Assembly: GCA_017617805.1 (NCBI GenBank)
Contig: JAFZVN010000088.1
Span: forward strand, 1 to 53,469
Length of the DNA: 53,469 nucleotides
Origin: Bacteroidaceae bacterium
Lineage (GTDB): Bacteria; Bacteroidota; Bacteroidia; Bacteroidales; Bacteroidaceae
Direction of reading: 5' to 3'
This document shows, in pieces, positions 1 through 53,469 of the stretch. The notes beneath the pieces were generated by a model. It saw only the letters and a program-made list of their open reading frames with translations, did no database searches and was not told the DNA's origin. A program made the position numbers and the translations under genes. Each line of letters begins with the position of its first letter. Within the stretch, counting starts at the first letter, position 1.

Positions 1-1
1 A

Positions 2-313
2 GGTTATAAGGACGAGCTAAAACCCATGTTCAAATCAACTCCAACCCAATTCCAGACCATCATCTTCGCCTCTTCCGACACTCCGAATGTCGGAGACCAT
101 GACGGAGACGTGTCGGAGACGAAACTCACTGAGCGTCAGCAGAAAATCCTCAATCTCATCAAAGAGTCTCCGACAATAACAGGCAGACAAATGTCGGAGA
201 TATTGTCGGTGAGCCAACGCACCATCGAACGTGACCTTTCTGCTTTACAAAAGATAGGTATTCTTAAGCGTGAAGGCAAGGATAATGATGGGTTATGGAT
301 AGTGCTTTATTAA
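2..313 (+). CDS. C-terminal part of probable AlbA/Schlafen-type ATP-binding regulator (partial)
   Basis: The frame is open through the left edge: codons from base 2 read GYKDELKP before the first Met at 26, so this is the end of a longer gene. The visible 104 residues start with a tail like that of Bacteroidetes AlbA_2 (Schlafen-like) putative DNA-binding ATP-binding proteins. A short acidic linker follows, then a winged helix-turn-helix (about residues 45-95 of the stretch from Met26) with 'LTERQQKILNLIKES', 'GRQMSEILSVSQRTIERDL' and 'LKREG'. That HTH is clear and suggests DNA binding; the AlbA family assignment rests on memory of typical C-termini. The linker DNA repeats the 9-mer tgtcggaga three times (88, 111, 192) and its inverse once (167). 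The gene adjoins an AT-rich RelA/SpoT gene and an IS remnant, so the region looks accessory. Confidence 0.7.
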   Translation, partial: GYKDELKPMFKSTPTQFQTIIFASSDTPNVGDHDGDVSETKLTERQQKILNLIKESPTITGRQMSEILSVSQRTIERDLSALQKIGILKREGKDNDGLWIVLY

Positions 314-349
314 GTTTGGTGTAATAAGTATTAGTTTGAATTATTTGCA

Positions 350-1684
350 ATGTTAGCACAAACAACCTCTTCAAAAACATACTCAAAGGGTGACTATAAA
401 AGATTGAGTGATCGTATTAGGAAGAATCCTAATAATATTGAATCTGCCGATTACGAAATGCTACAAGCATTGCGATTAACATATAAAGATTCGTTGGCCA
501 TAGTATTTAACACATTAGACAGACTTGCACATGGAATTGATAAAGACTGTGTTTGTACCTACAGAATTAAGCGTATTGAATCCATTATCAGCAAACTACT
601 TCGTTTCCCAGACATGGAAGTACAGAGAGTTGCAGATATTGCTGGGTGTAGGTGTATTATGACAAATACAAATCAAGCAGTCGAATTGTATGAAAAAATT
701 ATAAAATCGTCAAACAAGTTGCCTTTTTCAATCAAAGGAGATCCAGACAGACATAATTACATAAATCATCCTAAAGAAGATGGTTATCGCTCAATACATT
801 TAATAGTTCAATTAAACGACGAAGGCAAAAAAGTAATAGAAATTCAAATAAGAAGTCTCGAACATCACAATTGGGCCACATTAGTTGAGATTTCTGATGT
901 TATCTTTAATTCGAAGCTTAAAGAATATGGTCCGAAAGTGGAGCCAGAGTTATATGAGTTCCATAAAATATTGTCAAAACCTGATTGTGATCTTACAATT
1001 CAGGATTATACTCAGATAGCTGAAATTTCTGGAAAATATAAGTACCTTGAAAAGATAGGTTCAATTTTCTCTGCTAACACAATTGAATTGAGGCAGCAGC
1101 GGAATAAATTGAAAATGAGTAAAATATGTTTCTTTCTTATTTCAACAGGCTCTGATGGTAAGCCTTTGCTAAGGGGCTTTAAAAATTTTGATGATGCAGA
1201 AACTGCATATTTTGAATGGTTCTCTAACAATTCTGACAACAAAAATATTGTCCTAACGCATTTAAATAAAACAAGTTTTGATAAGTTAAGTATAGCTTAC
1301 TCAAATTACTTCCTCACATATAATGCGACAACGCTAAGAATTCTCCAAGCAATATCAATAGTTGCTACAAATGCATACAACCATTTTGTGTTATCGAAGT
1401 TTAAAAAATATTACAAAGCATTTTGGTATATAGTCACGATCTGGTTTGGAGATAAATTAAAGGAAGCTAATTTCTTTAACCACGATATCGATATACGAAA
1501 AAGTAGACAGAAAAAGAATGAATGGTCATCTTCAATTCTTTCCAGTGTATATAGTATAAATAGAATTGTCATAGATATGCAGAAGAGATTCTCGACGAAT
1601 CCATTCTATTTCATAATGAAACTTGCCAAAAATGAAATAGATAAGAAACTTTCACGAGGGATTGTATATTTAAGAAGAGATTAA
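350..1684 (+). CDS. RelA/SpoT-domain protein, candidate toxSAS-type toxin
   Basis: A 444-residue protein with a single RelA/SpoT nucleotidyltransferase domain at about residues 65-200. Visible motifs are 'RIKRIESIISKLLRF', 'VADIAGCRCIM', a G-loop-like 'NYINHPKEDGYRSIHLIV' and 'EIQIRSLEHHNWATLVEI'. There is no HD hydrolase, TGS or ACT domain, so it is neither a long Rel nor a SpoT. It is also too long for a plain small alarmone synthetase: about 240 residues without a recognised domain follow the synthetase. Proteins of this form occur as toxSAS toxins (pyrophosphorylating tRNA or making alarmones) and as CapRel phage-defence proteins. The gene is visibly more AT-rich than the genes downstream and lies between a partial regulator and an IS30 remnant, which suggests horizontal acquisition. 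No separate antitoxin ORF is apparent, so the C-terminal region could be regulatory. Domain call is secure; toxin or defence role is inference. Confidence 0.8.
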   Translation: MLAQTTSSKTYSKGDYKRLSDRIRKNPNNIESADYEMLQALRLTYKDSLAIVFNTLDRLAHGIDKDCVCTYRIKRIESIISKLLRFPDMEVQRVADIAGCRCIMTNTNQAVELYEKIIKSSNKLPFSIKGDPDRHNYINHPKEDGYRSIHLIVQLNDEGKKVIEIQIRSLEHHNWATLVEISDVIFNSKLKEYGPKVEPELYEFHKILSKPDCDLTIQDYTQIAEISGKYKYLEKIGSIFSANTIELRQQRNKLKMSKICFFLISTGSDGKPLLRGFKNFDDAETAYFEWFSNNSDNKNIVLTHLNKTSFDKLSIAYSNYFLTYNATTLRILQAISIVATNAYNHFVLSKFKKYYKAFWYIVTIWFGDKLKEANFFNHDIDIRKSRQKKNEWSSSILSSVYSINRIVIDMQKRFSTNPFYFIMKLAKNEIDKKLSRGIVYLRRD

Positions 1685-1710
1685 AAAATAACTGTCAATG
1701 ATGGAATTAG

Positions 1711-2022
1711 CAGTTTCCGATTGAATTCGCAGGACTTATAAAGACTATAACAACAGACAACGGAACGGAATTCTGCAACCACAAGGCAATAGCAATGGGG
1801 CTGGACACCACTGTCTACTTCACAGATCCGTATGCATCATGGCAGAAAGGAGCCATAGAGAATGCAAACGGACTCATCAGACAATATATACCCAAGTCAA
1901 CACCAATAAAACATCTAAAAGACAGCGACATCGATGAAATCACAACGAAAATCAACACGAGGCCAAGAAAAAAACTCAATTTCTCAACACCAATGGAGGA
2001 GTTTTTCAATTACTTGTTGTAA
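1711..2022 (+). pseudogene. IS30-family transposase remnant (C-terminal part)
   Basis: Open reading from just after the in-frame stop at 1708-1710 to a stop at 2020-2022. The product holds the IS30-type DDE core and C-terminus: 'IKTITTDNGTEF' with the second catalytic Asp, then 'YASWQKGAIENANGLIRQY' with the catalytic Glu, then a typical 'RPRKKLNF' ending. The N-terminal HTH and first catalytic Asp are absent, and stops occur immediately upstream, so this is a dead fragment. The sequence after the stop, around 2023-2049, looks like the right end of such an element. Confidence 0.85.
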
Positions 2023-2049
2023 ATTTGCACTTGCTTGTTGAATTCGCAG
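1721..2049. repeat. 12-bp direct repeat ttgaattcgcag bracketing the IS30 remnant
   Basis: The same 12 bases occur at 1721-1732 and 2038-2049. The left copy lies inside the transposase frame at its broken edge; the right copy lies in the expected end of the IS. Recombination or deletion between such copies could have removed the 5' part of the element. The right copy may alternatively be part of the inverted end of the IS. Confidence 0.5.
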
Positions 2050-2211
2050 CGTGTTTATAAAAGTTAAAAACGTTAAATCTTCATCTTCTTAAATCTCTAA
2101 AGAACCTTGCGCTGCCATTTTTCTACCGTTTAAGACGTAAATAGCTGATAGAAAGAGATTTGCAAATACTCAAACTGTAAGAATCTGACTTCCATTACTA
2201 TTCCCCAGAGT

Positions 2212-4596
2212 GTGACTAGCATTGGTGAAGCCGCTTTCTATGGTTGTGGTAAATTGACTACAATGAATGTTGATGAAAGAAACACAAAATATGATTCCCG
2301 TAACCATTGTAATGCTATAATAGAGACCTCAACAAATACGCTAATAAGTGGATTTAGCACGACCATTATCCCTAATAGCGTGACAAGTATCGCAAATTAT
2401 GCATTCGCTTACTTAAATAACTTGAGTATGACCTCTATTGTTATCCCCAATAGCGTAAAAAAAATTGGGAAATCCTCTTTTCGTAGCTGTTTGAAATTAA
2501 CATCAGTAGAAATTCCGAATAGTGTGGAAAGTATCGGTGATTATGCTTTCTGTGATTGTAAAGATCTGACTTCCATTACTATCCCAAACAGTGTAAAAAT
2601 AATTAGCGAAGGTGCGTTCGATGGATGCAGTAGCCTGCCTTCAATCACAATTCCTAAAGGGGTGACAAGTATTGGCTATGCGCCTTTTGCTAACTGTAAG
2701 GTTCTGACATCTGTTGTTTCAGAAGTAGAAGAACCCTTCTCTATTGATAATATGACTTTCTCCAATATCTCGTCATCTTGTACGCTTACTGTTCCATATG
2801 GTAAAAGGGATGCATACATTGCTAAAGGCTGGACGGCAGATGTGTTTAAGGGTGGTATTATAGAAGCTGCGCCAGATATAAATATGACCAACACTCTCTC
2901 CATAACCGATATAACCGCTCAAATCGGCACACAAATTGATTTACCAGTGTCATTAACCAACACAGAGAAGATTGTAGCTGCCCAATTTGATTTATATTTG
3001 CCAACGGGAGTAACGTGTCTGAAGGTAGCTTGTACAGATCGTGCGCCTTTGTCCTCTACGTCTGCAAGCCAAAATAATGAAGGAGTATATCGTATTGTAG
3101 TTTCCTCCCTTAGTAACGAAGTAATCACTGGAACGGATGGAGTGCTGATGAACATTACATTAAATGTGGATGCGAGCGTTTCCACTGATAATTATAGCAT
3201 ACGCCTCACAAATATAGTTTTTTCTACTAGAGAAGAACAACCTATACATCCAGCAGATGCGAATGCGACACTTTCTATCATTGAAAACCTACTGCCTACA
3301 AGTTACCAGCTAATCTACAAAGTGGATGATGACATCTACAAGACCTACGAAGTGGAGTATGGAGCAAGCATTACACCTGAGGCTGCGCCAACCAAAGAGG
3401 GCTATGTGTTCTCTGGCTGGAGCGAAATGCCTGAGACGATGCCAGACCATGATGTGGTTGTGACAGGCAAGTTCTGCTCAACTGCCAATAGGATGGAGAT
3501 TAAGCCGAAGGAAGTCTGCATAGGCAGAACGGCTGTGCTGCCCGTTGAATTGATTAATGACGCAGCTGTCAAAGCTTTCGAGTTTGAAGTTTCTTTGCCT
3601 GATGGCATCATGCTGACAGATTGTGAACTGACTACCAGAAAGGGGAGTGACCATAAAGTCTATTTCTCTCAACTCGCCAATGGTAAATACAAAGTAATGT
3701 CGTATGCAACTCCTTCCATGCCATTCAGCGGGAATGAAGGCGAAATCGTCAACTTGATTCTTGATGTAAGCAGCACGATGGAGAAAGGTGTCTATAATGT
3801 CAGCATCAAGAATATAGAGCTGACCTCGACGGATGTTGCAGCCATCATCCTGGCAGATGTGAATGCTCAATTGATAGTCACAGAAATTTTGCCAGGTGAT
3901 GCGAATGGAGATGGAAGGGTGTCTGTGACAGATGTGGTTTCTATCGTAGATTATATCACAGGTAACCCACCAGCCCAATTTGTCGCTGATGCAGCTGATG
4001 CAAACGGAGACGGAATCATCAATATCTTTGACGTGACCAAGACGGTGAACATCATCCTTGGATTCGATGATGAGGAAGAAATGGAATCAAAAGCACGAGA
4101 GGACGCTCATACATCTTCCGCTACACTGTTCACTTCGATGGAGAACGGACGCACTGACCTCATGCTGGAAAGAGTTGATGATTTCATCGCCATGCAGTTC
4201 GATGTGGTGGTACCTGAAGGAACAGAACTGCTTGATGTACGCCTCCACAGTGTTGCCGACCATGCTATGGCATTTGGACGTACGGGTGAAAACCGCTACA
4301 CGGTCATCGCCTATTCAATGAGCAATGCCACCTTCCGCACGACAGATGATGCCCTTGCTGCTTTGCTGTTCTCTGATGAGAAGGCCGCATCCATCGAGAA
4401 TGCCACTTTCGTCACCAAAGATGGACGTTGCGTAGGTATGGATGTCGCTAACCTTAGCACAGGTATTGCGACCGTGAAGGGTGAACGTAGTTCGGATGCA
4501 GTCTATACGTTGTCTGGACAATTTGTCGGAACCGACACGAAGCCTTTATCCAAGAGCGTTTATATTCGTGGTGGAAGAAAGATCATCGTGAAATAA
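2212..4596 (+). CDS. BspA-type LRR / cohesin-like / dockerin surface protein, 5'-truncated
   Basis: The reading frame is open from 2152, and the codons before the GTG at 2212 already spell LRR sequence ('NCKNLTSITIPQSV'), so GTG 2212 is only a formal start and the true N-terminus with signal peptide is missing. Order of parts: four to five BspA-like LRR_5 repeats ('IPNSVESIGDYAFCDCKDL'), a cohesin-like beta domain (about 225-365), one 61-residue Flg_new/InlB-like repeat (about 368-430), a second cohesin-like domain, a type I dockerin at about 562-617 with two calcium loops ('DANGDGRVSVTD' and 'DANGDGIINIFD'), a third beta domain, and a tail ending 'VYIRGGRKIIVK' like Prevotella C-terminal sorting tails. 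Stops at 2131, 2146 and 2149 and the nearby IS30 fragment suggest loss of the 5' end, so it is possibly a pseudogene. It shares repeat and tail type with the next gene, 14 bp downstream. Confidence 0.75.
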   Translation: MTSIGEAAFYGCGKLTTMNVDERNTKYDSRNHCNAIIETSTNTLISGFSTTIIPNSVTSIANYAFAYLNNLSMTSIVIPNSVKKIGKSSFRSCLKLTSVEIPNSVESIGDYAFCDCKDLTSITIPNSVKIISEGAFDGCSSLPSITIPKGVTSIGYAPFANCKVLTSVVSEVEEPFSIDNMTFSNISSSCTLTVPYGKRDAYIAKGWTADVFKGGIIEAAPDINMTNTLSITDITAQIGTQIDLPVSLTNTEKIVAAQFDLYLPTGVTCLKVACTDRAPLSSTSASQNNEGVYRIVVSSLSNEVITGTDGVLMNITLNVDASVSTDNYSIRLTNIVFSTREEQPIHPADANATLSIIENLLPTSYQLIYKVDDDIYKTYEVEYGASITPEAAPTKEGYVFSGWSEMPETMPDHDVVVTGKFCSTANRMEIKPKEVCIGRTAVLPVELINDAAVKAFEFEVSLPDGIMLTDCELTTRKGSDHKVYFSQLANGKYKVMSYATPSMPFSGNEGEIVNLILDVSSTMEKGVYNVSIKNIELTSTDVAAIILADVNAQLIVTEILPGDANGDGRVSVTDVVSIVDYITGNPPAQFVADAADANGDGIINIFDVTKTVNIILGFDDEEEMESKAREDAHTSSATLFTSMENGRTDLMLERVDDFIAMQFDVVVPEGTELLDVRLHSVADHAMAFGRTGENRYTVIAYSMSNATFRTTDDALAALLFSDEKAASIENATFVTKDGRCVGMDVANLSTGIATVKGERSSDAVYTLSGQFVGTDTKPLSKSVYIRGGRKIIVK

Positions 4597-4610
4597 ATCT
4601 GTAAGGCATT

Positions 4611-7600
4611 ATGGGAAAAAGATATTTATTGTTGATGTTAGGACTGCTTGTCCTTGTGTGCGGATTACGTGCAGAGGACAAGCTCTACATCGAAGATTTC
4701 GTCATCCGTCAGGGCGAGACGAAGACAGTGGAAGTGATGCTCGACAATCCCGATGTGGCCTACAGGGATATGCAGTTCAATCTCTATCTGCCAGCAGGTG
4801 TCAGCATCGCAAAGAATCAGGACGGTCGTTTCCTTGTTAGTTTGGGAAGCCGATGCACCTCAAATCATTCCACAGTGGTGACATGGCAAAATGATCACTA
4901 TGTGGTAGTGCTCTACAGTGGTGGCAGAGCGGCACTTGGTGGAAACAGCGGTGCAGTCATGAGCCTTACATTGGAGGCTGATGCCAATGCTGCCATTGGG
5001 AAGAAGGAGGGGCAATTCCGCAATGTCAGCCTCTCGAAAGTCAATGCCACTGGTCCCACCTATGAGGGATTCTCGTTCAATGTGACTGTGAGTGGTGCAT
5101 TACATACGTTGACTTATGTGGTGGATGGTCAGACGTATAAGACTTACGAGGTGGAGTATGGTGCAAGCATCACAGCGGAAACTGCGCCATCCAAGGAAGG
5201 TTATTCTTTCACAGGATGGAGTGAAATACCTGCAACGATGCCAGCGAAAGACGTGATGGTGATTGGTACATTCAGCGTCAACAAATATAAGTTGATTTAT
5301 ACTGTAGATAGTAAGGAATACAAATCCTACGAAGTGGAGTATGGCACAAGCATCACAGCAGAAGTCGCACCGACTAAGGAGGGTCACACCTTTTCAGGTT
5401 GGAGCGAGATACCTGCAACGATGCCAGCCAAGGATGTGACTGTGACAGGAACATTTTCAAAGGGGGCTTACCAAATCGTATATGTGGTGGATGGTCAGAC
5501 TTATAAGATCATCCGTATGGACTTTGGTAGCACCATCACACTAGAAGATGCTCCCACCAAGGAAGGCTATACATTCTCTGGATGGAGTGAGATACCCGAA
5601 ATGATGCCAGCTAAGGATGTGACTGTGATTGGTACATTCAGCATCAATAAATATAAGCTGACTTATTCCGTAGATGGTAAGGAATACAAATCCTACGAAG
5701 TGGAGTATGGTACAAGCATCACAGCTGAGGCTGTACCAACAAGAGAAGGTTCTACTTTCTCAGGCTGGAGTGAAATCCCAGCGACGATGCCAGCGAAAGA
5801 TGTGAGTGTGACAGGAACGTTCAGCATCAATAAATACACGTTGACATACATTGTGGATGGTGAAACCTACAAGTCATACGAGTTGGAGTATGGAGCAAAT
5901 ATTTCAGCAGAGGCTGCACCAACAAAGGAAGGCTACACTTTCTCTGGTTGGAGTGATATTCCTGCAACTATGCCTGCGAAGGATGTGACAGTAACAGGTT
6001 CTTTCACTAAGGGAGCATATCAAATCATTTACTTGGTGGATGGACAAACGTACAAAACCATCCGTATGGATTTCAATAGCAGTATCACACCAGAGGACAA
6101 TCCGACCAAGGAAGGCTACACCTTCTCTGGTTGGAGTGAAATCCCTGTCACGATGCCAGCAAAGGATGTGACGGTGACAGGTTCATTCACTATCAACAAG
6201 TACAAACTGGTTTATCAAGTTGATGGTAAAGAATACAAGTCTTACGAGATAGAGTTTGGCTCCACCATCACAGCAGAAACTGCACCAACCAAGGAGGGGC
6301 ATACCTTCTCTGGTTGGAGCGAGATACCTGAAGCGATGCCAGCTAAGGATGTGACCGTGACAGGAACATTCAGCGTCAACAAATATAAGCTGACTTATAC
6401 TGTGGATGGCAAGGAATACAAATCTTACGAGATGGAATATGGAGCAAGCATTACAGCAGAAGCTGCACCAATCAAGGACGGCTACACCTTCTCTGGCTGG
6501 AGTGAAATCCCAGCGACGATGCCAGCGAAAGATGTGAGTGTGGCAGGAACGTTTACCATTAACAAATACACGTTGACATACATTGTAGATGGTGAAACAT
6601 ACAAGACATACGAAGTGGAGTATGGAGCAAGCATCGTGGCAGAAGATGCTCCCACCAAGGAGGGACACTCCTTCTCTGGCTGGAGCGAGATACCTGCGAC
6701 GATGCCAGCGAAGAACGTGACTGTGACAGGTTCCTTCTCTAAGGGTGCATATCAGATTATTTACATGGTGGATGATCAGACTTACAAGATCATCCGTATG
6801 GACTTTGGTAGCAGCATCACACCAGAAGATGCTCCCACCAAGGAAGGCTACACTTTCTTTGGCTGGAGCGAAATACCTGCAACGATGCCAGCGAAGGACG
6901 TAACTGTTACTGGAACATTCACCATCAATAAGTATAAGCTGACTTATCAAGTAGATGGTCAAGAATACAAATCTTACGAGATAGAGTATGGAACTAACAT
7001 CACAGCAGAAACTGCACCAACCAAGGAGGGACACACCTTCTCTGGCTGGAGCGAAATTCCTGCAACGATGCCGGCCAAGGATGTGACTGTGACAGGTTCA
7101 TTCTCCAAAGGAACTTACCAAATCACATACGTGGTGGATGGACAGACTTACAAGACTATCCGTATGGACTTTGGTAGCACCATCATACCAGAAGATGCTC
7201 CCACCAAGGAAGGCTACACATTCTCTGGATGGAATGAGATTCCTGCAACAATGCCAGCTAAGGATGTGACTGTGATTGGTACATTCAGCATCAACAAATA
7301 TAAGCTGACATACACTGTAGATGGTGAGACTCACAAGACATACGAAATGGAATATGGTACAAGCATCACAGCAGAGGCTGCGCCAACCAAGGAGGGTCAC
7401 ACCTTCTCTGGCTGGAGTGAAATCCCAGCGACGATGCCTGCGAAGGATGTGATAGTGACAGGTTCATTCACCATCAACAAATACACTTTGACATACATTG
7501 TTGATGGCGAGAGCTACAAGACATACGAAGTGGAATATGGAGCAAGTATCACAGCAGAAGATGCACCAGCTAAGGAAGGCCATACATTCTCTGGTTGGAG

Positions 7601-8672
7601 TGAGATACCTGCAACTATGCCAGCGAAGGATGTGATAGTGACAGGAACCTTTATTCCACTGCCAAATTCAGAGTTGATTATTCAATTGGAGGAAGGTTGG
7701 AACTGGATTTCCCACAATGTCGCCAATAGTTTGAATCCAACAGAGGTGTTTGGAGAGAACGTGATAGAAGTGAAGAACCAGACGAAGGGACTCATCAGAG
7801 ACACTCAATATGGTATGGTGGGCAACCTGAAGGAATTAGTAGCAACAGAAGCCTATAAGGTGAAGACAACGGAGGCAGATACGGAACCCTATCAGCTTTC
7901 GGATCAGCTTTTCGATACAGAAGCCCATGCCATCAACTTGAAGAAGGGTTGGAACTGGATAGGCTATCCAATGGCTAACGAAGCTACCATAGAGGATGCC
8001 TTGAAGGGCTTCACACCTATGGAAGGTGACTGCATTGTAGGACAGGATGATTTCTCCACTTACACAGGTAGTTCATGGGATGGCTTGTTAGTGGTTCTTA
8101 CCCCAGGCAAGGGCTATATGTACAGGTCTGGTGAAACGAAATCCGTTCATTTCAGCAAAACTGCTGAAGCCAAAGCAAGAGAGGCGAAAGCAAGGATAGA
8201 AGAGACAGCTGAAAGCTCATGGACTTGCGACATTCATAAGTATCCAAACAGAATGCCGACTATTGCTCGTCTTTATATAAAAGATGTGGAGGCTGATGCG
8301 AGCGATTATGATGTTGCTGCCTTCTGTGGTGATGAGTGCAGAGGTGTGGGCAAGGTGGTGAAAGGTGTGCTGATGATGAATGTGTGTGGCGAAGGCGGAG
8401 AGGACATCACATTCAAGGCTATCGACAAGACGTCGGGCATCGTGCTGAACATCCAAGAGAGCGTCTCTTTCTCAGGCGATGTGCTGGGGGCTTACACTGA
8501 GCCTTTCAGGTTAACTATTAGTGGAGAATCTATCACCGGCATTGCCACCATCAAGAGCGAAACAGCTGTGGATGCCATCTACAATGTGGCTGGCCAGCGT
8601 ATCTCTACAGATAAGCAGACCTTGTCAAAGGGTGTGTATATATATCAAGGTAAGAAGGTCATGATCAAGTGA
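4611..8672 (+). CDS. Secreted multi-repeat (InlB/Flg_new-type) surface protein
   Basis: A 1353-residue exported protein. It opens with a signal peptide ('MGKRYLLLMLGLLVLVCGLR'), then a cohesin-like domain to about residue 163. Fourteen tandem 61-residue repeats follow (DNA 5100-7661) with the core 'APTKEGYTFSGWSEIPATMP', the Flg_new/InlB B-repeat type common on Bacteroidetes surface proteins. After the repeats come two 'GWNWI' segments (about 1027 and 1120), a beta-rich domain, and the tail 'KGVYIYQGKKVMIK', resembling a Prevotella type A-like sorting signal. The start Met is supported by the signal peptide. It lies 14 bp after the truncated LRR/dockerin gene and shares its repeat and tail, so the two are likely related by duplication or recombination. 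A surface adhesin or carbohydrate-binding role is inference; no catalytic domain is visible. Confidence 0.88.
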   Translation: MGKRYLLLMLGLLVLVCGLRAEDKLYIEDFVIRQGETKTVEVMLDNPDVAYRDMQFNLYLPAGVSIAKNQDGRFLVSLGSRCTSNHSTVVTWQNDHYVVVLYSGGRAALGGNSGAVMSLTLEADANAAIGKKEGQFRNVSLSKVNATGPTYEGFSFNVTVSGALHTLTYVVDGQTYKTYEVEYGASITAETAPSKEGYSFTGWSEIPATMPAKDVMVIGTFSVNKYKLIYTVDSKEYKSYEVEYGTSITAEVAPTKEGHTFSGWSEIPATMPAKDVTVTGTFSKGAYQIVYVVDGQTYKIIRMDFGSTITLEDAPTKEGYTFSGWSEIPEMMPAKDVTVIGTFSINKYKLTYSVDGKEYKSYEVEYGTSITAEAVPTREGSTFSGWSEIPATMPAKDVSVTGTFSINKYTLTYIVDGETYKSYELEYGANISAEAAPTKEGYTFSGWSDIPATMPAKDVTVTGSFTKGAYQIIYLVDGQTYKTIRMDFNSSITPEDNPTKEGYTFSGWSEIPVTMPAKDVTVTGSFTINKYKLVYQVDGKEYKSYEIEFGSTITAETAPTKEGHTFSGWSEIPEAMPAKDVTVTGTFSVNKYKLTYTVDGKEYKSYEMEYGASITAEAAPIKDGYTFSGWSEIPATMPAKDVSVAGTFTINKYTLTYIVDGETYKTYEVEYGASIVAEDAPTKEGHSFSGWSEIPATMPAKNVTVTGSFSKGAYQIIYMVDDQTYKIIRMDFGSSITPEDAPTKEGYTFFGWSEIPATMPAKDVTVTGTFTINKYKLTYQVDGQEYKSYEIEYGTNITAETAPTKEGHTFSGWSEIPATMPAKDVTVTGSFSKGTYQITYVVDGQTYKTIRMDFGSTIIPEDAPTKEGYTFSGWNEIPATMPAKDVTVIGTFSINKYKLTYTVDGETHKTYEMEYGTSITAEAAPTKEGHTFSGWSEIPATMPAKDVIVTGSFTINKYTLTYIVDGESYKTYEVEYGASITAEDAPAKEGHTFSGWSEIPATMPAKDVIVTGTFIPLPNSELIIQLEEGWNWISHNVANSLNPTEVFGENVIEVKNQTKGLIRDTQYGMVGNLKELVATEAYKVKTTEADTEPYQLSDQLFDTEAHAINLKKGWNWIGYPMANEATIEDALKGFTPMEGDCIVGQDDFSTYTGSSWDGLLVVLTPGKGYMYRSGETKSVHFSKTAEAKAREAKARIEETAESSWTCDIHKYPNRMPTIARLYIKDVEADASDYDVAAFCGDECRGVGKVVKGVLMMNVCGEGGEDITFKAIDKTSGIVLNIQESVSFSGDVLGAYTEPFRLTISGESITGIATIKSETAVDAIYNVAGQRISTDKQTLSKGVYIYQGKKVMIK
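5100..7661 (+). repeat. Fourteen coding tandem repeats of 183 bp
   Basis: Fourteen in-frame copies of 183 bp (61 residues) with no spacer. Two unit types are visible: A units begin K-Y-[KT]-L (or L-H-T-L) and carry 'YEVEYG'-like cores; B units begin [AT]-Y-Q-I and carry 'IRMDFGS'. B units are copies 3, 6, 10 and 12. Each copy before a B unit ends in S/T-K-G, while copies before A units end in I/V-N. Copy identity is high enough for slippage or unequal crossing-over to change the number. Confidence 0.95.
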
Positions 8673-8694
8673 TCCTTTCATGATACAGTTAATG

Positions 8695-8863
8695 AAGGTG
8701 GGTGCTCAGACTGGGTATCCACCTTTATGGTTTCTCCAAGGCACCCTCCTGATTTGGGAGAGTGCCTGTGTCTGCAATAAGGGGTGGACGAAATGGCTAC
8801 CCCTGAGGAATGGTCAATAGGAAGAGCTGGCATCGCGATTTGCGATGTCAGGTCTGACCTGAC
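8695..8863 (+). other. Chain of five hairpins in the 3' region, possible structured RNA
   Basis: No gene is visible in 8673-8960. Instead, consecutive inverted repeats can be paired by eye: 8695-8707 with 8713-8725 (13 pairs, three G-U), 8739-8749 with 8757-8767 (11 positions, one mismatch), 8780-8785 with 8799-8804, 8831-8836 with 8842-8847, and gtcaggt 8847-8853 with acctgac 8857-8863. None is followed by a strong T-run, so these are not simply terminators. It may be a structured 3' UTR or small RNA of the upstream gene, or a piece of repetitive palindromic DNA. Confidence 0.5.
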
Positions 8864-8918
8864 CCGACGAAATGTCTCCCTAAAAGCAAAATAATAGAAA
8901 AAAGATTTGAAAGATTCT

Positions 8919-8958
8919 AAAAAGGATGGGCTCGATTGAATAGAAAAATCCTTTTTTC
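8919..8958. terminator. Bidirectional intrinsic terminator between convergent genes
   Basis: aaaaaggat at 8919-8927 pairs with atccttttt at 8948-8956, a 9-bp stem with a 20-nt loop. It has an A-run on the left and a T-run on the right, so it can act on both strands. It sits between the + strand repeat-protein gene and the - strand esterase stop at 8961. Confidence 0.65.
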
Positions 8959-8960
8959 GT

Positions 8961-9809
8961 TTATTTTCTGTTTATAAAGCCTTTGGCCTTCAGCCATTGT
9001 ATCATCTGGGTACTCCACGTCTCAGTCGTTGTCTCACCTGTCTGAGGCATCAGTTCGTAAGGACCTTTGCCGTCGCCATACATGTGAAGTTCGGCATTGG
9101 CTCCCGCTTTTTTCCATTCCATGAAAAGGGAGACCAGACCTGCAGCCACATTAGGATGGTCAACACGTGTCATAATCAGCAACGGGGGTGCATCTTGAGG
9201 CACTGTGACGGGCATCAACGATGGACCGAAATTGGTGCAAAGGAAGTCGGGACGTGCGTTGTTGTCGGCTGAGATTGTAGCAGCTATGGCTACACCGCCA
9301 CCTGCTGAAAATCCCAGATAGCCAATCTTGTCTGTACTGATGTGCCACTCGTCGGCATGTTCCCTCACCATTCGGATGGCGGACTTGGCATCCTCTGCAG
9401 CCAAACGGATGATGGAATCGCCATATGCAAAGTGCATCGGGTTTGCGTCGGCCTTGGGAAATTGCTCTGGATGTGTCACGTCAACCATAGGAGGCATCTG
9501 CATGCCTTGTGGCATTTGGCCACCGCCTTTGTTCAGATGGTAACGCAGACCGACAGCTGCAATGCCGTGTTCATTCAGGAACGACGCCATTTTCACCACA
9601 TCGCTTTCCCACGAAAGCCACCTCATGGCTCCGCCTGGGCACAACACGACTGCACAGCCATTGACCAACTCTGGTTGAGGCAGATACACCTCAATCATGG
9701 GTCGGTCGTTTTCGTCCATGGAATTATCGCCTGTGGAAAGGAAATACTGCTTTTGTGCCGACAACGACACGGGCAAGAGTAGCAGAAGAAACAGTAGAAA
9801 TTGCTTCAT
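8961..9809 (-). CDS. Secreted alpha/beta hydrolase (acetyl-xylan-esterase-like)
   Basis: An exported alpha/beta-hydrolase of about 282 residues. The chosen start gives a classic signal peptide ('MKQFLLFLLLLLPVSLSAQ'); a start at 9827 would add six residues. Motifs seen: an oxyanion-type 'CPGGAMRWLSW', the nucleophile elbow 'GYLGFSAGGG' with Ser, and 'MTRVDHPN' supplying a possible acid. The family (BD-FAE/endo-xylanase-like esterases) removes acetyl groups from polysaccharides. Where relatives normally carry a 'GHGF' motif with the catalytic His, this protein reads 'GDGKGPYEL', so the triad may be broken or the His supplied elsewhere. A single-gene unit, convergent with the repeat-protein gene; a -7-type box lies at 9893-9900. 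Hydrolase fold is confident; substrate is inference. Confidence 0.82.
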   Translation of the reverse strand: MKQFLLFLLLLLPVSLSAQKQYFLSTGDNSMDENDRPMIEVYLPQPELVNGCAVVLCPGGAMRWLSWESDVVKMASFLNEHGIAAVGLRYHLNKGGGQMPQGMQMPPMVDVTHPEQFPKADANPMHFAYGDSIIRLAAEDAKSAIRMVREHADEWHISTDKIGYLGFSAGGGVAIAATISADNNARPDFLCTNFGPSLMPVTVPQDAPPLLIMTRVDHPNVAAGLVSLFMEWKKAGANAELHMYGDGKGPYELMPQTGETTTETWSTQMIQWLKAKGFINRK

Positions 9810-9892
9810 AAGAACGCTCAAATTCATATAGTATTAAAAAGAATCTGTACAAATTCTATGCTTTTTGACATTAAACTTTAATAAACTGGCTA

Positions 9893-9900
9893 CAAATATA
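9893..9900 (-). promoter_or_regulatory. Putative -7 box (TATATTTG) for the esterase gene
   Basis: Reads TATATTTG on the minus strand, matching TANNTTTG, about 84-93 bp before the start codon. No clear -33 TTTG at the expected distance. Confidence 0.35.
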
Positions 9901-9922
9901 AGGATAATTCCATTATTATTCA

Positions 9923-9930
9923 TACATTTG
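9923..9930 (+). promoter_or_regulatory. Putative -7 box (TACATTTG) for the lipoprotein gene
   Basis: TACATTTG fits TANNTTTG and lies 33 bp before the ATG at 9964. A matching -33 element is not obvious. Confidence 0.45.
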
Positions 9931-9963
9931 CAACTATAATTTAATTAAATCACGAAATTCTGT

Positions 9964-10503
9964 ATGAAAATGAAGAGTTTACTGATCACATTGGCTGTGT
10001 CATCATTGATGATGTCCGCTACCTCTTGCAACAATGGCAAGAGCACGAATACCCCAAACGACACCGAAGAGGTGAAAGATGAGATGAAGGTGGAAGAACG
10101 GACAGAAGAAGAGGAAAGGGCAGATGCGTTGGAGGATGATGCAATGATCCGAGACTTCATCACTAACATGTATGAGAATGATCTCTATTTGAAATCTGAT
10201 TTTCTTGAGGCGCATTGCTCCAAGGGACTGTTGCAGTATCTCAAAAACCAATACGAATATGATGGTGAAGGCTATGCCGTTTGGCTTTTCCGCACAAGTT
10301 CGCAAGATGGTAAGCCTGGTGCTGAGGATGTTGAGAACAAGGTGCTCACTATCACCAAAGACAATGAGGGCTGGTATCACTACACGTTCACTGATGGAGG
10401 TTGGCACGGCGAGAACAAGCTGAAGGTTCATGTGGAGAACGACGAAGTTGTGATGGACGAATTGAAGAGCGTCTATGACGAAGATGCAGCACAATATAAT
10501 TAG
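9964..10503 (+). CDS. Predicted small lipoprotein, function unknown
   Basis: A 179-residue protein with a hydrophobic signal peptide and a possible lipobox 'SATSC' (Cys22), followed by a highly acidic, Glu-rich low-complexity linker (about 33-55) and then a compact domain. The domain contains 'IRDFITNMYENDLYL', 'LLQYLKNQYEYDGEGYAVW' and a C-terminal 'WYHYTFTDGGWHGENKLKV' beta region. It resembles the small Bacteroidetes periplasmic lipoproteins of the DUF3828 kind, but I do not recognise it firmly. It is divergent from the esterase gene and 34 bp upstream of the TauE/SafE permease gene, so the two may be cotranscribed. Confidence 0.7.
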   Translation: MKMKSLLITLAVSSLMMSATSCNNGKSTNTPNDTEEVKDEMKVEERTEEEERADALEDDAMIRDFITNMYENDLYLKSDFLEAHCSKGLLQYLKNQYEYDGEGYAVWLFRTSSQDGKPGAEDVENKVLTITKDNEGWYHYTFTDGGWHGENKLKVHVENDEVVMDELKSVYDEDAAQYN

Positions 10504-10537
10504 AAAGGTAGCGAATGAAGGAAGATGAAATGAATCC

Positions 10538-11266
10538 ATGAGCAATATTGTGATTGCCATCTTTCTATTGAGTATCGGAGCAAGTTTCGTTCAGCGTACA
10601 ACAGGCTTTGGTTTTGGCATCTTCATTATGACGATGTTGCCGTTCTTAATGCCTTCGTATGGCGAAGCGACAACCTTGTCTGGCATTTTAGCCATTACGA
10701 CCTCGGCTGTCATCGCTTGGAAACTGAGAACATACGTCTCTTGGCGTCGGCTTTGGCCGATATTGTTGACATTTATCATTGTTTCGACGATAGCCATCTT
10801 TGCTCTGACACGCATCGAAGACCATATCCTAAGACGTGTTTTGGGAGTAGTGCTGATCGCTATCAGCATCTATTTCACATTATACAGCAAGAAGATTAAA
10901 CTTCCAACCACGAAGAAAGTGCAGGTTGGAGCAGGAACTCTCAGTGGACTTATGGGTGGTTTCTTCGGAATGCAAGGTCCACCTGCTGTTCTTTACTTCA
11001 TCCAGTCAGAGTCTTCCAAAGAGCATTACATGGCAATGACACAGACCTATTTTTTGATAGGCAATGTGATCATGACTCTCGTTCGAGCCTACAATGGTTT
11101 TTTCACAACAACCGTTTTGCAGGATTATTGTTTCGGACTTGGTGGTGTGGTGATTGGCACGACTGCGGGAACTTACGTCTTCAAGCGCATCTCTAATCGC
11201 ATCTTCCGATACATTGTCTATGCATACATCGGGATGAGTGGTGTGATTATTTTAGTGACAAATTGA
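10538..11266 (+). CDS. TauE/SafE (TSUP) family membrane permease
   Basis: A 242-residue polytopic protein with about seven to eight hydrophobic segments. It shows the internal-duplication signature of TSUP/TauE-SafE proteins: a first half with 'QRTTGFGFG' and a second half with 'LSGLMGGFFGMQGPPAVLY'. Members export sulfite, sulfoacetate or other organic anions across the inner membrane; the substrate here cannot be told. Length is typical of the family. The gene follows the lipoprotein gene by 34 bp and precedes tex by 47 bp on the same strand. Confidence 0.9.
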   Translation: MSNIVIAIFLLSIGASFVQRTTGFGFGIFIMTMLPFLMPSYGEATTLSGILAITTSAVIAWKLRTYVSWRRLWPILLTFIIVSTIAIFALTRIEDHILRRVLGVVLIAISIYFTLYSKKIKLPTTKKVQVGAGTLSGLMGGFFGMQGPPAVLYFIQSESSKEHYMAMTQTYFLIGNVIMTLVRAYNGFFTTTVLQDYCFGLGGVVIGTTAGTYVFKRISNRIFRYIVYAYIGMSGVIILVTN

Positions 11267-11313
11267 ATACAGATAGGGGTGAACAAAGATCAATATAATC
11301 AATAGCGTTTTTC

Positions 11314-13479
11314 ATGAATACAATTTTTGCCAAACTGATTGCCAAAGCGACGGGTATCAGCGAACGACAAGTGGCTGGTACTGTTGGGTTGTTAGAAGAG
11401 GAATGCACCATTCCTTTTATCAGTCGATATAGAAAGGAAGTGACGGGTGCGCTTGATGAGGTGCAAGTGGCCAGTGTGTGTGACCAATTAGAGAAGTTGA
11501 ACGAGTTGGCGAAACGCAAGGAGACCATCCTGAAGACCATCGAGGAGCAAGGCAAGCTGACACCTGAACTGAAGACACGTATCGAAGGTTCGTGGGACAG
11601 TACAGAGCTTGAGGACATCTACTTACCCTTCAAGCCCAAAAGGAAAACTCGTGCGGAGGTGGCTCGACAAAAAGGTTTGGAGCCGTTGGCAACTTTCCTG
11701 ATGTTGCAGAACCCGAATGCAGATGTGGAGAAGAAAGCGAAGGAGTTCGTCAGCAAGGAAAAAGGTGTGACAAGCATAGAGGAAGCCATACGAGGGGCAC
11801 AGGACATCATTGCAGAACAGGTGAGCGAGAGTGAGGATGCGAGAAACATCGTGCGATTCAATTTCAAGAAAGATGCCGTCATCACTTCTGTGAAGGTGAA
11901 GCCGAAGGCCAAGACAAAGGAGGAAGAAGATGAATGGGAACAGAAGGCGCAGAAATTCCGCGACTATTTTGATTTTTCCGAGAAACTTGCCAAGTGCGCT
12001 TCTCACCGTCTGCTAGCAATGCGCCGTGGAGAAGCTGAGGGCATCCTGAGAATAAGTATTAGTGGTGATGATGAACGATGTCTTGACCGACTGGACAGGC
12101 AATTCCTGCGCAATTCGAGCAAGAGTGCAGAAATTGTATGGGATGCAATCGAAGACGGCTTCAAGCGATTGCTCAAACCCAGCATCGAGACTGAGTTTGC
12201 CAATCTCTCAAAGGAACGTGCCGACCAAGAGGCCATCCGCATCTTTGTGAAGAATTTGGAACAATTGCTCATGTCGCCTCCATTGGGTCAGAAGCGTGTA
12301 TTGGCTCTTGATCCAGGTTTCCGTACTGGCTGCAAGGTGGTGTGTCTCGATGCTGAGGGGAATCTGCTCCATAACGAAGCCATTTATCCGCATCCTCCTA
12401 AGAATGAACGACGTGCTGCGGCCGATAAAATATGGACACTCACCAAACAATACAAGATTGAAGCTATCTCCATCGGCAACGGAACCGCCAGTCGAGAGAC
12501 GGAAGAATTTGTGCGTTCCTTAGGTTTGCCCAAAGACATTCAGGTTTTTGTGGTGAGCGAAGATGGCGCCAGCATCTACTCCGCCTCGAAGGTGGCACGT
12601 GAAGAATTTCCTGATTATGATGTGACGGTGCGAGGTGCGGTCAGCATCGGTCGTCGCCTCATGGATCCTTTGGCTGAGTTGGTGAAGATTGACCCCAGCT
12701 CCATCGGTGTGGGACAATACCAAAAGGATGTGGATCAGAAGGAACTGAAGCACTCGCTTGACCAAACTGTGGAACTTTGTGTGAACAAGGTGGGTGTGAA
12801 CCTGAACACAGCTAGTAAGCACCTGCTGACATACATATCAGGTCTTGGGCCCGTCATCGCACAGAACATCGTGAATTATCGAGCTGAGAATGGTGCCTTC
12901 ACCTCGCGTAAGGATTTGCTGAAAGTGCCGAAGTTAGGTCCTAAGGCTTACGAACAAGCGGTTGGATTCTTGCGTGTGAGTGGTGGAAAGCAGCCTTTAG
13001 ACAACAGCGCCGTTCATCCTGAGAGTTACCCCATCGTGGAACGGATGGCCAAAGACCAGCATTGTACTGTGACAGAACTGATGGCCAACAAGGAGGTGCG
13101 CAACCGCATCAATATCCGCCAATATGTGACCGACAAAGTGGGTCTGCCTACCCTCGAAGACATCATGCAGGAACTTGATAAGCCTGGTCGTGACCCACGC
13201 CAACAACTTACTGTATTCGAATTCTCCAAAGATGTGAAGGAACTCGAAGATGTGCAGGTGGGCATGATTCTTCCTGGCATTATCACCAACATCACCAACT
13301 TCGGCTGTTTTGTCGATGTGGGTGTTCACACCAAGGGGCTTGTCCACATCAGCGAATTGGCCGACCACTTTGTGAAAGACCCCTCAGAAGAAGTTCAATT
13401 GCACCAGCACGTCAACGTGCGTGTCATAGGTGTTGACTTGCAGCGGGGCAGATTGCAACTCAGCATGAAAGGAATGTGA
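11314..13479 (+). CDS. tex: Tex family RNA-binding transcription accessory protein
   Basis: A 721-residue protein with the whole Tex architecture: an N-terminal helical Tex region, a YqgF/RNase H-like domain beginning near residue 329 ('VLALDPGFRTGCKVVCLD'), helix-hairpin-helix segments ('LTYISGLGPVIAQNIVNYR' and 'LKVPKLGPKAYEQAVGFL'), and a C-terminal S1 RNA-binding domain from about 650 ('ITNITNFGCFVDVGVHTKG'). Tex binds nucleic acid and affects transcription and stress tolerance in the cytoplasm. Length and domain order match the family. The following MBL gene starts six bases after the stop, so the two are probably cotranscribed. Confidence 0.95.
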   Translation: MNTIFAKLIAKATGISERQVAGTVGLLEEECTIPFISRYRKEVTGALDEVQVASVCDQLEKLNELAKRKETILKTIEEQGKLTPELKTRIEGSWDSTELEDIYLPFKPKRKTRAEVARQKGLEPLATFLMLQNPNADVEKKAKEFVSKEKGVTSIEEAIRGAQDIIAEQVSESEDARNIVRFNFKKDAVITSVKVKPKAKTKEEEDEWEQKAQKFRDYFDFSEKLAKCASHRLLAMRRGEAEGILRISISGDDERCLDRLDRQFLRNSSKSAEIVWDAIEDGFKRLLKPSIETEFANLSKERADQEAIRIFVKNLEQLLMSPPLGQKRVLALDPGFRTGCKVVCLDAEGNLLHNEAIYPHPPKNERRAAADKIWTLTKQYKIEAISIGNGTASRETEEFVRSLGLPKDIQVFVVSEDGASIYSASKVAREEFPDYDVTVRGAVSIGRRLMDPLAELVKIDPSSIGVGQYQKDVDQKELKHSLDQTVELCVNKVGVNLNTASKHLLTYISGLGPVIAQNIVNYRAENGAFTSRKDLLKVPKLGPKAYEQAVGFLRVSGGKQPLDNSAVHPESYPIVERMAKDQHCTVTELMANKEVRNRINIRQYVTDKVGLPTLEDIMQELDKPGRDPRQQLTVFEFSKDVKELEDVQVGMILPGIITNITNFGCFVDVGVHTKGLVHISELADHFVKDPSEEVQLHQHVNVRVIGVDLQRGRLQLSMKGM

Positions 13480-13484
13480 TTTGT

Positions 13485-14294
13485 ATGAAATGGACTGTAT
13501 TATCAGATAATCGAAGTTGTGATGGCTCGTTAGAGACGGAACACGGACTATCTATCTTATTAGAAACGGAAAAGCATCGTATTTTACTCGACACGGGAGC
13601 CAGCGATGTGTTTATCCGTAACGCAGAGAAAATGGGGATTGACCTCAGTACAGTGGACTATGTGTTTATCTCTCATGGACACAGCGACCATGCAGGAGGC
13701 CTGAAGCATCTGATGAAGATATACGATAAGGCACAAGTCATTGTCTCACCTGATGCTCTCAGTGGGTCGTTCTTTTCTAAACGTCGATATCTGCACAGCA
13801 TTACGACAGAGTGGCCAGAGGGTGGGGAAGAGAGATTTTTGTATATCAATCAGACTCAACAAGTGGCTATTGGTCTCTACGTCATGGCTCGTATCCCACA
13901 GTTCCATCCGATGCCTAAAGGCAACAAGTATCTGTTTGTTCAAACCGCAGAGGGCTCCCATGTAAACGATGATTTCCGTCACGAACTGGCACTATATACA
14001 GACGGCTTGCTCTTTACGGGTTGCGCTCATAGTGGTTTGGAGAACATACTTGCAGCATGTCCTTATCCCTTAAGAGTTGTTGTCGGAGGATTCCATCTGC
14101 TTGATGACCAAGAGACTGCGGAGGAACTCATCGAACTTGCAAAGAGACTGACGGAAGCCTATCCCGATACCCGATTCTATACCAGCCATTGCACTGGTGA
14201 TAAAGCGTTTGCGATTCTAAAAGGTATCATGGGCGATCAGCTTCAAACATTCTCTTGTGGATCAGTGCTCTCATCTTTCATTGCTGCTGTATAA
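13485..14294 (+). CDS. MBL-fold metallo-hydrolase (COG1237-like)
   Basis: A 269-residue metallo-beta-lactamase-fold protein. The metal motif HxHxDH is present ('FISHGHSDHAGG'), with further ligand regions 'LLFTGCAHSGLENI', 'VVVGGFHLLDD' and 'YTSHCTGDKAF'. The pattern matches the COG1237 group (annotated as dihydropterin ribofuranosylaminobenzene phosphate synthase-like hydrolases), whose bacterial role is not settled. The ATG at 13485 is preferred over GTG at 13476, which overlaps the tex stop and adds only three residues. It follows tex directly and is followed by a short terminator. Fold and metal site are confident; substrate unknown. Confidence 0.88.
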   Translation: MKWTVLSDNRSCDGSLETEHGLSILLETEKHRILLDTGASDVFIRNAEKMGIDLSTVDYVFISHGHSDHAGGLKHLMKIYDKAQVIVSPDALSGSFFSKRRYLHSITTEWPEGGEERFLYINQTQQVAIGLYVMARIPQFHPMPKGNKYLFVQTAEGSHVNDDFRHELALYTDGLLFTGCAHSGLENILAACPYPLRVVVGGFHLLDDQETAEELIELAKRLTEAYPDTRFYTSHCTGDKAFAILKGIMGDQLQTFSCGSVLSSFIAAV

Positions 14295-14317
14295 CGTGAA
14301 TTTCTTCGACTAGTCAT

Positions 14318-14340
14318 AGAGGTCGTTCAAAGACCTTTTC
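14318..14340 (+). terminator. Intrinsic terminator after the tex-MBL unit
   Basis: aggtc (14320-14324) and gacct (14332-14336) form a short stem with a 7-nt loop, extended by two outer pairs, followed by ttttc. It lies between the convergent MBL gene and the helicase stop. Confidence 0.5.
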
Positions 14341-16630
14341 AGTTCGATTTGTTCATGTCGGCAATGACGAGTTTGATTTCGGCATAGGTGTAGTCATCGG
14401 GGAGGAGATTCTTGACCTCGGAGAGGGAATAAGCTTTGTCGAAGGAGCGGACAATGCCTCGAATCATCTTCTGATGTTGTGTACTGACCACTTCACCAAC
14501 CTTCAAATCTCCTCGTTCGACATAATAGGCGAGATGGTTTTCGATGGTGCCCCTTGTGAGCGAACGTTCTTTGGCGATTTCTGGGATGCTTTTCCCTTCG
14601 CGGAATAGTTTGTAGGTGAGGTCTTTGGTGTCAACCTTCTCTTTCTTAGGCTTCTCTTCCTTCTTTTTCTCTGCTTTCTTGGAGGCACGTTCCACCTTGG
14701 CATTTTTCTCGTCCACTTTCACCTCGTCCAGCACAGCCTTTGCTTTTGCTGTGAGGTAGTCGCGGATGGTGAAGTCTTGGTCTTTCAGACGTGAGAGGAT
14801 GCCTACCTTGAGCTTGTAGGAGAGTAAGAATGCGTCGAGGGCATTATTGTATTGTGTGGCGACTTGCTTGTTGTTGATGACCACTTTGGTGCACAGTATC
14901 ACAGGGTCGAGGTGTTCGTGCAGTTTTGTGTGGAAATAGTTCATGGCGGCTCTGAGTCGCTCTTGCAGTTTCTCATTGTTGGCAAAGGATGTGCCACTCT
15001 GCTGCATCAGCATGGCATATTGCTGCTGGAATTTTTGCGAAATTTCCACCAGCTCGGATTCTGTCTTGGGAAGGGCTTCTTGGAGGACTTCCAACAGTTG
15101 TGGTTGCGCGTTGTAGAGGTGTTCGTTCACCACCCGCAGGAGATATTGTAGGTCGTTTTTCAGGATGCGGAAATCGAAGAGCTCGTTCAGCAGCGAGTAG
15201 TAATACTCCCACATCATTTGGGGCAGTTTCCCTTCTGTCTGTTGTGCCTCTATGAGTTCGCGGTCGATATAGGCATTGACAGAAGCATCGGTGATGACAG
15301 AGCCTGACGCGAGGGGACGTGCCAGCACCATGCCTTCGAGTGTGCGACAACGGCTGAGTGCTACATAAACTTGTCCGTGGGTGAAGGAGTCGGTGATGTC
15401 TAACACGGCATGATCGAACGTCAGACCTTGGCTCTTGTGAACAGTGATGGCCCATGCCAGTCGCAGGGGGTATTGTCGGAAGGTGCCTTCCACCTCTTCA
15501 CGAATCTCCTTGGTCTGTTCATCAATCACGTATTTGGTGTTCTCCCATACCAATCGAGGCACATGGATGGTGCGATTGTCCTCTTTGCAATGCACAAGGA
15601 TGAGTTGTTCGTCACCATCTTCATCCCAGATGAATCCTTTCACCATTCCGATTTTGCCATTGTAATACTCTTTACCAGGAGTAGGGTCGTTCTTGATGAA
15701 CATCACTTGTGCTCCTTCTTTCAGCACTAATCGCTCGTCGGCAGGGTAACTGGTTTCTGGGAAGTTCTTCCGAACCTCAGCCATGAACACCCGTTCGCGG
15801 GTTTTCAGAAGGCTCAGTTGTGTCTCGTTGTACGTCTGTGCCATGCGGTTATGTGTGGTGAGACGTATCCAATCTTCTTCCTTGGGAGGCTCGAAGTCTG
15901 CTTGGTATCGCGCATTCAGGGCTTGCATCGTCGCGGAATCCACTTGGTTGTTGCGAATTTTTCCCAGGACGTTGATGAATGATTCGTCTTGCTGACGGTA
16001 GATGTGCTTCAATTCAATGGTCACATATTGAATCTGCTGAAGTGCCTGGCTGCCGAAGAAGTAGGGGGTGGAGTAGTAGGGGGACAGCAGCGACCACTCG
16101 CGTTCCTGCGCCACAGGTGCCAATTGTTGCAAGTCGCCAATCAGCAACAGTTGCACACCACCAAAGGGTTTGCTTCGGTTTTTATATTTGCGCAGTTCTT
16201 GGTCGATGGCATCTAATACATCACATCGCACCATCGAAATCTCGTCAATCACCAGCAGGTCGAGCGTCTTGATGAGGTTCTTCTTGTCTTTCCCCATTTT
16301 GTAGTGCCCTTGCTTCTCTCCACGTTGCATATTCGGCACCATGGGACCAAACGGCAATTGGAAGAACGAGTGGATGGTTTGTCCTTGTGCGTTGATGGCT
16401 GCCACACCTGTTGGAGCCAGCACCACCATTCGTTTGGGTGTTCGCTCTCGTAGTGTCCGCAGAAACGTGGTCTTGCCCGTTCCTGCCTTGCCTGTCAGAA
16501 ACACGGACACGTTGGTGCTGGTCACAAACCGCCATGCCACATTCATCTCGTGATTGTGAACTCCCTGCTCCTCAGCTAGTTGGGAGGAGAATACTTCGTC
16601 CATTGATGCGATGTCAAGATAATCTGCCAT
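14339..16630 (-). CDS. Pif1-like superfamily 1 helicase with C-terminal HTH
   Basis: A 763-residue helicase. Motifs: Walker A 'LTGKAGTGKTTF' (about residue 47), 'VLAPTGVAAINAQGQTIHSF' (motif Ia of Pif1/RecD-like enzymes), Walker B 'LLVIDEISMVRCDVL', 'LLIGDLQQLAPV' (motif III) and 'AITVHKSQGLTFDHAVLD' with 'VYVALSRCRTLEGM' (motifs V-VI). These define a 5'-3' SF1B Pif1/RecD family enzyme. After the helicase come a helical region and a Lys/Glu-rich linker (about 650-690) leading to a small helix-turn-helix ('FREGKSIPEIAKERSLTRG'), of the HTH_40 type appended to Bacteroidetes Pif1 homologues. It probably resolves DNA structures in replication or repair. It starts just downstream of the terminator that ends the arabinose operon. 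Confidence 0.92.
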   Translation of the reverse strand: MADYLDIASMDEVFSSQLAEEQGVHNHEMNVAWRFVTSTNVSVFLTGKAGTGKTTFLRTLRERTPKRMVVLAPTGVAAINAQGQTIHSFFQLPFGPMVPNMQRGEKQGHYKMGKDKKNLIKTLDLLVIDEISMVRCDVLDAIDQELRKYKNRSKPFGGVQLLLIGDLQQLAPVAQEREWSLLSPYYSTPYFFGSQALQQIQYVTIELKHIYRQQDESFINVLGKIRNNQVDSATMQALNARYQADFEPPKEEDWIRLTTHNRMAQTYNETQLSLLKTRERVFMAEVRKNFPETSYPADERLVLKEGAQVMFIKNDPTPGKEYYNGKIGMVKGFIWDEDGDEQLILVHCKEDNRTIHVPRLVWENTKYVIDEQTKEIREEVEGTFRQYPLRLAWAITVHKSQGLTFDHAVLDITDSFTHGQVYVALSRCRTLEGMVLARPLASGSVITDASVNAYIDRELIEAQQTEGKLPQMMWEYYYSLLNELFDFRILKNDLQYLLRVVNEHLYNAQPQLLEVLQEALPKTESELVEISQKFQQQYAMLMQQSGTSFANNEKLQERLRAAMNYFHTKLHEHLDPVILCTKVVINNKQVATQYNNALDAFLLSYKLKVGILSRLKDQDFTIRDYLTAKAKAVLDEVKVDEKNAKVERASKKAEKKKEEKPKKEKVDTKDLTYKLFREGKSIPEIAKERSLTRGTIENHLAYYVERGDLKVGEVVSTQHQKMIRGIVRSFDKAYSLSEVKNLLPDDYTYAEIKLVIADMNKSN

Positions 16631-16636
16631 ATGTTT

Positions 16637-16673
16637 GATAAAAAGTAGCGCCCCAATAGGGATGGGACGCTAC
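16637..16673 (-). terminator. Intrinsic terminator ending the arabinose/pentose operon
   Basis: On the minus strand an 11-position stem (16663-16673 with 16645-16655, one mismatch, 7-nt loop) is followed directly by TTTTTATC at 16644-16637. It lies between the rpiB stop and the helicase start. Confidence 0.75.
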
Positions 16674-16703
16674 GATCTGAATGAAATGATGTTCGTCTGT
16701 CGT

Positions 16704-17138
16704 TTATTTGCAGGGGATGTCTTCGATGCGCTGCTGATGGCGGCCACCTGCAAACTCGGTGTTGAAAAACTCGTCAAGGCACTGGCGGCATACGTCTTCG
16801 CTGATGAAGCGACCAGGGAAGACGATGACGTTGGCATTGTTGTGTTCACGGATGAGGTGGGCAATCTCTGGCTGCCAAACAAGTCCGGCACGGATGCTTT
16901 GGTGCTTGTTGAGGGTCATGGAGATGCCTTCGCCTGAACCACACATGGCAATGCCACGTTCTACCTCGCCAGCCTCGATGCCCTCAGCCAACTTGTGACC
17001 GTAGGTGGCATAGTTGCAGCTGTCTTCGGTGTAGGTGCCGTAGTCCTTATATTCAATGCCCTTTTCCTCCAAGTAGCTCTTGACGAACTGCTTGAGAGGA
17101 AAAGCGGCATGGTCGGATGCTAAACCAATGGGAATCAT
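16704..17138 (-). CDS. rpiB: Ribose-5-phosphate isomerase B
   Basis: A 144-residue LacAB/RpiB family protein interconverting ribose-5-P and ribulose-5-P in the cytosolic pentose phosphate pathway. Visible family residues are 'ASDHAAFPLK' (Asp9, His10), the catalytic Cys66 in 'GIAMCGSGEGISM', and His99 in 'IREHNNANVI'. Length is standard. The start codon overlaps the tkt stop by one base (TAATG), implying translational coupling, and the gene ends the arabinose operon just before an intrinsic terminator. Placement beside tkt feeds arabinose-derived xylulose-5-P into the non-oxidative pentose phosphate pathway. Confidence 0.95.
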   Translation of the reverse strand: MIPIGLASDHAAFPLKQFVKSYLEEKGIEYKDYGTYTEDSCNYATYGHKLAEGIEAGEVERGIAMCGSGEGISMTLNKHQSIRAGLVWQPEIAHLIREHNNANVIVFPGRFISEDVCRQCLDEFFNTEFAGGRHQQRIEDIPCK

Positions 17139-19159
17139 TAGAAGAGCTTATTTACTTGTGCGTAAACGTTTTCTGCTGTGTAGCCGAGTTTCTCGTCGAG
17201 CACCTTGTAAGGAGCAGAGAAACCGAAGGACTCAAGACCCCAGATGGTGCCTTCTGCCTCTGGTACGAGACCGAGGAGGTTCACAGGCAGACCAGCTGTG
17301 AGACCGAACTTCTTCACGCCCTGTGGGAGAACGCTCTGTTGGTACTCCTTGGACTGCTGACGGAAGAGACCCTCAGATGGAACGCTGACGATGCGCACCT
17401 TCTTGCCGTCCTTGCGGAGGAGTTCTGCACCTGCCACGAGAGTGGATACCTCAGAACCTGTAGCTACGAGGATGACATCTGGATTCTCATCAGAACCAGC
17501 TACGATGTAACCACCCTTTGCTGCTTGGCTGTAGTCGTTGCCTGCGGGGAGGTTGTTGATGTTCTGACGAGAGAGGATGAGTGCGGATGGAGTAGCCATG
17601 TTCTCCATAGCGAGTGCCCATGCAGCTGTGGTCTCCTGAGCGTCTGCAGGACGGAGAACGAGCACGGAAGGCTTGCCCGAGTGGTTCTTCAGCTTCTCCA
17701 TGAGACGAATCTGTGCCTCTTGCTCAACAGGCTCGTGAGTAGGACCATCCTCACCCACACGGAATGCGTCGTGAGTCCAGATGAACTTCACAGGAAGCTC
17801 CATGAGGGCAGCCATACGAACAGCTGGCTTCATGTAGTCGGAGAATACGAAGAAGGTACCGCATGCTGGAATCACACCACCATGAAGTGCCATACCGATG
17901 CAGCAGCAAGCCATGGTCAGCTCAGCCACACCTGCCTGGAAGAAGGCACCAGAGAAGTCACCCTTCTTGAAGGCCTGAGTCTTCTTGAGGAAGCCGTCTG
18001 TCTTGTCTGAGTTGGAGAGGTCGGCAGAAGCACAAATCATGTTTGGAACCTGCTCTGCGAGTACAGAGAGACATGCGGCAGATGCAGAACGAGTAGCGTC
18101 GTTATCCTTCTGAACGCACTTGCTCCAGTCAATCTTTGGAGCCTTGCCGCTGAACCATTCAGCCTGTGCAGCAGCTTTGTCTGGGTTAGCAGCAGCCCAA
18201 GCTTTCTCTTCAGCATAACGCTCAGCGCAGATGCCTTCGAGTTCCTTAGCACGATTTGCATAGAGTTCCTTTACATCGTCGAAGATCTGGAATGGATTCT
18301 CAGGATCGCCACCGAGGTTCTTCACTGTGTTGATGTATGCGTCGCCACCAAGAGGAGCACCGTGTGTCTTGCAGTTAGCCTCGTAAGAAGTTCCGTCAGC
18401 CTTGAGAGCTCCCTTACCCATGATGCACTTACCAATGATGAGGGTTGGCTTGCCTTCTACCTTCTGAGCCTTGTCGAGAGCGGCACGAATCTGTGCAGCG
18501 TCGTTACCAACGATTTCAATCACCTCCCAACCCAGGGCACGATACTTGGCAGCTGTGTCCTCAGTCATCACTTCCTTGGTCTCAGTAGAGAGCTGGATGT
18601 CGTTGGAGTCGTAGAACATGATGAGGTTGTCGAGACCAAGCACAGCAGCAATACGTGCGCCACCCTGAGAGATCTCTTCCTGAACACCACCGTCAGAGAT
18701 GTATGCGTAGATGGTCTCCTTTGCGAAAGTTGGGTTGCCTGTGTGAGCAGCCAAGAACTTGGCAGCAATGGCAGCACCAATAGCGAACACATGACCCTGA
18801 CCCAGAGGACCAGAAGTGTTTTCAATGCCGCGAGCAATCTCAAACTCTGGGTGACCTGTCGTAGGAGAACCCCACTGACGGAGCTGTGCTAACTCTTCGA
18901 GCGAGAACTTGCCAATGAGGCAAAGCTGAGAGTAGAGCATAGGAGCCATGTGACCTGGGTCGAGGAAGAAACGGTCGCGACCTACCCATTCTGGATTCTT
19001 TGGGTCATATTTCAGATACTCAGAATACAGAACGTTGATAAAGTCAGCGCCGCCCATTGCACCACCAGGGTGACCAGACTTTGCTTTTTCTACTGCTGAT
19101 GCAGCGAGGATACGAATGTTGTCCGCTGCATGATTCAAAACTTGAATTGAATTTGCCAT
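17138..19159 (-). CDS. tkt: Transketolase
   Basis: A 673-residue full-length, thiamine-diphosphate-dependent transketolase. Landmarks: 'SGHPGGAMGGADF' near the N-terminus, 'TSGPLGQGHVFAIGAAIA', a ThDP loop reading 'YISDGGVQEEISQG' (the usual GDG is SDG here, a variant I associate with Bacteroidetes enzymes), 'DLSNSDKTDGFLKK', 'IWTHDAFRVGEDGPTHEPVE' and the C-terminal 'FGFSAPYKVLDEKLGYT'. It transfers two-carbon units between xylulose-5-P, ribose-5-P and glycolytic sugars. It lies 25 bp after araB and overlaps rpiB by one base. Its place in the ara operon links pentose catabolism to glycolysis. Confidence 0.97.
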   Translation of the reverse strand: MANSIQVLNHAADNIRILAASAVEKAKSGHPGGAMGGADFINVLYSEYLKYDPKNPEWVGRDRFFLDPGHMAPMLYSQLCLIGKFSLEELAQLRQWGSPTTGHPEFEIARGIENTSGPLGQGHVFAIGAAIAAKFLAAHTGNPTFAKETIYAYISDGGVQEEISQGGARIAAVLGLDNLIMFYDSNDIQLSTETKEVMTEDTAAKYRALGWEVIEIVGNDAAQIRAALDKAQKVEGKPTLIIGKCIMGKGALKADGTSYEANCKTHGAPLGGDAYINTVKNLGGDPENPFQIFDDVKELYANRAKELEGICAERYAEEKAWAAANPDKAAAQAEWFSGKAPKIDWSKCVQKDNDATRSASAACLSVLAEQVPNMICASADLSNSDKTDGFLKKTQAFKKGDFSGAFFQAGVAELTMACCCIGMALHGGVIPACGTFFVFSDYMKPAVRMAALMELPVKFIWTHDAFRVGEDGPTHEPVEQEAQIRLMEKLKNHSGKPSVLVLRPADAQETTAAWALAMENMATPSALILSRQNINNLPAGNDYSQAAKGGYIVAGSDENPDVILVATGSEVSTLVAGAELLRKDGKKVRIVSVPSEGLFRQQSKEYQQSVLPQGVKKFGLTAGLPVNLLGLVPEAEGTIWGLESFGFSAPYKVLDEKLGYTAENVYAQVNKLF

Positions 19160-19184
19160 AATACTTATAAATATATATTAGGAA

Positions 19185-20774
19185 TTATTTCTTATTATCT
19201 ACTGCTGCCTGCTCAATAGCCAAGCCCTGCTTGTAGTTCTCGATATAGGCATTGAAACCTGCCACATCGGCTGGGTCTGGCTTGATCTCCACACCTGCAT
19301 TGCCTGCAAACACCACTTGGTCGAGGTAGTCGGCAAGAGAAAGCTTCTTGTCGTTGTTTACTGCGTATGCTGCAAGGAGTGCCATACCCCAAGGACCACC
19401 TTCACCAGCTGTTGCCATCACTGAAATGGGAGAGTTGAGGGCTGCTGCCAGCATCTTCTGACCCACCTGTGGCGTAGTGAAATAACCACCATGACCCATG
19501 ATGCGATCCACCTGCACGTGTTCCTCGTTGAAGAGCACATCGTTACCAATCTTCAATACGCCAATTGCTCCATAAAGATGGGCACGCATGAAGTTGGCAA
19601 GATTGAATTTGTCGTTGGCAGAACGTACGAAGAGTGGACGGCCATCTGTCAATCCTGTTACAGGTTCACCAGACACATAGTTGTATGAAATGATGCCGCC
19701 ACAATCAGCGTCACCCTTGAGTGCTGCATTGAAGAGGTTGGTGTAAAGCTGATAGGTGTCCACTGGCACACCGAGCAGCTCTTGGAATTCCTTGAAGATC
19801 TTCACCCAAGCATTGATGTCTGACGTACAGTTGTTGCAGTGTACCATTGCTACGAGTGAACCATCAGGAGTGGTCACCATATCAATCATCTCGTATGGTT
19901 TGGAGAGTTCTTTCTCCAACACAATCATAGAGAAGGATGATGTACCTGCTGACACGTTACCTGTGCGCTGCTTGACAGCATTGGTGGCTACCATGCCTGT
20001 ACCTGCATCGCCCTCTGGAGGACAAACAGGAATACCAGGCTTCAAATGACCAGACACGTCAATGCGGTTGGCACCTTCAGGGGTGAGGAATCCTGCGTTC
20101 TCACCTGCATTGAGCGACTTGGGCAGAATGTCGAGCAACTTCCAATCGAAACCTCTTGGCTCGATGAGCTTGTCGAACTTCTCCACCATGGTGGCATCGT
20201 AAGTTTTGGTCTTGGGGTCAACAGGAATCATACCTGATGCATCACCCACACCTAAAACTTTTTGGCCTGTAATCTGCCAATGGATGTAACCAGCGAGGGT
20301 AGTGAGGAACTCTATGTCCTTCACGTGCTCTTCGTTGTCGAGGATAGCCTCGTAGAGGTGTGAGATGCTCCAACGAAGAGGGATGTTGTAGTTGAACAAC
20401 TCTGAGAGTTCGGCTGCAGCCTTGCCTGTGTTGGTGTTACGCCAAGTGCGGAAAGGCACGAGGATTTCATTGCCCTTAAATGGCATGTAGCCATGCATCA
20501 TGGCACTGACACCAATAGCAGCAAGTGTCTCAATCTCCACCTCATACTGCTCCAATACGTTCTTGTGAAGTTGTGCATAGCAGTCTTGCAGACCATACCA
20601 GATGGCTTCAGTGCTGTAGGTCCAAAGACCGTCTACCAACTGATTTTCCCAAGTATGGCTACCTTGTGCGATGGGCTTGTTCTCTTGGTCGATGAGAACG
20701 GCCTTGATGCGGGTAGAGCCAAATTCGATGCCGAGTATGGCTTTACCTGATTCTATTACTTGTTTTGCGGTCAT
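19185..20774 (-). CDS. araB: FGGY-family ribulokinase (Bacteroidetes AraB type)
   Basis: A 529-residue FGGY carbohydrate kinase. The N-terminal sugar/ATP lobe has 'AILGIEFGSTRIKAVLID' and 'AAIGVSAMMHGYM'; the C-terminal lobe has 'GNVSAGTSSFSMIVLE', 'DRIMGHGGYFTTPQVGQKML' and 'GEGGPWGMALLAAY'. It probably phosphorylates L-ribulose to L-ribulose-5-P. The sequence is not the E. coli AraB type; the assignment depends on its place between araA (one base away) and tkt, matching the Bacteroides arabinose operon as I recall it. An L-xylulose or D-xylulose kinase activity cannot be excluded from sequence. Confidence 0.85.
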   Translation of the reverse strand: MTAKQVIESGKAILGIEFGSTRIKAVLIDQENKPIAQGSHTWENQLVDGLWTYSTEAIWYGLQDCYAQLHKNVLEQYEVEIETLAAIGVSAMMHGYMPFKGNEILVPFRTWRNTNTGKAAAELSELFNYNIPLRWSISHLYEAILDNEEHVKDIEFLTTLAGYIHWQITGQKVLGVGDASGMIPVDPKTKTYDATMVEKFDKLIEPRGFDWKLLDILPKSLNAGENAGFLTPEGANRIDVSGHLKPGIPVCPPEGDAGTGMVATNAVKQRTGNVSAGTSSFSMIVLEKELSKPYEMIDMVTTPDGSLVAMVHCNNCTSDINAWVKIFKEFQELLGVPVDTYQLYTNLFNAALKGDADCGGIISYNYVSGEPVTGLTDGRPLFVRSANDKFNLANFMRAHLYGAIGVLKIGNDVLFNEEHVQVDRIMGHGGYFTTPQVGQKMLAAALNSPISVMATAGEGGPWGMALLAAYAVNNDKKLSLADYLDQVVFAGNAGVEIKPDPADVAGFNAYIENYKQGLAIEQAAVDNKK

Positions 20775-20775
20775 A

Positions 20776-22308
20776 TTACTTCAGTGCTTTGTTCAACATG
20801 TAGTAAACCTCATTCATCTGGAGGTCGTGCTTGAACTCGCTGATAGTAGTGTTCTTATTGATCTTCACATACTCGATGCCTACCATCTCAGCGAAGTCCT
20901 CCCAATACTCTTCCGTGATGTCGTAAGAGAAGGCGCTGTGGTGTGTACCACCGGCGAGAATCCATGCACCAGCACCGATTTCGAAAGATGGCTGTGGCAC
21001 CCAAAGAGCCGATGCAACAGGAAGGTTTGGCATGGGCTTTGGCTCGATGCATTCAACTTCCTGAGAGATGAGACGGAAGCGGTTGCCAAGGTCAACAACA
21101 GTAGCCTTAATGCCACGACCTACCTTAGAAGTGAACACGAGACGAGCGGTCTGCTGTTTGCGGATACCAATGCCGAGGAAGTGAACCTCGAGCTTTGGCT
21201 TGTCAACAGCGATGAGTGGACAAACCTCGAGCATATGGCTCTGGAGGCAAGAAGAACGGTCGCCAAAGTTGAGGGTATAATCCTCGAGGAATGAGCAACC
21301 AATAGGCATGCCCTGCTGAATCACCCAAAGGGTACGATAGAGACAAGCAGTCTTCCAGTCACCTTCAGCACCAAAGCCATATCCTTCTTCCATCAGGCGC
21401 TGAGAAGCGAGGCCAGGAATCTGGTCGAAACCAACGAAGTTAGGATCGTTGATGTCTGCATCGCCTAGATCGTCGAAGTTAGTGGTGAAGGCTGTTGCAC
21501 CCTCATCCTTCAACACGCGACGGAGCGCGATTTCAGCCTTAGCAGCATTCTTTACTTTCTCCCAATATACCTGTTCGCCACTCTCATCAATCTTGATGGT
21601 ATAAAGCTTCTTGTATTCCTCAACGAGTTCATCAGCCTCAGCGTCAGTCACTTGCTTGAAATACTCCATGAGAGAGGAAACAGGGTAGTAGTCAACGTGA
21701 TAGCCCAGACGCTGTTCGAACTCAACACGGTCGCCATCAGTAACAGCCACGTTGTTCATGTTCATACCAAACATCAAGCAGCGAACGTTCTTGGCATCAG
21801 CAACACCTGCTGCCACACGTGCCCATACTGCAATCTGCTTCTGAGCCTGCTCATCTTTCCAATAGCCACAAACCACCTTGCGAGGAACACGCATGCGAGT
21901 GCAGATGTGACCAAACTCGATATCACCATGAGCTGACTGGTTAAGGTTCATGAAGTCCATGTCAATTTTGTCCCATGGAATCTCTGCGTTGTACTGAGTG
22001 TGGAAGTGGAGGAGAGGTTTCTGCAAATCCTGCAAGCCCTTGATCCACATCTTGGCAGGTGAGAATGTGTGCATCCAAGTGATGACACCTGCGCACTTCT
22101 CATCGTTGTTGGCTGCCTTCATCACTGCTTCCACTTCCTTGGAAGAGTTGGCTGTTCCCTTATAAACGACTTTGATTGGAATGAGACCACCATTGTTGAG
22201 ACCTTCAACCATTTCCTTAGAGTGACCGTCAACGATTTTCACTGTTTCGCCACCATAGAGCAACTGCGCACCAGTCACCCACCATAATTCCAAATTTTCA
22301 AATGCCAT
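20776..22308 (-). CDS. araA: L-arabinose isomerase
   Basis: A 510-residue enzyme converting L-arabinose to L-ribulose, manganese dependent, cytosolic. Recognisable AraA sequence: N-terminal 'LWWVTGAQLLYGGETV', 'CAGVITWMHTFSPAKMW', 'LLHFHTQYNAEIPW', 'NLNQSAHGDIEFGHI', 'EEGYGFGAEGDWKTACLYR', 'LEVCPLIAVDKPKLEVHFLG' and the C-terminal 'AWILAGGTHHSAFSYDI' with metal-site His residues. Length is typical (about 500). It lies 62 bp after araD and one base before araB, all on the minus strand. Confidence 0.97.
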   Translation of the reverse strand: MAFENLELWWVTGAQLLYGGETVKIVDGHSKEMVEGLNNGGLIPIKVVYKGTANSSKEVEAVMKAANNDEKCAGVITWMHTFSPAKMWIKGLQDLQKPLLHFHTQYNAEIPWDKIDMDFMNLNQSAHGDIEFGHICTRMRVPRKVVCGYWKDEQAQKQIAVWARVAAGVADAKNVRCLMFGMNMNNVAVTDGDRVEFEQRLGYHVDYYPVSSLMEYFKQVTDAEADELVEEYKKLYTIKIDESGEQVYWEKVKNAAKAEIALRRVLKDEGATAFTTNFDDLGDADINDPNFVGFDQIPGLASQRLMEEGYGFGAEGDWKTACLYRTLWVIQQGMPIGCSFLEDYTLNFGDRSSCLQSHMLEVCPLIAVDKPKLEVHFLGIGIRKQQTARLVFTSKVGRGIKATVVDLGNRFRLISQEVECIEPKPMPNLPVASALWVPQPSFEIGAGAWILAGGTHHSAFSYDITEEYWEDFAEMVGIEYVKINKNTTISEFKHDLQMNEVYYMLNKALK

Positions 22309-22370
22309 AAAATGTAATGTTTTAATTGTTAATATTCTGTTAGTTAATTATTTTTGATTGATGAAAAGCA

Positions 22371-23081
22371 TTAGTGCTTCTGACCTTTCTGACCATAGTA
22401 GGCGTTGGGTCCATGCTTGCGGTTATAGTGCTTCTCGACAAGCAACTGATTCATGGTCAGGTTGGGGTTGACAGAGAAGGCGATGAAAGCCATTTTGGCG
22501 CACTGTTCCATCACTTTCGCATTATACACTGCATTGTCAGGTGAAGTGCCCCATGAGAATGGACCATGATTCTTCACAAGAACGGCAGGAGTATGGTCTG
22601 GATTGATCTTGCGAATATTGAGAATCTCGTCCACAATCACGTTGCCTGTCTCCAATTCGTACTGACCTTCCACTTCTTCCTTCGTCATGTCACGTGTGCA
22701 TGGAATAGCCTTGTAGAAATAGTCCGCATGTGTTGTGCCAATATTGGGAATATCTTTACCTGCCTGTGCAAAAGCCGTAGCATAAGTGGAGTGTGTATGT
22801 ACTACGCCTTGAATATTAGGGAATGCTTTATAGAGCACAAGGTGGGTTGGGGTGTCAGAAGAAGGATTGAGGTCGCCTTCCACCACTTTTCCACTCTCCA
22901 AGTCAACAACCACCATATCACTTGCCTTCATCTCGTCATAGCTGACACCTGAAGGCTTAATCACTACGAGACCTTTCTCACGGTCGATGCCAGAGACATT
23001 ACCCCAAGTAAAAATAACAAGTCCCTGTTTTACCAAGTCAAGGTTTGCCTTGAACACTTTTTCTTTCAATTCTTCTAACAT
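22371..23081 (-). CDS. araD: L-ribulose-5-phosphate 4-epimerase
   Basis: A 236-residue class II aldolase/adducin-family enzyme converting L-ribulose-5-P to D-xylulose-5-P with a zinc ion. Motifs: '[15 protein letters not shown]', '[11 protein letters not shown]', the metal ligands in '[16 protein letters not shown]' (HxH), and '[20 protein letters not shown]' with the third His. The C-terminal '[14 protein letters not shown]' is typical of AraD. It completes the arabinose route with araA and araB just downstream. It is separated from the SSS symporter gene by a 126-bp gap holding a long hairpin. Confidence 0.97.
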
Positions 23082-23134
23082 AGTATTATTTATTTAGTTT
23101 CATAATGCATCATTCATGCATGATGTTTTTTAAC

Positions 23135-23196
23135 TTATAATTCATAATACATAATGTATAATAGCTGAATCATGCATTATGTATTATGAATTATAA
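23135..23196. repeat. Perfect 22-bp AT-rich inverted repeat between araD and the symporter gene
   Basis: 23135-23156 is the exact reverse complement of 23175-23196, with an 18-nt loop. A second small inverted repeat (catcat 23108-23113, atgatg 23120-23125) lies beside it. It sits inside the operon between the symporter stop-side and araD start, so it could stabilise or attenuate the transcript, or be a dispersed palindromic repeat. There is no strong T-run on the minus strand after it, arguing against a complete terminator. Confidence 0.85.
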
Positions 23197-23207
23197 ATGT
23201 ATCGTCT

Positions 23208-25148
23208 TTACCAGAGTATGATGTAAAGAATCATTGTGATAACACAGATGCCAATAGCGCCATAAGTGTAACCACGAGTCGTGCTGAACAGGCTGAGGTC
23301 GATAGGTAATGCCTTTGCATCAGCCTTCTTGTCCTTCGAGTTGCTGTAGAGCCAAACGGCGTTGCAACCTACAAGTACACCAAAGAAGATGAATGCCTGG
23401 AAGCCAATGTCGTTCAGATAAGTAGTCAACTCTGTTGATTGACCCATTGCCACAACAATGATGGAAACAATAATCATCGCTGCACCAGCACCTCCAAGAA
23501 TCTTTGCCCAAAGCAGCATGGACTTCTGATCCTGCTGAGAAGGCTGCTCAACACTGACATACTTCTTGTCGAAGTAGCTGACGATGATGAAGAAGGTGAC
23601 AAGGATGATGAAGATATAACCAGCACGGAACTGGAATGCAACATCTGGCAGGAAAATCTTGAAAAGCACACCCATTGGAATGGTGATGATGGCTGTCCAA
23701 ACGGCTGCTGTAGAAGAAGCACGTTTCCAGAGCAGACCGAGACCAAACACAGTGATGATACCAGGATAGATAAAGCCGGAATATTCCTGAATGTACTGGA
23801 ATGCCTGGTCGAGACCACCAAGGAGAGGCTTCACTGCCACAGCTGCAATCACGAGAGCTGCTACAGCAACGATACGACCCACGTTCACGAGCACCTTGTC
23901 TGATGCACCCTTGTTGATGTACTTCTTATAGATATCCATCGTGAAGAGGGTAGAGGTACTGTTGAACATAGAAGCCAAAGAAGAAATGATGGCTGCTGTG
24001 AGGGCTGCGAAAGAAAGACCCTTGATACCAGTAGGCGTGAAATTGCGGATCAACCAAGGATAAGCATCGTCAGAAACGTTGATGGAACCCTGCAAATGGC
24101 TGAACTGATCAGCGTTCTGTGACATGTAATAAGCACAGATACCTGGGAGCACCACGATGAATGGAATCAAAATCTTAAGGAAACCTGCAAAGATAAGACC
24201 CTTCTTGGCCTCTTCGATGCTCTTGGCTGCCAGACCCTTCTGGATGATATACTGGTTGAAGCCCCAGTAACCGAGGTTCGTCAACCATACACCACCTACG
24301 ATAGCGGCGATACCAGGAACGTTAGCAAATGCGCTGGCATTGTGGCTTTCCTGAATCACAAGGTGGAAGTGTGTGTCAGTCGTGTGGTCTCCTGTGGTCA
24401 GATAAGAGTAAACCTTGTTGAATCCATCTACGAAAGAACCATCATCACCCGCTACTGAGCAGAGAGCGAAGTAAGCTGTGATGAGACCACCACCTACGAG
24501 GAAAGTCACCTGCATCACGTCTGTCCATGCCACTGAAGCAAGACCACCATAAATGGAGTAGATACCAGCGATGATGAAGAGGGCAAGGATGATAATCATA
24601 CGCATGGAAACCTCTACACCTCCCATAGAAACTGCGAGTCCCTGAAGACCCAAAATCTGCTCGATGGCAAGGGCACCCAACCATGCTACAGATGTCAGGT
24701 TCACAAATACATAGAGGAACAGCCATAAGATAGAGAAAGCAAGACCTACACCGTCATTGTAACGTTCGCGAAGGAACTGTGGAATGGTGAAAATCTTGCG
24801 CTCAATCATGGTAGGAAGCAGGAACTTACCAATCACGATAAGTGTTACTGCTGCCATCACCTCGTACGCTGCGATAGCGATACCATCTGCATAACCTGTA
24901 CCTGACATACCGATGAACTGCTCAGCTGAGATGTTCGCAGCGATGAGCGATGCACCTACAGCCCACCATGTCAGTGTGTTACCAGCCAAGAAGTAGTCGC
25001 TGGCACTCTTTCCCTTGCCATCCTTGTCGCGGCTCAGGAACATACCCAGGCTTACGAGCAGGATGATGTAAACAACCAAAATGATGAAGTCAATGGTCTC
25101 AAAGCCACTCTGACTTATCGCTTCGGTAAAACTCATTTGTGTATCCAT
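23208..25148 (-). CDS. SSS-family sodium:sugar symporter
   Basis: A 646-residue polytopic protein (about 14-15 hydrophobic segments) of the sodium:solute symporter family, vSGLT-like. Family signatures: 'SASDYFLAGNTLTWWAVGAS', 'LIAANISAEQFIGMSGTGY', 'YSIYGGLASVAWTDVMQVT', 'NLGYWGFNQYIIQKGLAAKS' and 'AALTAAIISSLASMFNSTST'. It imports a monosaccharide across the inner membrane with sodium; arabinose is the likely substrate because araD, araA and araB follow. A lipoprotein mutarotase gene precedes it by 81 bp. Substrate is inferred from context; galactose or glucose are alternatives. Confidence 0.93.
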   Translation of the reverse strand: MDTQMSFTEAISQSGFETIDFIILVVYIILLVSLGMFLSRDKDGKGKSASDYFLAGNTLTWWAVGASLIAANISAEQFIGMSGTGYADGIAIAAYEVMAAVTLIVIGKFLLPTMIERKIFTIPQFLRERYNDGVGLAFSILWLFLYVFVNLTSVAWLGALAIEQILGLQGLAVSMGGVEVSMRMIIILALFIIAGIYSIYGGLASVAWTDVMQVTFLVGGGLITAYFALCSVAGDDGSFVDGFNKVYSYLTTGDHTTDTHFHLVIQESHNASAFANVPGIAAIVGGVWLTNLGYWGFNQYIIQKGLAAKSIEEAKKGLIFAGFLKILIPFIVVLPGICAYYMSQNADQFSHLQGSINVSDDAYPWLIRNFTPTGIKGLSFAALTAAIISSLASMFNSTSTLFTMDIYKKYINKGASDKVLVNVGRIVAVAALVIAAVAVKPLLGGLDQAFQYIQEYSGFIYPGIITVFGLGLLWKRASSTAAVWTAIITIPMGVLFKIFLPDVAFQFRAGYIFIILVTFFIIVSYFDKKYVSVEQPSQQDQKSMLLWAKILGGAGAAMIIVSIIVVAMGQSTELTTYLNDIGFQAFIFFGVLVGCNAVWLYSNSKDKKADAKALPIDLSLFSTTRGYTYGAIGICVITMILYIILW

Positions 25149-25229
25149 TGATGTTTAATTTGGATTTAAGGATGAGGACTTCAGAAGGATTTCATTCGTC
25201 CCCATCGTAGTTAGATATTTAGTTTGTTT

Positions 25230-26453
25230 TTATTCTGCAATGGAGAAAACGTATTTGCAATAAGACTGATATTCTCTCTCAGGGGATACAAAAGGATTGC
25301 TGAGTTCCCAACCAGGCATCGTGTACTTGTTGGGTGAGTCAGGATACTTCTGGCTCTCCAGACAGATAGCACAGTGCTTCTGATACATGATGCCACCCTT
25401 GCCTGGACGTGTACCATCTTGGAAGTTGGCTGTATAGCACTGAACACCAGGCTCATTTGTGTACATGTCCATCTTGATACCTGAACGTGGATCAATCATA
25501 GTCACTGCAATCTCCTTCTTGTTGCCCTTTGTGTTCAAGCACCAGTTGTGGTCATAACCGCCACCCACAGATTCCATTTCTGGGTCGTTCTTGTCGAAGT
25601 CCGTACCAATAGCCTTTGGCTTGCGGAAGTCGAATACTGTTCCTTCCACTGGACGAATCTCACCAGTAGGGATGAGGTTCTCGTCGCCAGGAGTATAGTT
25701 GTCAGCATTCACCATCAGGATGGATTCGTCGATGGTGTTGTTCAAATCACCTGAGAGATTGAAATAAGTGTGGTTCGTCATGTTGAGCACAGTTGGAGCG
25801 TCAGCCACACCATCATAGATGATAATAATCGCATTGTCATCTGTGAGCTTGAAGTCAACATTTGCAACCACTTCACCAGGGAACTGGTTGTCGCCATCAG
25901 GAGAAGTTATTTGAAGAGCCAGTGACTGGGGAGTAGCTTCCAATACGTCATAAACCTGATACTGCCAACCTGTGTAACCACCATGCAAGCAAGCTACACC
26001 ATTGTTGTTCTTGGGCAGTGTCACAGTTTTGCCTTCATAAGTGTACTCACCATTGTTGATGCGGTTAGCATAACGGCCAACAGAGCAACCAAAGTCTGTC
26101 TCATAGTTCCAAGGAAAATAGTTCTCCACCTTGTCAAATCCGCAAGCTACATCTACCAGATCGCCATCTTTGTTCGGCACCATGATGCTCACGATGCGAC
26201 CGCCAAAGTTCGTGATGCATACCTCCATGCCATTCTTGTTGGTCAGGGTGTAAAGCTTCACTTCCTTAGCGTTCTCTGGATCGGCTACGAATTTGCCTGC
26301 CTCGGCGTCGTATGCCACTGCAATGCAAGTGTCATAATCGGCAGGGTTAATACCTGATTCCGTCAGTCCAGCTGACTTTTGTGCAGGGTTACATGCACAC
26401 AGGAATGCTACGGCCGCAGCACTCCCCATCAAAATCGATTTTAGATTTCTCAT
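25230..26453 (-). CDS. Aldose 1-epimerase (mutarotase), exported lipoprotein form
   Basis: A 407-residue GalM-family protein with an N-terminal lipoprotein signal ('MRNLKSILMGSAAAVAFLCA', lipidated Cys21), so it acts outside the cytoplasm. GalM motifs: 'ITNFGGRIVSIMVPNKDG', 'GRYANRINNGEY', 'CLHGGYTGWQ', 'LNMTNHTYFNLSG' with the catalytic His, 'GGGYDHNWCLN' and 'EPGVQCYTANFQDG' region with the base Glu. It interconverts alpha and beta anomers of sugars in the periplasm before uptake by the SSS symporter encoded next. It is the first gene of the arabinose operon; a -7 box lies at 26491-26498. Compare the cytosolic GalM at 29282-30370. Confidence 0.93.
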   Translation of the reverse strand: MRNLKSILMGSAAAVAFLCACNPAQKSAGLTESGINPADYDTCIAVAYDAEAGKFVADPENAKEVKLYTLTNKNGMEVCITNFGGRIVSIMVPNKDGDLVDVACGFDKVENYFPWNYETDFGCSVGRYANRINNGEYTYEGKTVTLPKNNNGVACLHGGYTGWQYQVYDVLEATPQSLALQITSPDGDNQFPGEVVANVDFKLTDDNAIIIIYDGVADAPTVLNMTNHTYFNLSGDLNNTIDESILMVNADNYTPGDENLIPTGEIRPVEGTVFDFRKPKAIGTDFDKNDPEMESVGGGYDHNWCLNTKGNKKEIAVTMIDPRSGIKMDMYTNEPGVQCYTANFQDGTRPGKGGIMYQKHCAICLESQKYPDSPNKYTMPGWELSNPFVSPEREYQSYCKYVFSIAE

Positions 26454-26490
26454 AATTGGTTTGAAAATGTATTAGTTTATAAACTTTCTA

Positions 26491-26498
26491 CAAAGTTA
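26491..26498 (-). promoter_or_regulatory. Putative -7 box (TAACTTTG) of the arabinose operon
   Basis: Minus strand TAACTTTG fits TANNTTTG, 38-45 bp before the start of the mutarotase gene. A TTTG occurs upstream at 26525-26528 but the 26-bp spacing is longer than the usual 19-21, so the -33 element is uncertain. Confidence 0.5.
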
Positions 26499-26530
26499 CG
26501 GGTTTTTCATGGGTTTGAGACGTTCAAAAA

Positions 26531-26546
26531 TATGTTATATAACATA
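26531..26546. promoter_or_regulatory. Perfect 16-bp palindrome tatgttatataacata, candidate operator
   Basis: A fully self-complementary 16-mer located 33 bp upstream of the -7 box of the arabinose operon. Position and dyad symmetry suit a regulator site. In Bacteroides the arabinose genes are controlled by AraR, a Nudix-related regulator; whether this is its site cannot be shown here, and no araR gene is in the window. Confidence 0.5.
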
Positions 26547-26644
26547 AAGTTCTTATTCGGCACTAATTTTAGGGTTTTTCGACTATAAAACATTAGTTTT
26601 ATACCTCCGAATTCACTGAAAATGGTTGTTGAGAATAAGAAACA

Positions 26645-26717
26645 AGGTAGGAGTCACCAATCTTCAAAGATGAGTAACTCCTACCTAAAATGTTGATTTT
26701 TCAGGGTTCAGTCCCTG
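26645..26717 (-). terminator. Two hairpins downstream of galK, probable terminator
   Basis: On the minus strand, just past the galK stop, a 5-bp stem (26713-26717 with 26702-26706) is followed by AAAAAT, then a perfect 10-bp stem (26677-26686 with 26645-26654, 22-nt loop with a small inner stem) followed by TGTTTCTT. The second is the stronger candidate. It separates the galactose genes from the arabinose operon promoter. Confidence 0.6.
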
Positions 26718-26737
26718 TTTGAATAGCAACGGAATGC

Positions 26738-27904
26738 TTAACAAAGTTTGCGTGAACCGTCGCCAATCACCACGTCAATGACGATTGGTTTTTTGCCATA
26801 CTTCTCTTGGAACTTGGTGACAGCAGTCTTCACAAAGTTGTCGTAAAGTTCTTCTGCTACGAGGTTGATGGTGCACCCACCAAAACCACCGCCCATGATA
26901 CGTGAACCAGTCACAGAGCAATCCTTTGCGATGTCGTTAAGGAAGTCAAGTTCTTCGCAAGAAACCTCATACTCCTTCGAAAGGCCATAGTGTGTCTCGT
27001 ACATCTTCTGACCTACAGTCTCATAATCACCTTTCTCAAGTGCATCGCAGACAGCCAATACACGGTCTTTCTCACCTAGCACGAAAGTAGCACGCTTGAT
27101 GTCTTCTGCTGACACCTTACCCTCAATCTCCTTCAGTTCTTCCCAAGTAGCTTCACGAAGGGTTGTGATTTCCTTCTCTGGATGCAGCTCCTTGATGGCC
27201 TTTACGCAGTTCTCGCAAGAGCGGCGACGATCATTGTAAGGAGAACCCACGAGTTCATGCTTCACGCAAGAGTTGATGAGCACGAGCTTGTAACCCTTTG
27301 GATTCCATGGGAAGTATTCAAATTCACCAGAGCGGCAGTCAAGACGCATCAGGTTGCCCTTCTTTCCATGTACAGAAGCAAACTGATCCATGATACCGCA
27401 GTTCACGCCAATGTACTTGTGTTCAGTAGCCTGGCCAACTTTTGCAAGGGTCATCTTGTCAATCTTGTTGTCGCCGAAAAGGTCGTTGATGGCGAATGCA
27501 TAGCAGCTTTCGAGGGCTGCAGATGAAGACATACCAGCACCGTTAGGAACATCACCAGCAAAAGCTGTGTCAAAGCCCTGCACTGGAACGCCAAGTGCCA
27601 TCATCTCACGCACTACACCAAAGATGTAACGGAAGTGGCTGGCCTTTGGTCCCTTCTCATCGTCGATAGAGAACTCATCGTAGTCCTTCAGGTCGATAGA
27701 ATAAGCACGTACTGTGCGAGTGCCATTAGGACGAACCTCAGCAATCATGCCTTGTTCTACTGCGCCAGGGAACACGAAACCACCATTGTAGTCGGTGTGC
27801 TCACCAATGAGATTGATACGGCCAGGTGAAGCGTAAACTGAACCTGGCTCACCACCAAGATGCTTGATAAAACGAGTTCTTACGTCATCGATTTTTAATT
27901 TCAT
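26738..27904 (-). CDS. galK: Galactokinase
   Basis: A 388-residue GHMP-family kinase phosphorylating galactose to galactose-1-P in the cytosol (Leloir pathway). All motifs are present: the galactokinase signature 'PGRINLIGEHTDYNGG', the ATP loop 'GDVPNGAGMSSSAALE', 'GVNCGIMDQFASVHGKKG' with the catalytic Asp, and the C-terminal 'GSRIMGGGFGGCTINL'. Length is standard. It is the last gene of a minus-strand unit galM - sugar transporter - galK, 54 bp after the transporter. galT and galE are not in the window. Confidence 0.97.
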   Translation of the reverse strand: MKLKIDDVRTRFIKHLGGEPGSVYASPGRINLIGEHTDYNGGFVFPGAVEQGMIAEVRPNGTRTVRAYSIDLKDYDEFSIDDEKGPKASHFRYIFGVVREMMALGVPVQGFDTAFAGDVPNGAGMSSSAALESCYAFAINDLFGDNKIDKMTLAKVGQATEHKYIGVNCGIMDQFASVHGKKGNLMRLDCRSGEFEYFPWNPKGYKLVLINSCVKHELVGSPYNDRRRSCENCVKAIKELHPEKEITTLREATWEELKEIEGKVSAEDIKRATFVLGEKDRVLAVCDALEKGDYETVGQKMYETHYGLSKEYEVSCEELDFLNDIAKDCSVTGSRIMGGGFGGCTINLVAEELYDNFVKTAVTKFQEKYGKKPIVIDVVIGDGSRKLC

Positions 27905-27958
27905 AACTAATTTGGTTTTAATAGGTTATAAAGTTTTGTTTGTATTTTTAATTGATAT

Positions 27959-29188
27959 TTATTTTGAAAGTCCAATCTTTGAACCGAAGTTGCAGAACCA
28001 GAAGAGGTATGCATAGTAAACAAACATGAGGCACATGGCGATGATGACACCAGCAGCGTCAACCACAGCACCCATGATTGGCATCAAGGTGGCAGCACCA
28101 ATCACACCCACGTTGATGACACCAGAGGCAGCCTTGGTGTGAGGACCAAGTTCTTGCAAACCAAGATTGAAGACGAGCGGCCACATAACAGAATGGAAGA
28201 GGCCTGCTGCCAGCATGAGGTATATTCCAACCATTGAACTTGCTGTCAATAATGAAGCCACGATGCAAAGAGCGCCAAGACCGATGCAAGCGGTGAGCAG
28301 CGTACGAGGCTTAAATTTCGTAAGGATACCAGCACCGATGAATCGGCCAACCATCATACCACCCCAGTAGAACATCAGCAAGTTGGTGATGATGCTGGTG
28401 TCGTTCTGTCCGAGAGCCTGAAGGCGATAGGGAAGCATGGAAGGCACACCAATCTCAACACCCATGTACATGAAGATACCAAGGGCACCCAGCCATACGT
28501 GTGGGTACTTGAAGCAAGAGCTCTTATACTGTTTAACTTCGCCTGAAGCTTCTTCAGCCTGCTTACCTTCGTCAATCTTTGGAAGTTTGAGAACTACAAG
28601 AATAGCTGCAATCAGCAATGTGAAAATGCCAAGACCGAGGAATGGACCAGGCACAGCTTCTGGTTTTGGCTCCTGACCGGCGATAATCACGGTGGTGATG
28701 AAGATAGGCGCAACCGTTGTGGCTACAGAGTTCAGCGCTTGTGAAAGGGTCATGCGGAAAGCACCCTTCTCTGGTGAACCGAGTACCATCACGTAAGGAT
28801 TGGCCACATTTTGTAGCATCACGATACCCAATGCAACGACGGTCATGCTGCAAAGGAACACAGCGTAGATAGTTGCTTGGTCTTGGTCAAGTACCCCCTT
28901 GATACCGAGAGAGTTAATGATGAAACCAAGACCTACGACAGCCAAGCCCAGAATCATGGTGCTCTTGTAACCAATCTTGCTCATCAAGAGCGAAAATGGG
29001 ATGGCAAGTGCATAGGCGCCATAGAAGGCAGAGTTGACATACTGGCCTTGCTGAGCGTTAAGATTGAAAGCTTCTGAACAGAATGCTATCATAGAATTGT
29101 TCATCGTGGTCACGAATCCGATGAGGAAGCAGACAATGAACACTACAATCAATGCGAACGTGTAGTTCGGCGTTTGTTTTTGTGACAT
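27959..29188 (-). CDS. FHS-family MFS sugar transporter (glucose/galactose type)
   Basis: A 409-residue major facilitator protein with 12 predicted membrane segments. It resembles the fucose:proton / glucose-galactose (GluP/GlcP) FHS group: 'FLIGFVTTMNNSMIAFCSEA', 'QGQYVNSAFYGAYALAIPFS', 'VLGSPEKGAFRMTLSQALNS', 'YMGVEIGVPSMLPYRL' and 'GLFHSVMWPLVFNLGLQ'. It lies between galM and galK, so galactose or glucose is the likely substrate. A hairpin at 29239-29270 lies in the gap before it. Confidence 0.92.
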   Translation of the reverse strand: MSQKQTPNYTFALIVVFIVCFLIGFVTTMNNSMIAFCSEAFNLNAQQGQYVNSAFYGAYALAIPFSLLMSKIGYKSTMILGLAVVGLGFIINSLGIKGVLDQDQATIYAVFLCSMTVVALGIVMLQNVANPYVMVLGSPEKGAFRMTLSQALNSVATTVAPIFITTVIIAGQEPKPEAVPGPFLGLGIFTLLIAAILVVLKLPKIDEGKQAEEASGEVKQYKSSCFKYPHVWLGALGIFMYMGVEIGVPSMLPYRLQALGQNDTSIITNLLMFYWGGMMVGRFIGAGILTKFKPRTLLTACIGLGALCIVASLLTASSMVGIYLMLAAGLFHSVMWPLVFNLGLQELGPHTKAASGVINVGVIGAATLMPIMGAVVDAAGVIIAMCLMFVYYAYLFWFCNFGSKIGLSK

Positions 29189-29238
29189 AATTTTTTTATA
29201 AATTAAAATGGTTAGTTAATCGTCGAAAAAGCTACAAT

Positions 29239-29270
29239 CCCTCGCCCATGCAAAAATGCACGGACGAGGG
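29239..29270 (-). other. Intercistronic hairpin between galM and the sugar transporter gene
   Basis: ccctcg at 29239-29244 pairs with cgaggg at 29265-29270 with further pairing inside (tgca with tgca). It lies in the 93-bp gap after the galM stop. The minus strand continues GATTGTAGCTTTTTC, so the T-run is displaced; it could be a weak terminator or an mRNA-processing element. Confidence 0.45.
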
Positions 29271-29281
29271 GATCGTCTATT

Positions 29282-30370
29282 TTATTCTACACCAAACTTG
29301 TAGATGGTCTTCTGGGTGTATTTCTCACCAGGTTTGAGCACCGTTGATGGGAAGTAAGGACGGTTGGGCGAATCTGGGAAATGCTGACACTCGAAGCAGA
29401 TGCTGGAACGGCGTGGGAATGTGGCACCATTCTGTCCTGGATAGCCCGTTGCCCAGTTGTCTGAATACACCTGCACACCAGGCTCTGTTGTGTAGGTTTC
29501 AAGTGTGCGACCAGACTTTGGCTCTGTGAGGCGAACAGCAAAGGAAAGTTCACCAACTTCTTTTTTGTTGAGCACAAAGCAGTGGTCATAACCTGCTCCA
29601 TTCTTGATTTGCTCATTGTCTGCATCGATGTCTTTGCCTACTGCTTTGGGTGTACGGAAATCGAATGGAGTGCCTTCTACCTTCAGAATTTCACCTGTTG
29701 GGATGCTGGTATCATCGATTGGAATGTAGAAGTCTGCATTCATTTCCATAATCTGATCTTCGATGCTTGGTGTTGGGTTGGCAATGCCCTGGAGTGAGAA
29801 GAACGCATGGTGCGTAAGGTTGATGATGGTCTTCTTATTGGTCGTTGCCAAGTATTCGATAATCAGTTCGTTATCGTCTGTCCATGTGAACTCGACTGCA
29901 ATCTTCACTTCACCTGTGAAGCCTTCATGTCCATAAGGCAGCTTGATGTCGAGTGTGAGGTTTTGGTCGCCAGCTTGATAAGCTTCCCATACTTGTGCGT
30001 GAAGTCCTGTTGGACCACCATGCAAAGCGTTGGGGCCATTGTTGATCGCCAGTTGGTATTCCTTGCCGTTCAAGGTGAACTTACCCTTTGCAATACGGTT
30101 ACCAAAGCGACCGATGAGGGTAGAGAGATAAGGTTCTGGTGAATTGATGACATCATCGATGTTATCGTGTCCCTGAATGACATTGGCCACCTTGCCGTTC
30201 TTGTCTGGCACCATGATGGCGACAATGGCACCTCCATAGTTGGTGATGGATACTTCGTAGCCGTCTTTGTTGACGAGCGTGTAGAGGTCTGTCTTTTTGC
30301 CTTTCACTTCTTTTTGGAAGTTTTCGGGCTTCAGACCGCTGAGTTTTGGTTGGATTGTGCTCATACGCAA
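29282..30370 (-). CDS. galM: Aldose 1-epimerase (cytosolic GalM)
   Basis: A 362-residue GalM without a signal peptide, so probably cytosolic, interconverting alpha- and beta-galactose for galactokinase. Motifs: 'ITNYGGAIVAIMVPDKNG', 'GRFGNRIAKGKF', 'ALHGGPTGLHAQVWEA', 'NLTHHAFFSLQG' with the catalytic His, 'AGYDHCFVLN' and 'EPGVQVYSDNWATG'. The start could be the Met at 30370 or the Met two codons later. It heads the galactose unit galM - transporter - galK. It is clearly related to but distinct from the lipoprotein mutarotase of the arabinose operon. Confidence 0.94.
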   Translation of the reverse strand: MRMSTIQPKLSGLKPENFQKEVKGKKTDLYTLVNKDGYEVSITNYGGAIVAIMVPDKNGKVANVIQGHDNIDDVINSPEPYLSTLIGRFGNRIAKGKFTLNGKEYQLAINNGPNALHGGPTGLHAQVWEAYQAGDQNLTLDIKLPYGHEGFTGEVKIAVEFTWTDDNELIIEYLATTNKKTIINLTHHAFFSLQGIANPTPSIEDQIMEMNADFYIPIDDTSIPTGEILKVEGTPFDFRTPKAVGKDIDADNEQIKNGAGYDHCFVLNKKEVGELSFAVRLTEPKSGRTLETYTTEPGVQVYSDNWATGYPGQNGATFPRRSSICFECQHFPDSPNRPYFPSTVLKPGEKYTQKTIYKFGVE

Positions 30371-30519
30371 TGAAAAGTTTATTTTAAGTTATATAGTAGT
30401 CGATTGTAGATTGCTGAGGCATCGAATTTCGATTCTCATTGCAAATTAACTGAAAATATTTTAACTAAACGAACATTCTGGCAATTATTTTCAAGTTTTT
30501 TGATTTTTTGACAATTTAT

Positions 30520-31830
30520 TTAGGTTTTTATGCTCATTGTGAGCAAATCTGCAACAACAAAGCTACTTCCACCGACATAAATGAAGTCATTCGAGTTGGT
30601 ATCGTTTAAGGCAGCTTCATAGGCATCTTTCACGGTTGGATAGCTCTTGCCTTTCAAACCATATTGGAATGCGAGTTTTTGGATTTCTTCATGTGGTAAA
30701 GCACGTTTCACACTGGCTTGGCAGAAGTAATAAGTGGCTTCTTTGGGCATGATGGAAAGCACGCCACTGATGTCTTTGTCGTTGACCATACCAAAAACGA
30801 TCCGCATTGTGGCTCCCACATTATTTATTTTATAGGATACTTTTTTCAGCTGTTTCACAATCCAACGGAATCCTCCGATATTATGTCCTGTGTCGCATAC
30901 CACTTGAGGGGATTGTTGCAAGGTTTGCCATCTGCCCATTAGCCCTGTCATTTCACAAACATGGGAGAATCCGTTTCTCACATCTTCATCCGAGATGCTG
31001 AATCCTCGTTCTTTTAAGCGGCTCACAGCACAAAGAATCGTGTCTGCGTTTTTGTATTGACAGAAGCCACCAAGTTCTCCATGCAGCTTTCCATAATTCC
31101 TTGTTTGATAATCGATTCCTCCTTTTGTGCTGAACCGGTGTTTGATGACTTCCTTCTCGTTCTCAGCAAAGTAGATGGGGGCATTCATCTCCTGTGCCTT
31201 CTGTTCAAAGATAGGACGAGTTTCTTTCACCACCTCGCCAATTACCACAGGAATCCCCTGCTTGATGATACCCGCTTTCTCACCAGCAATTTTTGCTAAC
31301 GTGTTCCCTAAGAACATCACATGATCAAAACTGATGTTGGTGATGACACAGACTTCAGGCGTGATGATATTCGTGCAATCCAATCGACCTCCCAATCCAA
31401 CTTCCACTACAGCTACATCAACACCTTGTTCTGCAAAGTGTTTGAAGGCCATCGCCGTGGTTAGTTCAAAGAAGGATGGGTGTAAAGGTTCAAAGAAGGA
31501 ACGATGCTGCTCCACAAAGTTCACCACATAGCCTTCGCTGACCATTTCTCCGTTCACTCGGATTCTCTCCCTGAAATCCACCAGATGGGGTGAAGTGAAC
31601 AATCCCACTTTCAATCCAGATGCTTGCAAGATGGCTGCCAACGTATGTGAACAGGAACCTTTACCATTGGTTCCAGCCACATGCACCGTCTTGAATTGTT
31701 GGTGGGGATGTCCAAAATGGGCGTCTAATTGATGTGTATTGTAGAGTCCTTCCTTATACGCATCGCCTCCTACATGCTGAAACAAAGGAGCTGATGTGAA
31801 TAGGTAATTGATGGTTTCCTGATAATCCAT
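30520..31830 (-). CDS. folC: Folylpolyglutamate synthase / dihydrofolate synthase
   Basis: A 436-residue Mur-ligase-family enzyme that adds glutamate to dihydropteroate and to folates in the cytosol. Visible: the P-loop 'VHVAGTNGKGSCSHTLAA', 'GLFTSPHLVDFRERIRVNG', 'VAVVEVGLGGRLDCTNII', 'NISFDHVMFLGNTLAKIAGE' with the carbamylated-Lys region 'KAGIIKQGIPVV', and the C-terminal 'VCDTGHNIGGFRWIVKQL'. Full length. It is divergent from the sensor kinase gene and upstream of galM; the 149-bp gap to galM is AT-rich, with only a poor -7-like TTAATTTG at 30442-30449. Confidence 0.96.
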   Translation of the reverse strand: MDYQETINYLFTSAPLFQHVGGDAYKEGLYNTHQLDAHFGHPHQQFKTVHVAGTNGKGSCSHTLAAILQASGLKVGLFTSPHLVDFRERIRVNGEMVSEGYVVNFVEQHRSFFEPLHPSFFELTTAMAFKHFAEQGVDVAVVEVGLGGRLDCTNIITPEVCVITNISFDHVMFLGNTLAKIAGEKAGIIKQGIPVVIGEVVKETRPIFEQKAQEMNAPIYFAENEKEVIKHRFSTKGGIDYQTRNYGKLHGELGGFCQYKNADTILCAVSRLKERGFSISDEDVRNGFSHVCEMTGLMGRWQTLQQSPQVVCDTGHNIGGFRWIVKQLKKVSYKINNVGATMRIVFGMVNDKDISGVLSIMPKEATYYFCQASVKRALPHEEIQKLAFQYGLKGKSYPTVKDAYEAALNDTNSNDFIYVGGSSFVVADLLTMSIKT

Positions 31831-31908
31831 GAGGTCTTTGAATGTTATATTTTGTTACAAAGTTATGAATAAAACACAGAAAAAAAGAAGAAAACAAAAA
31901 AAATGTTT

Positions 31909-31916
31909 TACCTTTG
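31909..31916 (+). promoter_or_regulatory. Putative -7 box (TACCTTTG) of the sensor kinase gene
   Basis: TACCTTTG fits TANNTTTG exactly and lies 17 bp before the ATG at 31934. It falls inside the longer ORF beginning at 31829, which argues that 31934 is the true start. A -33 TTTG is not evident in the A-rich upstream stretch. Confidence 0.6.
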
Positions 31917-31933
31917 CACATATTATATCAATA

Positions 31934-34900
31934 ATGAGTAAGATATACCACATATTGCCAGCAATTATTGTGCAAGCTGTTCTCCTTTGCTTGGGTGCAT
32001 GTGGGAACGCTCCTGCTGTGGATCAAGACCAGATTGATTCGCTCAATATGCTGGCACATCGCACGAAGTACCAGTCGCTAGACAAAGCTTCTGCTTATGT
32101 GGATGAAGTGCTGACAAACCATGCGACTTCCTCTTATCATGATGGTCTCTATGAGGCTTGGTTGAACAAGGGTGATGTGTATGGCATGCGGATGGACTAT
32201 GATTCAGCGCAGATTTGTTATCAGAAGGTGCTGGAAGAATCGAACAATGAGTTGATTCGCAGCATCGCCGATGTCGATATGATGTCAGTGTGTCTGATGA
32301 CTTCGATGAATAAGGAGTTTTATGACTATCGGAGCGATGCCAACGAGTGTATGTTGAGTGTGGCAGAAGAATCGGGTGATATGACAGAGCACCAGAAGGC
32401 TTTGTGGAATGCTGTGCAGACTGACTATCATTATGTGTCTGTCAATTATTTCATCAAGATGCGTCAGGATGAAGAGGTGCGTGAAGAATTTGATTGGCTT
32501 GAACAGCACCAGTCTCTGTTTGAGGCTGACACCACTCAGCTTTCCGCCTACTTGTTCCTGAAATCTTTAAGTGGTGGTGGAGAGGGTAATCAGGAAGAGG
32601 CTGCGGATGAGATGCAACGCAATCTGATTCGTCTGCTTTCCATGAGTAAGCAGAGTGGTTGCACATATTTTGAAATATCTGCATTAAATGCTTTGGCGAA
32701 ATCCATCATGTCTGGAAGTGAGATGCGTCCTTCTCGATGGGTATTCATCGAGGAACTGGCGGGTGAGTTTGGCTTCTCGCCGCTCGATTTCAGATTGGCG
32801 AATCGCGCGCTTCGGTTGTCCAAAGAATATGGAAATGATTTTGTCCAGACCACAGCTTTAGTGACCTTGTCAGACTTTTACCTGCGACACAATCAAGATA
32901 GTTTGGCAGCTGTTCAGATGGAGTATGCTTTGCACCTGATCAACGAGAACCATCGACAGATGTGTCACCATATTCATGCAACGGAACAGCACGATACGCT
33001 GTATGCCTATTCTGATTATGAAGATACGCTTTCCACAGAGATGAAGTGGATTGCTGATCCAGATGTGGTGTCCGTTCCTGAATGGATGGCGATGGTGCGT
33101 GAGCAATTGAGTGTGGTGTATGGTGCGATGGGGTTGAAGGCTGAATCTGATTACAACCACAACATCTATTTCGATATCTTGGATGCGACCCGTCAGGATT
33201 TGCGTGTGTTTCAAGAAGAAGACCATCTGATGCGTGAAGAACACATCCTCAATTTCCTGTTGTGGGGCTTTGTGTTGGCCATTGTGCTGCTTGTCTGGAT
33301 GCTGTATGTGTATAACAAACGCAGCCGTGCAGAGTACCATAAGAAAGTGGATAAGCTGAGTCAGGTGATTGAAGTGTGCAAGCATTTGTCCTCTGCACTT
33401 TCTGAGGAGGTTGAGGATGAAGCGGATTTGAATGCTGCTTTGCACAAGATTGCTGATGCGGATGTGGAGAAGCTCTTTCCGCAAGTGAAGGGGATGGATT
33501 GGACGCAGGTGAGCATCAAGTTCATGAAGGGTCTTGACCGTGAACTCTTCCATGTCCTTCTGGTCTTCTACGATTGGATGAAGCAGAAGGGATTGCTGTA
33601 TATCCGTTTTGCGGAACAGGAACGTCAATTGGAGAATGAAACTTATCTTTTCGAAAAGCGGTTGGAGGAGAACAAACGTCTCTATATTGAAAAGTTGACG
33701 TCCATGTCCATCGTTAATGGCATCACGCCTTTCCTTGATCGTGCCTTACATGAGGTGAATAAGTTGAAGACGGACAAGGCTCTTTCAGTAGAGCAGGTGC
33801 GTGAACGTTTTGGCTATTTGAGCGAGTTGATTGACAAAATCAACTACTACAATGATGTGTTGGGACATTGGGTGAAGATTCGTCAAGGTGTGGTGACGCT
33901 CAACATCGGGAATTTTGCCTTGCAGCCTTTGTTTGACACCTTAAAGAAAGGTGCTCGAACTTTCGATGCCAAGGGCGTGTCGCTGGCGGTGAACGATACG
34001 GAGAGTGTTGTAAAAGCCGACAAGTCCCTCACGCTCTTCATGATGAACACATTGCTCGACAATGCTAGGAAATATACCCCTCAGGGTGGAAAGGTGGAAC
34101 TTTGTGCTGAAGAGACAGCTGACTACGTGGAGGTGTCTGTGAAAGACACAGGACATGGAATGTCGGCAGAGGATGTCGATACGTTGAACAATGCCAAGGT
34201 CTATGATTCGAGCAAGATTGGCACCATTGGAGAGAATGCGTCAGACATCAAGCAGAACAAAGGTTTTGGCTTTGGTTTGATGAATTGCAAAGGAATCATA
34301 GGCAAGTACAAGAAGACCAATGCCTTGTTCAGCGTGTGTGAGTTTGGTGTTGAGAGTGAGGTGGGGAAGGGGAGCCGTTTCTTCTTCCGATTGCCCAAGG
34401 GTGTCTTGAAAACCCTGATGTGTGTGGTGATGCTCTTGCTGGGTGGTTCACTCCATGCCGAAGACCATTTCGCGCAGGCTAATGTTTATGCTGACAGCAT
34501 ATTTAGTGCCAATGTGTCTGGACGTTATGAAGAGGCTGTTATCTATGCTGATTCTGCTATCCAATGCTTCAACCAATATTATTTGGAACAGGTGCCATCA
34601 GGCAAGCATCTGATGCAGTTGGAGGGAAAAGATATGGCAGAACTCGAATGGTGGAAGTCTAGCTTAGATGCCGATTATGATTTGATTATCACCATCCGAA
34701 ACGAGGTGGCCATCGCTGCGTTGGCGTTGAATCGTAATAGTTTGTATCATTACAACACAGAGGTCTTTACTCGATTGTACAAGATGACCAGTACTGATCC
34801 CACCTTGGAGGAGTATTGTAATCACATCAAGATGACCAATCGCAACAAAAAGACCACTGTAATCCTTTTGGGCATCCTGATTTTCTTTGTCATTGCTGCT

Positions 34901-36133
34901 TACTTCTTCCTCTATTATCGCAACAATCAGTTGTTTGTGTTCAATTTGAGGCAATTCATTCAGTTGAACAACAACGTGTTCACTTCCACGAGAGAGACCT
35001 TGCCAGGTGTACTGCATCAGAGTCTTTCTGACATCAAGATGGCCGACACGGTAGGGATGATGTATCCATCAAATGACCATGCGGGCCACTTCAAATTCCA
35101 TTTCACAGGACTGGAGGCCGAGCGCAATGTGTATGAGAGCATGATGCAGTCGGCCTATATGCAAAAAGATGTGATGACCAGTGCAAACGGACATTTCCAT
35201 GCATATCCGCTCTTTATGCCTGGGTCGAAAGACACGTTGATTGGTGTGATGGGTGTTCGTTTCAACGATGGGAAGTTGACGGATGAGGAGTCGCTCATCA
35301 TGGATTTGGTGGCGCAGTTCATGAGTATTCATGCGTATTTCTCCCACTATAAGGTAGGCGAGATGCGTGAATTGATAGAATTGAAGCAGGACGAACGGAT
35401 GCGAGCTGACAATGAGCAGCAGAAAGTGTATGTGCGCAACCAGATTATGGACAATTGTCTTTCCACCCTGAAGCATGAGACGATGTACTATCCGAATCGA
35501 ATCAAGCAATTGGTGGATGCGGCTTTGAATCAATCTGATATATCGATTGATGAAGCTACCATCGCCGATATTGACGAACTGATGACCTACTACAAGGACA
35601 TCTTCACTATCCTGAGTGCTTGTGCAGGCAAACAGGTGGAGATGGTACTCTTCAAGCGCACGAAACTCTCAGCGCAGACCATTGGTGAGATGGCAACCCT
35701 CTCCTTCAAGAAATGGCAGAAGAAAGAGCGTACGAAGACTATGTTCATTGTGGCATCTCCGCAGGGCATACAGATTCAAGGAGATAAGATTTTCCTCCAA
35801 ACCCTTATTGACCAGATTCTCTCACTCTATTTCGAGCATCAGTCAGGTGGAGATTTGCGCTTGGATTTTGAAGAGTTGGATGGATTTGCTAAATTTGCGT
35901 TCACAGATACAGCTTATCGATATGATGAAGCAGAGATTCCTCAGCTCTTCTACATCGATCATGTGAAGTATGATGGAAAGAATGATACGCTTTCTGGGGC
36001 GCAATACATGATCAGCCGCCAAGTCATCAGGGAGCATGATGCTTACTCGCCCAATAGGGGTTGTCGCATCTATGTGGAGAACACATCTGATGGGAAAGGC
36101 TCCAGTTTCATCTTCACCTTGCCAACGATTTAA
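31934..36133 (+). CDS. Two-module membrane sensor histidine kinase (DUF5112/DUF5113-like), lipoprotein
   Basis: A 1399-residue protein starting with a lipoprotein signal (L20-G-A-C23), followed by a helical TPR-like periplasmic sensor. TM1 (about 438-460) leads to kinase half 1: a helix around 591-611 with no H-E-x-x-P box (only H606), then a full HATPase with N-box 'NTLLDNARKYTP' (about 705), G1 'DTGHGM' (738) and G2 'GFGFGL' (777). TM2 (824-842) returns to the periplasm for a second short helical sensor, and TM3 (976-996) leads to half 2: a GAF-like region, an H-box-like 'LKHETMYYPNRI' (His1181), and an ATPase-like domain lacking the N-box Asn and DxGxG ('TDTAYR'). The ORF could start at 31829, but signal peptide and promoter support 31934. 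The next gene encodes the likely partner response regulator. DUF names are from memory. Confidence 0.82.
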   Translation: MSKIYHILPAIIVQAVLLCLGACGNAPAVDQDQIDSLNMLAHRTKYQSLDKASAYVDEVLTNHATSSYHDGLYEAWLNKGDVYGMRMDYDSAQICYQKVLEESNNELIRSIADVDMMSVCLMTSMNKEFYDYRSDANECMLSVAEESGDMTEHQKALWNAVQTDYHYVSVNYFIKMRQDEEVREEFDWLEQHQSLFEADTTQLSAYLFLKSLSGGGEGNQEEAADEMQRNLIRLLSMSKQSGCTYFEISALNALAKSIMSGSEMRPSRWVFIEELAGEFGFSPLDFRLANRALRLSKEYGNDFVQTTALVTLSDFYLRHNQDSLAAVQMEYALHLINENHRQMCHHIHATEQHDTLYAYSDYEDTLSTEMKWIADPDVVSVPEWMAMVREQLSVVYGAMGLKAESDYNHNIYFDILDATRQDLRVFQEEDHLMREEHILNFLLWGFVLAIVLLVWMLYVYNKRSRAEYHKKVDKLSQVIEVCKHLSSALSEEVEDEADLNAALHKIADADVEKLFPQVKGMDWTQVSIKFMKGLDRELFHVLLVFYDWMKQKGLLYIRFAEQERQLENETYLFEKRLEENKRLYIEKLTSMSIVNGITPFLDRALHEVNKLKTDKALSVEQVRERFGYLSELIDKINYYNDVLGHWVKIRQGVVTLNIGNFALQPLFDTLKKGARTFDAKGVSLAVNDTESVVKADKSLTLFMMNTLLDNARKYTPQGGKVELCAEETADYVEVSVKDTGHGMSAEDVDTLNNAKVYDSSKIGTIGENASDIKQNKGFGFGLMNCKGIIGKYKKTNALFSVCEFGVESEVGKGSRFFFRLPKGVLKTLMCVVMLLLGGSLHAEDHFAQANVYADSIFSANVSGRYEEAVIYADSAIQCFNQYYLEQVPSGKHLMQLEGKDMAELEWWKSSLDADYDLIITIRNEVAIAALALNRNSLYHYNTEVFTRLYKMTSTDPTLEEYCNHIKMTNRNKKTTVILLGILIFFVIAAYFFLYYRNNQLFVFNLRQFIQLNNNVFTSTRETLPGVLHQSLSDIKMADTVGMMYPSNDHAGHFKFHFTGLEAERNVYESMMQSAYMQKDVMTSANGHFHAYPLFMPGSKDTLIGVMGVRFNDGKLTDEESLIMDLVAQFMSIHAYFSHYKVGEMRELIELKQDERMRADNEQQKVYVRNQIMDNCLSTLKHETMYYPNRIKQLVDAALNQSDISIDEATIADIDELMTYYKDIFTILSACAGKQVEMVLFKRTKLSAQTIGEMATLSFKKWQKKERTKTMFIVASPQGIQIQGDKIFLQTLIDQILSLYFEHQSGGDLRLDFEELDGFAKFAFTDTAYRYDEAEIPQLFYIDHVKYDGKNDTLSGAQYMISRQVIREHDAYSPNRGCRIYVENTSDGKGSSFIFTLPTI

Positions 36134-36188
36134 GAATTGAAAAATTTAAGAATTGAAAAGATAAAACGACTTAAATATAAACAACAAC

Positions 36189-36908
36189 ATGGAAGCTTTC
36201 AAAGTAATTATTGTGGAAGATGTCGCCCTCGAAATGAAGGGTACAAAGGAAATCTTTCGTTCTGAGATTCCAGAAGCGGAAATCGTGGGTTCTGCCATGA
36301 ACGAGACCGAACTCTGGAAACTGATGCGTGATACCCAGCCAGACCTTGTCTTGCTCGATCTTGGTTTAGGTGGTTCCACCACGGCAGGTGTCGATGTGTG
36401 CAAGCAGTTGCGTCGTCGCTATCCTGATGTTCACGTGCTCATCTTCACAGGCGAAATCATGAATGAGAAACTTTGGGTGGATGTCCTCGACGCAGGTACT
36501 GATGGTATCATTCTGAAGAGTGGCGAACTCCTCACCAAGGGGGATGTGCAGAGCGTACTGAATGGTAAGCGTATGGTGTTCAACCAGCCCATCCTGGAGA
36601 AGATCCTGCAGCGTTTCCGCAGGTCTGTCCTCAATGAGTCCATGCGTCAGGAGGCTTTTCTCGACTATGATATTGACGAGTACGACGAACGGTTCCTGCG
36701 TCATTTGGCACTGGGTTACACCAAAGATATGATTTCCAATTTGCGTGGGATGCCGTTTGGGGTCAAGTCCATCGAAAAGCGTCAGAACGACCTCACCAAC
36801 CGTCTCTTTGGCGAAGACCACGAGCCAGTCAATGCCACTCGTCTGGTGACGAAAGCCATCGAATTGCGCATCCTCGATATCGACAATCTCGAACCCGATG
36901 ATGAATAA
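36189..36908 (+). CDS. Response regulator with REC domain and C-terminal HTH
   Basis: A 239-residue regulator. The REC domain (1-125) has the acidic pair E10-D11, phospho-acceptor D57 ('DLVLLDLGLGG'), T87 ('LIFTGE') and K110 ('IILKSGE'), so it looks phosphorylatable. The C-terminal part (about 165-207) is helical and resembles a LuxR-type HTH: 'DERFLRHLALGYTKDM' then 'GVKSIEKRQNDLTNRLF', suggesting DNA binding. It follows the sensor kinase gene by 55 bp on the same strand; the gap holds a direct repeat of ttaagaattgaaaa. It is almost surely the kinase's output. Target genes unknown; the following membrane-protein gene is a candidate. Confidence 0.9.
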   Translation: MEAFKVIIVEDVALEMKGTKEIFRSEIPEAEIVGSAMNETELWKLMRDTQPDLVLLDLGLGGSTTAGVDVCKQLRRRYPDVHVLIFTGEIMNEKLWVDVLDAGTDGIILKSGELLTKGDVQSVLNGKRMVFNQPILEKILQRFRRSVLNESMRQEAFLDYDIDEYDERFLRHLALGYTKDMISNLRGMPFGVKSIEKRQNDLTNRLFGEDHEPVNATRLVTKAIELRILDIDNLEPDDE

Positions 36909-36943
36909 AATATAGGAGATGGCATAAAGTGCCTGTGCTTGTC

Positions 36944-37639
36944 ATGAAGTACAAAGACTACATCCGACGCATCCTGCAATGTTACTTTTGGGGCATTGTG
37001 GCCGCACTCTTTCTTCTGCTTTTCGCCTCATGGGTGGTCAGCATCTATGTGGAAGGAGTGGAGGGCTTGCTCACGCCTCGTGGCATCCGATGGATGTGTG
37101 TCAACATCATTCCAAACTTTGCCAAAGTGCATTTGGCCAAGATGGTGTTGGGACTGATGGCCATGAGTGTGTTGCGCGAGTCGGGCATCATCGCTACCAT
37201 GCGTGGACACATCTCCATGAAGCAGAAGCGTGCCCTGCAGATTACGGGCATCACGGTTCTCATTGCCCTTTGTCTTTTTTCCTTGCTGTTGTTCTTGCCC
37301 AATGCCATCCTCCTCAGCGCATTCGGCACTTTCCAAAACTCTGCTTTCTCAAAAGGATTGGATGGTCTCATCATGTGTCTGGTCATCCTCATTGGCAACG
37401 TCTATGGCTATACCTCTGGGCGTTTCCTCACCATGAGCGACATCGTGCGTGGCCATGTGTCCATCTTCTCCACCTTGGCCAACTTCTTCGTCATCCTCTT
37501 CTTTGCCAGCCAATTGATAGGGTGCATCGAGTTCACAGGCATTCTTCCCTTGTTGGGCGATCAAGGAACAGCACTCTATTGGCTGCGAGGATTGCTCTAC
37601 AATGTCCCTCTGCTGCTCTACATCCTTTTGGCTTTGTAG
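36944..37639 (+). CDS. Hypothetical multi-pass membrane protein
   Basis: About 231 residues with five to six hydrophobic segments ('WGIVAALFLLLFASWVVSIY', 'ITVLIALCLFSLLLFLP', 'GLIMCLVILIGNVYGY', 'ANFFVILFFASQLIGC', 'NVPLLLYILLAL'). I do not recognise the family; a loose likeness to parts of AbgT-type transporters is not enough to name it. A GTG at 36929 is an alternative start, ten bases after an unusual Shine-Dalgarno-like aggag at 36914-36918. It lies 35 bp after the response regulator gene on the same strand, so it may be in the two-component operon or under its control. Its 3' end overlaps nth, on the opposite strand, by 22 bp. Confidence 0.75.
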   Translation: MKYKDYIRRILQCYFWGIVAALFLLLFASWVVSIYVEGVEGLLTPRGIRWMCVNIIPNFAKVHLAKMVLGLMAMSVLRESGIIATMRGHISMKQKRALQITGITVLIALCLFSLLLFLPNAILLSAFGTFQNSAFSKGLDGLIMCLVILIGNVYGYTSGRFLTMSDIVRGHVSIFSTLANFFVILFFASQLIGCIEFTGILPLLGDQGTALYWLRGLLYNVPLLLYILLAL

Positions 37640-38259
37640 GCGCAGAATGCCCTGATGCCGCAATCGGCACATAGAGGCCGTTGGCTCTTGCATACATAAC
37701 GGCCATGCAGAATCAGCCAGTGGTGCGCTCGTGGAATGTGCTCTTGTGGGATGTTCTTCACCAGTTCCTTCTCCACAGCATAAGGAGTGGTGCATTTCTC
37801 CGACACCAAACCAATTCTGTGGCTTACACGAAACACATGCGTGTCCACAGCCATCCTCGACTCGTTGAACGCCACGCTCAGCATCACATTGGCCGTTTTC
37901 CTGCCCACGCCAGGCAAGGCCACCAATTCGTCGAAGTCGCTGGGCACTTCGCCTCCATGTCTTTCCATCAGCCGCTTCGCCATCTCCACCAGATGCATTG
38001 CCTTGCTGTTCGGATAGCTCACCGACTTCACATAGCTCAGCACCTCCTCTTGGGTTGCCTCCGACAGCCTCTGTGGAGTGGGGTAGGCCTCAAACAGGGC
38101 AGGCGTCACCATGTTCACACGTTTGTCCGTGCATTGTGCCGACAGCATCACAGCACAAAGCAATTGAAACGGGCTCTCATAATGCAGCTCCGTATTCGCC
38201 TCTGGCATCGCCTCCTGAAAATAAGCGATGAATCGTGCGTATCGTTCTTTCTTAGTCAT
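37618..38259 (-). CDS. nth: Endonuclease III (DNA glycosylase/AP lyase)
   Basis: A 213-residue HhH-GPD base-excision repair enzyme removing oxidised pyrimidines. Visible: 'LLCAVMLSAQCTDKRVN', the helix-hairpin-helix 'ALPGVGRKTANVML' with the catalytic Lys, 'MAVDTHVFRVSHRIGL' with the catalytic Asp, and the iron-sulfur loop 'CKSQRPLCADCGIRAFC' (C-x6-C-x2-C-x5-C). Full length for the family. It is convergent with, and overlaps by 22 bp, the membrane-protein gene. Upstream it is separated from rpmA by a long-stem terminator. Confidence 0.97.
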   Translation of the reverse strand: MTKKERYARFIAYFQEAMPEANTELHYESPFQLLCAVMLSAQCTDKRVNMVTPALFEAYPTPQRLSEATQEEVLSYVKSVSYPNSKAMHLVEMAKRLMERHGGEVPSDFDELVALPGVGRKTANVMLSVAFNESRMAVDTHVFRVSHRIGLVSEKCTTPYAVEKELVKNIPQEHIPRAHHWLILHGRYVCKSQRPLCADCGIRAFCAYKAKRM

Positions 38260-38301
38260 GGGGGAAAAATTGAAGAGTTGTAGAAAGGGAAAGTGAAAAA
38301 G

Positions 38302-38362
38302 AAAAGTTTGCTACCGCACTTGTAAGTCATTTGTTGACAAACACTCGCGGTAGCAAACTTTT
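38302..38362 (-). terminator. Long-stem terminator after rplU-rpmA
   Basis: 38302-38317 and 38347-38362 are a perfect 16-bp inverted repeat; outer arms (aaagtgaaaaa against tttttcacttt) extend it imperfectly to nearly 28 bp. On the minus strand the stem is followed by CTTTTTCACTTT. It lies between the rpmA stop and nth start. Confidence 0.75.
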
Positions 38363-38393
38363 AGTTTTTCACTTTTAGTTCTTAGTTTTTTTA

Positions 38394-38660
38394 CTAAGCT
38401 TCAGCAGCTACTGGCTCGATAGATACCGTACTGCGGTTCTCGCGACCACGCTTGAACACAACCACGCCGTCTGTCAATGCGTACAACGTGTCATCCTTGC
38501 CGATACCTACATTCTTGCCTGGGTGGTGCTGTGTACCACGCTGACGAACGATGATGTTGCCAGCCTTCACTACTTCTCCACCGAAGTGCTTCAAACCGAG
38601 TCGTTTAGAGTGTGACTCACGGCCGTTCTTAGAACTACCTACACCTTTTTTATGTGCCAT
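38394..38660 (-). CDS. rpmA: 50S ribosomal protein L27
   Basis: An 88-residue protein with the L27 sequence '[20 protein letters not shown]', '[20 protein letters not shown]' and '[20 protein letters not shown]'. It is a part of the large ribosomal subunit near the peptidyl-transferase centre. There is no Firmicutes-type cleavable N-terminal extension. It follows rplU by 56 bp, the usual rplU-rpmA pair, and ends 31 bp before a long-stem terminator. Confidence 0.98.
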
Positions 38661-38716
38661 TTTAAAATACTGTCTTAATTGATTGGATGAATAAATCTGT
38701 TAGTGATACCAGAGGC

Positions 38717-39034
38717 TTATGCCACAACTGACTTGACGAGCACCTGAGTGAACTGCTCTCTGTGACCTCTCAGTTTGCGATAGCCCTTGCGACGACGCTT
38801 GTGGAACACGAGCACCTTGTCGCCCTTGATGAGTGGATCTACCACTTCGAGAACCACCTTAGCGCCCTCTACAGTAGGAGTACCAACCTTCACTACACCG
38901 TCGTTGTCAGCCAACAACACTTTCTCAATCTCAACAGTCTGGCCATTTTCCACATTCTGCATGTGGTGAACGTAGAGCTTCTTGCCCTCTTCAACCTTGA
39001 ACTGCTGACCCTGAATTTCTGCAATTACGTACAT
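38717..39034 (-). CDS. rplU: 50S ribosomal protein L21
   Basis: A 105-residue L21: '[20 protein letters not shown]', '[20 protein letters not shown]' and '[20 protein letters not shown]'. A large-subunit ribosomal protein, first of the rplU-rpmA operon. A textbook Bacteroidetes promoter lies at 39134-39165, leaving a leader of roughly 90 nt. Confidence 0.98.
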
Positions 39035-39133
39035 TTGTTTTTGAATTGTTTAGGGTTCCATCGGGAGGCGGAGCTTCACTATATTTAAATATGTGTACCC
39101 ACTTGTTCGAGCCTTTCCGACATAAATCGGCTG

Positions 39134-39165
39134 CAAAGGTACGGAAGATTTCCGAACCTCACAAA
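39134..39165 (-). promoter_or_regulatory. Consensus promoter of rplU-rpmA
   Basis: On the minus strand TTTG (39165-39162), a 20-bp spacer, and TACCTTTG (39141-39134) match the Bacteroidetes sigma consensus exactly. The start codon lies about 100 bp downstream at 39034. Confidence 0.85.
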
Positions 39166-39300
39166 TTTTTCACCCAATATTTTGAAAAAGTAAGTAAAAT
39201 TGTTTTGGCGATCAGTCATCATGCGAGAGTAAGGGAAAATAAACACGTGAATAAATCTTTGGCAAGCACACAAAAAAGAGAAGGCAGCAATTCTTTATGA

Positions 39301-39382
39301 GTGAAGAGTAAAAAGTGAAAAATCTAAGTTACTAACCCTCCGGATGGCAGGTAAAATAGATTTTTCACTTTTCACTCTTCAC
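39301..39382. repeat. 26-bp inverted repeat with one mismatch in the rplU / lipoprotein gap
   Basis: 39301-39326 is complementary to 39357-39382 except at one position, with a 30-nt loop. The arms contain aagtgaaaaat, also seen in the arms of the rpmA terminator at 38290-38375, so they look like members of a dispersed low-complexity repeat family. The 39035-39501 gap otherwise holds the rplU promoter (39134-39165), a G/C hairpin at 39411-39433 and no evident gene. Confidence 0.8.
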
Positions 39383-39410
39383 TTTTTACTTCAAACACCC
39401 CGCATGGGCT

Positions 39411-39433
39411 CCCTCCCCATTTACGGGGGAGGG
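39411..39433. repeat. G/C-rich hairpin ccctcccc/ggggaggg
   Basis: 39411-39418 pairs with 39426-39433 (8 bp, loop atttacg), followed by a G-rich stretch. It resembles the arms of the palindromic repeat inside mutS2 (42026-42121), so it may be a degenerate relative. Confidence 0.55.
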
Positions 39434-39501
39434 TTGGGAAGAGGGTCTTCCTTTATCCTCCGAAGTCGCCAGCGTCTGGGTCGCCACTATTGTCACCGTT
39501 G

Positions 39502-40068
39502 TTATTCGATGGGATGCCATTCGGGGTTCACCTCAATGGTGTCACCCAACTTCTGGACAAACTCATTGTAGGTGTCCTCGTCCACCTCCTTGTCATTGAC
39601 GGTGTAGCCTTCGTATTCGACTTCCTGATCGTCAGAGAAGATGTCGAACTTCATGCTCATCTCGGCAGAGGAGACGATACAGCTGTTCTTCAGCACGGAG
39701 AAGGCTTCATCGACTTGGCCTGGGGAGATGTAGCTGTGATAGCCCACAGCATTCTTATAGACCTTGATTTCACTGCACACGTCGGCATCAGCCAAGAGTG
39801 TCAGGCTGTCGCCATCGAGGGAGAAGACTCCCTGCCAATCCTGACTCTCGTCGCCACGCACCCAAAGTTCTGACTTGCCATCACCGTCGATGTCAATGAG
39901 GGCATAATCCTTGAGCACCGTATCGTCAGAGCTCTTCGCAAATCGGGGATAAGCATACTCGTTCAAAATGACATCTTTGTACTTGTTGATGTCAAAAGGT
40001 TTTTCCTGTGCTTGGCAGCTGAGTGACAGCAGCGGCAATAATAGTAGTAGAATCTTTTTCATATTCAT
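39502..40068 (-). CDS. Predicted lipoprotein with acidic repeat-like motif, function unknown
   Basis: A 188-residue protein. The chosen start (40068) overlaps the upstream DUF4250 stop as TAATG, which supports it over the longer ORF from 40086. It gives a lipoprotein signal 'MNMKKILLLLLPLLSLSC' with Cys18. The body contains 'YALIDIDGDGKSELWVRG', an FG-GAP/EF-hand-like Asp-rich loop often found in secreted Bacteroidetes proteins, and is acidic overall. Last gene of a probable mutS2 - PD40 - DUF4250 - lipoprotein unit. Family not recognised. Confidence 0.75.
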   Translation of the reverse strand: MNMKKILLLLLPLLSLSCQAQEKPFDINKYKDVILNEYAYPRFAKSSDDTVLKDYALIDIDGDGKSELWVRGDESQDWQGVFSLDGDSLTLLADADVCSEIKVYKNAVGYHSYISPGQVDEAFSVLKNSCIVSSAEMSMKFDIFSDDQEVEYEGYTVNDKEVDEDTYNEFVQKLGDTIEVNPEWHPIE

Positions 40069-40256
40069 TATTTTATATATAAACAATTCTTTTCTTTGCT
40101 ATAAGCATAGCCAATGTTCGCCAGGCAGGATTCCAGCTCTTGCACCTCTCGATCGAAGTAGGAGCATATATCCTCTAACGATTCGAACTCTTTGTCTCTG
40201 AGCAGCATGTTGATGCTCGATACCAACATGAAGGGGTCTTTGGGTAATCTGTCCAT
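40068..40256 (-). CDS. DUF4250-domain small protein
   Basis: A 62-residue protein matching the DUF4250 pattern: 'LPKDPFMLVSSINMLLRD' near the start, then 'LEDICSYFDREVQELES' and the ending 'LANIGYAYSKEKN'. Function of the family is unknown to me. Its stop overlaps the next gene's start (TAATG), and it begins 21 bp after the PD40 gene. Confidence 0.85.
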   Translation of the reverse strand: MDRLPKDPFMLVSSINMLLRDKEFESLEDICSYFDREVQELESCLANIGYAYSKEKNCLYIK

Positions 40257-40277
40257 GATATCAGTGGATTTCAGCAG

Positions 40278-41516
40278 TTATTGTAGTTCGGCTTTCCGGA
40301 TGGACTTCTCAATCTGATGCACTTCGGCTTTCAGTTCCATGATGCGATTTTCGAGATTGAGAATCTGTTGACGGGCTTCGGGAGAGGTGTCGCGCATCTG
40401 TTGAAGTTGTTCGTTGAGAGAGGTCAGATTCTTGGACTTCTGTTGCCAATCGAGGCAGAGCTTCTTGGCTTCAGTGGAAATGAAATCGTCGAAGGTATAA
40501 TATGTCTTGGAATCGTTGATGACAAACTCGAACTCCTTGTGGTAGTTGGTGGTGGCGAGTTGAGAGTTGAGTGACGATACCCGTTTTTTTGCGGCAGCTT
40601 TGTCTTGTTTCTGCTTGTCGGTCATTGGGATGGCTGCGATGGATTTCAACGATGCCATGGTTCGGAGTTCGGTGAGATCGGTGGTCTCATAGTCGATGGT
40701 CTGACGGGATTCGTTGGGGATGAACGTGTAGATGCAGACCTTTCCATGGGGTTGGTAGCGGTCGCTGGCGAACCATCCGAGGTGGGCTGATTCGTCAATG
40801 ACGAGCATGTAATCGTTGGCGTAGGAGTTATAAGGGAAACCCATGTTCTCTGCCTGATAGAAACGCTTGGAATCGGAGTCGTAGCGGGTGGCATAGAGAT
40901 CGTAGTTGCCATAGCCATCTTGGCTTCGTGCCGCAAAATAGAATGTCTGACCATCGGGCATCAGGAATGGATAATTGATGTCGCCATCGATGCCAAGGCC
41001 TTCGATGATTCCGTCTTCGGTCAGTCGGTCGCTTTCAAGATAGTAGCGAGTGAGGTGAAGGGATGTGCTGTCAGTGCCTTCGGGACGAAGTACCATGCCA
41101 TTGAGTTGGGTTTGATACTGAACGATGTCGCCTTTGTCGGAGAGAGTAAGGGTGCCGAGGTCAGCAGCGATGGGGTAGGCTTTGAGGAAATCTTTCTTAT
41201 CGACGACGACGCTATCGACAATGATGATGCGGTCAACACCACGAAGACCGTTCTCACCCTTTCGGCAGGCAGCCACCACTTTGTCGTATTCGGCTGTTGA
41301 CTGACGCTTACGTTTGGCGGTCTGGATCAGTTTCTTGGCAGCGGCATCGGCCTTGCTGAATTGGAGTGCCATGACATCGGCATTGAGATCGTCTATCGAT
41401 GAAATGGGGATCACTTGGGGATACATCGGGGGAAGCGACGCCGCCGTACTGTCGTTTTGTGCATGTGCTGCGACGGTGGCAGCACACATAATTATATATA
41501 TAAATAATCTTTTCAT
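40278..41516 (-). CDS. Exported PD40/WD40-like beta-propeller protein with C-terminal coiled coil
   Basis: About 412 residues. The start at 41516 gives a good signal peptide ('MKRLFIYIIMCAATVAAHAQ'); an upstream Met at 41540 adds eight residues. The middle shows PD40-like motifs: 'YPFLMPDGQTFYFAARSQDG', 'GNYDLYATRYDSDSKRF', 'NDYMLVIDE' and 'GWFASDRYQPHGKVCIYTF'. The last 60 residues are a predicted coiled coil ('LTSLNEQLQQMRD', 'LENRIMELKAEVHQIEKS'). Bacteroidetes use such propellers in envelope and type IX secretion proteins, but a role here is not shown. It lies 55 bp after mutS2 and 21 bp before the DUF4250 gene. Confidence 0.8.
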   Translation of the reverse strand: MKRLFIYIIMCAATVAAHAQNDSTAASLPPMYPQVIPISSIDDLNADVMALQFSKADAAAKKLIQTAKRKRQSTAEYDKVVAACRKGENGLRGVDRIIIVDSVVVDKKDFLKAYPIAADLGTLTLSDKGDIVQYQTQLNGMVLRPEGTDSTSLHLTRYYLESDRLTEDGIIEGLGIDGDINYPFLMPDGQTFYFAARSQDGYGNYDLYATRYDSDSKRFYQAENMGFPYNSYANDYMLVIDESAHLGWFASDRYQPHGKVCIYTFIPNESRQTIDYETTDLTELRTMASLKSIAAIPMTDKQKQDKAAAKKRVSSLNSQLATTNYHKEFEFVINDSKTYYTFDDFISTEAKKLCLDWQQKSKNLTSLNEQLQQMRDTSPEARQQILNLENRIMELKAEVHQIEKSIRKAELQ

Positions 41517-41571
41517 AATCATGCTTTGATTCTTTTTCATATATGCCTTATTCTCATGATAGTCTGGAAGG

Positions 41572-44133
41572 TTAGACGAGTTCTACTATCGTGATGCCAG
41601 CGCCTCCGAAGCGGATGTCTTCGTCGTAGAAGTCTGCGACGGGAGGCATGGTGTTGAGATATTGTCGGATGACGGTCTTGAGAGCACCGGTGCCAGTGCC
41701 ATGCAAGATTTTCACACGGGTGGCTCGAGCGACAAGGGCATCATCGATGAAGTAGGTGACGGCTTGGATGGCCTCGTCGCCACGCATGCCGCGCACGTCG
41801 AGTTGTTCCTTGAAGTTGAGCGTGGTCTGACGGATTTCGTCACGAGTTTGTACACTGACAAAGGTAGCAGCGACGTTCTTTTCCTTTTGAGGAGCCTCTG
41901 CGGGTTCGAGACGGTCAAGTTTCACGTTCGTGGTGAGGTGTCCGAAGATGACGGTCGCTTCATTGCCACTGATTTTCTGGATCTGACCAATGGTGGTCTG
42001 ACCCTTCAGACGGACGAAAGACCCTTCCCTCACCCTCCCTGGAGGGAGGAAGTGGTTACCTTGTACATTTGTTTCCTCATTGGCAGAGAAACTGCTCCCT
42101 CCTTCCAGGGAGGGTGAGGGGTGGGTCTTTTTCTTCTTATCCTCTTTTCGTTTGCGACGAGCCATCAACTTCTCCATCTGCCTTCTGATTTTTTCATCGG
42201 CTAGGTCAGGATCGATTTCTCGGATATCCTGCTTGAAGTCGGCAAGGTCTTGGCGAATCATGCGTGTACGCTCCTTCTCCGCCTGTGCTTCCTTGATGTC
42301 CTTGATGGTCTGCTCGATTTTCGCGTTCGAGTCCTTTAGCATCTGTTCTGCTTCTTCCTTGGCGTGAGCGATGATGGTCTTGCGCTCATCGTGCAGACGT
42401 TGGATGTCCTCCTCGTATCGCTGGATGGTCTGCTCCATCTGCTTTTCGTGCTGATGGATGCTCTGGCGTTTCTGTTCCCAGTAACGTTTGTCGCGAACGA
42501 TGTCTTGAAGGTATTTGTCGGAGTTGATGTAGTCCTTTCCGACGATTTCGCTGGCATCTTTGATCACTTCATCGGGGATGCCAGTCTTGCGGGCAATCTC
42601 GATGGCGAACGAACTGCCTGGATTTCCGATGGAGAGTCGGAAGAGAGGCTGCATGAGTTGGCGGTCATAGAGCATGGCACCGTTCACGATTCCCTCTGTC
42701 TCTTGGGCATAGTGCTTCAGATTCTGATAGTGGGTGGTGATGACACCGAACGAGCGTTTCTTATTGAAAACCTTTAGCATCGCCTCTGCCATCGCACCAC
42801 CGATTTGCGGTTCAGTACCTCCACCGAACTCGTCGATGAGGATGAGGCTCTTCCCGTCACAGTGCTTCATCATCTGCTTCATGTTCAGCAGGTGGGACGA
42901 ATAGGTTGAGAGGTCATTTTCCAAGCTCTGCTCGTCGCCGATATCGATGAAAATGCTGCGGAAGATGCCGAAGATACTGCTCTTGGCCACGGGCACTAGC
43001 ATGCCGCACTGGAACATGTATTGGAGTAATCCCGTAGTCTTGAGACAGACGGATTTGCCGCCAGCGTTAGGTCCAGAGATAAGCAGAATGCGCTGTTTCT
43101 GTGTGAGGGTGATGTCGAGCGGAACGACCTTGCGGGGTTCCTCATCGTGATGCTTCACGTTGTAGTCGCTAAACTTCAACTCCAACAACGGATGCACGGC
43201 GATGGCCCAGTCAAGTACCTGCTTGTTCTCCATGCGTGGCTCAGCGCTGTTGGTGATGATGGCGAATTTTGCCTTGGCGCGGATGAAGTCGATTTGCGCC
43301 AAGAACTCATAACTTCTCAGCATGTCGTCCACCTCGGGGCGAACTGTGTCGGTGAACTCCATCAGGATGCGGTTGATTTCCTTCCGTTCCTCACTTTCCA
43401 GTTCACGGATGCGGTTGTTGGCTTCCACCACCTCTGCAGGCTCGATGAAGACCGTTCGACCCGTGTCTGACTCGTCATGTACGATGCCGCGAATCTTTCG
43501 CTTCATGGCAGGGGCTACAAGGATGACCAAACGACCATCGCGCAGGGTAGGGGACACATCCTTGTCGATGAGTCCTTCGCCTTTGGCCGATCTGAGGATG
43601 TTCTGCAAAGCCCTCGACACGCTTCCCGCTGTCGATGCCAGTTCCTGACGAATCTGCAACAGCGCTGGAGAAGCCGTATCTTTCACATGACCGTATTTGT
43701 CCAGAATCTGGTCGATGCGCTTCACTAGTTGCGGATAGGTCTTCACATCCGTACACAATATATATAAGTAAGGGAAGAGAGGAACAGCATTCTCCCCTTC
43801 CGAACAACGATTCAGAAACGAGAATAAGACGCTGATGGTGGCCAGCGATCGTTGCAGATTGAACAGCTCCTCCACGTCCAAGCACGTGTTCTGGATGCGG
43901 ATGCGTTTCAGCGACGCTCTGACATCGAAGAAATTCTGGTCGGGGAGATCCTCCCCCTGCAGAATCTGCACCATCTCCATCGTCTGCTTCACCTGTCGGC
44001 GGATATCGTCAAACTGGATAGAGAAAGCCATGTCTCGCACCAGTCCCTCACCCAGTGTGCAAAGGCACAATGCCGTGAGCCGACTCCTGATTTGGTCGAA
44101 CCCAATCTTTTGTTCGTATGTAGTTGGATAAAT
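41572..44133 (-). CDS. mutS2: MutS2 family ATPase/endonuclease with Smr domain
   Basis: An 853-residue protein from the Met at 44133 ('MIYPTTYEQKIGFDQIRSRL'); the ORF could extend to 44211 but the promoter box at 44143-44150 and family alignment favour 44133. Domains: MutS-like core, ATPase with Walker A 'LISGPNAGGKSVCLKT' and Walker B 'SLILIDEFGGGTEPQIGG', a long coiled coil, a linker, a KOW-like part ('GSFVRLKGQTTIGQIQKISG'), and a C-terminal Smr nuclease domain ('QLDVRGMRGDEAIQAV', 'KILHGTGTGALKTVI'). MutS2 acts on recombination intermediates and, in some bacteria, on stalled ribosomes. The linker carries an in-frame palindromic DNA repeat (42026-42121) encoding 'HPSPSLEGG' and 'FLPPGRVREGS'. 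Confidence 0.95.
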   Translation of the reverse strand: MYPTTYEQKIGFDQIRSRLTALCLCTLGEGLVRDMAFSIQFDDIRRQVKQTMEMVQILQGEDLPDQNFFDVRASLKRIRIQNTCLDVEELFNLQRSLATISVLFSFLNRCSEGENAVPLFPYLYILCTDVKTYPQLVKRIDQILDKYGHVKDTASPALLQIRQELASTAGSVSRALQNILRSAKGEGLIDKDVSPTLRDGRLVILVAPAMKRKIRGIVHDESDTGRTVFIEPAEVVEANNRIRELESEERKEINRILMEFTDTVRPEVDDMLRSYEFLAQIDFIRAKAKFAIITNSAEPRMENKQVLDWAIAVHPLLELKFSDYNVKHHDEEPRKVVPLDITLTQKQRILLISGPNAGGKSVCLKTTGLLQYMFQCGMLVPVAKSSIFGIFRSIFIDIGDEQSLENDLSTYSSHLLNMKQMMKHCDGKSLILIDEFGGGTEPQIGGAMAEAMLKVFNKKRSFGVITTHYQNLKHYAQETEGIVNGAMLYDRQLMQPLFRLSIGNPGSSFAIEIARKTGIPDEVIKDASEIVGKDYINSDKYLQDIVRDKRYWEQKRQSIHQHEKQMEQTIQRYEEDIQRLHDERKTIIAHAKEEAEQMLKDSNAKIEQTIKDIKEAQAEKERTRMIRQDLADFKQDIREIDPDLADEKIRRQMEKLMARRKRKEDKKKKTHPSPSLEGGSSFSANEETNVQGNHFLPPGRVREGSFVRLKGQTTIGQIQKISGNEATVIFGHLTTNVKLDRLEPAEAPQKEKNVAATFVSVQTRDEIRQTTLNFKEQLDVRGMRGDEAIQAVTYFIDDALVARATRVKILHGTGTGALKTVIRQYLNTMPPVADFYDEDIRFGGAGITIVELV
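42026..42121. repeat. Palindromic repeat element inserted in frame in mutS2
   Basis: 32-nt arms at 42026-42057 and 42090-42121 are inverted copies (about 27 of 32 positions agree), separated by 32 nt. The arms (ccctcaccctccctgga type) look like a dispersed intergenic palindrome of Bacteroidales rather than mutS2 coding sequence. Its length keeps the frame open, adding about 32 residues between the coiled coil and the KOW/Smr part. Confidence 0.8.
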
Positions 44134-44142
44134 CATCGGCTG

Positions 44143-44150
44143 CAAAGGTA
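44143..44150 (-). promoter_or_regulatory. -7 box (TACCTTTG) immediately before mutS2
   Basis: Minus strand TACCTTTG ends nine bases before the ATG at 44133, so the transcript start would fall within a few bases of the start codon. No -33 TTTG at 19-21 bp. Confidence 0.6.
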
Positions 44151-44309
44151 CGAAGAATTGCTGACACTTTTCGGATTTTTCTCTTAAAATCAAAATAAAA
44201 TGACATTCCACTGCTTACTATTTCAGCCGAAATGAGTTGATTCGTGTTGTTTTTGCGATTTATTGGCAGTTTTTTCATGAAGAGCACGTCCTAATTCGTT
44301 AATAATGTG

Positions 44310-44317
44310 TAAATTTG
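44310..44317 (+). promoter_or_regulatory. -7 box (TAAATTTG) of the V-ATPase operon
   Basis: TAAATTTG fits TANNTTTG and lies 32 bp before the first gene (44350). No clear -33 TTTG. Confidence 0.5.
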
Positions 44318-44349
44318 CAAAGAAATCAAAATAAACACATTATTTATAT

Positions 44350-44940
44350 ATGGAAAATAAGATTCAAGAACTGACTGAGAAACTCCTGAAAGACGGAGTG
44401 GAGAAGGGTAATGCCGAAGCTGAGAAAATCATCGCCGCAGCCAATGAAAAAGCTGCACAGATTATCGCCGAGGCGAAGGCTCAGGCCGCTGAGATTGAGG
44501 CCGCTGCGAAGAAAACCACACAGGGCATGGAGGAGAACATGAAGAGCGAGGTGAAGATGTATGCTGCTCAGGCGCTGAATGCGCTGAAGAGCGAAGTGGC
44601 TGACGTGGTAGGCGATAAGGTGGTGAAGGAAGCCGCAGCTGACATCGCCGGCAACAAAGACTTCATGAATGAGTTCATGCTGAAACTGGCTGAGAAGTGG
44701 GGCGCTGGCGAGGACATCGTGATCAGCACAGCCGACGCTCAGAGTCTGAAGGCGCTTTTTGCGAAGAAGGCGAAGGCGCTGTTGGACAAGGGCGTGAAGA
44801 TTGAGCAGGTGAATGGTCAGAAGACGCTCTTCACGGTGGCTCCTGCCGATGGTTCGTACAAGGTGAACTTTGGCGAGGCAGAGTTTGTGGAGTACTTCAA
44901 GAACTTCCTGAGACCTCAGTTGGTGGAAATGATTTTCTAA
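44350..44940 (+). CDS. atpE: V-type ATP synthase subunit E
   Basis: A 196-residue peripheral-stalk subunit. The N-terminal 60-70 residues are an Ala/Glu/Lys-rich helix with a coiled-coil pattern ('EKIIAAANEKAAQIIAEAKA'), followed by a globular C-terminal domain ending 'FLRPQLVEMIF'. It links the V1 catalytic head to subunit I in the membrane. It is first in the operon E - DUF2764 - A - B - D - I - K and follows a -7 box at 44310. No subunit G/H gene is seen, so what pairs with E is not clear from this window. Confidence 0.88.
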   Translation: MENKIQELTEKLLKDGVEKGNAEAEKIIAAANEKAAQIIAEAKAQAAEIEAAAKKTTQGMEENMKSEVKMYAAQALNALKSEVADVVGDKVVKEAAADIAGNKDFMNEFMLKLAEKWGAGEDIVISTADAQSLKALFAKKAKALLDKGVKIEQVNGQKTLFTVAPADGSYKVNFGEAEFVEYFKNFLRPQLVEMIF

Positions 44941-44947
44941 AGAGAGT

Positions 44948-45820
44948 ATGGGAAATTACTATTGTTTAATGGCTGGTCTGCCTGACATCACGCTGGAGGA
45001 TACGAAGCGCAGGGTGAGCATCGCGGACTTGAGGACTGAACTGGAGGATACCTTGTCGGACGACGACAAGAAGGTGCTCTTCTACTTCTTTCTCAAGAAC
45101 GACTGCACGAACCTGGTGAAGCTCTTGAAGAATCCGCAGGCGGAGGTGGATGACCTGGGCAACTACTCGATGGAACAGTATGTCGATTTGATGACATCGG
45201 CCAGGGAGATGAACTTCAACGTGCACCGTTTCCCTGCCTTCATGAGTGAATTTGCCCGCGACTATGCCTACAACAAGGATAAGGAGGGCTACTTTGCGGA
45301 GGACGACATGCTCTATAAGTTCTATCGCTATGCCATCGAGACGTGCCCCAACAAGATGGTGCGTCAGTGGTTCAAACTCAACCTCGACATCACTAACATC
45401 CTCACGGCGTTTCTTGCCCGTAAGAATGGCTGGAACGTGGCTGATTACATCCAGGGTGAGGATGAGGTGACGGAGATGATTCTTACCAACAACACGAAGG
45501 ACTTCAACCTGACGGCTGAGTATGACTACGTGGCTGACCTGGTGAAAATTGTGGAGTGTGAGGATCCTGTGGAGAAGGAACGTAAGATGGACGCCTTCAA
45601 GTGGCTGTGGTTGGAGGATCGGACGTTCTTCAACATCTTCTCCATTGAGGCTGTCTTTGCCTATCTGTGCAAGCTCGACATGCTGGCCCGTTGGGACAAG
45701 CTGGATGTGGAGACGGGCAAGGAGACGTTCCGCCAAATCATCGAGAACCTAAGAGGCGAGGCGAGAGTACCAGAGGAGTTTGTAGCGAAGGCTGCGCATG
45801 TGAGAAACCTGATGGCGTAG
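44948..45820 (+). CDS. DUF2764 family protein of the V-ATPase operon
   Basis: A 290-residue protein beginning 'MGNYYCLMAGLPDITLED', the typical opening of DUF2764, with 'YFFLKNDCTNLVKLLKNP', 'ARDYAYNKDKEGYFAEDDML' and 'MVRQWFKLNLDITNILTAFL' following. The family is found in V-ATPase operons of Bacteroidetes and some other bacteria at the place where subunit C is usually encoded, and the two are similar in length, so a role as a diverged central-stalk subunit C is a reasonable inference. It lies 7 bp after subunit E and 56 bp before A. Confidence 0.88.
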   Translation: MGNYYCLMAGLPDITLEDTKRRVSIADLRTELEDTLSDDDKKVLFYFFLKNDCTNLVKLLKNPQAEVDDLGNYSMEQYVDLMTSAREMNFNVHRFPAFMSEFARDYAYNKDKEGYFAEDDMLYKFYRYAIETCPNKMVRQWFKLNLDITNILTAFLARKNGWNVADYIQGEDEVTEMILTNNTKDFNLTAEYDYVADLVKIVECEDPVEKERKMDAFKWLWLEDRTFFNIFSIEAVFAYLCKLDMLARWDKLDVETGKETFRQIIENLRGEARVPEEFVAKAAHVRNLMA

Positions 45821-45876
45821 TTGCTGAGCGCTGACGCTAAATGATAAATGAAAAATGATAAATAATAAATCAAGAT

Positions 45877-47619
45877 ATGACTAAAGGAACTGTTAGTGGC
45901 GTGATTGCCAACATGGTGACACTGGCTGTCGATGGTCCTGTGAAGCAGGGTGAAATCTGCTACATCGAGACGGGTGGCGACAAGCTGATGAGTGAGGTCA
46001 TCAAGGTGGTGGGCAGTGACGTGTATGTCCAGGTGTTTGAATCGACACGTGGACTGAAGGTCGGCGCACCAGCCGAATTTACGGGACACATGCTGGAAGT
46101 GCAACTTGGCCCTGGCATGCTGTCGAAGAACTACGACGGTCTGCAGAACGACCTCGACAAGATGGAGGGTGTCTTCCTGAAACGTGGTCAGTACACCGAA
46201 CCCCTTGACAAAGAACGTGAATGGGATTACGAACCCCTTGCCAAGGTTGGCGATGAGGTGGAAGCCTCTGCATGGCTGGGCGAGGTGGAGGAGAACTCGC
46301 AGAAACTGAAAATCATGGCTCCTTTCCAGATGGAGGGCAAAGCGAAGGTGAAGAGCATCGTGAAGGCTGGCAAGTATAAGATTCACGATGTGGTGGCTGT
46401 GCTTGAGAAAGAGGATGGTACCGAAGTGAAGGTGGATATGGTGCAGCATTGGCCTGTGAAGTTCGCCATGACCAATTATAAGGAGAAACCACGTCCTTTC
46501 AAGCTGTTGGAGACGGGTGTGCGTACTATCGACACGTTTAACCCCATCGTGGAAGGCGGTACGGGCTTCATTCCAGGCCCCTTCGGTACGGGTAAGACGG
46601 TGCTGCAGCATGCCATCTCGAAACAAGCTGAGGCCGACATCGTGATTATCGCCGCCTGTGGTGAGCGTGCCAACGAGGTTGTGGAAATCTTTACGGAGTT
46701 CCCCGAATTGGATGACCCACACACGGGACGCAAGCTGATGGAACGTACCATTATCATCGCCAACACTTCGAACATGCCTGTGGCTGCCCGTGAGGCTTCG
46801 GTCTATACAGCCATGACGATGGCAGAATATTATCGCTCGATGGGTCTGCGTGTGCTGCTGATGGCTGACTCCACTTCACGTTGGGCTCAGGCGCTGCGTG
46901 AGATGTCGAACCGTATGGAGGAACTGCCTGGTCCTGATGCATTCCCAATGGACTTGGGTGCTCTTATCTCGAACTTCTACGGACGTGCTGGTTATGTGTA
47001 TCTGAACAATGGTGAGATTGGTTCCATCACGTTCATCGGTACGGTGTCGCCTGCTGGTGGTAATCTGAAGGAGCCTGTGACGGAGAACACGAAGAAGGTG
47101 GCTCGCTGCTTCTACGGACTGGAACAAGACCGTGCAGACAAGAAGCGCTATCCTGCCGTGAACCCCATCGACTCTTACTCGAAGTATCTTGAATATCCTG
47201 AGTTCGCTGAATACATCTCGAAGAAAATCAATGACAAGTGGATTCCTAAGGTGCTAAACCTGAAGACCCGCATGCAACGTGGTAAGGAAATCGCTGAGCA
47301 GATTAACATCCTTGGTGATGATGGTGTTCCAGTGGATTATCACGTGGTGTTCTGGAAGTCTGAAATCATTGACTTCGTGCTCTTGCAGCAAGATGCCTTC
47401 GATGAGGTGGATGCTGTGACTTCCCTGGAACGTCAGGAGGCTATTCTCGATATGGTGACAGAAATCTGCGAGACGGATTTCCATTTCGACCACTTTGAGG
47501 AGTGTGTGGCTTTCTTCCGCAAGCTCATCAACCTCTGCAAGCAGATGAACTATTCTCAGTTCCAGAGCGAACAATACAACGACTTTGTTTCACAAATCAA
47601 GGCAATGCTTGCCGCATAA
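45877..47619 (+). CDS. atpA: V-type ATP synthase catalytic subunit A
   Basis: A 580-residue catalytic subunit. The N-terminal beta barrel ('GTVSGVIANMVTLAVDGPV') and non-homologous insert are followed by the P-loop 'GPFGTGKTVLQH' at residues 234-241, 'IIAACGERANEVVEIFTEFP', Walker B 'LRVLLMADSTSRWAQALREM' and 'GSITFIGTVSPAGGN'. It hydrolyses or makes ATP at the A/B interface in the V1 head. Length is standard. It is seven bases upstream of subunit B. Confidence 0.97.
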   Translation: MTKGTVSGVIANMVTLAVDGPVKQGEICYIETGGDKLMSEVIKVVGSDVYVQVFESTRGLKVGAPAEFTGHMLEVQLGPGMLSKNYDGLQNDLDKMEGVFLKRGQYTEPLDKEREWDYEPLAKVGDEVEASAWLGEVEENSQKLKIMAPFQMEGKAKVKSIVKAGKYKIHDVVAVLEKEDGTEVKVDMVQHWPVKFAMTNYKEKPRPFKLLETGVRTIDTFNPIVEGGTGFIPGPFGTGKTVLQHAISKQAEADIVIIAACGERANEVVEIFTEFPELDDPHTGRKLMERTIIIANTSNMPVAAREASVYTAMTMAEYYRSMGLRVLLMADSTSRWAQALREMSNRMEELPGPDAFPMDLGALISNFYGRAGYVYLNNGEIGSITFIGTVSPAGGNLKEPVTENTKKVARCFYGLEQDRADKKRYPAVNPIDSYSKYLEYPEFAEYISKKINDKWIPKVLNLKTRMQRGKEIAEQINILGDDGVPVDYHVVFWKSEIIDFVLLQQDAFDEVDAVTSLERQEAILDMVTEICETDFHFDHFEECVAFFRKLINLCKQMNYSQFQSEQYNDFVSQIKAMLAA

Positions 47620-47625
47620 ACGACT

Positions 47626-48948
47626 ATGGCTACTGCTTTTCAGAAGATATATACAAAGATTGGCCAGATAACGAAGGCCACCGTTTCCCTCAAAGCGAAG
47701 GGAGTCGGATATGATGAACTTGCCACCATCAACGGCAAGTTGGCTCAGGTAGTGAAAATTGCAGGCGACGACGTGACGCTGCAGGTGTTTGAAGGTACGG
47801 GTGGCATCCCTACCAACGCCGAAGTGGTGTTCCTCGGCAAAGCTCCTTCGTTGAAAGTGAGCGAGCAGCTGGCAGGACGCTTCTTCAATGCCTACGGAAA
47901 TCCTATCGACGGAGGACCGGAGATAGAAGGAAAGGATGTGGAGATTGGTGGTCCATCTGTGAATCCCGTGCGTCGTAAGCAGCCATCTGAACTGATTGCG
48001 ACGGGTATTGCTGGTATCGACTTAAACAACACGCTTGTGTCTGGTCAGAAGATTCCGTTCTTTGCCGACCCCGACCAACCTTTCAACGAGGTGATGGCGT
48101 TGGTAGCATTGCGTGCCAAGGTGGATAAGATTATCCTTGGTGGCATGGGTATGACGAACGATGACTATTACTTCTTCAAGAACACCTTCTCGAATGCTGG
48201 TGCGCTCGATCGCATCATCGCCTTCATGAATACTACTGAAGACCCAGCAGTGGAGCGTTTGCTGGTGCCAGACATGGCGCTAACAGCTGCCGAGTACTTC
48301 GCAGTGGAGAAGCATGAGACTGTGCTGGTGCTTTTGACAGATATGACTTCTTACGCCGACTCGCTTTCTATCGTGTCGAACCGTATGGATCAGATTCCAT
48401 CAAAGGACTCTATGCCTGGTTCGCTCTATTCAGATTTGGCCAAGATTTACGAGAAAGCCGTGCAGTTCCCAGAGAGTGCAGGTGGGGGTTCCATCACCAT
48501 CATCGCTGTGACCACGCTGTCGGGTGGCGACATCACACACGCTGTGCCTGACAACACGGGTTATATCACCGAGGGTCAGTTGTATTTGCGTCGTGACTCT
48601 GATATCGGTAAGGTCATCGTTGACCCATTCCGTTCACTTTCTCGTCTGAAGCAGTTGGTGGCCGGTAAGAAGACACGTAAAGACCATTCGCAGGTGATGA
48701 ATGCCGCCATTCGTCTTTACTCCGATGCTGCTAATGCGAAGACCAAGATGGAGAACGGTTTCGACCTGACCGACTACGACAACCGTTGTCTCGACTTTGC
48801 GAAGGAATATGCAGGCAAGTTGCTTGCTATCGACGTCAACCTCGATACGACTGAAATGCTGGATGTTACGTGGTCGCTCTTTAAGAAGTACTTCAAACTT
48901 GAAGAGGTTAACATCAAGAAAGAATTTACTGACATCTATTGGAAGTAA
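47626..48948 (+). CDS. atpB: V-type ATP synthase subunit B
   Basis: A 440-residue non-catalytic nucleotide-site subunit. Landmarks: 'EVVFLGKAPSLKVSEQLAGR', 'NAYGNPIDGGPEI', 'ELIATGIAGIDLNNTLVSGQ', a degenerate P-loop position 'FADPDQPFNEVM' in place of GxGxxxK[TS], 'VLVLLTDMTSYADSLSIVSN' and 'TDIYWK' at the end. It alternates with subunit A in the V1 head. Three bases separate it from subunit D. Confidence 0.96.
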   Translation: MATAFQKIYTKIGQITKATVSLKAKGVGYDELATINGKLAQVVKIAGDDVTLQVFEGTGGIPTNAEVVFLGKAPSLKVSEQLAGRFFNAYGNPIDGGPEIEGKDVEIGGPSVNPVRRKQPSELIATGIAGIDLNNTLVSGQKIPFFADPDQPFNEVMALVALRAKVDKIILGGMGMTNDDYYFFKNTFSNAGALDRIIAFMNTTEDPAVERLLVPDMALTAAEYFAVEKHETVLVLLTDMTSYADSLSIVSNRMDQIPSKDSMPGSLYSDLAKIYEKAVQFPESAGGGSITIIAVTTLSGGDITHAVPDNTGYITEGQLYLRRDSDIGKVIVDPFRSLSRLKQLVAGKKTRKDHSQVMNAAIRLYSDAANAKTKMENGFDLTDYDNRCLDFAKEYAGKLLAIDVNLDTTEMLDVTWSLFKKYFKLEEVNIKKEFTDIYWK

Positions 48949-48951
48949 TAT

Positions 48952-49596
48952 ATGGCGATTAAGTTTCAATATAACAAGACATCGCTTCAGCAGATTGAGA
49001 AGAACCTGAAGATGCGACAACGTACCTTGCCTATCATCAAGAACAAGGAGACGGCGTTGCGTCTCGAGGTGAAGCGCAGCAAGGAAGAAGCGGAGGACTT
49101 GGAGAAGAAACTGCAACAACAGATTGGCGGCTACGAGTCGATGTATGCCTTGTGGGGCGAGTTCGATGTATCGTTGGTCAGTCTGAAAGATGTGCAACTC
49201 GATGTGAAGAAGGTGGCAGGCGTGCGTGTACCTGTGTTGACCAACATCGAGCTGGATGTCAAACCCTTCGGGCTTTTCTCGGCTCCGAAGTGGTATTTTG
49301 ACGGCATCAACTTGTTGCAGGGATTGGCCAAGACCGCTGTGGAACGTGAATTTGTACTTGCCAAGTTGGGACTTCTCGACCATGCACGTCGCAAGACTAC
49401 GCAGAAGGTGAACCTCTTCGAGAAAGTCCAGATACCAGGCTATCAGGAGGCGATTCGCAAGATTAAGCGATTTATGGAAGACGAGGAGAACCTTTCCAAG
49501 TCTTCACAGAAAATTCTGAAGTCTCTGCAAGAAGCGAGAAAGAAAAAGGAGGAGCAAGATGTCTCTCTCGAAGGAAAGGAGGATGTTGCCGTATGA
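48952..49596 (+). CDS. atpD: V-type ATP synthase subunit D
   Basis: A 214-residue central rotor-shaft subunit. Two long helical regions flank a middle domain: N-terminal 'YNKTSLQQIEKNLKMRQRTL' and 'IKNKETALRLEVKRSKEEA', and C-terminal 'RKTTQKVNLFEKVQIPGYQE' with 'IKRFMEDEENLSKSSQKIL', which is the conserved subunit D C-terminal pattern. The stop overlaps the subunit I start (ATGA), indicating coupled translation. Confidence 0.94.
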   Translation: MAIKFQYNKTSLQQIEKNLKMRQRTLPIIKNKETALRLEVKRSKEEAEDLEKKLQQQIGGYESMYALWGEFDVSLVSLKDVQLDVKKVAGVRVPVLTNIELDVKPFGLFSAPKWYFDGINLLQGLAKTAVEREFVLAKLGLLDHARRKTTQKVNLFEKVQIPGYQEAIRKIKRFMEDEENLSKSSQKILKSLQEARKKKEEQDVSLEGKEDVAV

Positions 49597-51476
49597 TACA
49601 AGATATGAAGAAACTCACGTTCCTCATCACAAATGGGGAATATGACAAGTTCATTGCCGACATCCGTGAGTTGGGTGTCATCCATGTGGAGGAACTGCAG
49701 CAGGGAGCCACGAGCGACGAATTGCAGGCAGGACTCGACTTGGCTGTGCGGTATAAGGATGCACTCAAGGCATTGGATTATGCAGCTGACTCTTACGAAT
49801 CGGGAACCACCTACACACCTCAGCCTGCTGATGCCTCTAAGGGTGTGGCGCTGATTGATACGGTGGAACGTCTGCTTCAGGAGGAAAACAGCGTGAAGCA
49901 CAGCATGGATGCTGCCGATGATGCCATCCAGCAACTTGAACCCTTTGGCGAGTTCAGTTGGGACAGCATCCGTCAGTTGGAGAAGTCTGGTTACAAGCCT
50001 TATTTCTATGCTGTCAACGCCAAGATGTACAAGGCAGAGTGGGGCGAGAAGTACTTTGCGACTGCTGTCAACGAAATCAACAAGAAGACCTATTTTGTGG
50101 CCTTCTCCAACGAAGCTCAGGAACCTGACATCACAGCTGAACGTCTGTTCTTGCCAGAGGAATCGCTTTCTTTCTATCAGGAGAAGCGCAAGACGCTGAG
50201 TGAACAGTTGGCCAGCATCCATGAACAGATGTTGCAGGTAAATGCCGTTGACCGTGCTTCTATCGAAGCAGGGCAGATGGCCAATGAGAACGACATCCAA
50301 CTCTCGAAGGTGCATCTCAGCAATGAGAACCTCGTCGATGGAGCTGTGAAGTTGATGATTGGTTGGACGCTCAAAGAGAATGCGGATAGGGTGGTGGAGT
50401 ACCTCGAAAAGGAACGCATCTTCTACGAAATGGCAGACCCGGCGTTTGAGGACAATGTGCCTATCCAAATCAAGAATGACAAGTTCTCGTCGCTCTTTGA
50501 ACCGATTCTGCGCATGTACTCTCTGCCGAACTATCATGACATCGACCCACTGCCATTCTTTGCCCCATTCTTCATGCTCTTCTTCGGATTGTGCATGGGC
50601 GATATGGGTTACGGATTGCTCATTCTGGCAGCAAGCCTTGCCATCATCTTTGCTAAGCCTAAGATAGCTGCATACGGCAAGTTAGGTGCCCTGTTGGGTG
50701 GTATGACATGCATCTGCGGTTTTATTACTGGCACGTTCTTTGGTATCGATTTGGCTACTGTTGATTGGGAGTTCATCAAACCTCTCCAACCTTATTTCAT
50801 CAACGACTCGATGAAGGAGAGTTTCTTTGGCTACTCACCTATGATGGTCATTTCTGTCATCATCGGTCTTATTCAAGTGTTGCTTGGCATGACGCTGGCA
50901 GGTTGCAAGGCCGTGAAGAACTATGGATTCGTCTATGGTGTAGGTAAGTTCTCATGGGTGGTGGCGCTGCTCAGTGCAACCATTTTGTTTGGTCTGCCAC
51001 TCTTTGGTGCAGAACTCTCTCAGCCTGTGCAGTACGTGCTCTACGCACTCATTGCTTTGTCTGCTCTCGGCATTTTCTTCCTCAACAATCCCAATGCCTA
51101 CAAAAAAGATTCGGCGTTGGGTAAAGCGCTTGGTGTGGGAAGCAATCTGGGTAGTGGCATCTGGGCAACCTATGGTATGTCCACAGGACTGTTAGGTGAT
51201 CTCTTGAGTTACATCCGACTCTTTGCCCTCGGTCTTACGGGTGGTGTGCTGGGTTCGGTGTTCAATCAGTTGGCCATGGAAATGAGTCCTGATATACCAG
51301 TGGTGCATGAACTGGTGATGATTATCATCCTGCTTTTTGGTCATGGCATCAACTTCGGCCTCTGTATGATTTCCTCCTTCGTGCATCCGATGCGACTCAC
51401 CTTTGTGGAGTATTTCAAGAATGCAGACTTCGAAGGAAATGGCAAGGAGTATCAACCTTTTAAAGTGAAAGTTTAA
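49593..51476 (+). CDS. atpI: V-type ATP synthase subunit I
   Basis: A 627-residue membrane stator subunit. The N-terminal ~310 residues are cytosolic and rich in coiled coil; the C-terminal half has about seven to eight membrane segments. The conserved 'LLSYIRLFALGLTGG' contains the Arg that faces the K ring carboxylate during ion transfer. Other landmarks: 'FFMLFFGLCMGDMGYG', 'YGMSTGLLGD' and 'GHGINFGLCMISSFVHPMRL'. The start at 49593 overlaps the D stop by four bases; a Met four codons on is an alternative. Confidence 0.95.
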   Translation: MIQDMKKLTFLITNGEYDKFIADIRELGVIHVEELQQGATSDELQAGLDLAVRYKDALKALDYAADSYESGTTYTPQPADASKGVALIDTVERLLQEENSVKHSMDAADDAIQQLEPFGEFSWDSIRQLEKSGYKPYFYAVNAKMYKAEWGEKYFATAVNEINKKTYFVAFSNEAQEPDITAERLFLPEESLSFYQEKRKTLSEQLASIHEQMLQVNAVDRASIEAGQMANENDIQLSKVHLSNENLVDGAVKLMIGWTLKENADRVVEYLEKERIFYEMADPAFEDNVPIQIKNDKFSSLFEPILRMYSLPNYHDIDPLPFFAPFFMLFFGLCMGDMGYGLLILAASLAIIFAKPKIAAYGKLGALLGGMTCICGFITGTFFGIDLATVDWEFIKPLQPYFINDSMKESFFGYSPMMVISVIIGLIQVLLGMTLAGCKAVKNYGFVYGVGKFSWVVALLSATILFGLPLFGAELSQPVQYVLYALIALSALGIFFLNNPNAYKKDSALGKALGVGSNLGSGIWATYGMSTGLLGDLLSYIRLFALGLTGGVLGSVFNQLAMEMSPDIPVVHELVMIIILLFGHGINFGLCMISSFVHPMRLTFVEYFKNADFEGNGKEYQPFKVKV

Positions 51477-51962
<486 letters not shown>

Positions 51963-51986
51963 CAATAGACAGAACAATAACAAGAG

Positions 51987-52026
51987 AGAGGACGGCATCC
52001 AGTTGGACGTCGCCCTCTTTTATTTT
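51987..52026 (+). terminator. Intrinsic terminator of the V-ATPase operon
   Basis: 51987-51996 pairs with 52009-52018 (10 positions, one mismatch, one G-U), with an inner tcca/tgga stem, followed by tttattttcc. It lies 24 bp after the subunit K stop. Confidence 0.75.
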
Positions 52027-52045
52027 CCTATTTATTGGCGATGCA

Positions 52046-52921
52046 TTAGTAAAAAGCTTTCTCCTCCTCCGTCATCTCACGTTTGGGTTGCTGCGCCTTC
52101 AGGTACAGATACACCTTATAAATGTTCTTGCCGCCCCAATTAGTCGGAGGGTAGCTACTGCATGAGAAAGAAGCATCTGAGAACTCGACGCTTACAGAAC
52201 TGCTTGGTGCATCAAAAATCATGTAGTGCTCATCGTGATAACGTGGCATCTTATATGCCTCGCCTTCAATCAGCATCGTACGGATGGTGTCCACCTGCTG
52301 AGGAGTGATGGCAACGGTGTCTAATTTTTCGAAAGAATATGTGTCCAAGAGTGCAATGTAGGAACCATCCTTCAGACGTTCCAGTTCGCCATGCGAGGCT
52401 GGTTTGTGTATCATGCCTCCACCTGAATGGTACTCGAAATGGATGAGTTCCCCTTGGGGTGCCTTGAATGTCTGATGACGCTTTCCATCAATTAGGGGAA
52501 CTATTATGTTTATCACTTTTGTATATCGTTCCTCTGCCTTTCGGGCACACTCAAAAGTTTGCTTGGCCTTTTCTGTGTCGTTGAAATGCTGAGCCAGTGC
52601 CTTCTCTGACTTAGCCGAACCTGGTTTCGGATAAATCTGTTGTGCCAATTGCAGGATTCTACTGTTTTCTTGATGCCACGATTCAGCTAAATGTATTAGT
52701 TCTTCCAGCTCATCGGGACATCTGTCTGGAGCTGTTCGGATATAATAATCTGCTCTGCTGTCATCCTCCAACCACATCAGAGGCGTTCTGCACTCAGGAT
52801 TCTTTGCCATTTGCTCCTTGATGTCCGTCATCTCTTTGTCTGAAAACTTTTGTGATGTTTGGCCGAATGCAGAGGTGCTCAACCCCAGCATCATAATGCC
52901 CATTGCTAATGATTTATTCAT
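52046..52921 (-). CDS. Hypothetical exported protein
   Basis: A 291-residue protein with a signal peptide ('MNKSLAMGIMMLGLSTSAFG' then Q). The mature part is helical and acidic at first ('LEELIHLAESWHQENSRIL', 'FECARKAEERYTKVINI'), then beta-rich with 'FKAPQGELIHFEYHSGGGMI' and 'YIALLDTYSFEKLDTVAIT'. I do not recognise a family. It is a lone minus-strand gene, convergent with the V-ATPase operon and divergent from the tRNA. A near-consensus -7 (TTACTTTG) lies about 25 bp upstream. Confidence 0.8.
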   Translation of the reverse strand: MNKSLAMGIMMLGLSTSAFGQTSQKFSDKEMTDIKEQMAKNPECRTPLMWLEDDSRADYYIRTAPDRCPDELEELIHLAESWHQENSRILQLAQQIYPKPGSAKSEKALAQHFNDTEKAKQTFECARKAEERYTKVINIIVPLIDGKRHQTFKAPQGELIHFEYHSGGGMIHKPASHGELERLKDGSYIALLDTYSFEKLDTVAITPQQVDTIRTMLIEGEAYKMPRYHDEHYMIFDAPSSSVSVEFSDASFSCSSYPPTNWGGKNIYKVYLYLKAQQPKREMTEEEKAFY

Positions 52922-53045
52922 GTTGTAAAGGTATTATAATGGTTGCAAAGTAACAAAAAATAATCGAGACCATCATCAATCAGAGGAAAAAATATGCGTT
53001 TATGAGAGAAAAAATGCTGCTGAGAGAAAAATAATTGGGTTTATG

Positions 53046-53077
53046 TTTGTGTGGTTGAAATAAAAAGCGTACCTTTG
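53046..53077 (+). promoter_or_regulatory. Consensus promoter of tRNA-Arg
   Basis: TTTG (53046-53049), a 20-bp spacer and TACCTTTG (53070-53077) match the Bacteroidetes consensus exactly. The tRNA starts 74 bp downstream. Confidence 0.85.
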
Positions 53078-53151
53078 CATCCGCAAATTGCGTGGGCCTC
53101 TGTCCGTGCAACTGTGTTTGTGTGGCTGAGCCATACACTCCAAGTGAGGAT

Positions 53152-53225
53152 GGTTCGGTAGCTCAGCTGGATAGAGCAACAGCCTTCTAAGCTGTGGGTC
53201 TTGGGTTCGAATCCCAACCGAATCA
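53152..53225 (+). tRNA. tRNA-Arg, anticodon TCT
   Basis: A 74-nt cloverleaf can be folded: acceptor ggttcgg with ccgaatc (one G-U at position 2), D arm gctc/gagc, anticodon stem acagc/gctgt with loop cttctaa (anticodon tct at 53186-53188), T arm ttggg/cccaa with loop ttcgaat, discriminator A. CCA is not encoded. It decodes AGA. Confidence 0.95.
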
Positions 53226-53230
53226 CAAAG

Positions 53231-53285
53231 CCTCTTTTGAATGAAGAACGAAAGCTCGCTTTTTGTTCGTGCATGAAGAAAGAGG
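53231..53285 (+). other. Imperfect palindrome downstream of the tRNA, possible terminator
   Basis: cctcttt (53231-53237) pairs with aaagagg (53279-53285), and an inner hairpin 53246-53268 (nine pairs, one bulge) contains a T-run ctttttgttc in its right arm. It begins five bases after the tRNA and may terminate or process it. The remaining 53286-53469 shows no gene; a TAGATTTG box at 53453-53460 may be the promoter of a gene beyond the edge. Confidence 0.4.
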
Positions 53286-53469
53286 ATTTGAAAGATAGCC
53301 CGTGGCAGGGCAAGGGATATCTAATCCCAATCACTAAATAAAGAAACACCCCTAATTTTCAAAAACAAAAAGGGTTGAGCGTTCCAAATTTCGCAAGACG
53401 GGCATTGCGGGCCTGTCGGAATGGCAAAGACCTGTACTTCTCCAAGTAAAATTAGATTTGAAAATTATC

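Follow-up and report, generated by a model that had tools for sequence, protein, structure and literature searches.

The window, a stretch of 53,469 nucleotides from a Bacteroidaceae bacterium, encodes a double sensor kinase: one polypeptide with two homologous halves, of which the first has intact ATP-binding boxes and the second an invariant acceptor histidine, His1181. Since copy 1 has kept only the ATP-binding part and copy 2 only the acceptor histidine, function probably requires both copies. Judging from the motif pattern and its conservation, which is strong support for this reading, tandem duplication followed by complementary loss is the likely explanation; it would have left a built-in heterodimer in which phosphate passes from the half-1 ATPase to His1181 and on to Asp57 of the response regulator.

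The double kinase gene and its relatives

Positions 31934-36133 (+ strand) form a single open frame that translates into 1399 residues. Its domain order is DUF5112, DUF5113, transmembrane helix, DHp-like hairpin, HATPase, leader, DUF5113, transmembrane helix, GAF-like region, DHp and degenerate HATPase. Conservation was counted over 152 aligned rows, the window and 151 relatives. As these rows were picked as single frames, of at least 1320 residues in the 80-locus and 29-locus sets and of over 900 in the other sets, the occurrence of one frame is no result of that alignment. In the 80-locus set, acceptor and ATPase share a single frame with 1320 or more residues at 76 of 80 loci. Its recurrence across independently assembled species rules out an assembly or annotation artefact. 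Excluded were L063, L067 and L070, where the frame is broken in the assemblies (at about profile positions 493; 450-458; 617 and 1195 of 1442, in no case close to where the halves meet), and L069, with a frame of 774 residues and the query covered only to 733. Nine loci of the 29-locus set (L083-L111) duplicate rows of the 80-locus set, L136, L141 and L199 have no kinase frame, and one pair among the 152 rows (L024/L137) is identical from residue 41. The features of the cluster are as follows.

31934..36133, +, double sensor kinase, 1399 residues (translation and Pfam; positions of membrane helices judged by eye)
31934..32002, +, N-terminal signal containing a lipobox-like LGAC (Cys23, present in 96 or more of 97 rows)
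32033..32728, +, DUF5112, sensor 1, TPR-like and presumed periplasmic (Pfam PF17139, E 4e-38)
32882..33322, +, first DUF5113 and transmembrane helix at about residues 438-460 (PF17140, 81.1 bits with half 1 alone; hydrophobic run)
33659..33898, +, DHp-like hairpin of half 1, acceptor position 595 at 33716-33718 (alignment)
33899..34399, +, HATPase of half 1, N box 34046-34078, G1 34145-34159, G2 34262-34279 (PF02518)
34403..34459, +, internal signal-peptide-like segment between the halves (loose lipobox, short hydrophobic run)
34460..34921, +, second DUF5113 and transmembrane helix at about residues 974-996 (PF17140, 130.4 bits with half 2 alone)
34931..35353, +, half-2 cytoplasmic region, possibly GAF-like (weak GAF_3 hits in 6 of the 24 members scanned, E 2e-4 at best)
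35354..35653, +, DHp of half 2, acceptor box KHETMYYP 35471-35494, His1181 35474-35476 (conserved in 152/152 rows)
35654..36130, +, degenerate HATPase of half 2 (PF02518, 24.0 bits, under the 26.4 cut-off)
36189..36908, +, response regulator, REC and DUF5932 (Pfam)
36929..37639, +, short AbgT-type membrane protein, third gene of the cluster (PF03806, 48.6 bits against a cut-off of 27)

The ATG upstream at 31829 is an unlikely start, because in a relative, L003, the whole stop-to-stop frame totals 1399 residues. In 111 of 152 rows the N-terminus fits a strict lipobox pattern. DUF5112 (PF17139) and DUF5113 (PF17140) score above their curated cut-offs; in the window's own half-2 copy, the Pfam scan gave no match to GAF_3.

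Homologous halves with complementary motifs

The two halves are homologous and colinear (profile-profile probability 99.8 over 483 columns) and each contains a DUF5113 domain, in agreement with the internal duplication proposed in the earlier note. Half 1 of the window reads SIVNGITPFLDRALHEV at 592, NTLLDNARKYT at 705, VKDTGHGM at 736 and GFGFGLMN at 777. The N, G1 and G2 boxes, described beforehand as intact in this half, proved to be so throughout: in all 152 rows they are found in half 1 only, with N705, N710, D738, G740, G742, G779 and G781 each present in 152/152 rows, G777 in 149/152, and N705 and D738 in all 91 representatives below 70% identity. Equally well founded was the claim that half 1 lacks a phospho-acceptor. 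Opposite His1181 the window has an asparagine (N595), and the position is variable, with histidine in just five of 152 rows (L008, L178, L179, L192 and L193). Still, conservation of DHp1 falls only slightly short of that of DHp2 (median pairwise identity 0.44 versus 0.47 over 3000 random pairs), and DHp1 is therefore not simply decaying.

The H-box-like sequence seen in half 2, HETMYYPNRI at 1181, is a conserved family feature. K1180, H1181, E1182, Y1185, Y1186 and P1187 each occur in 152/152 rows, His1181 also in 91/91 representatives below 70% identity, and it is the sole invariant histidine among the 1399 residues. By homology the region is a DHp helix, since it aligns with the half-1 DHp region; Pfam HisKA does not match the half-2 DHp. 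Two other histidines were rejected as acceptors: H1368, which is present in only 145 of 152 rows and sits in the degenerate ATPase, and His606 of the window, replaced by Asn in all 67 Bacteroides-type rows. The HisKA phosphatase motif is E/D-x-x-T/N after the histidine. A protein serving chiefly as a phosphatase, or as an ATP-gated switch, for the regulator would be in keeping with an invariance that reaches beyond His1181 to its five neighbours listed above, but that motif is absent, with Tyr1185 at the position in 152/152 rows, and we regard such a role as highly improbable.

The losses described for the half-2 ATPase were upheld in part. The DxGxG motif is gone in all 152 rows (the window reads DTAYR there, D1325 being kept), whereas the second N-box Asn, replaced by Gln (Q1294) in the window, is retained by 104 of 152 rows. 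Since D1325 is also kept in 129 of 152 rows, half 2 may have residual nucleotide binding. In one row, L042, there is a GxGxG pattern near G2. The domain is still recognisable, with a PF02518 match at E up to 1 in 20 of 24 members. The half-2 profile matched 3a0t in the PDB (E 2.9e-5) and, weakly, chains of DivL and RetS (E about 0.05); the PDB search with a single half-2 sequence gave no match. Constraint on the two ATPase domains is unequal, median pairwise identity over 3000 random pairs being 0.59 for CA1 and 0.33 for CA2.

By motif, the conserved acceptor histidine and the ATP boxes lie in different DHp-HATPase units in the 152 rows. The division of motifs anticipated by the earlier note is thus conserved (half-1 ATP boxes and His1181 152/152, half-2 DxGxG 0/152), and neither sequence pattern that it had named as contrary, a conserved histidine in half 1 (5/152) or a variable His1181 (152/152), turned up. 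Given 152/152 rows and 91/91 representatives below 70% identity, this division is beyond chance. The half-1 ATPase would bind ATP and phosphorylate His1181 of half 2, with DHp1 presumably pairing with DHp2 inside one chain. Homodimerisation through the DHp domain is the rule for sensor kinases, and pairing is not fixed by sequence, which speaks for the same chemistry in trans: a homodimer (DHp1-DHp1, DHp2-DHp2) in which the half-1 ATPase of one chain would phosphorylate His1181 of the other. We consider this arrangement unlikely, however, as in-chain pairing is simpler when one frame encodes both parts, as it does at 76 of 80 loci (1320 residues or more).

Neighbouring genes

The response regulator reported at 36189 is indeed a near-constant neighbour with its phosphorylation residues intact. 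E10, D11, D57, T87 and K110 are each present in at least 148 of 150 rows, D57 in 149. A DUF5932 regulator adjoins the kinase in 109 of the 112 rows not retrieved via the regulator; the three misses are L042 and L044, where it is not adjacent, and L111, where the kinase frame reaches the locus end. A further 39 rows show adjacency in 39/39 but are not independent evidence, because they were fetched around the regulator gene. In one genome, G467, the regulator and a listed DUF5113 match lie on different contigs. Alternatively, half 2 might be a phosphotransfer module that receives phosphate from a different kinase, with half 1 binding ATP in a regulatory role but not phosphorylating His1181. For a catalytically inactive, laboratory-evolved ChrS variant, a role as stimulating partner has been put forward (PMC9491836). 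Yet both the N-box, G1 and G2 residues of half 1 (152/152) and the adjoining regulator gene (109/112) argue against such an arrangement, which seems to us quite improbable. In the favoured in-chain reading, the phosphate on His1181 would then go to Asp57 of the REC-DUF5932 regulator encoded next to the kinase.

Of 93 loci, 92 have an AbgT-type frame beside the regulator, and in 60 of these 92 it is short. Two blocks are missing in all 11 short proteins aligned; comparison of the window protein with the full-length one of L029 identifies them as those with the GYSAN/DPLLA and RIGDSxTN segments. The L029 protein aligns with a solved AbgT protein, 4r1i, over 7-483. As to the segment joining the kinase halves, a loose lipobox is found there in 63 of 67 Bacteroides-type rows and 82 of 152 overall, compared with 3/152 in TM1 and 13/152 in TM3, and its median run free of DEKRNQHP is 13, versus 20 and 22 in TM1 and TM3. 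It is conceivable, though doubtful, both that this segment is a working internal signal sequence cut by signal peptidase (I or II), yielding two membrane-anchored subunits as an obligate asymmetric heterodimer, and that the short AbgT-type protein is a signal-feeding membrane partner with only the scaffold-like parts of an elevator transporter.

Distribution and origin

DUF5113 and DUF5932 are each found in 192 of 251 family genomes and 25 of 30 genera. Named gut Bacteroides are among the carriers. Two DUF5932 matches fall under the cut-off (G795 and G865). An outgroup genome (G145, family f101) has a single-unit TPR-like kinase with RHDMSPY and, by eye, intact ATP boxes, which aligns with half 1 over 610 columns and adjoins a DUF5932-type regulator. 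It shares the order of sensor, membrane helix, DHp and ATPase and the neighbouring regulator with the double kinase but carries both histidine and ATP boxes in one copy. The DUF5113 match in G164 was rejected as a relative, being a TPR protein without a kinase, and G174, one of five weaker DUF5113 matches under the cut-off, has no kinase frame.

In a quick-search tree of ATPase domains (31 rows per half, 2 single-unit kinases and 11 other kinases from 12 loci tried), each half forms one clade, which places the split before the sampled genera. Branches of half 2 are long, however, and sisterhood of the halves was not recovered in this tree. The ancestor was probably a kinase gene that encoded a signal sequence of its own, a TPR-like sensor, a membrane helix, and DHp and ATPase domains, and that would have been duplicated in tandem and fused; copy 1 would then have lost the acceptor histidine and copy 2 the ATP-binding glycines.

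Relation to known systems

Two kinase-type units per chain are also present in the kinase/pseudokinase tandem of JAK, of another enzyme class, and reportedly in an engineered monomeric EnvZ with tandem DHp domains. In the split kinase CheA3/CheA4 of Rhodobacter sphaeroides, neither partner autophosphorylates alone, and the ATP-binding kinase part and the phosphorylated histidine are likewise divided between partners (PMC3591291). Those are, however, two proteins of CheA type with a P1 domain, whereas the double kinase appears as one chain of DHp type with two sensor regions, internal duplication and complementary motif loss. ATPase part and acceptor are thus not encoded as separate polypeptides, as in a split kinase, but in one frame at 76 of 80 loci. 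Hik36/Hik43 of Synechocystis, termed a split histidine kinase (PMC7656254), similarly spreads kinase functions over two units with one shared regulator, but has separate genes and an HPt domain on Hik36. DivL, named a pseudo-histidine kinase (PMC9430884), and RetS, which forms a heterodimer with GacS (PMC12189002), are kinase-fold proteins acting upon a partner kinase; that partner is an independent kinase, while here each half would supply the other's missing part. The main text of PMC10197588 has no histidine-kinase passage. Searching titles and abstract openings, we found no paper on the double kinase protein, and none in the literature searched names DUF5112, DUF5113 or DUF5932.

Sensor kinases are normally symmetric dimers, and the roles of their protomers are therefore hard to tell apart. 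In the double kinase the asymmetry appears to have become naturally fixed within a single chain, in 25 of the 30 genera sampled from one family. A need for two different signals at once is speculative. Which protomer binds ATP, which becomes phosphorylated and whether two sensors combine are questions for which the double kinase offers a ready system. If true, our reading would give a function to DUF5112, DUF5113 and DUF5932.

Gene context and motif conservation

The double sensor kinase and its neighbors in the window are as follows.

30520-31830: folC, divergent, upstream of the kinase
31934-36133 (+): double sensor kinase, 1399 residues by translation; Pfam finds DUF5112 (residues 34-265), HATPase_c (703-822) and two copies of DUF5113
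34403-34459 (+): short hydrophobic run inside the kinase, an internal signal-peptide-like segment joining its two halves
36189-36908: REC-DUF5932 regulator (Pfam), downstream of the kinase
36929-37639: AbgT-type gene, downstream of the regulator

FolC-like frames were seen in the flanks of nine of the loci searched, eight being close relatives of the window. Three assemblies (L063, L067, L070) have a broken kinase frame, with breaks away from the half boundary.

A motif search of the translated frame reproduced the motif positions of the earlier note, and we followed them through an alignment of 152 rows: the window's kinase, 96 distinct single-frame relatives and 55 rows from further genomes, spread over genera. 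When rows were limited to less than 70% identity, 91 were left. In half 1, the residues N705, N710, K713, D738, G740, G742, G779 and G781 are each present in 152/152 rows, and G777 in 149. The same invariance is found for K1180, H1181, E1182, Y1185, Y1186 and P1187 of half 2. The absence of a phospho-acceptor histidine from half 1, proposed in the earlier note, holds in most rows: residue 595, placed opposite His1181 by profile alignment, is Asn in 76 rows, Thr in 37, Tyr in 8 and His in only 5 of the 152, other residues making up the rest. His1181, the proposed acceptor, turned out to be the sole invariant histidine of the protein. The claimed loss of half-2 ATPase motifs was borne out in part. 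DxGxG is found in none of the 152 rows (a GxGxG pattern near G2 occurs in one, L042), but the N-box residue Asn1294, thought lost, is retained in 104, and D1325 in 129; the general loss thus concerns the glycines, not every residue. Median pairwise identity of the ATPase region is higher in half 1 than in half 2 (0.59 versus 0.33), whereas the two DHp hairpin regions are nearly equal (0.44 versus 0.47). The alignment's shortest relatives, L176 and L181 (988 residues each), keep the half-1 ATP boxes and His1181, with a much reduced half-2 ATPase region.

HATPase_c matches the half-2 C-terminus at E<=1 in 20 of the 24 members scanned (best 3e-10), the window's own score being 24.0 bits, below the 26.4 cut-off. 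Among solved kinase ATPase domains the half-2 profile best matches 3a0t (E 2.9e-5). These profile matches mark the C-terminus of half 2 as a degenerate HATPase, not another kind of domain.

Origin and distribution

Half 1, taken from residue 300, aligns colinearly with half 2 over 483 columns spanning DUF5113, the membrane helix, the hairpin and the ATPase (profile alignment, probability 99.8, E 2.4e-28). At the join, the last ATPase strand of half 1 (FRLPKG) leads straight into the hydrophobic segment, whose longest run free of DEKRNQHP has a median of 13 residues, versus 20 and 22 in the kinase's two membrane helices. A loose lipobox ([GASN]C) occurs there in 63/67 Bacteroides-type rows and 82/152 overall, compared with 1/67 and 3/152 in the control hydrophobic segment TM1 and 12/67 and 13/152 in TM3; a strict lipobox occurs in 42/67 and 53/152. 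Many of the remaining segments resemble, by eye, a signal peptidase I site. On account of these features, half 2 appears to retain its putative former signal sequence.

The window's family was sampled with 251 genomes from 30 genera; DUF5113 was found in 192 genomes and 25 genera, and the counts for DUF5932 are equal. The listed sets are not identical, differing at least in G383, with the regulator alone, and in G517, with DUF5113 alone. Among 247 genomes drawn from the order, DUF5113 scored above cut-off in four: the window's, two more from its family, and G164, whose match is a TPR protein without a kinase and was rejected as a double kinase. In draws of 247 genomes from the order and 295 from the class, DUF5932 exceeded the cut-off outside the family only in the outgroup genome G145, within whose family (f101) it occurs in 2/60 genomes, G145 and G549. 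The G145 kinase, adjoined by a DUF5932-type regulator, is a single unit of 710 residues with a lipobox-like start, a TPR-like region, a membrane helix, the H box RHDMSPY (identical in the G549 kinase) and ATP boxes that appear intact by eye. Its alignment to half 1 spans 610 columns (probability 99.75); the one to half 2 covers 153 columns, in the ATPase part (98.3). The pre-duplication form would resemble such a kinase, although the tree leaves the branching order unproven.

Regulator and AbgT-type gene

The regulator lies 3′ of the kinase in 148/151 relatives; 39 loci had been retrieved with the regulator as anchor, so that adjacency there is not independent, and among the other 112 the count is 109. 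The three misses are L111, where the kinase frame runs to the locus end, and L042 and L044, Mediterranea-labelled metagenome assemblies with a double kinase and no adjoining regulator. Genome G467 has the regulator on one contig and a listed DUF5113 match on another. Regulator residues E10, D11, D57, T87 and K110 are each kept in at least 148 of 150 rows.

An AbgT-type frame directly follows the regulator in 92 of the 93 loci extending at least 800 bases past it, some from the same genome (exception, L039). Measured stop to stop, 31 frames are full length, with 485-506 residues, and 60 are short, with 153-303; one of 400 (L138) is cut by the locus end. We aligned 16, of which 11 are short, including the window's, against the full-length reference L029:11116-12570. 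All 11 lack two blocks, about residues 96-235 and the final hundred of L029, which hold the GYSAN/DPLLA and RIGDSxTN segments common to L029 and the solved AbgT protein 4r1i. A table in PMC7329351 includes the AbgT proteins MtrF and YdaH among elevator transporters, in which a transport domain binds substrate and a scaffold forms oligomer contacts. We infer that the short form, its missing blocks presumably belonging to the transport domain, may be a scaffold lacking the transport part, and possibly a signaling partner.

Proposed division of labor

Earlier work already describes split kinases on separate proteins (PMC3591291, PMC7656254) and pseudo-histidine kinases (PMC9430884, PMC12189002, PMC9491836). 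The literature searched, which covered few subscription papers, yielded no report of complementary halves in one natural chain and no paper naming DUF5112, DUF5113 or DUF5932. The motif position after the histidine is Tyr1185 in 152/152 rows, the HisKA phosphatase motif being absent; HisKA kinases carry this motif after their histidine. Conservation strongly backs a division of labor between the halves, and in the simplest reading of these sequences phosphate would pass from the half-1 ATPase to His1181 of half 2 and from there to Asp57 of the regulator.
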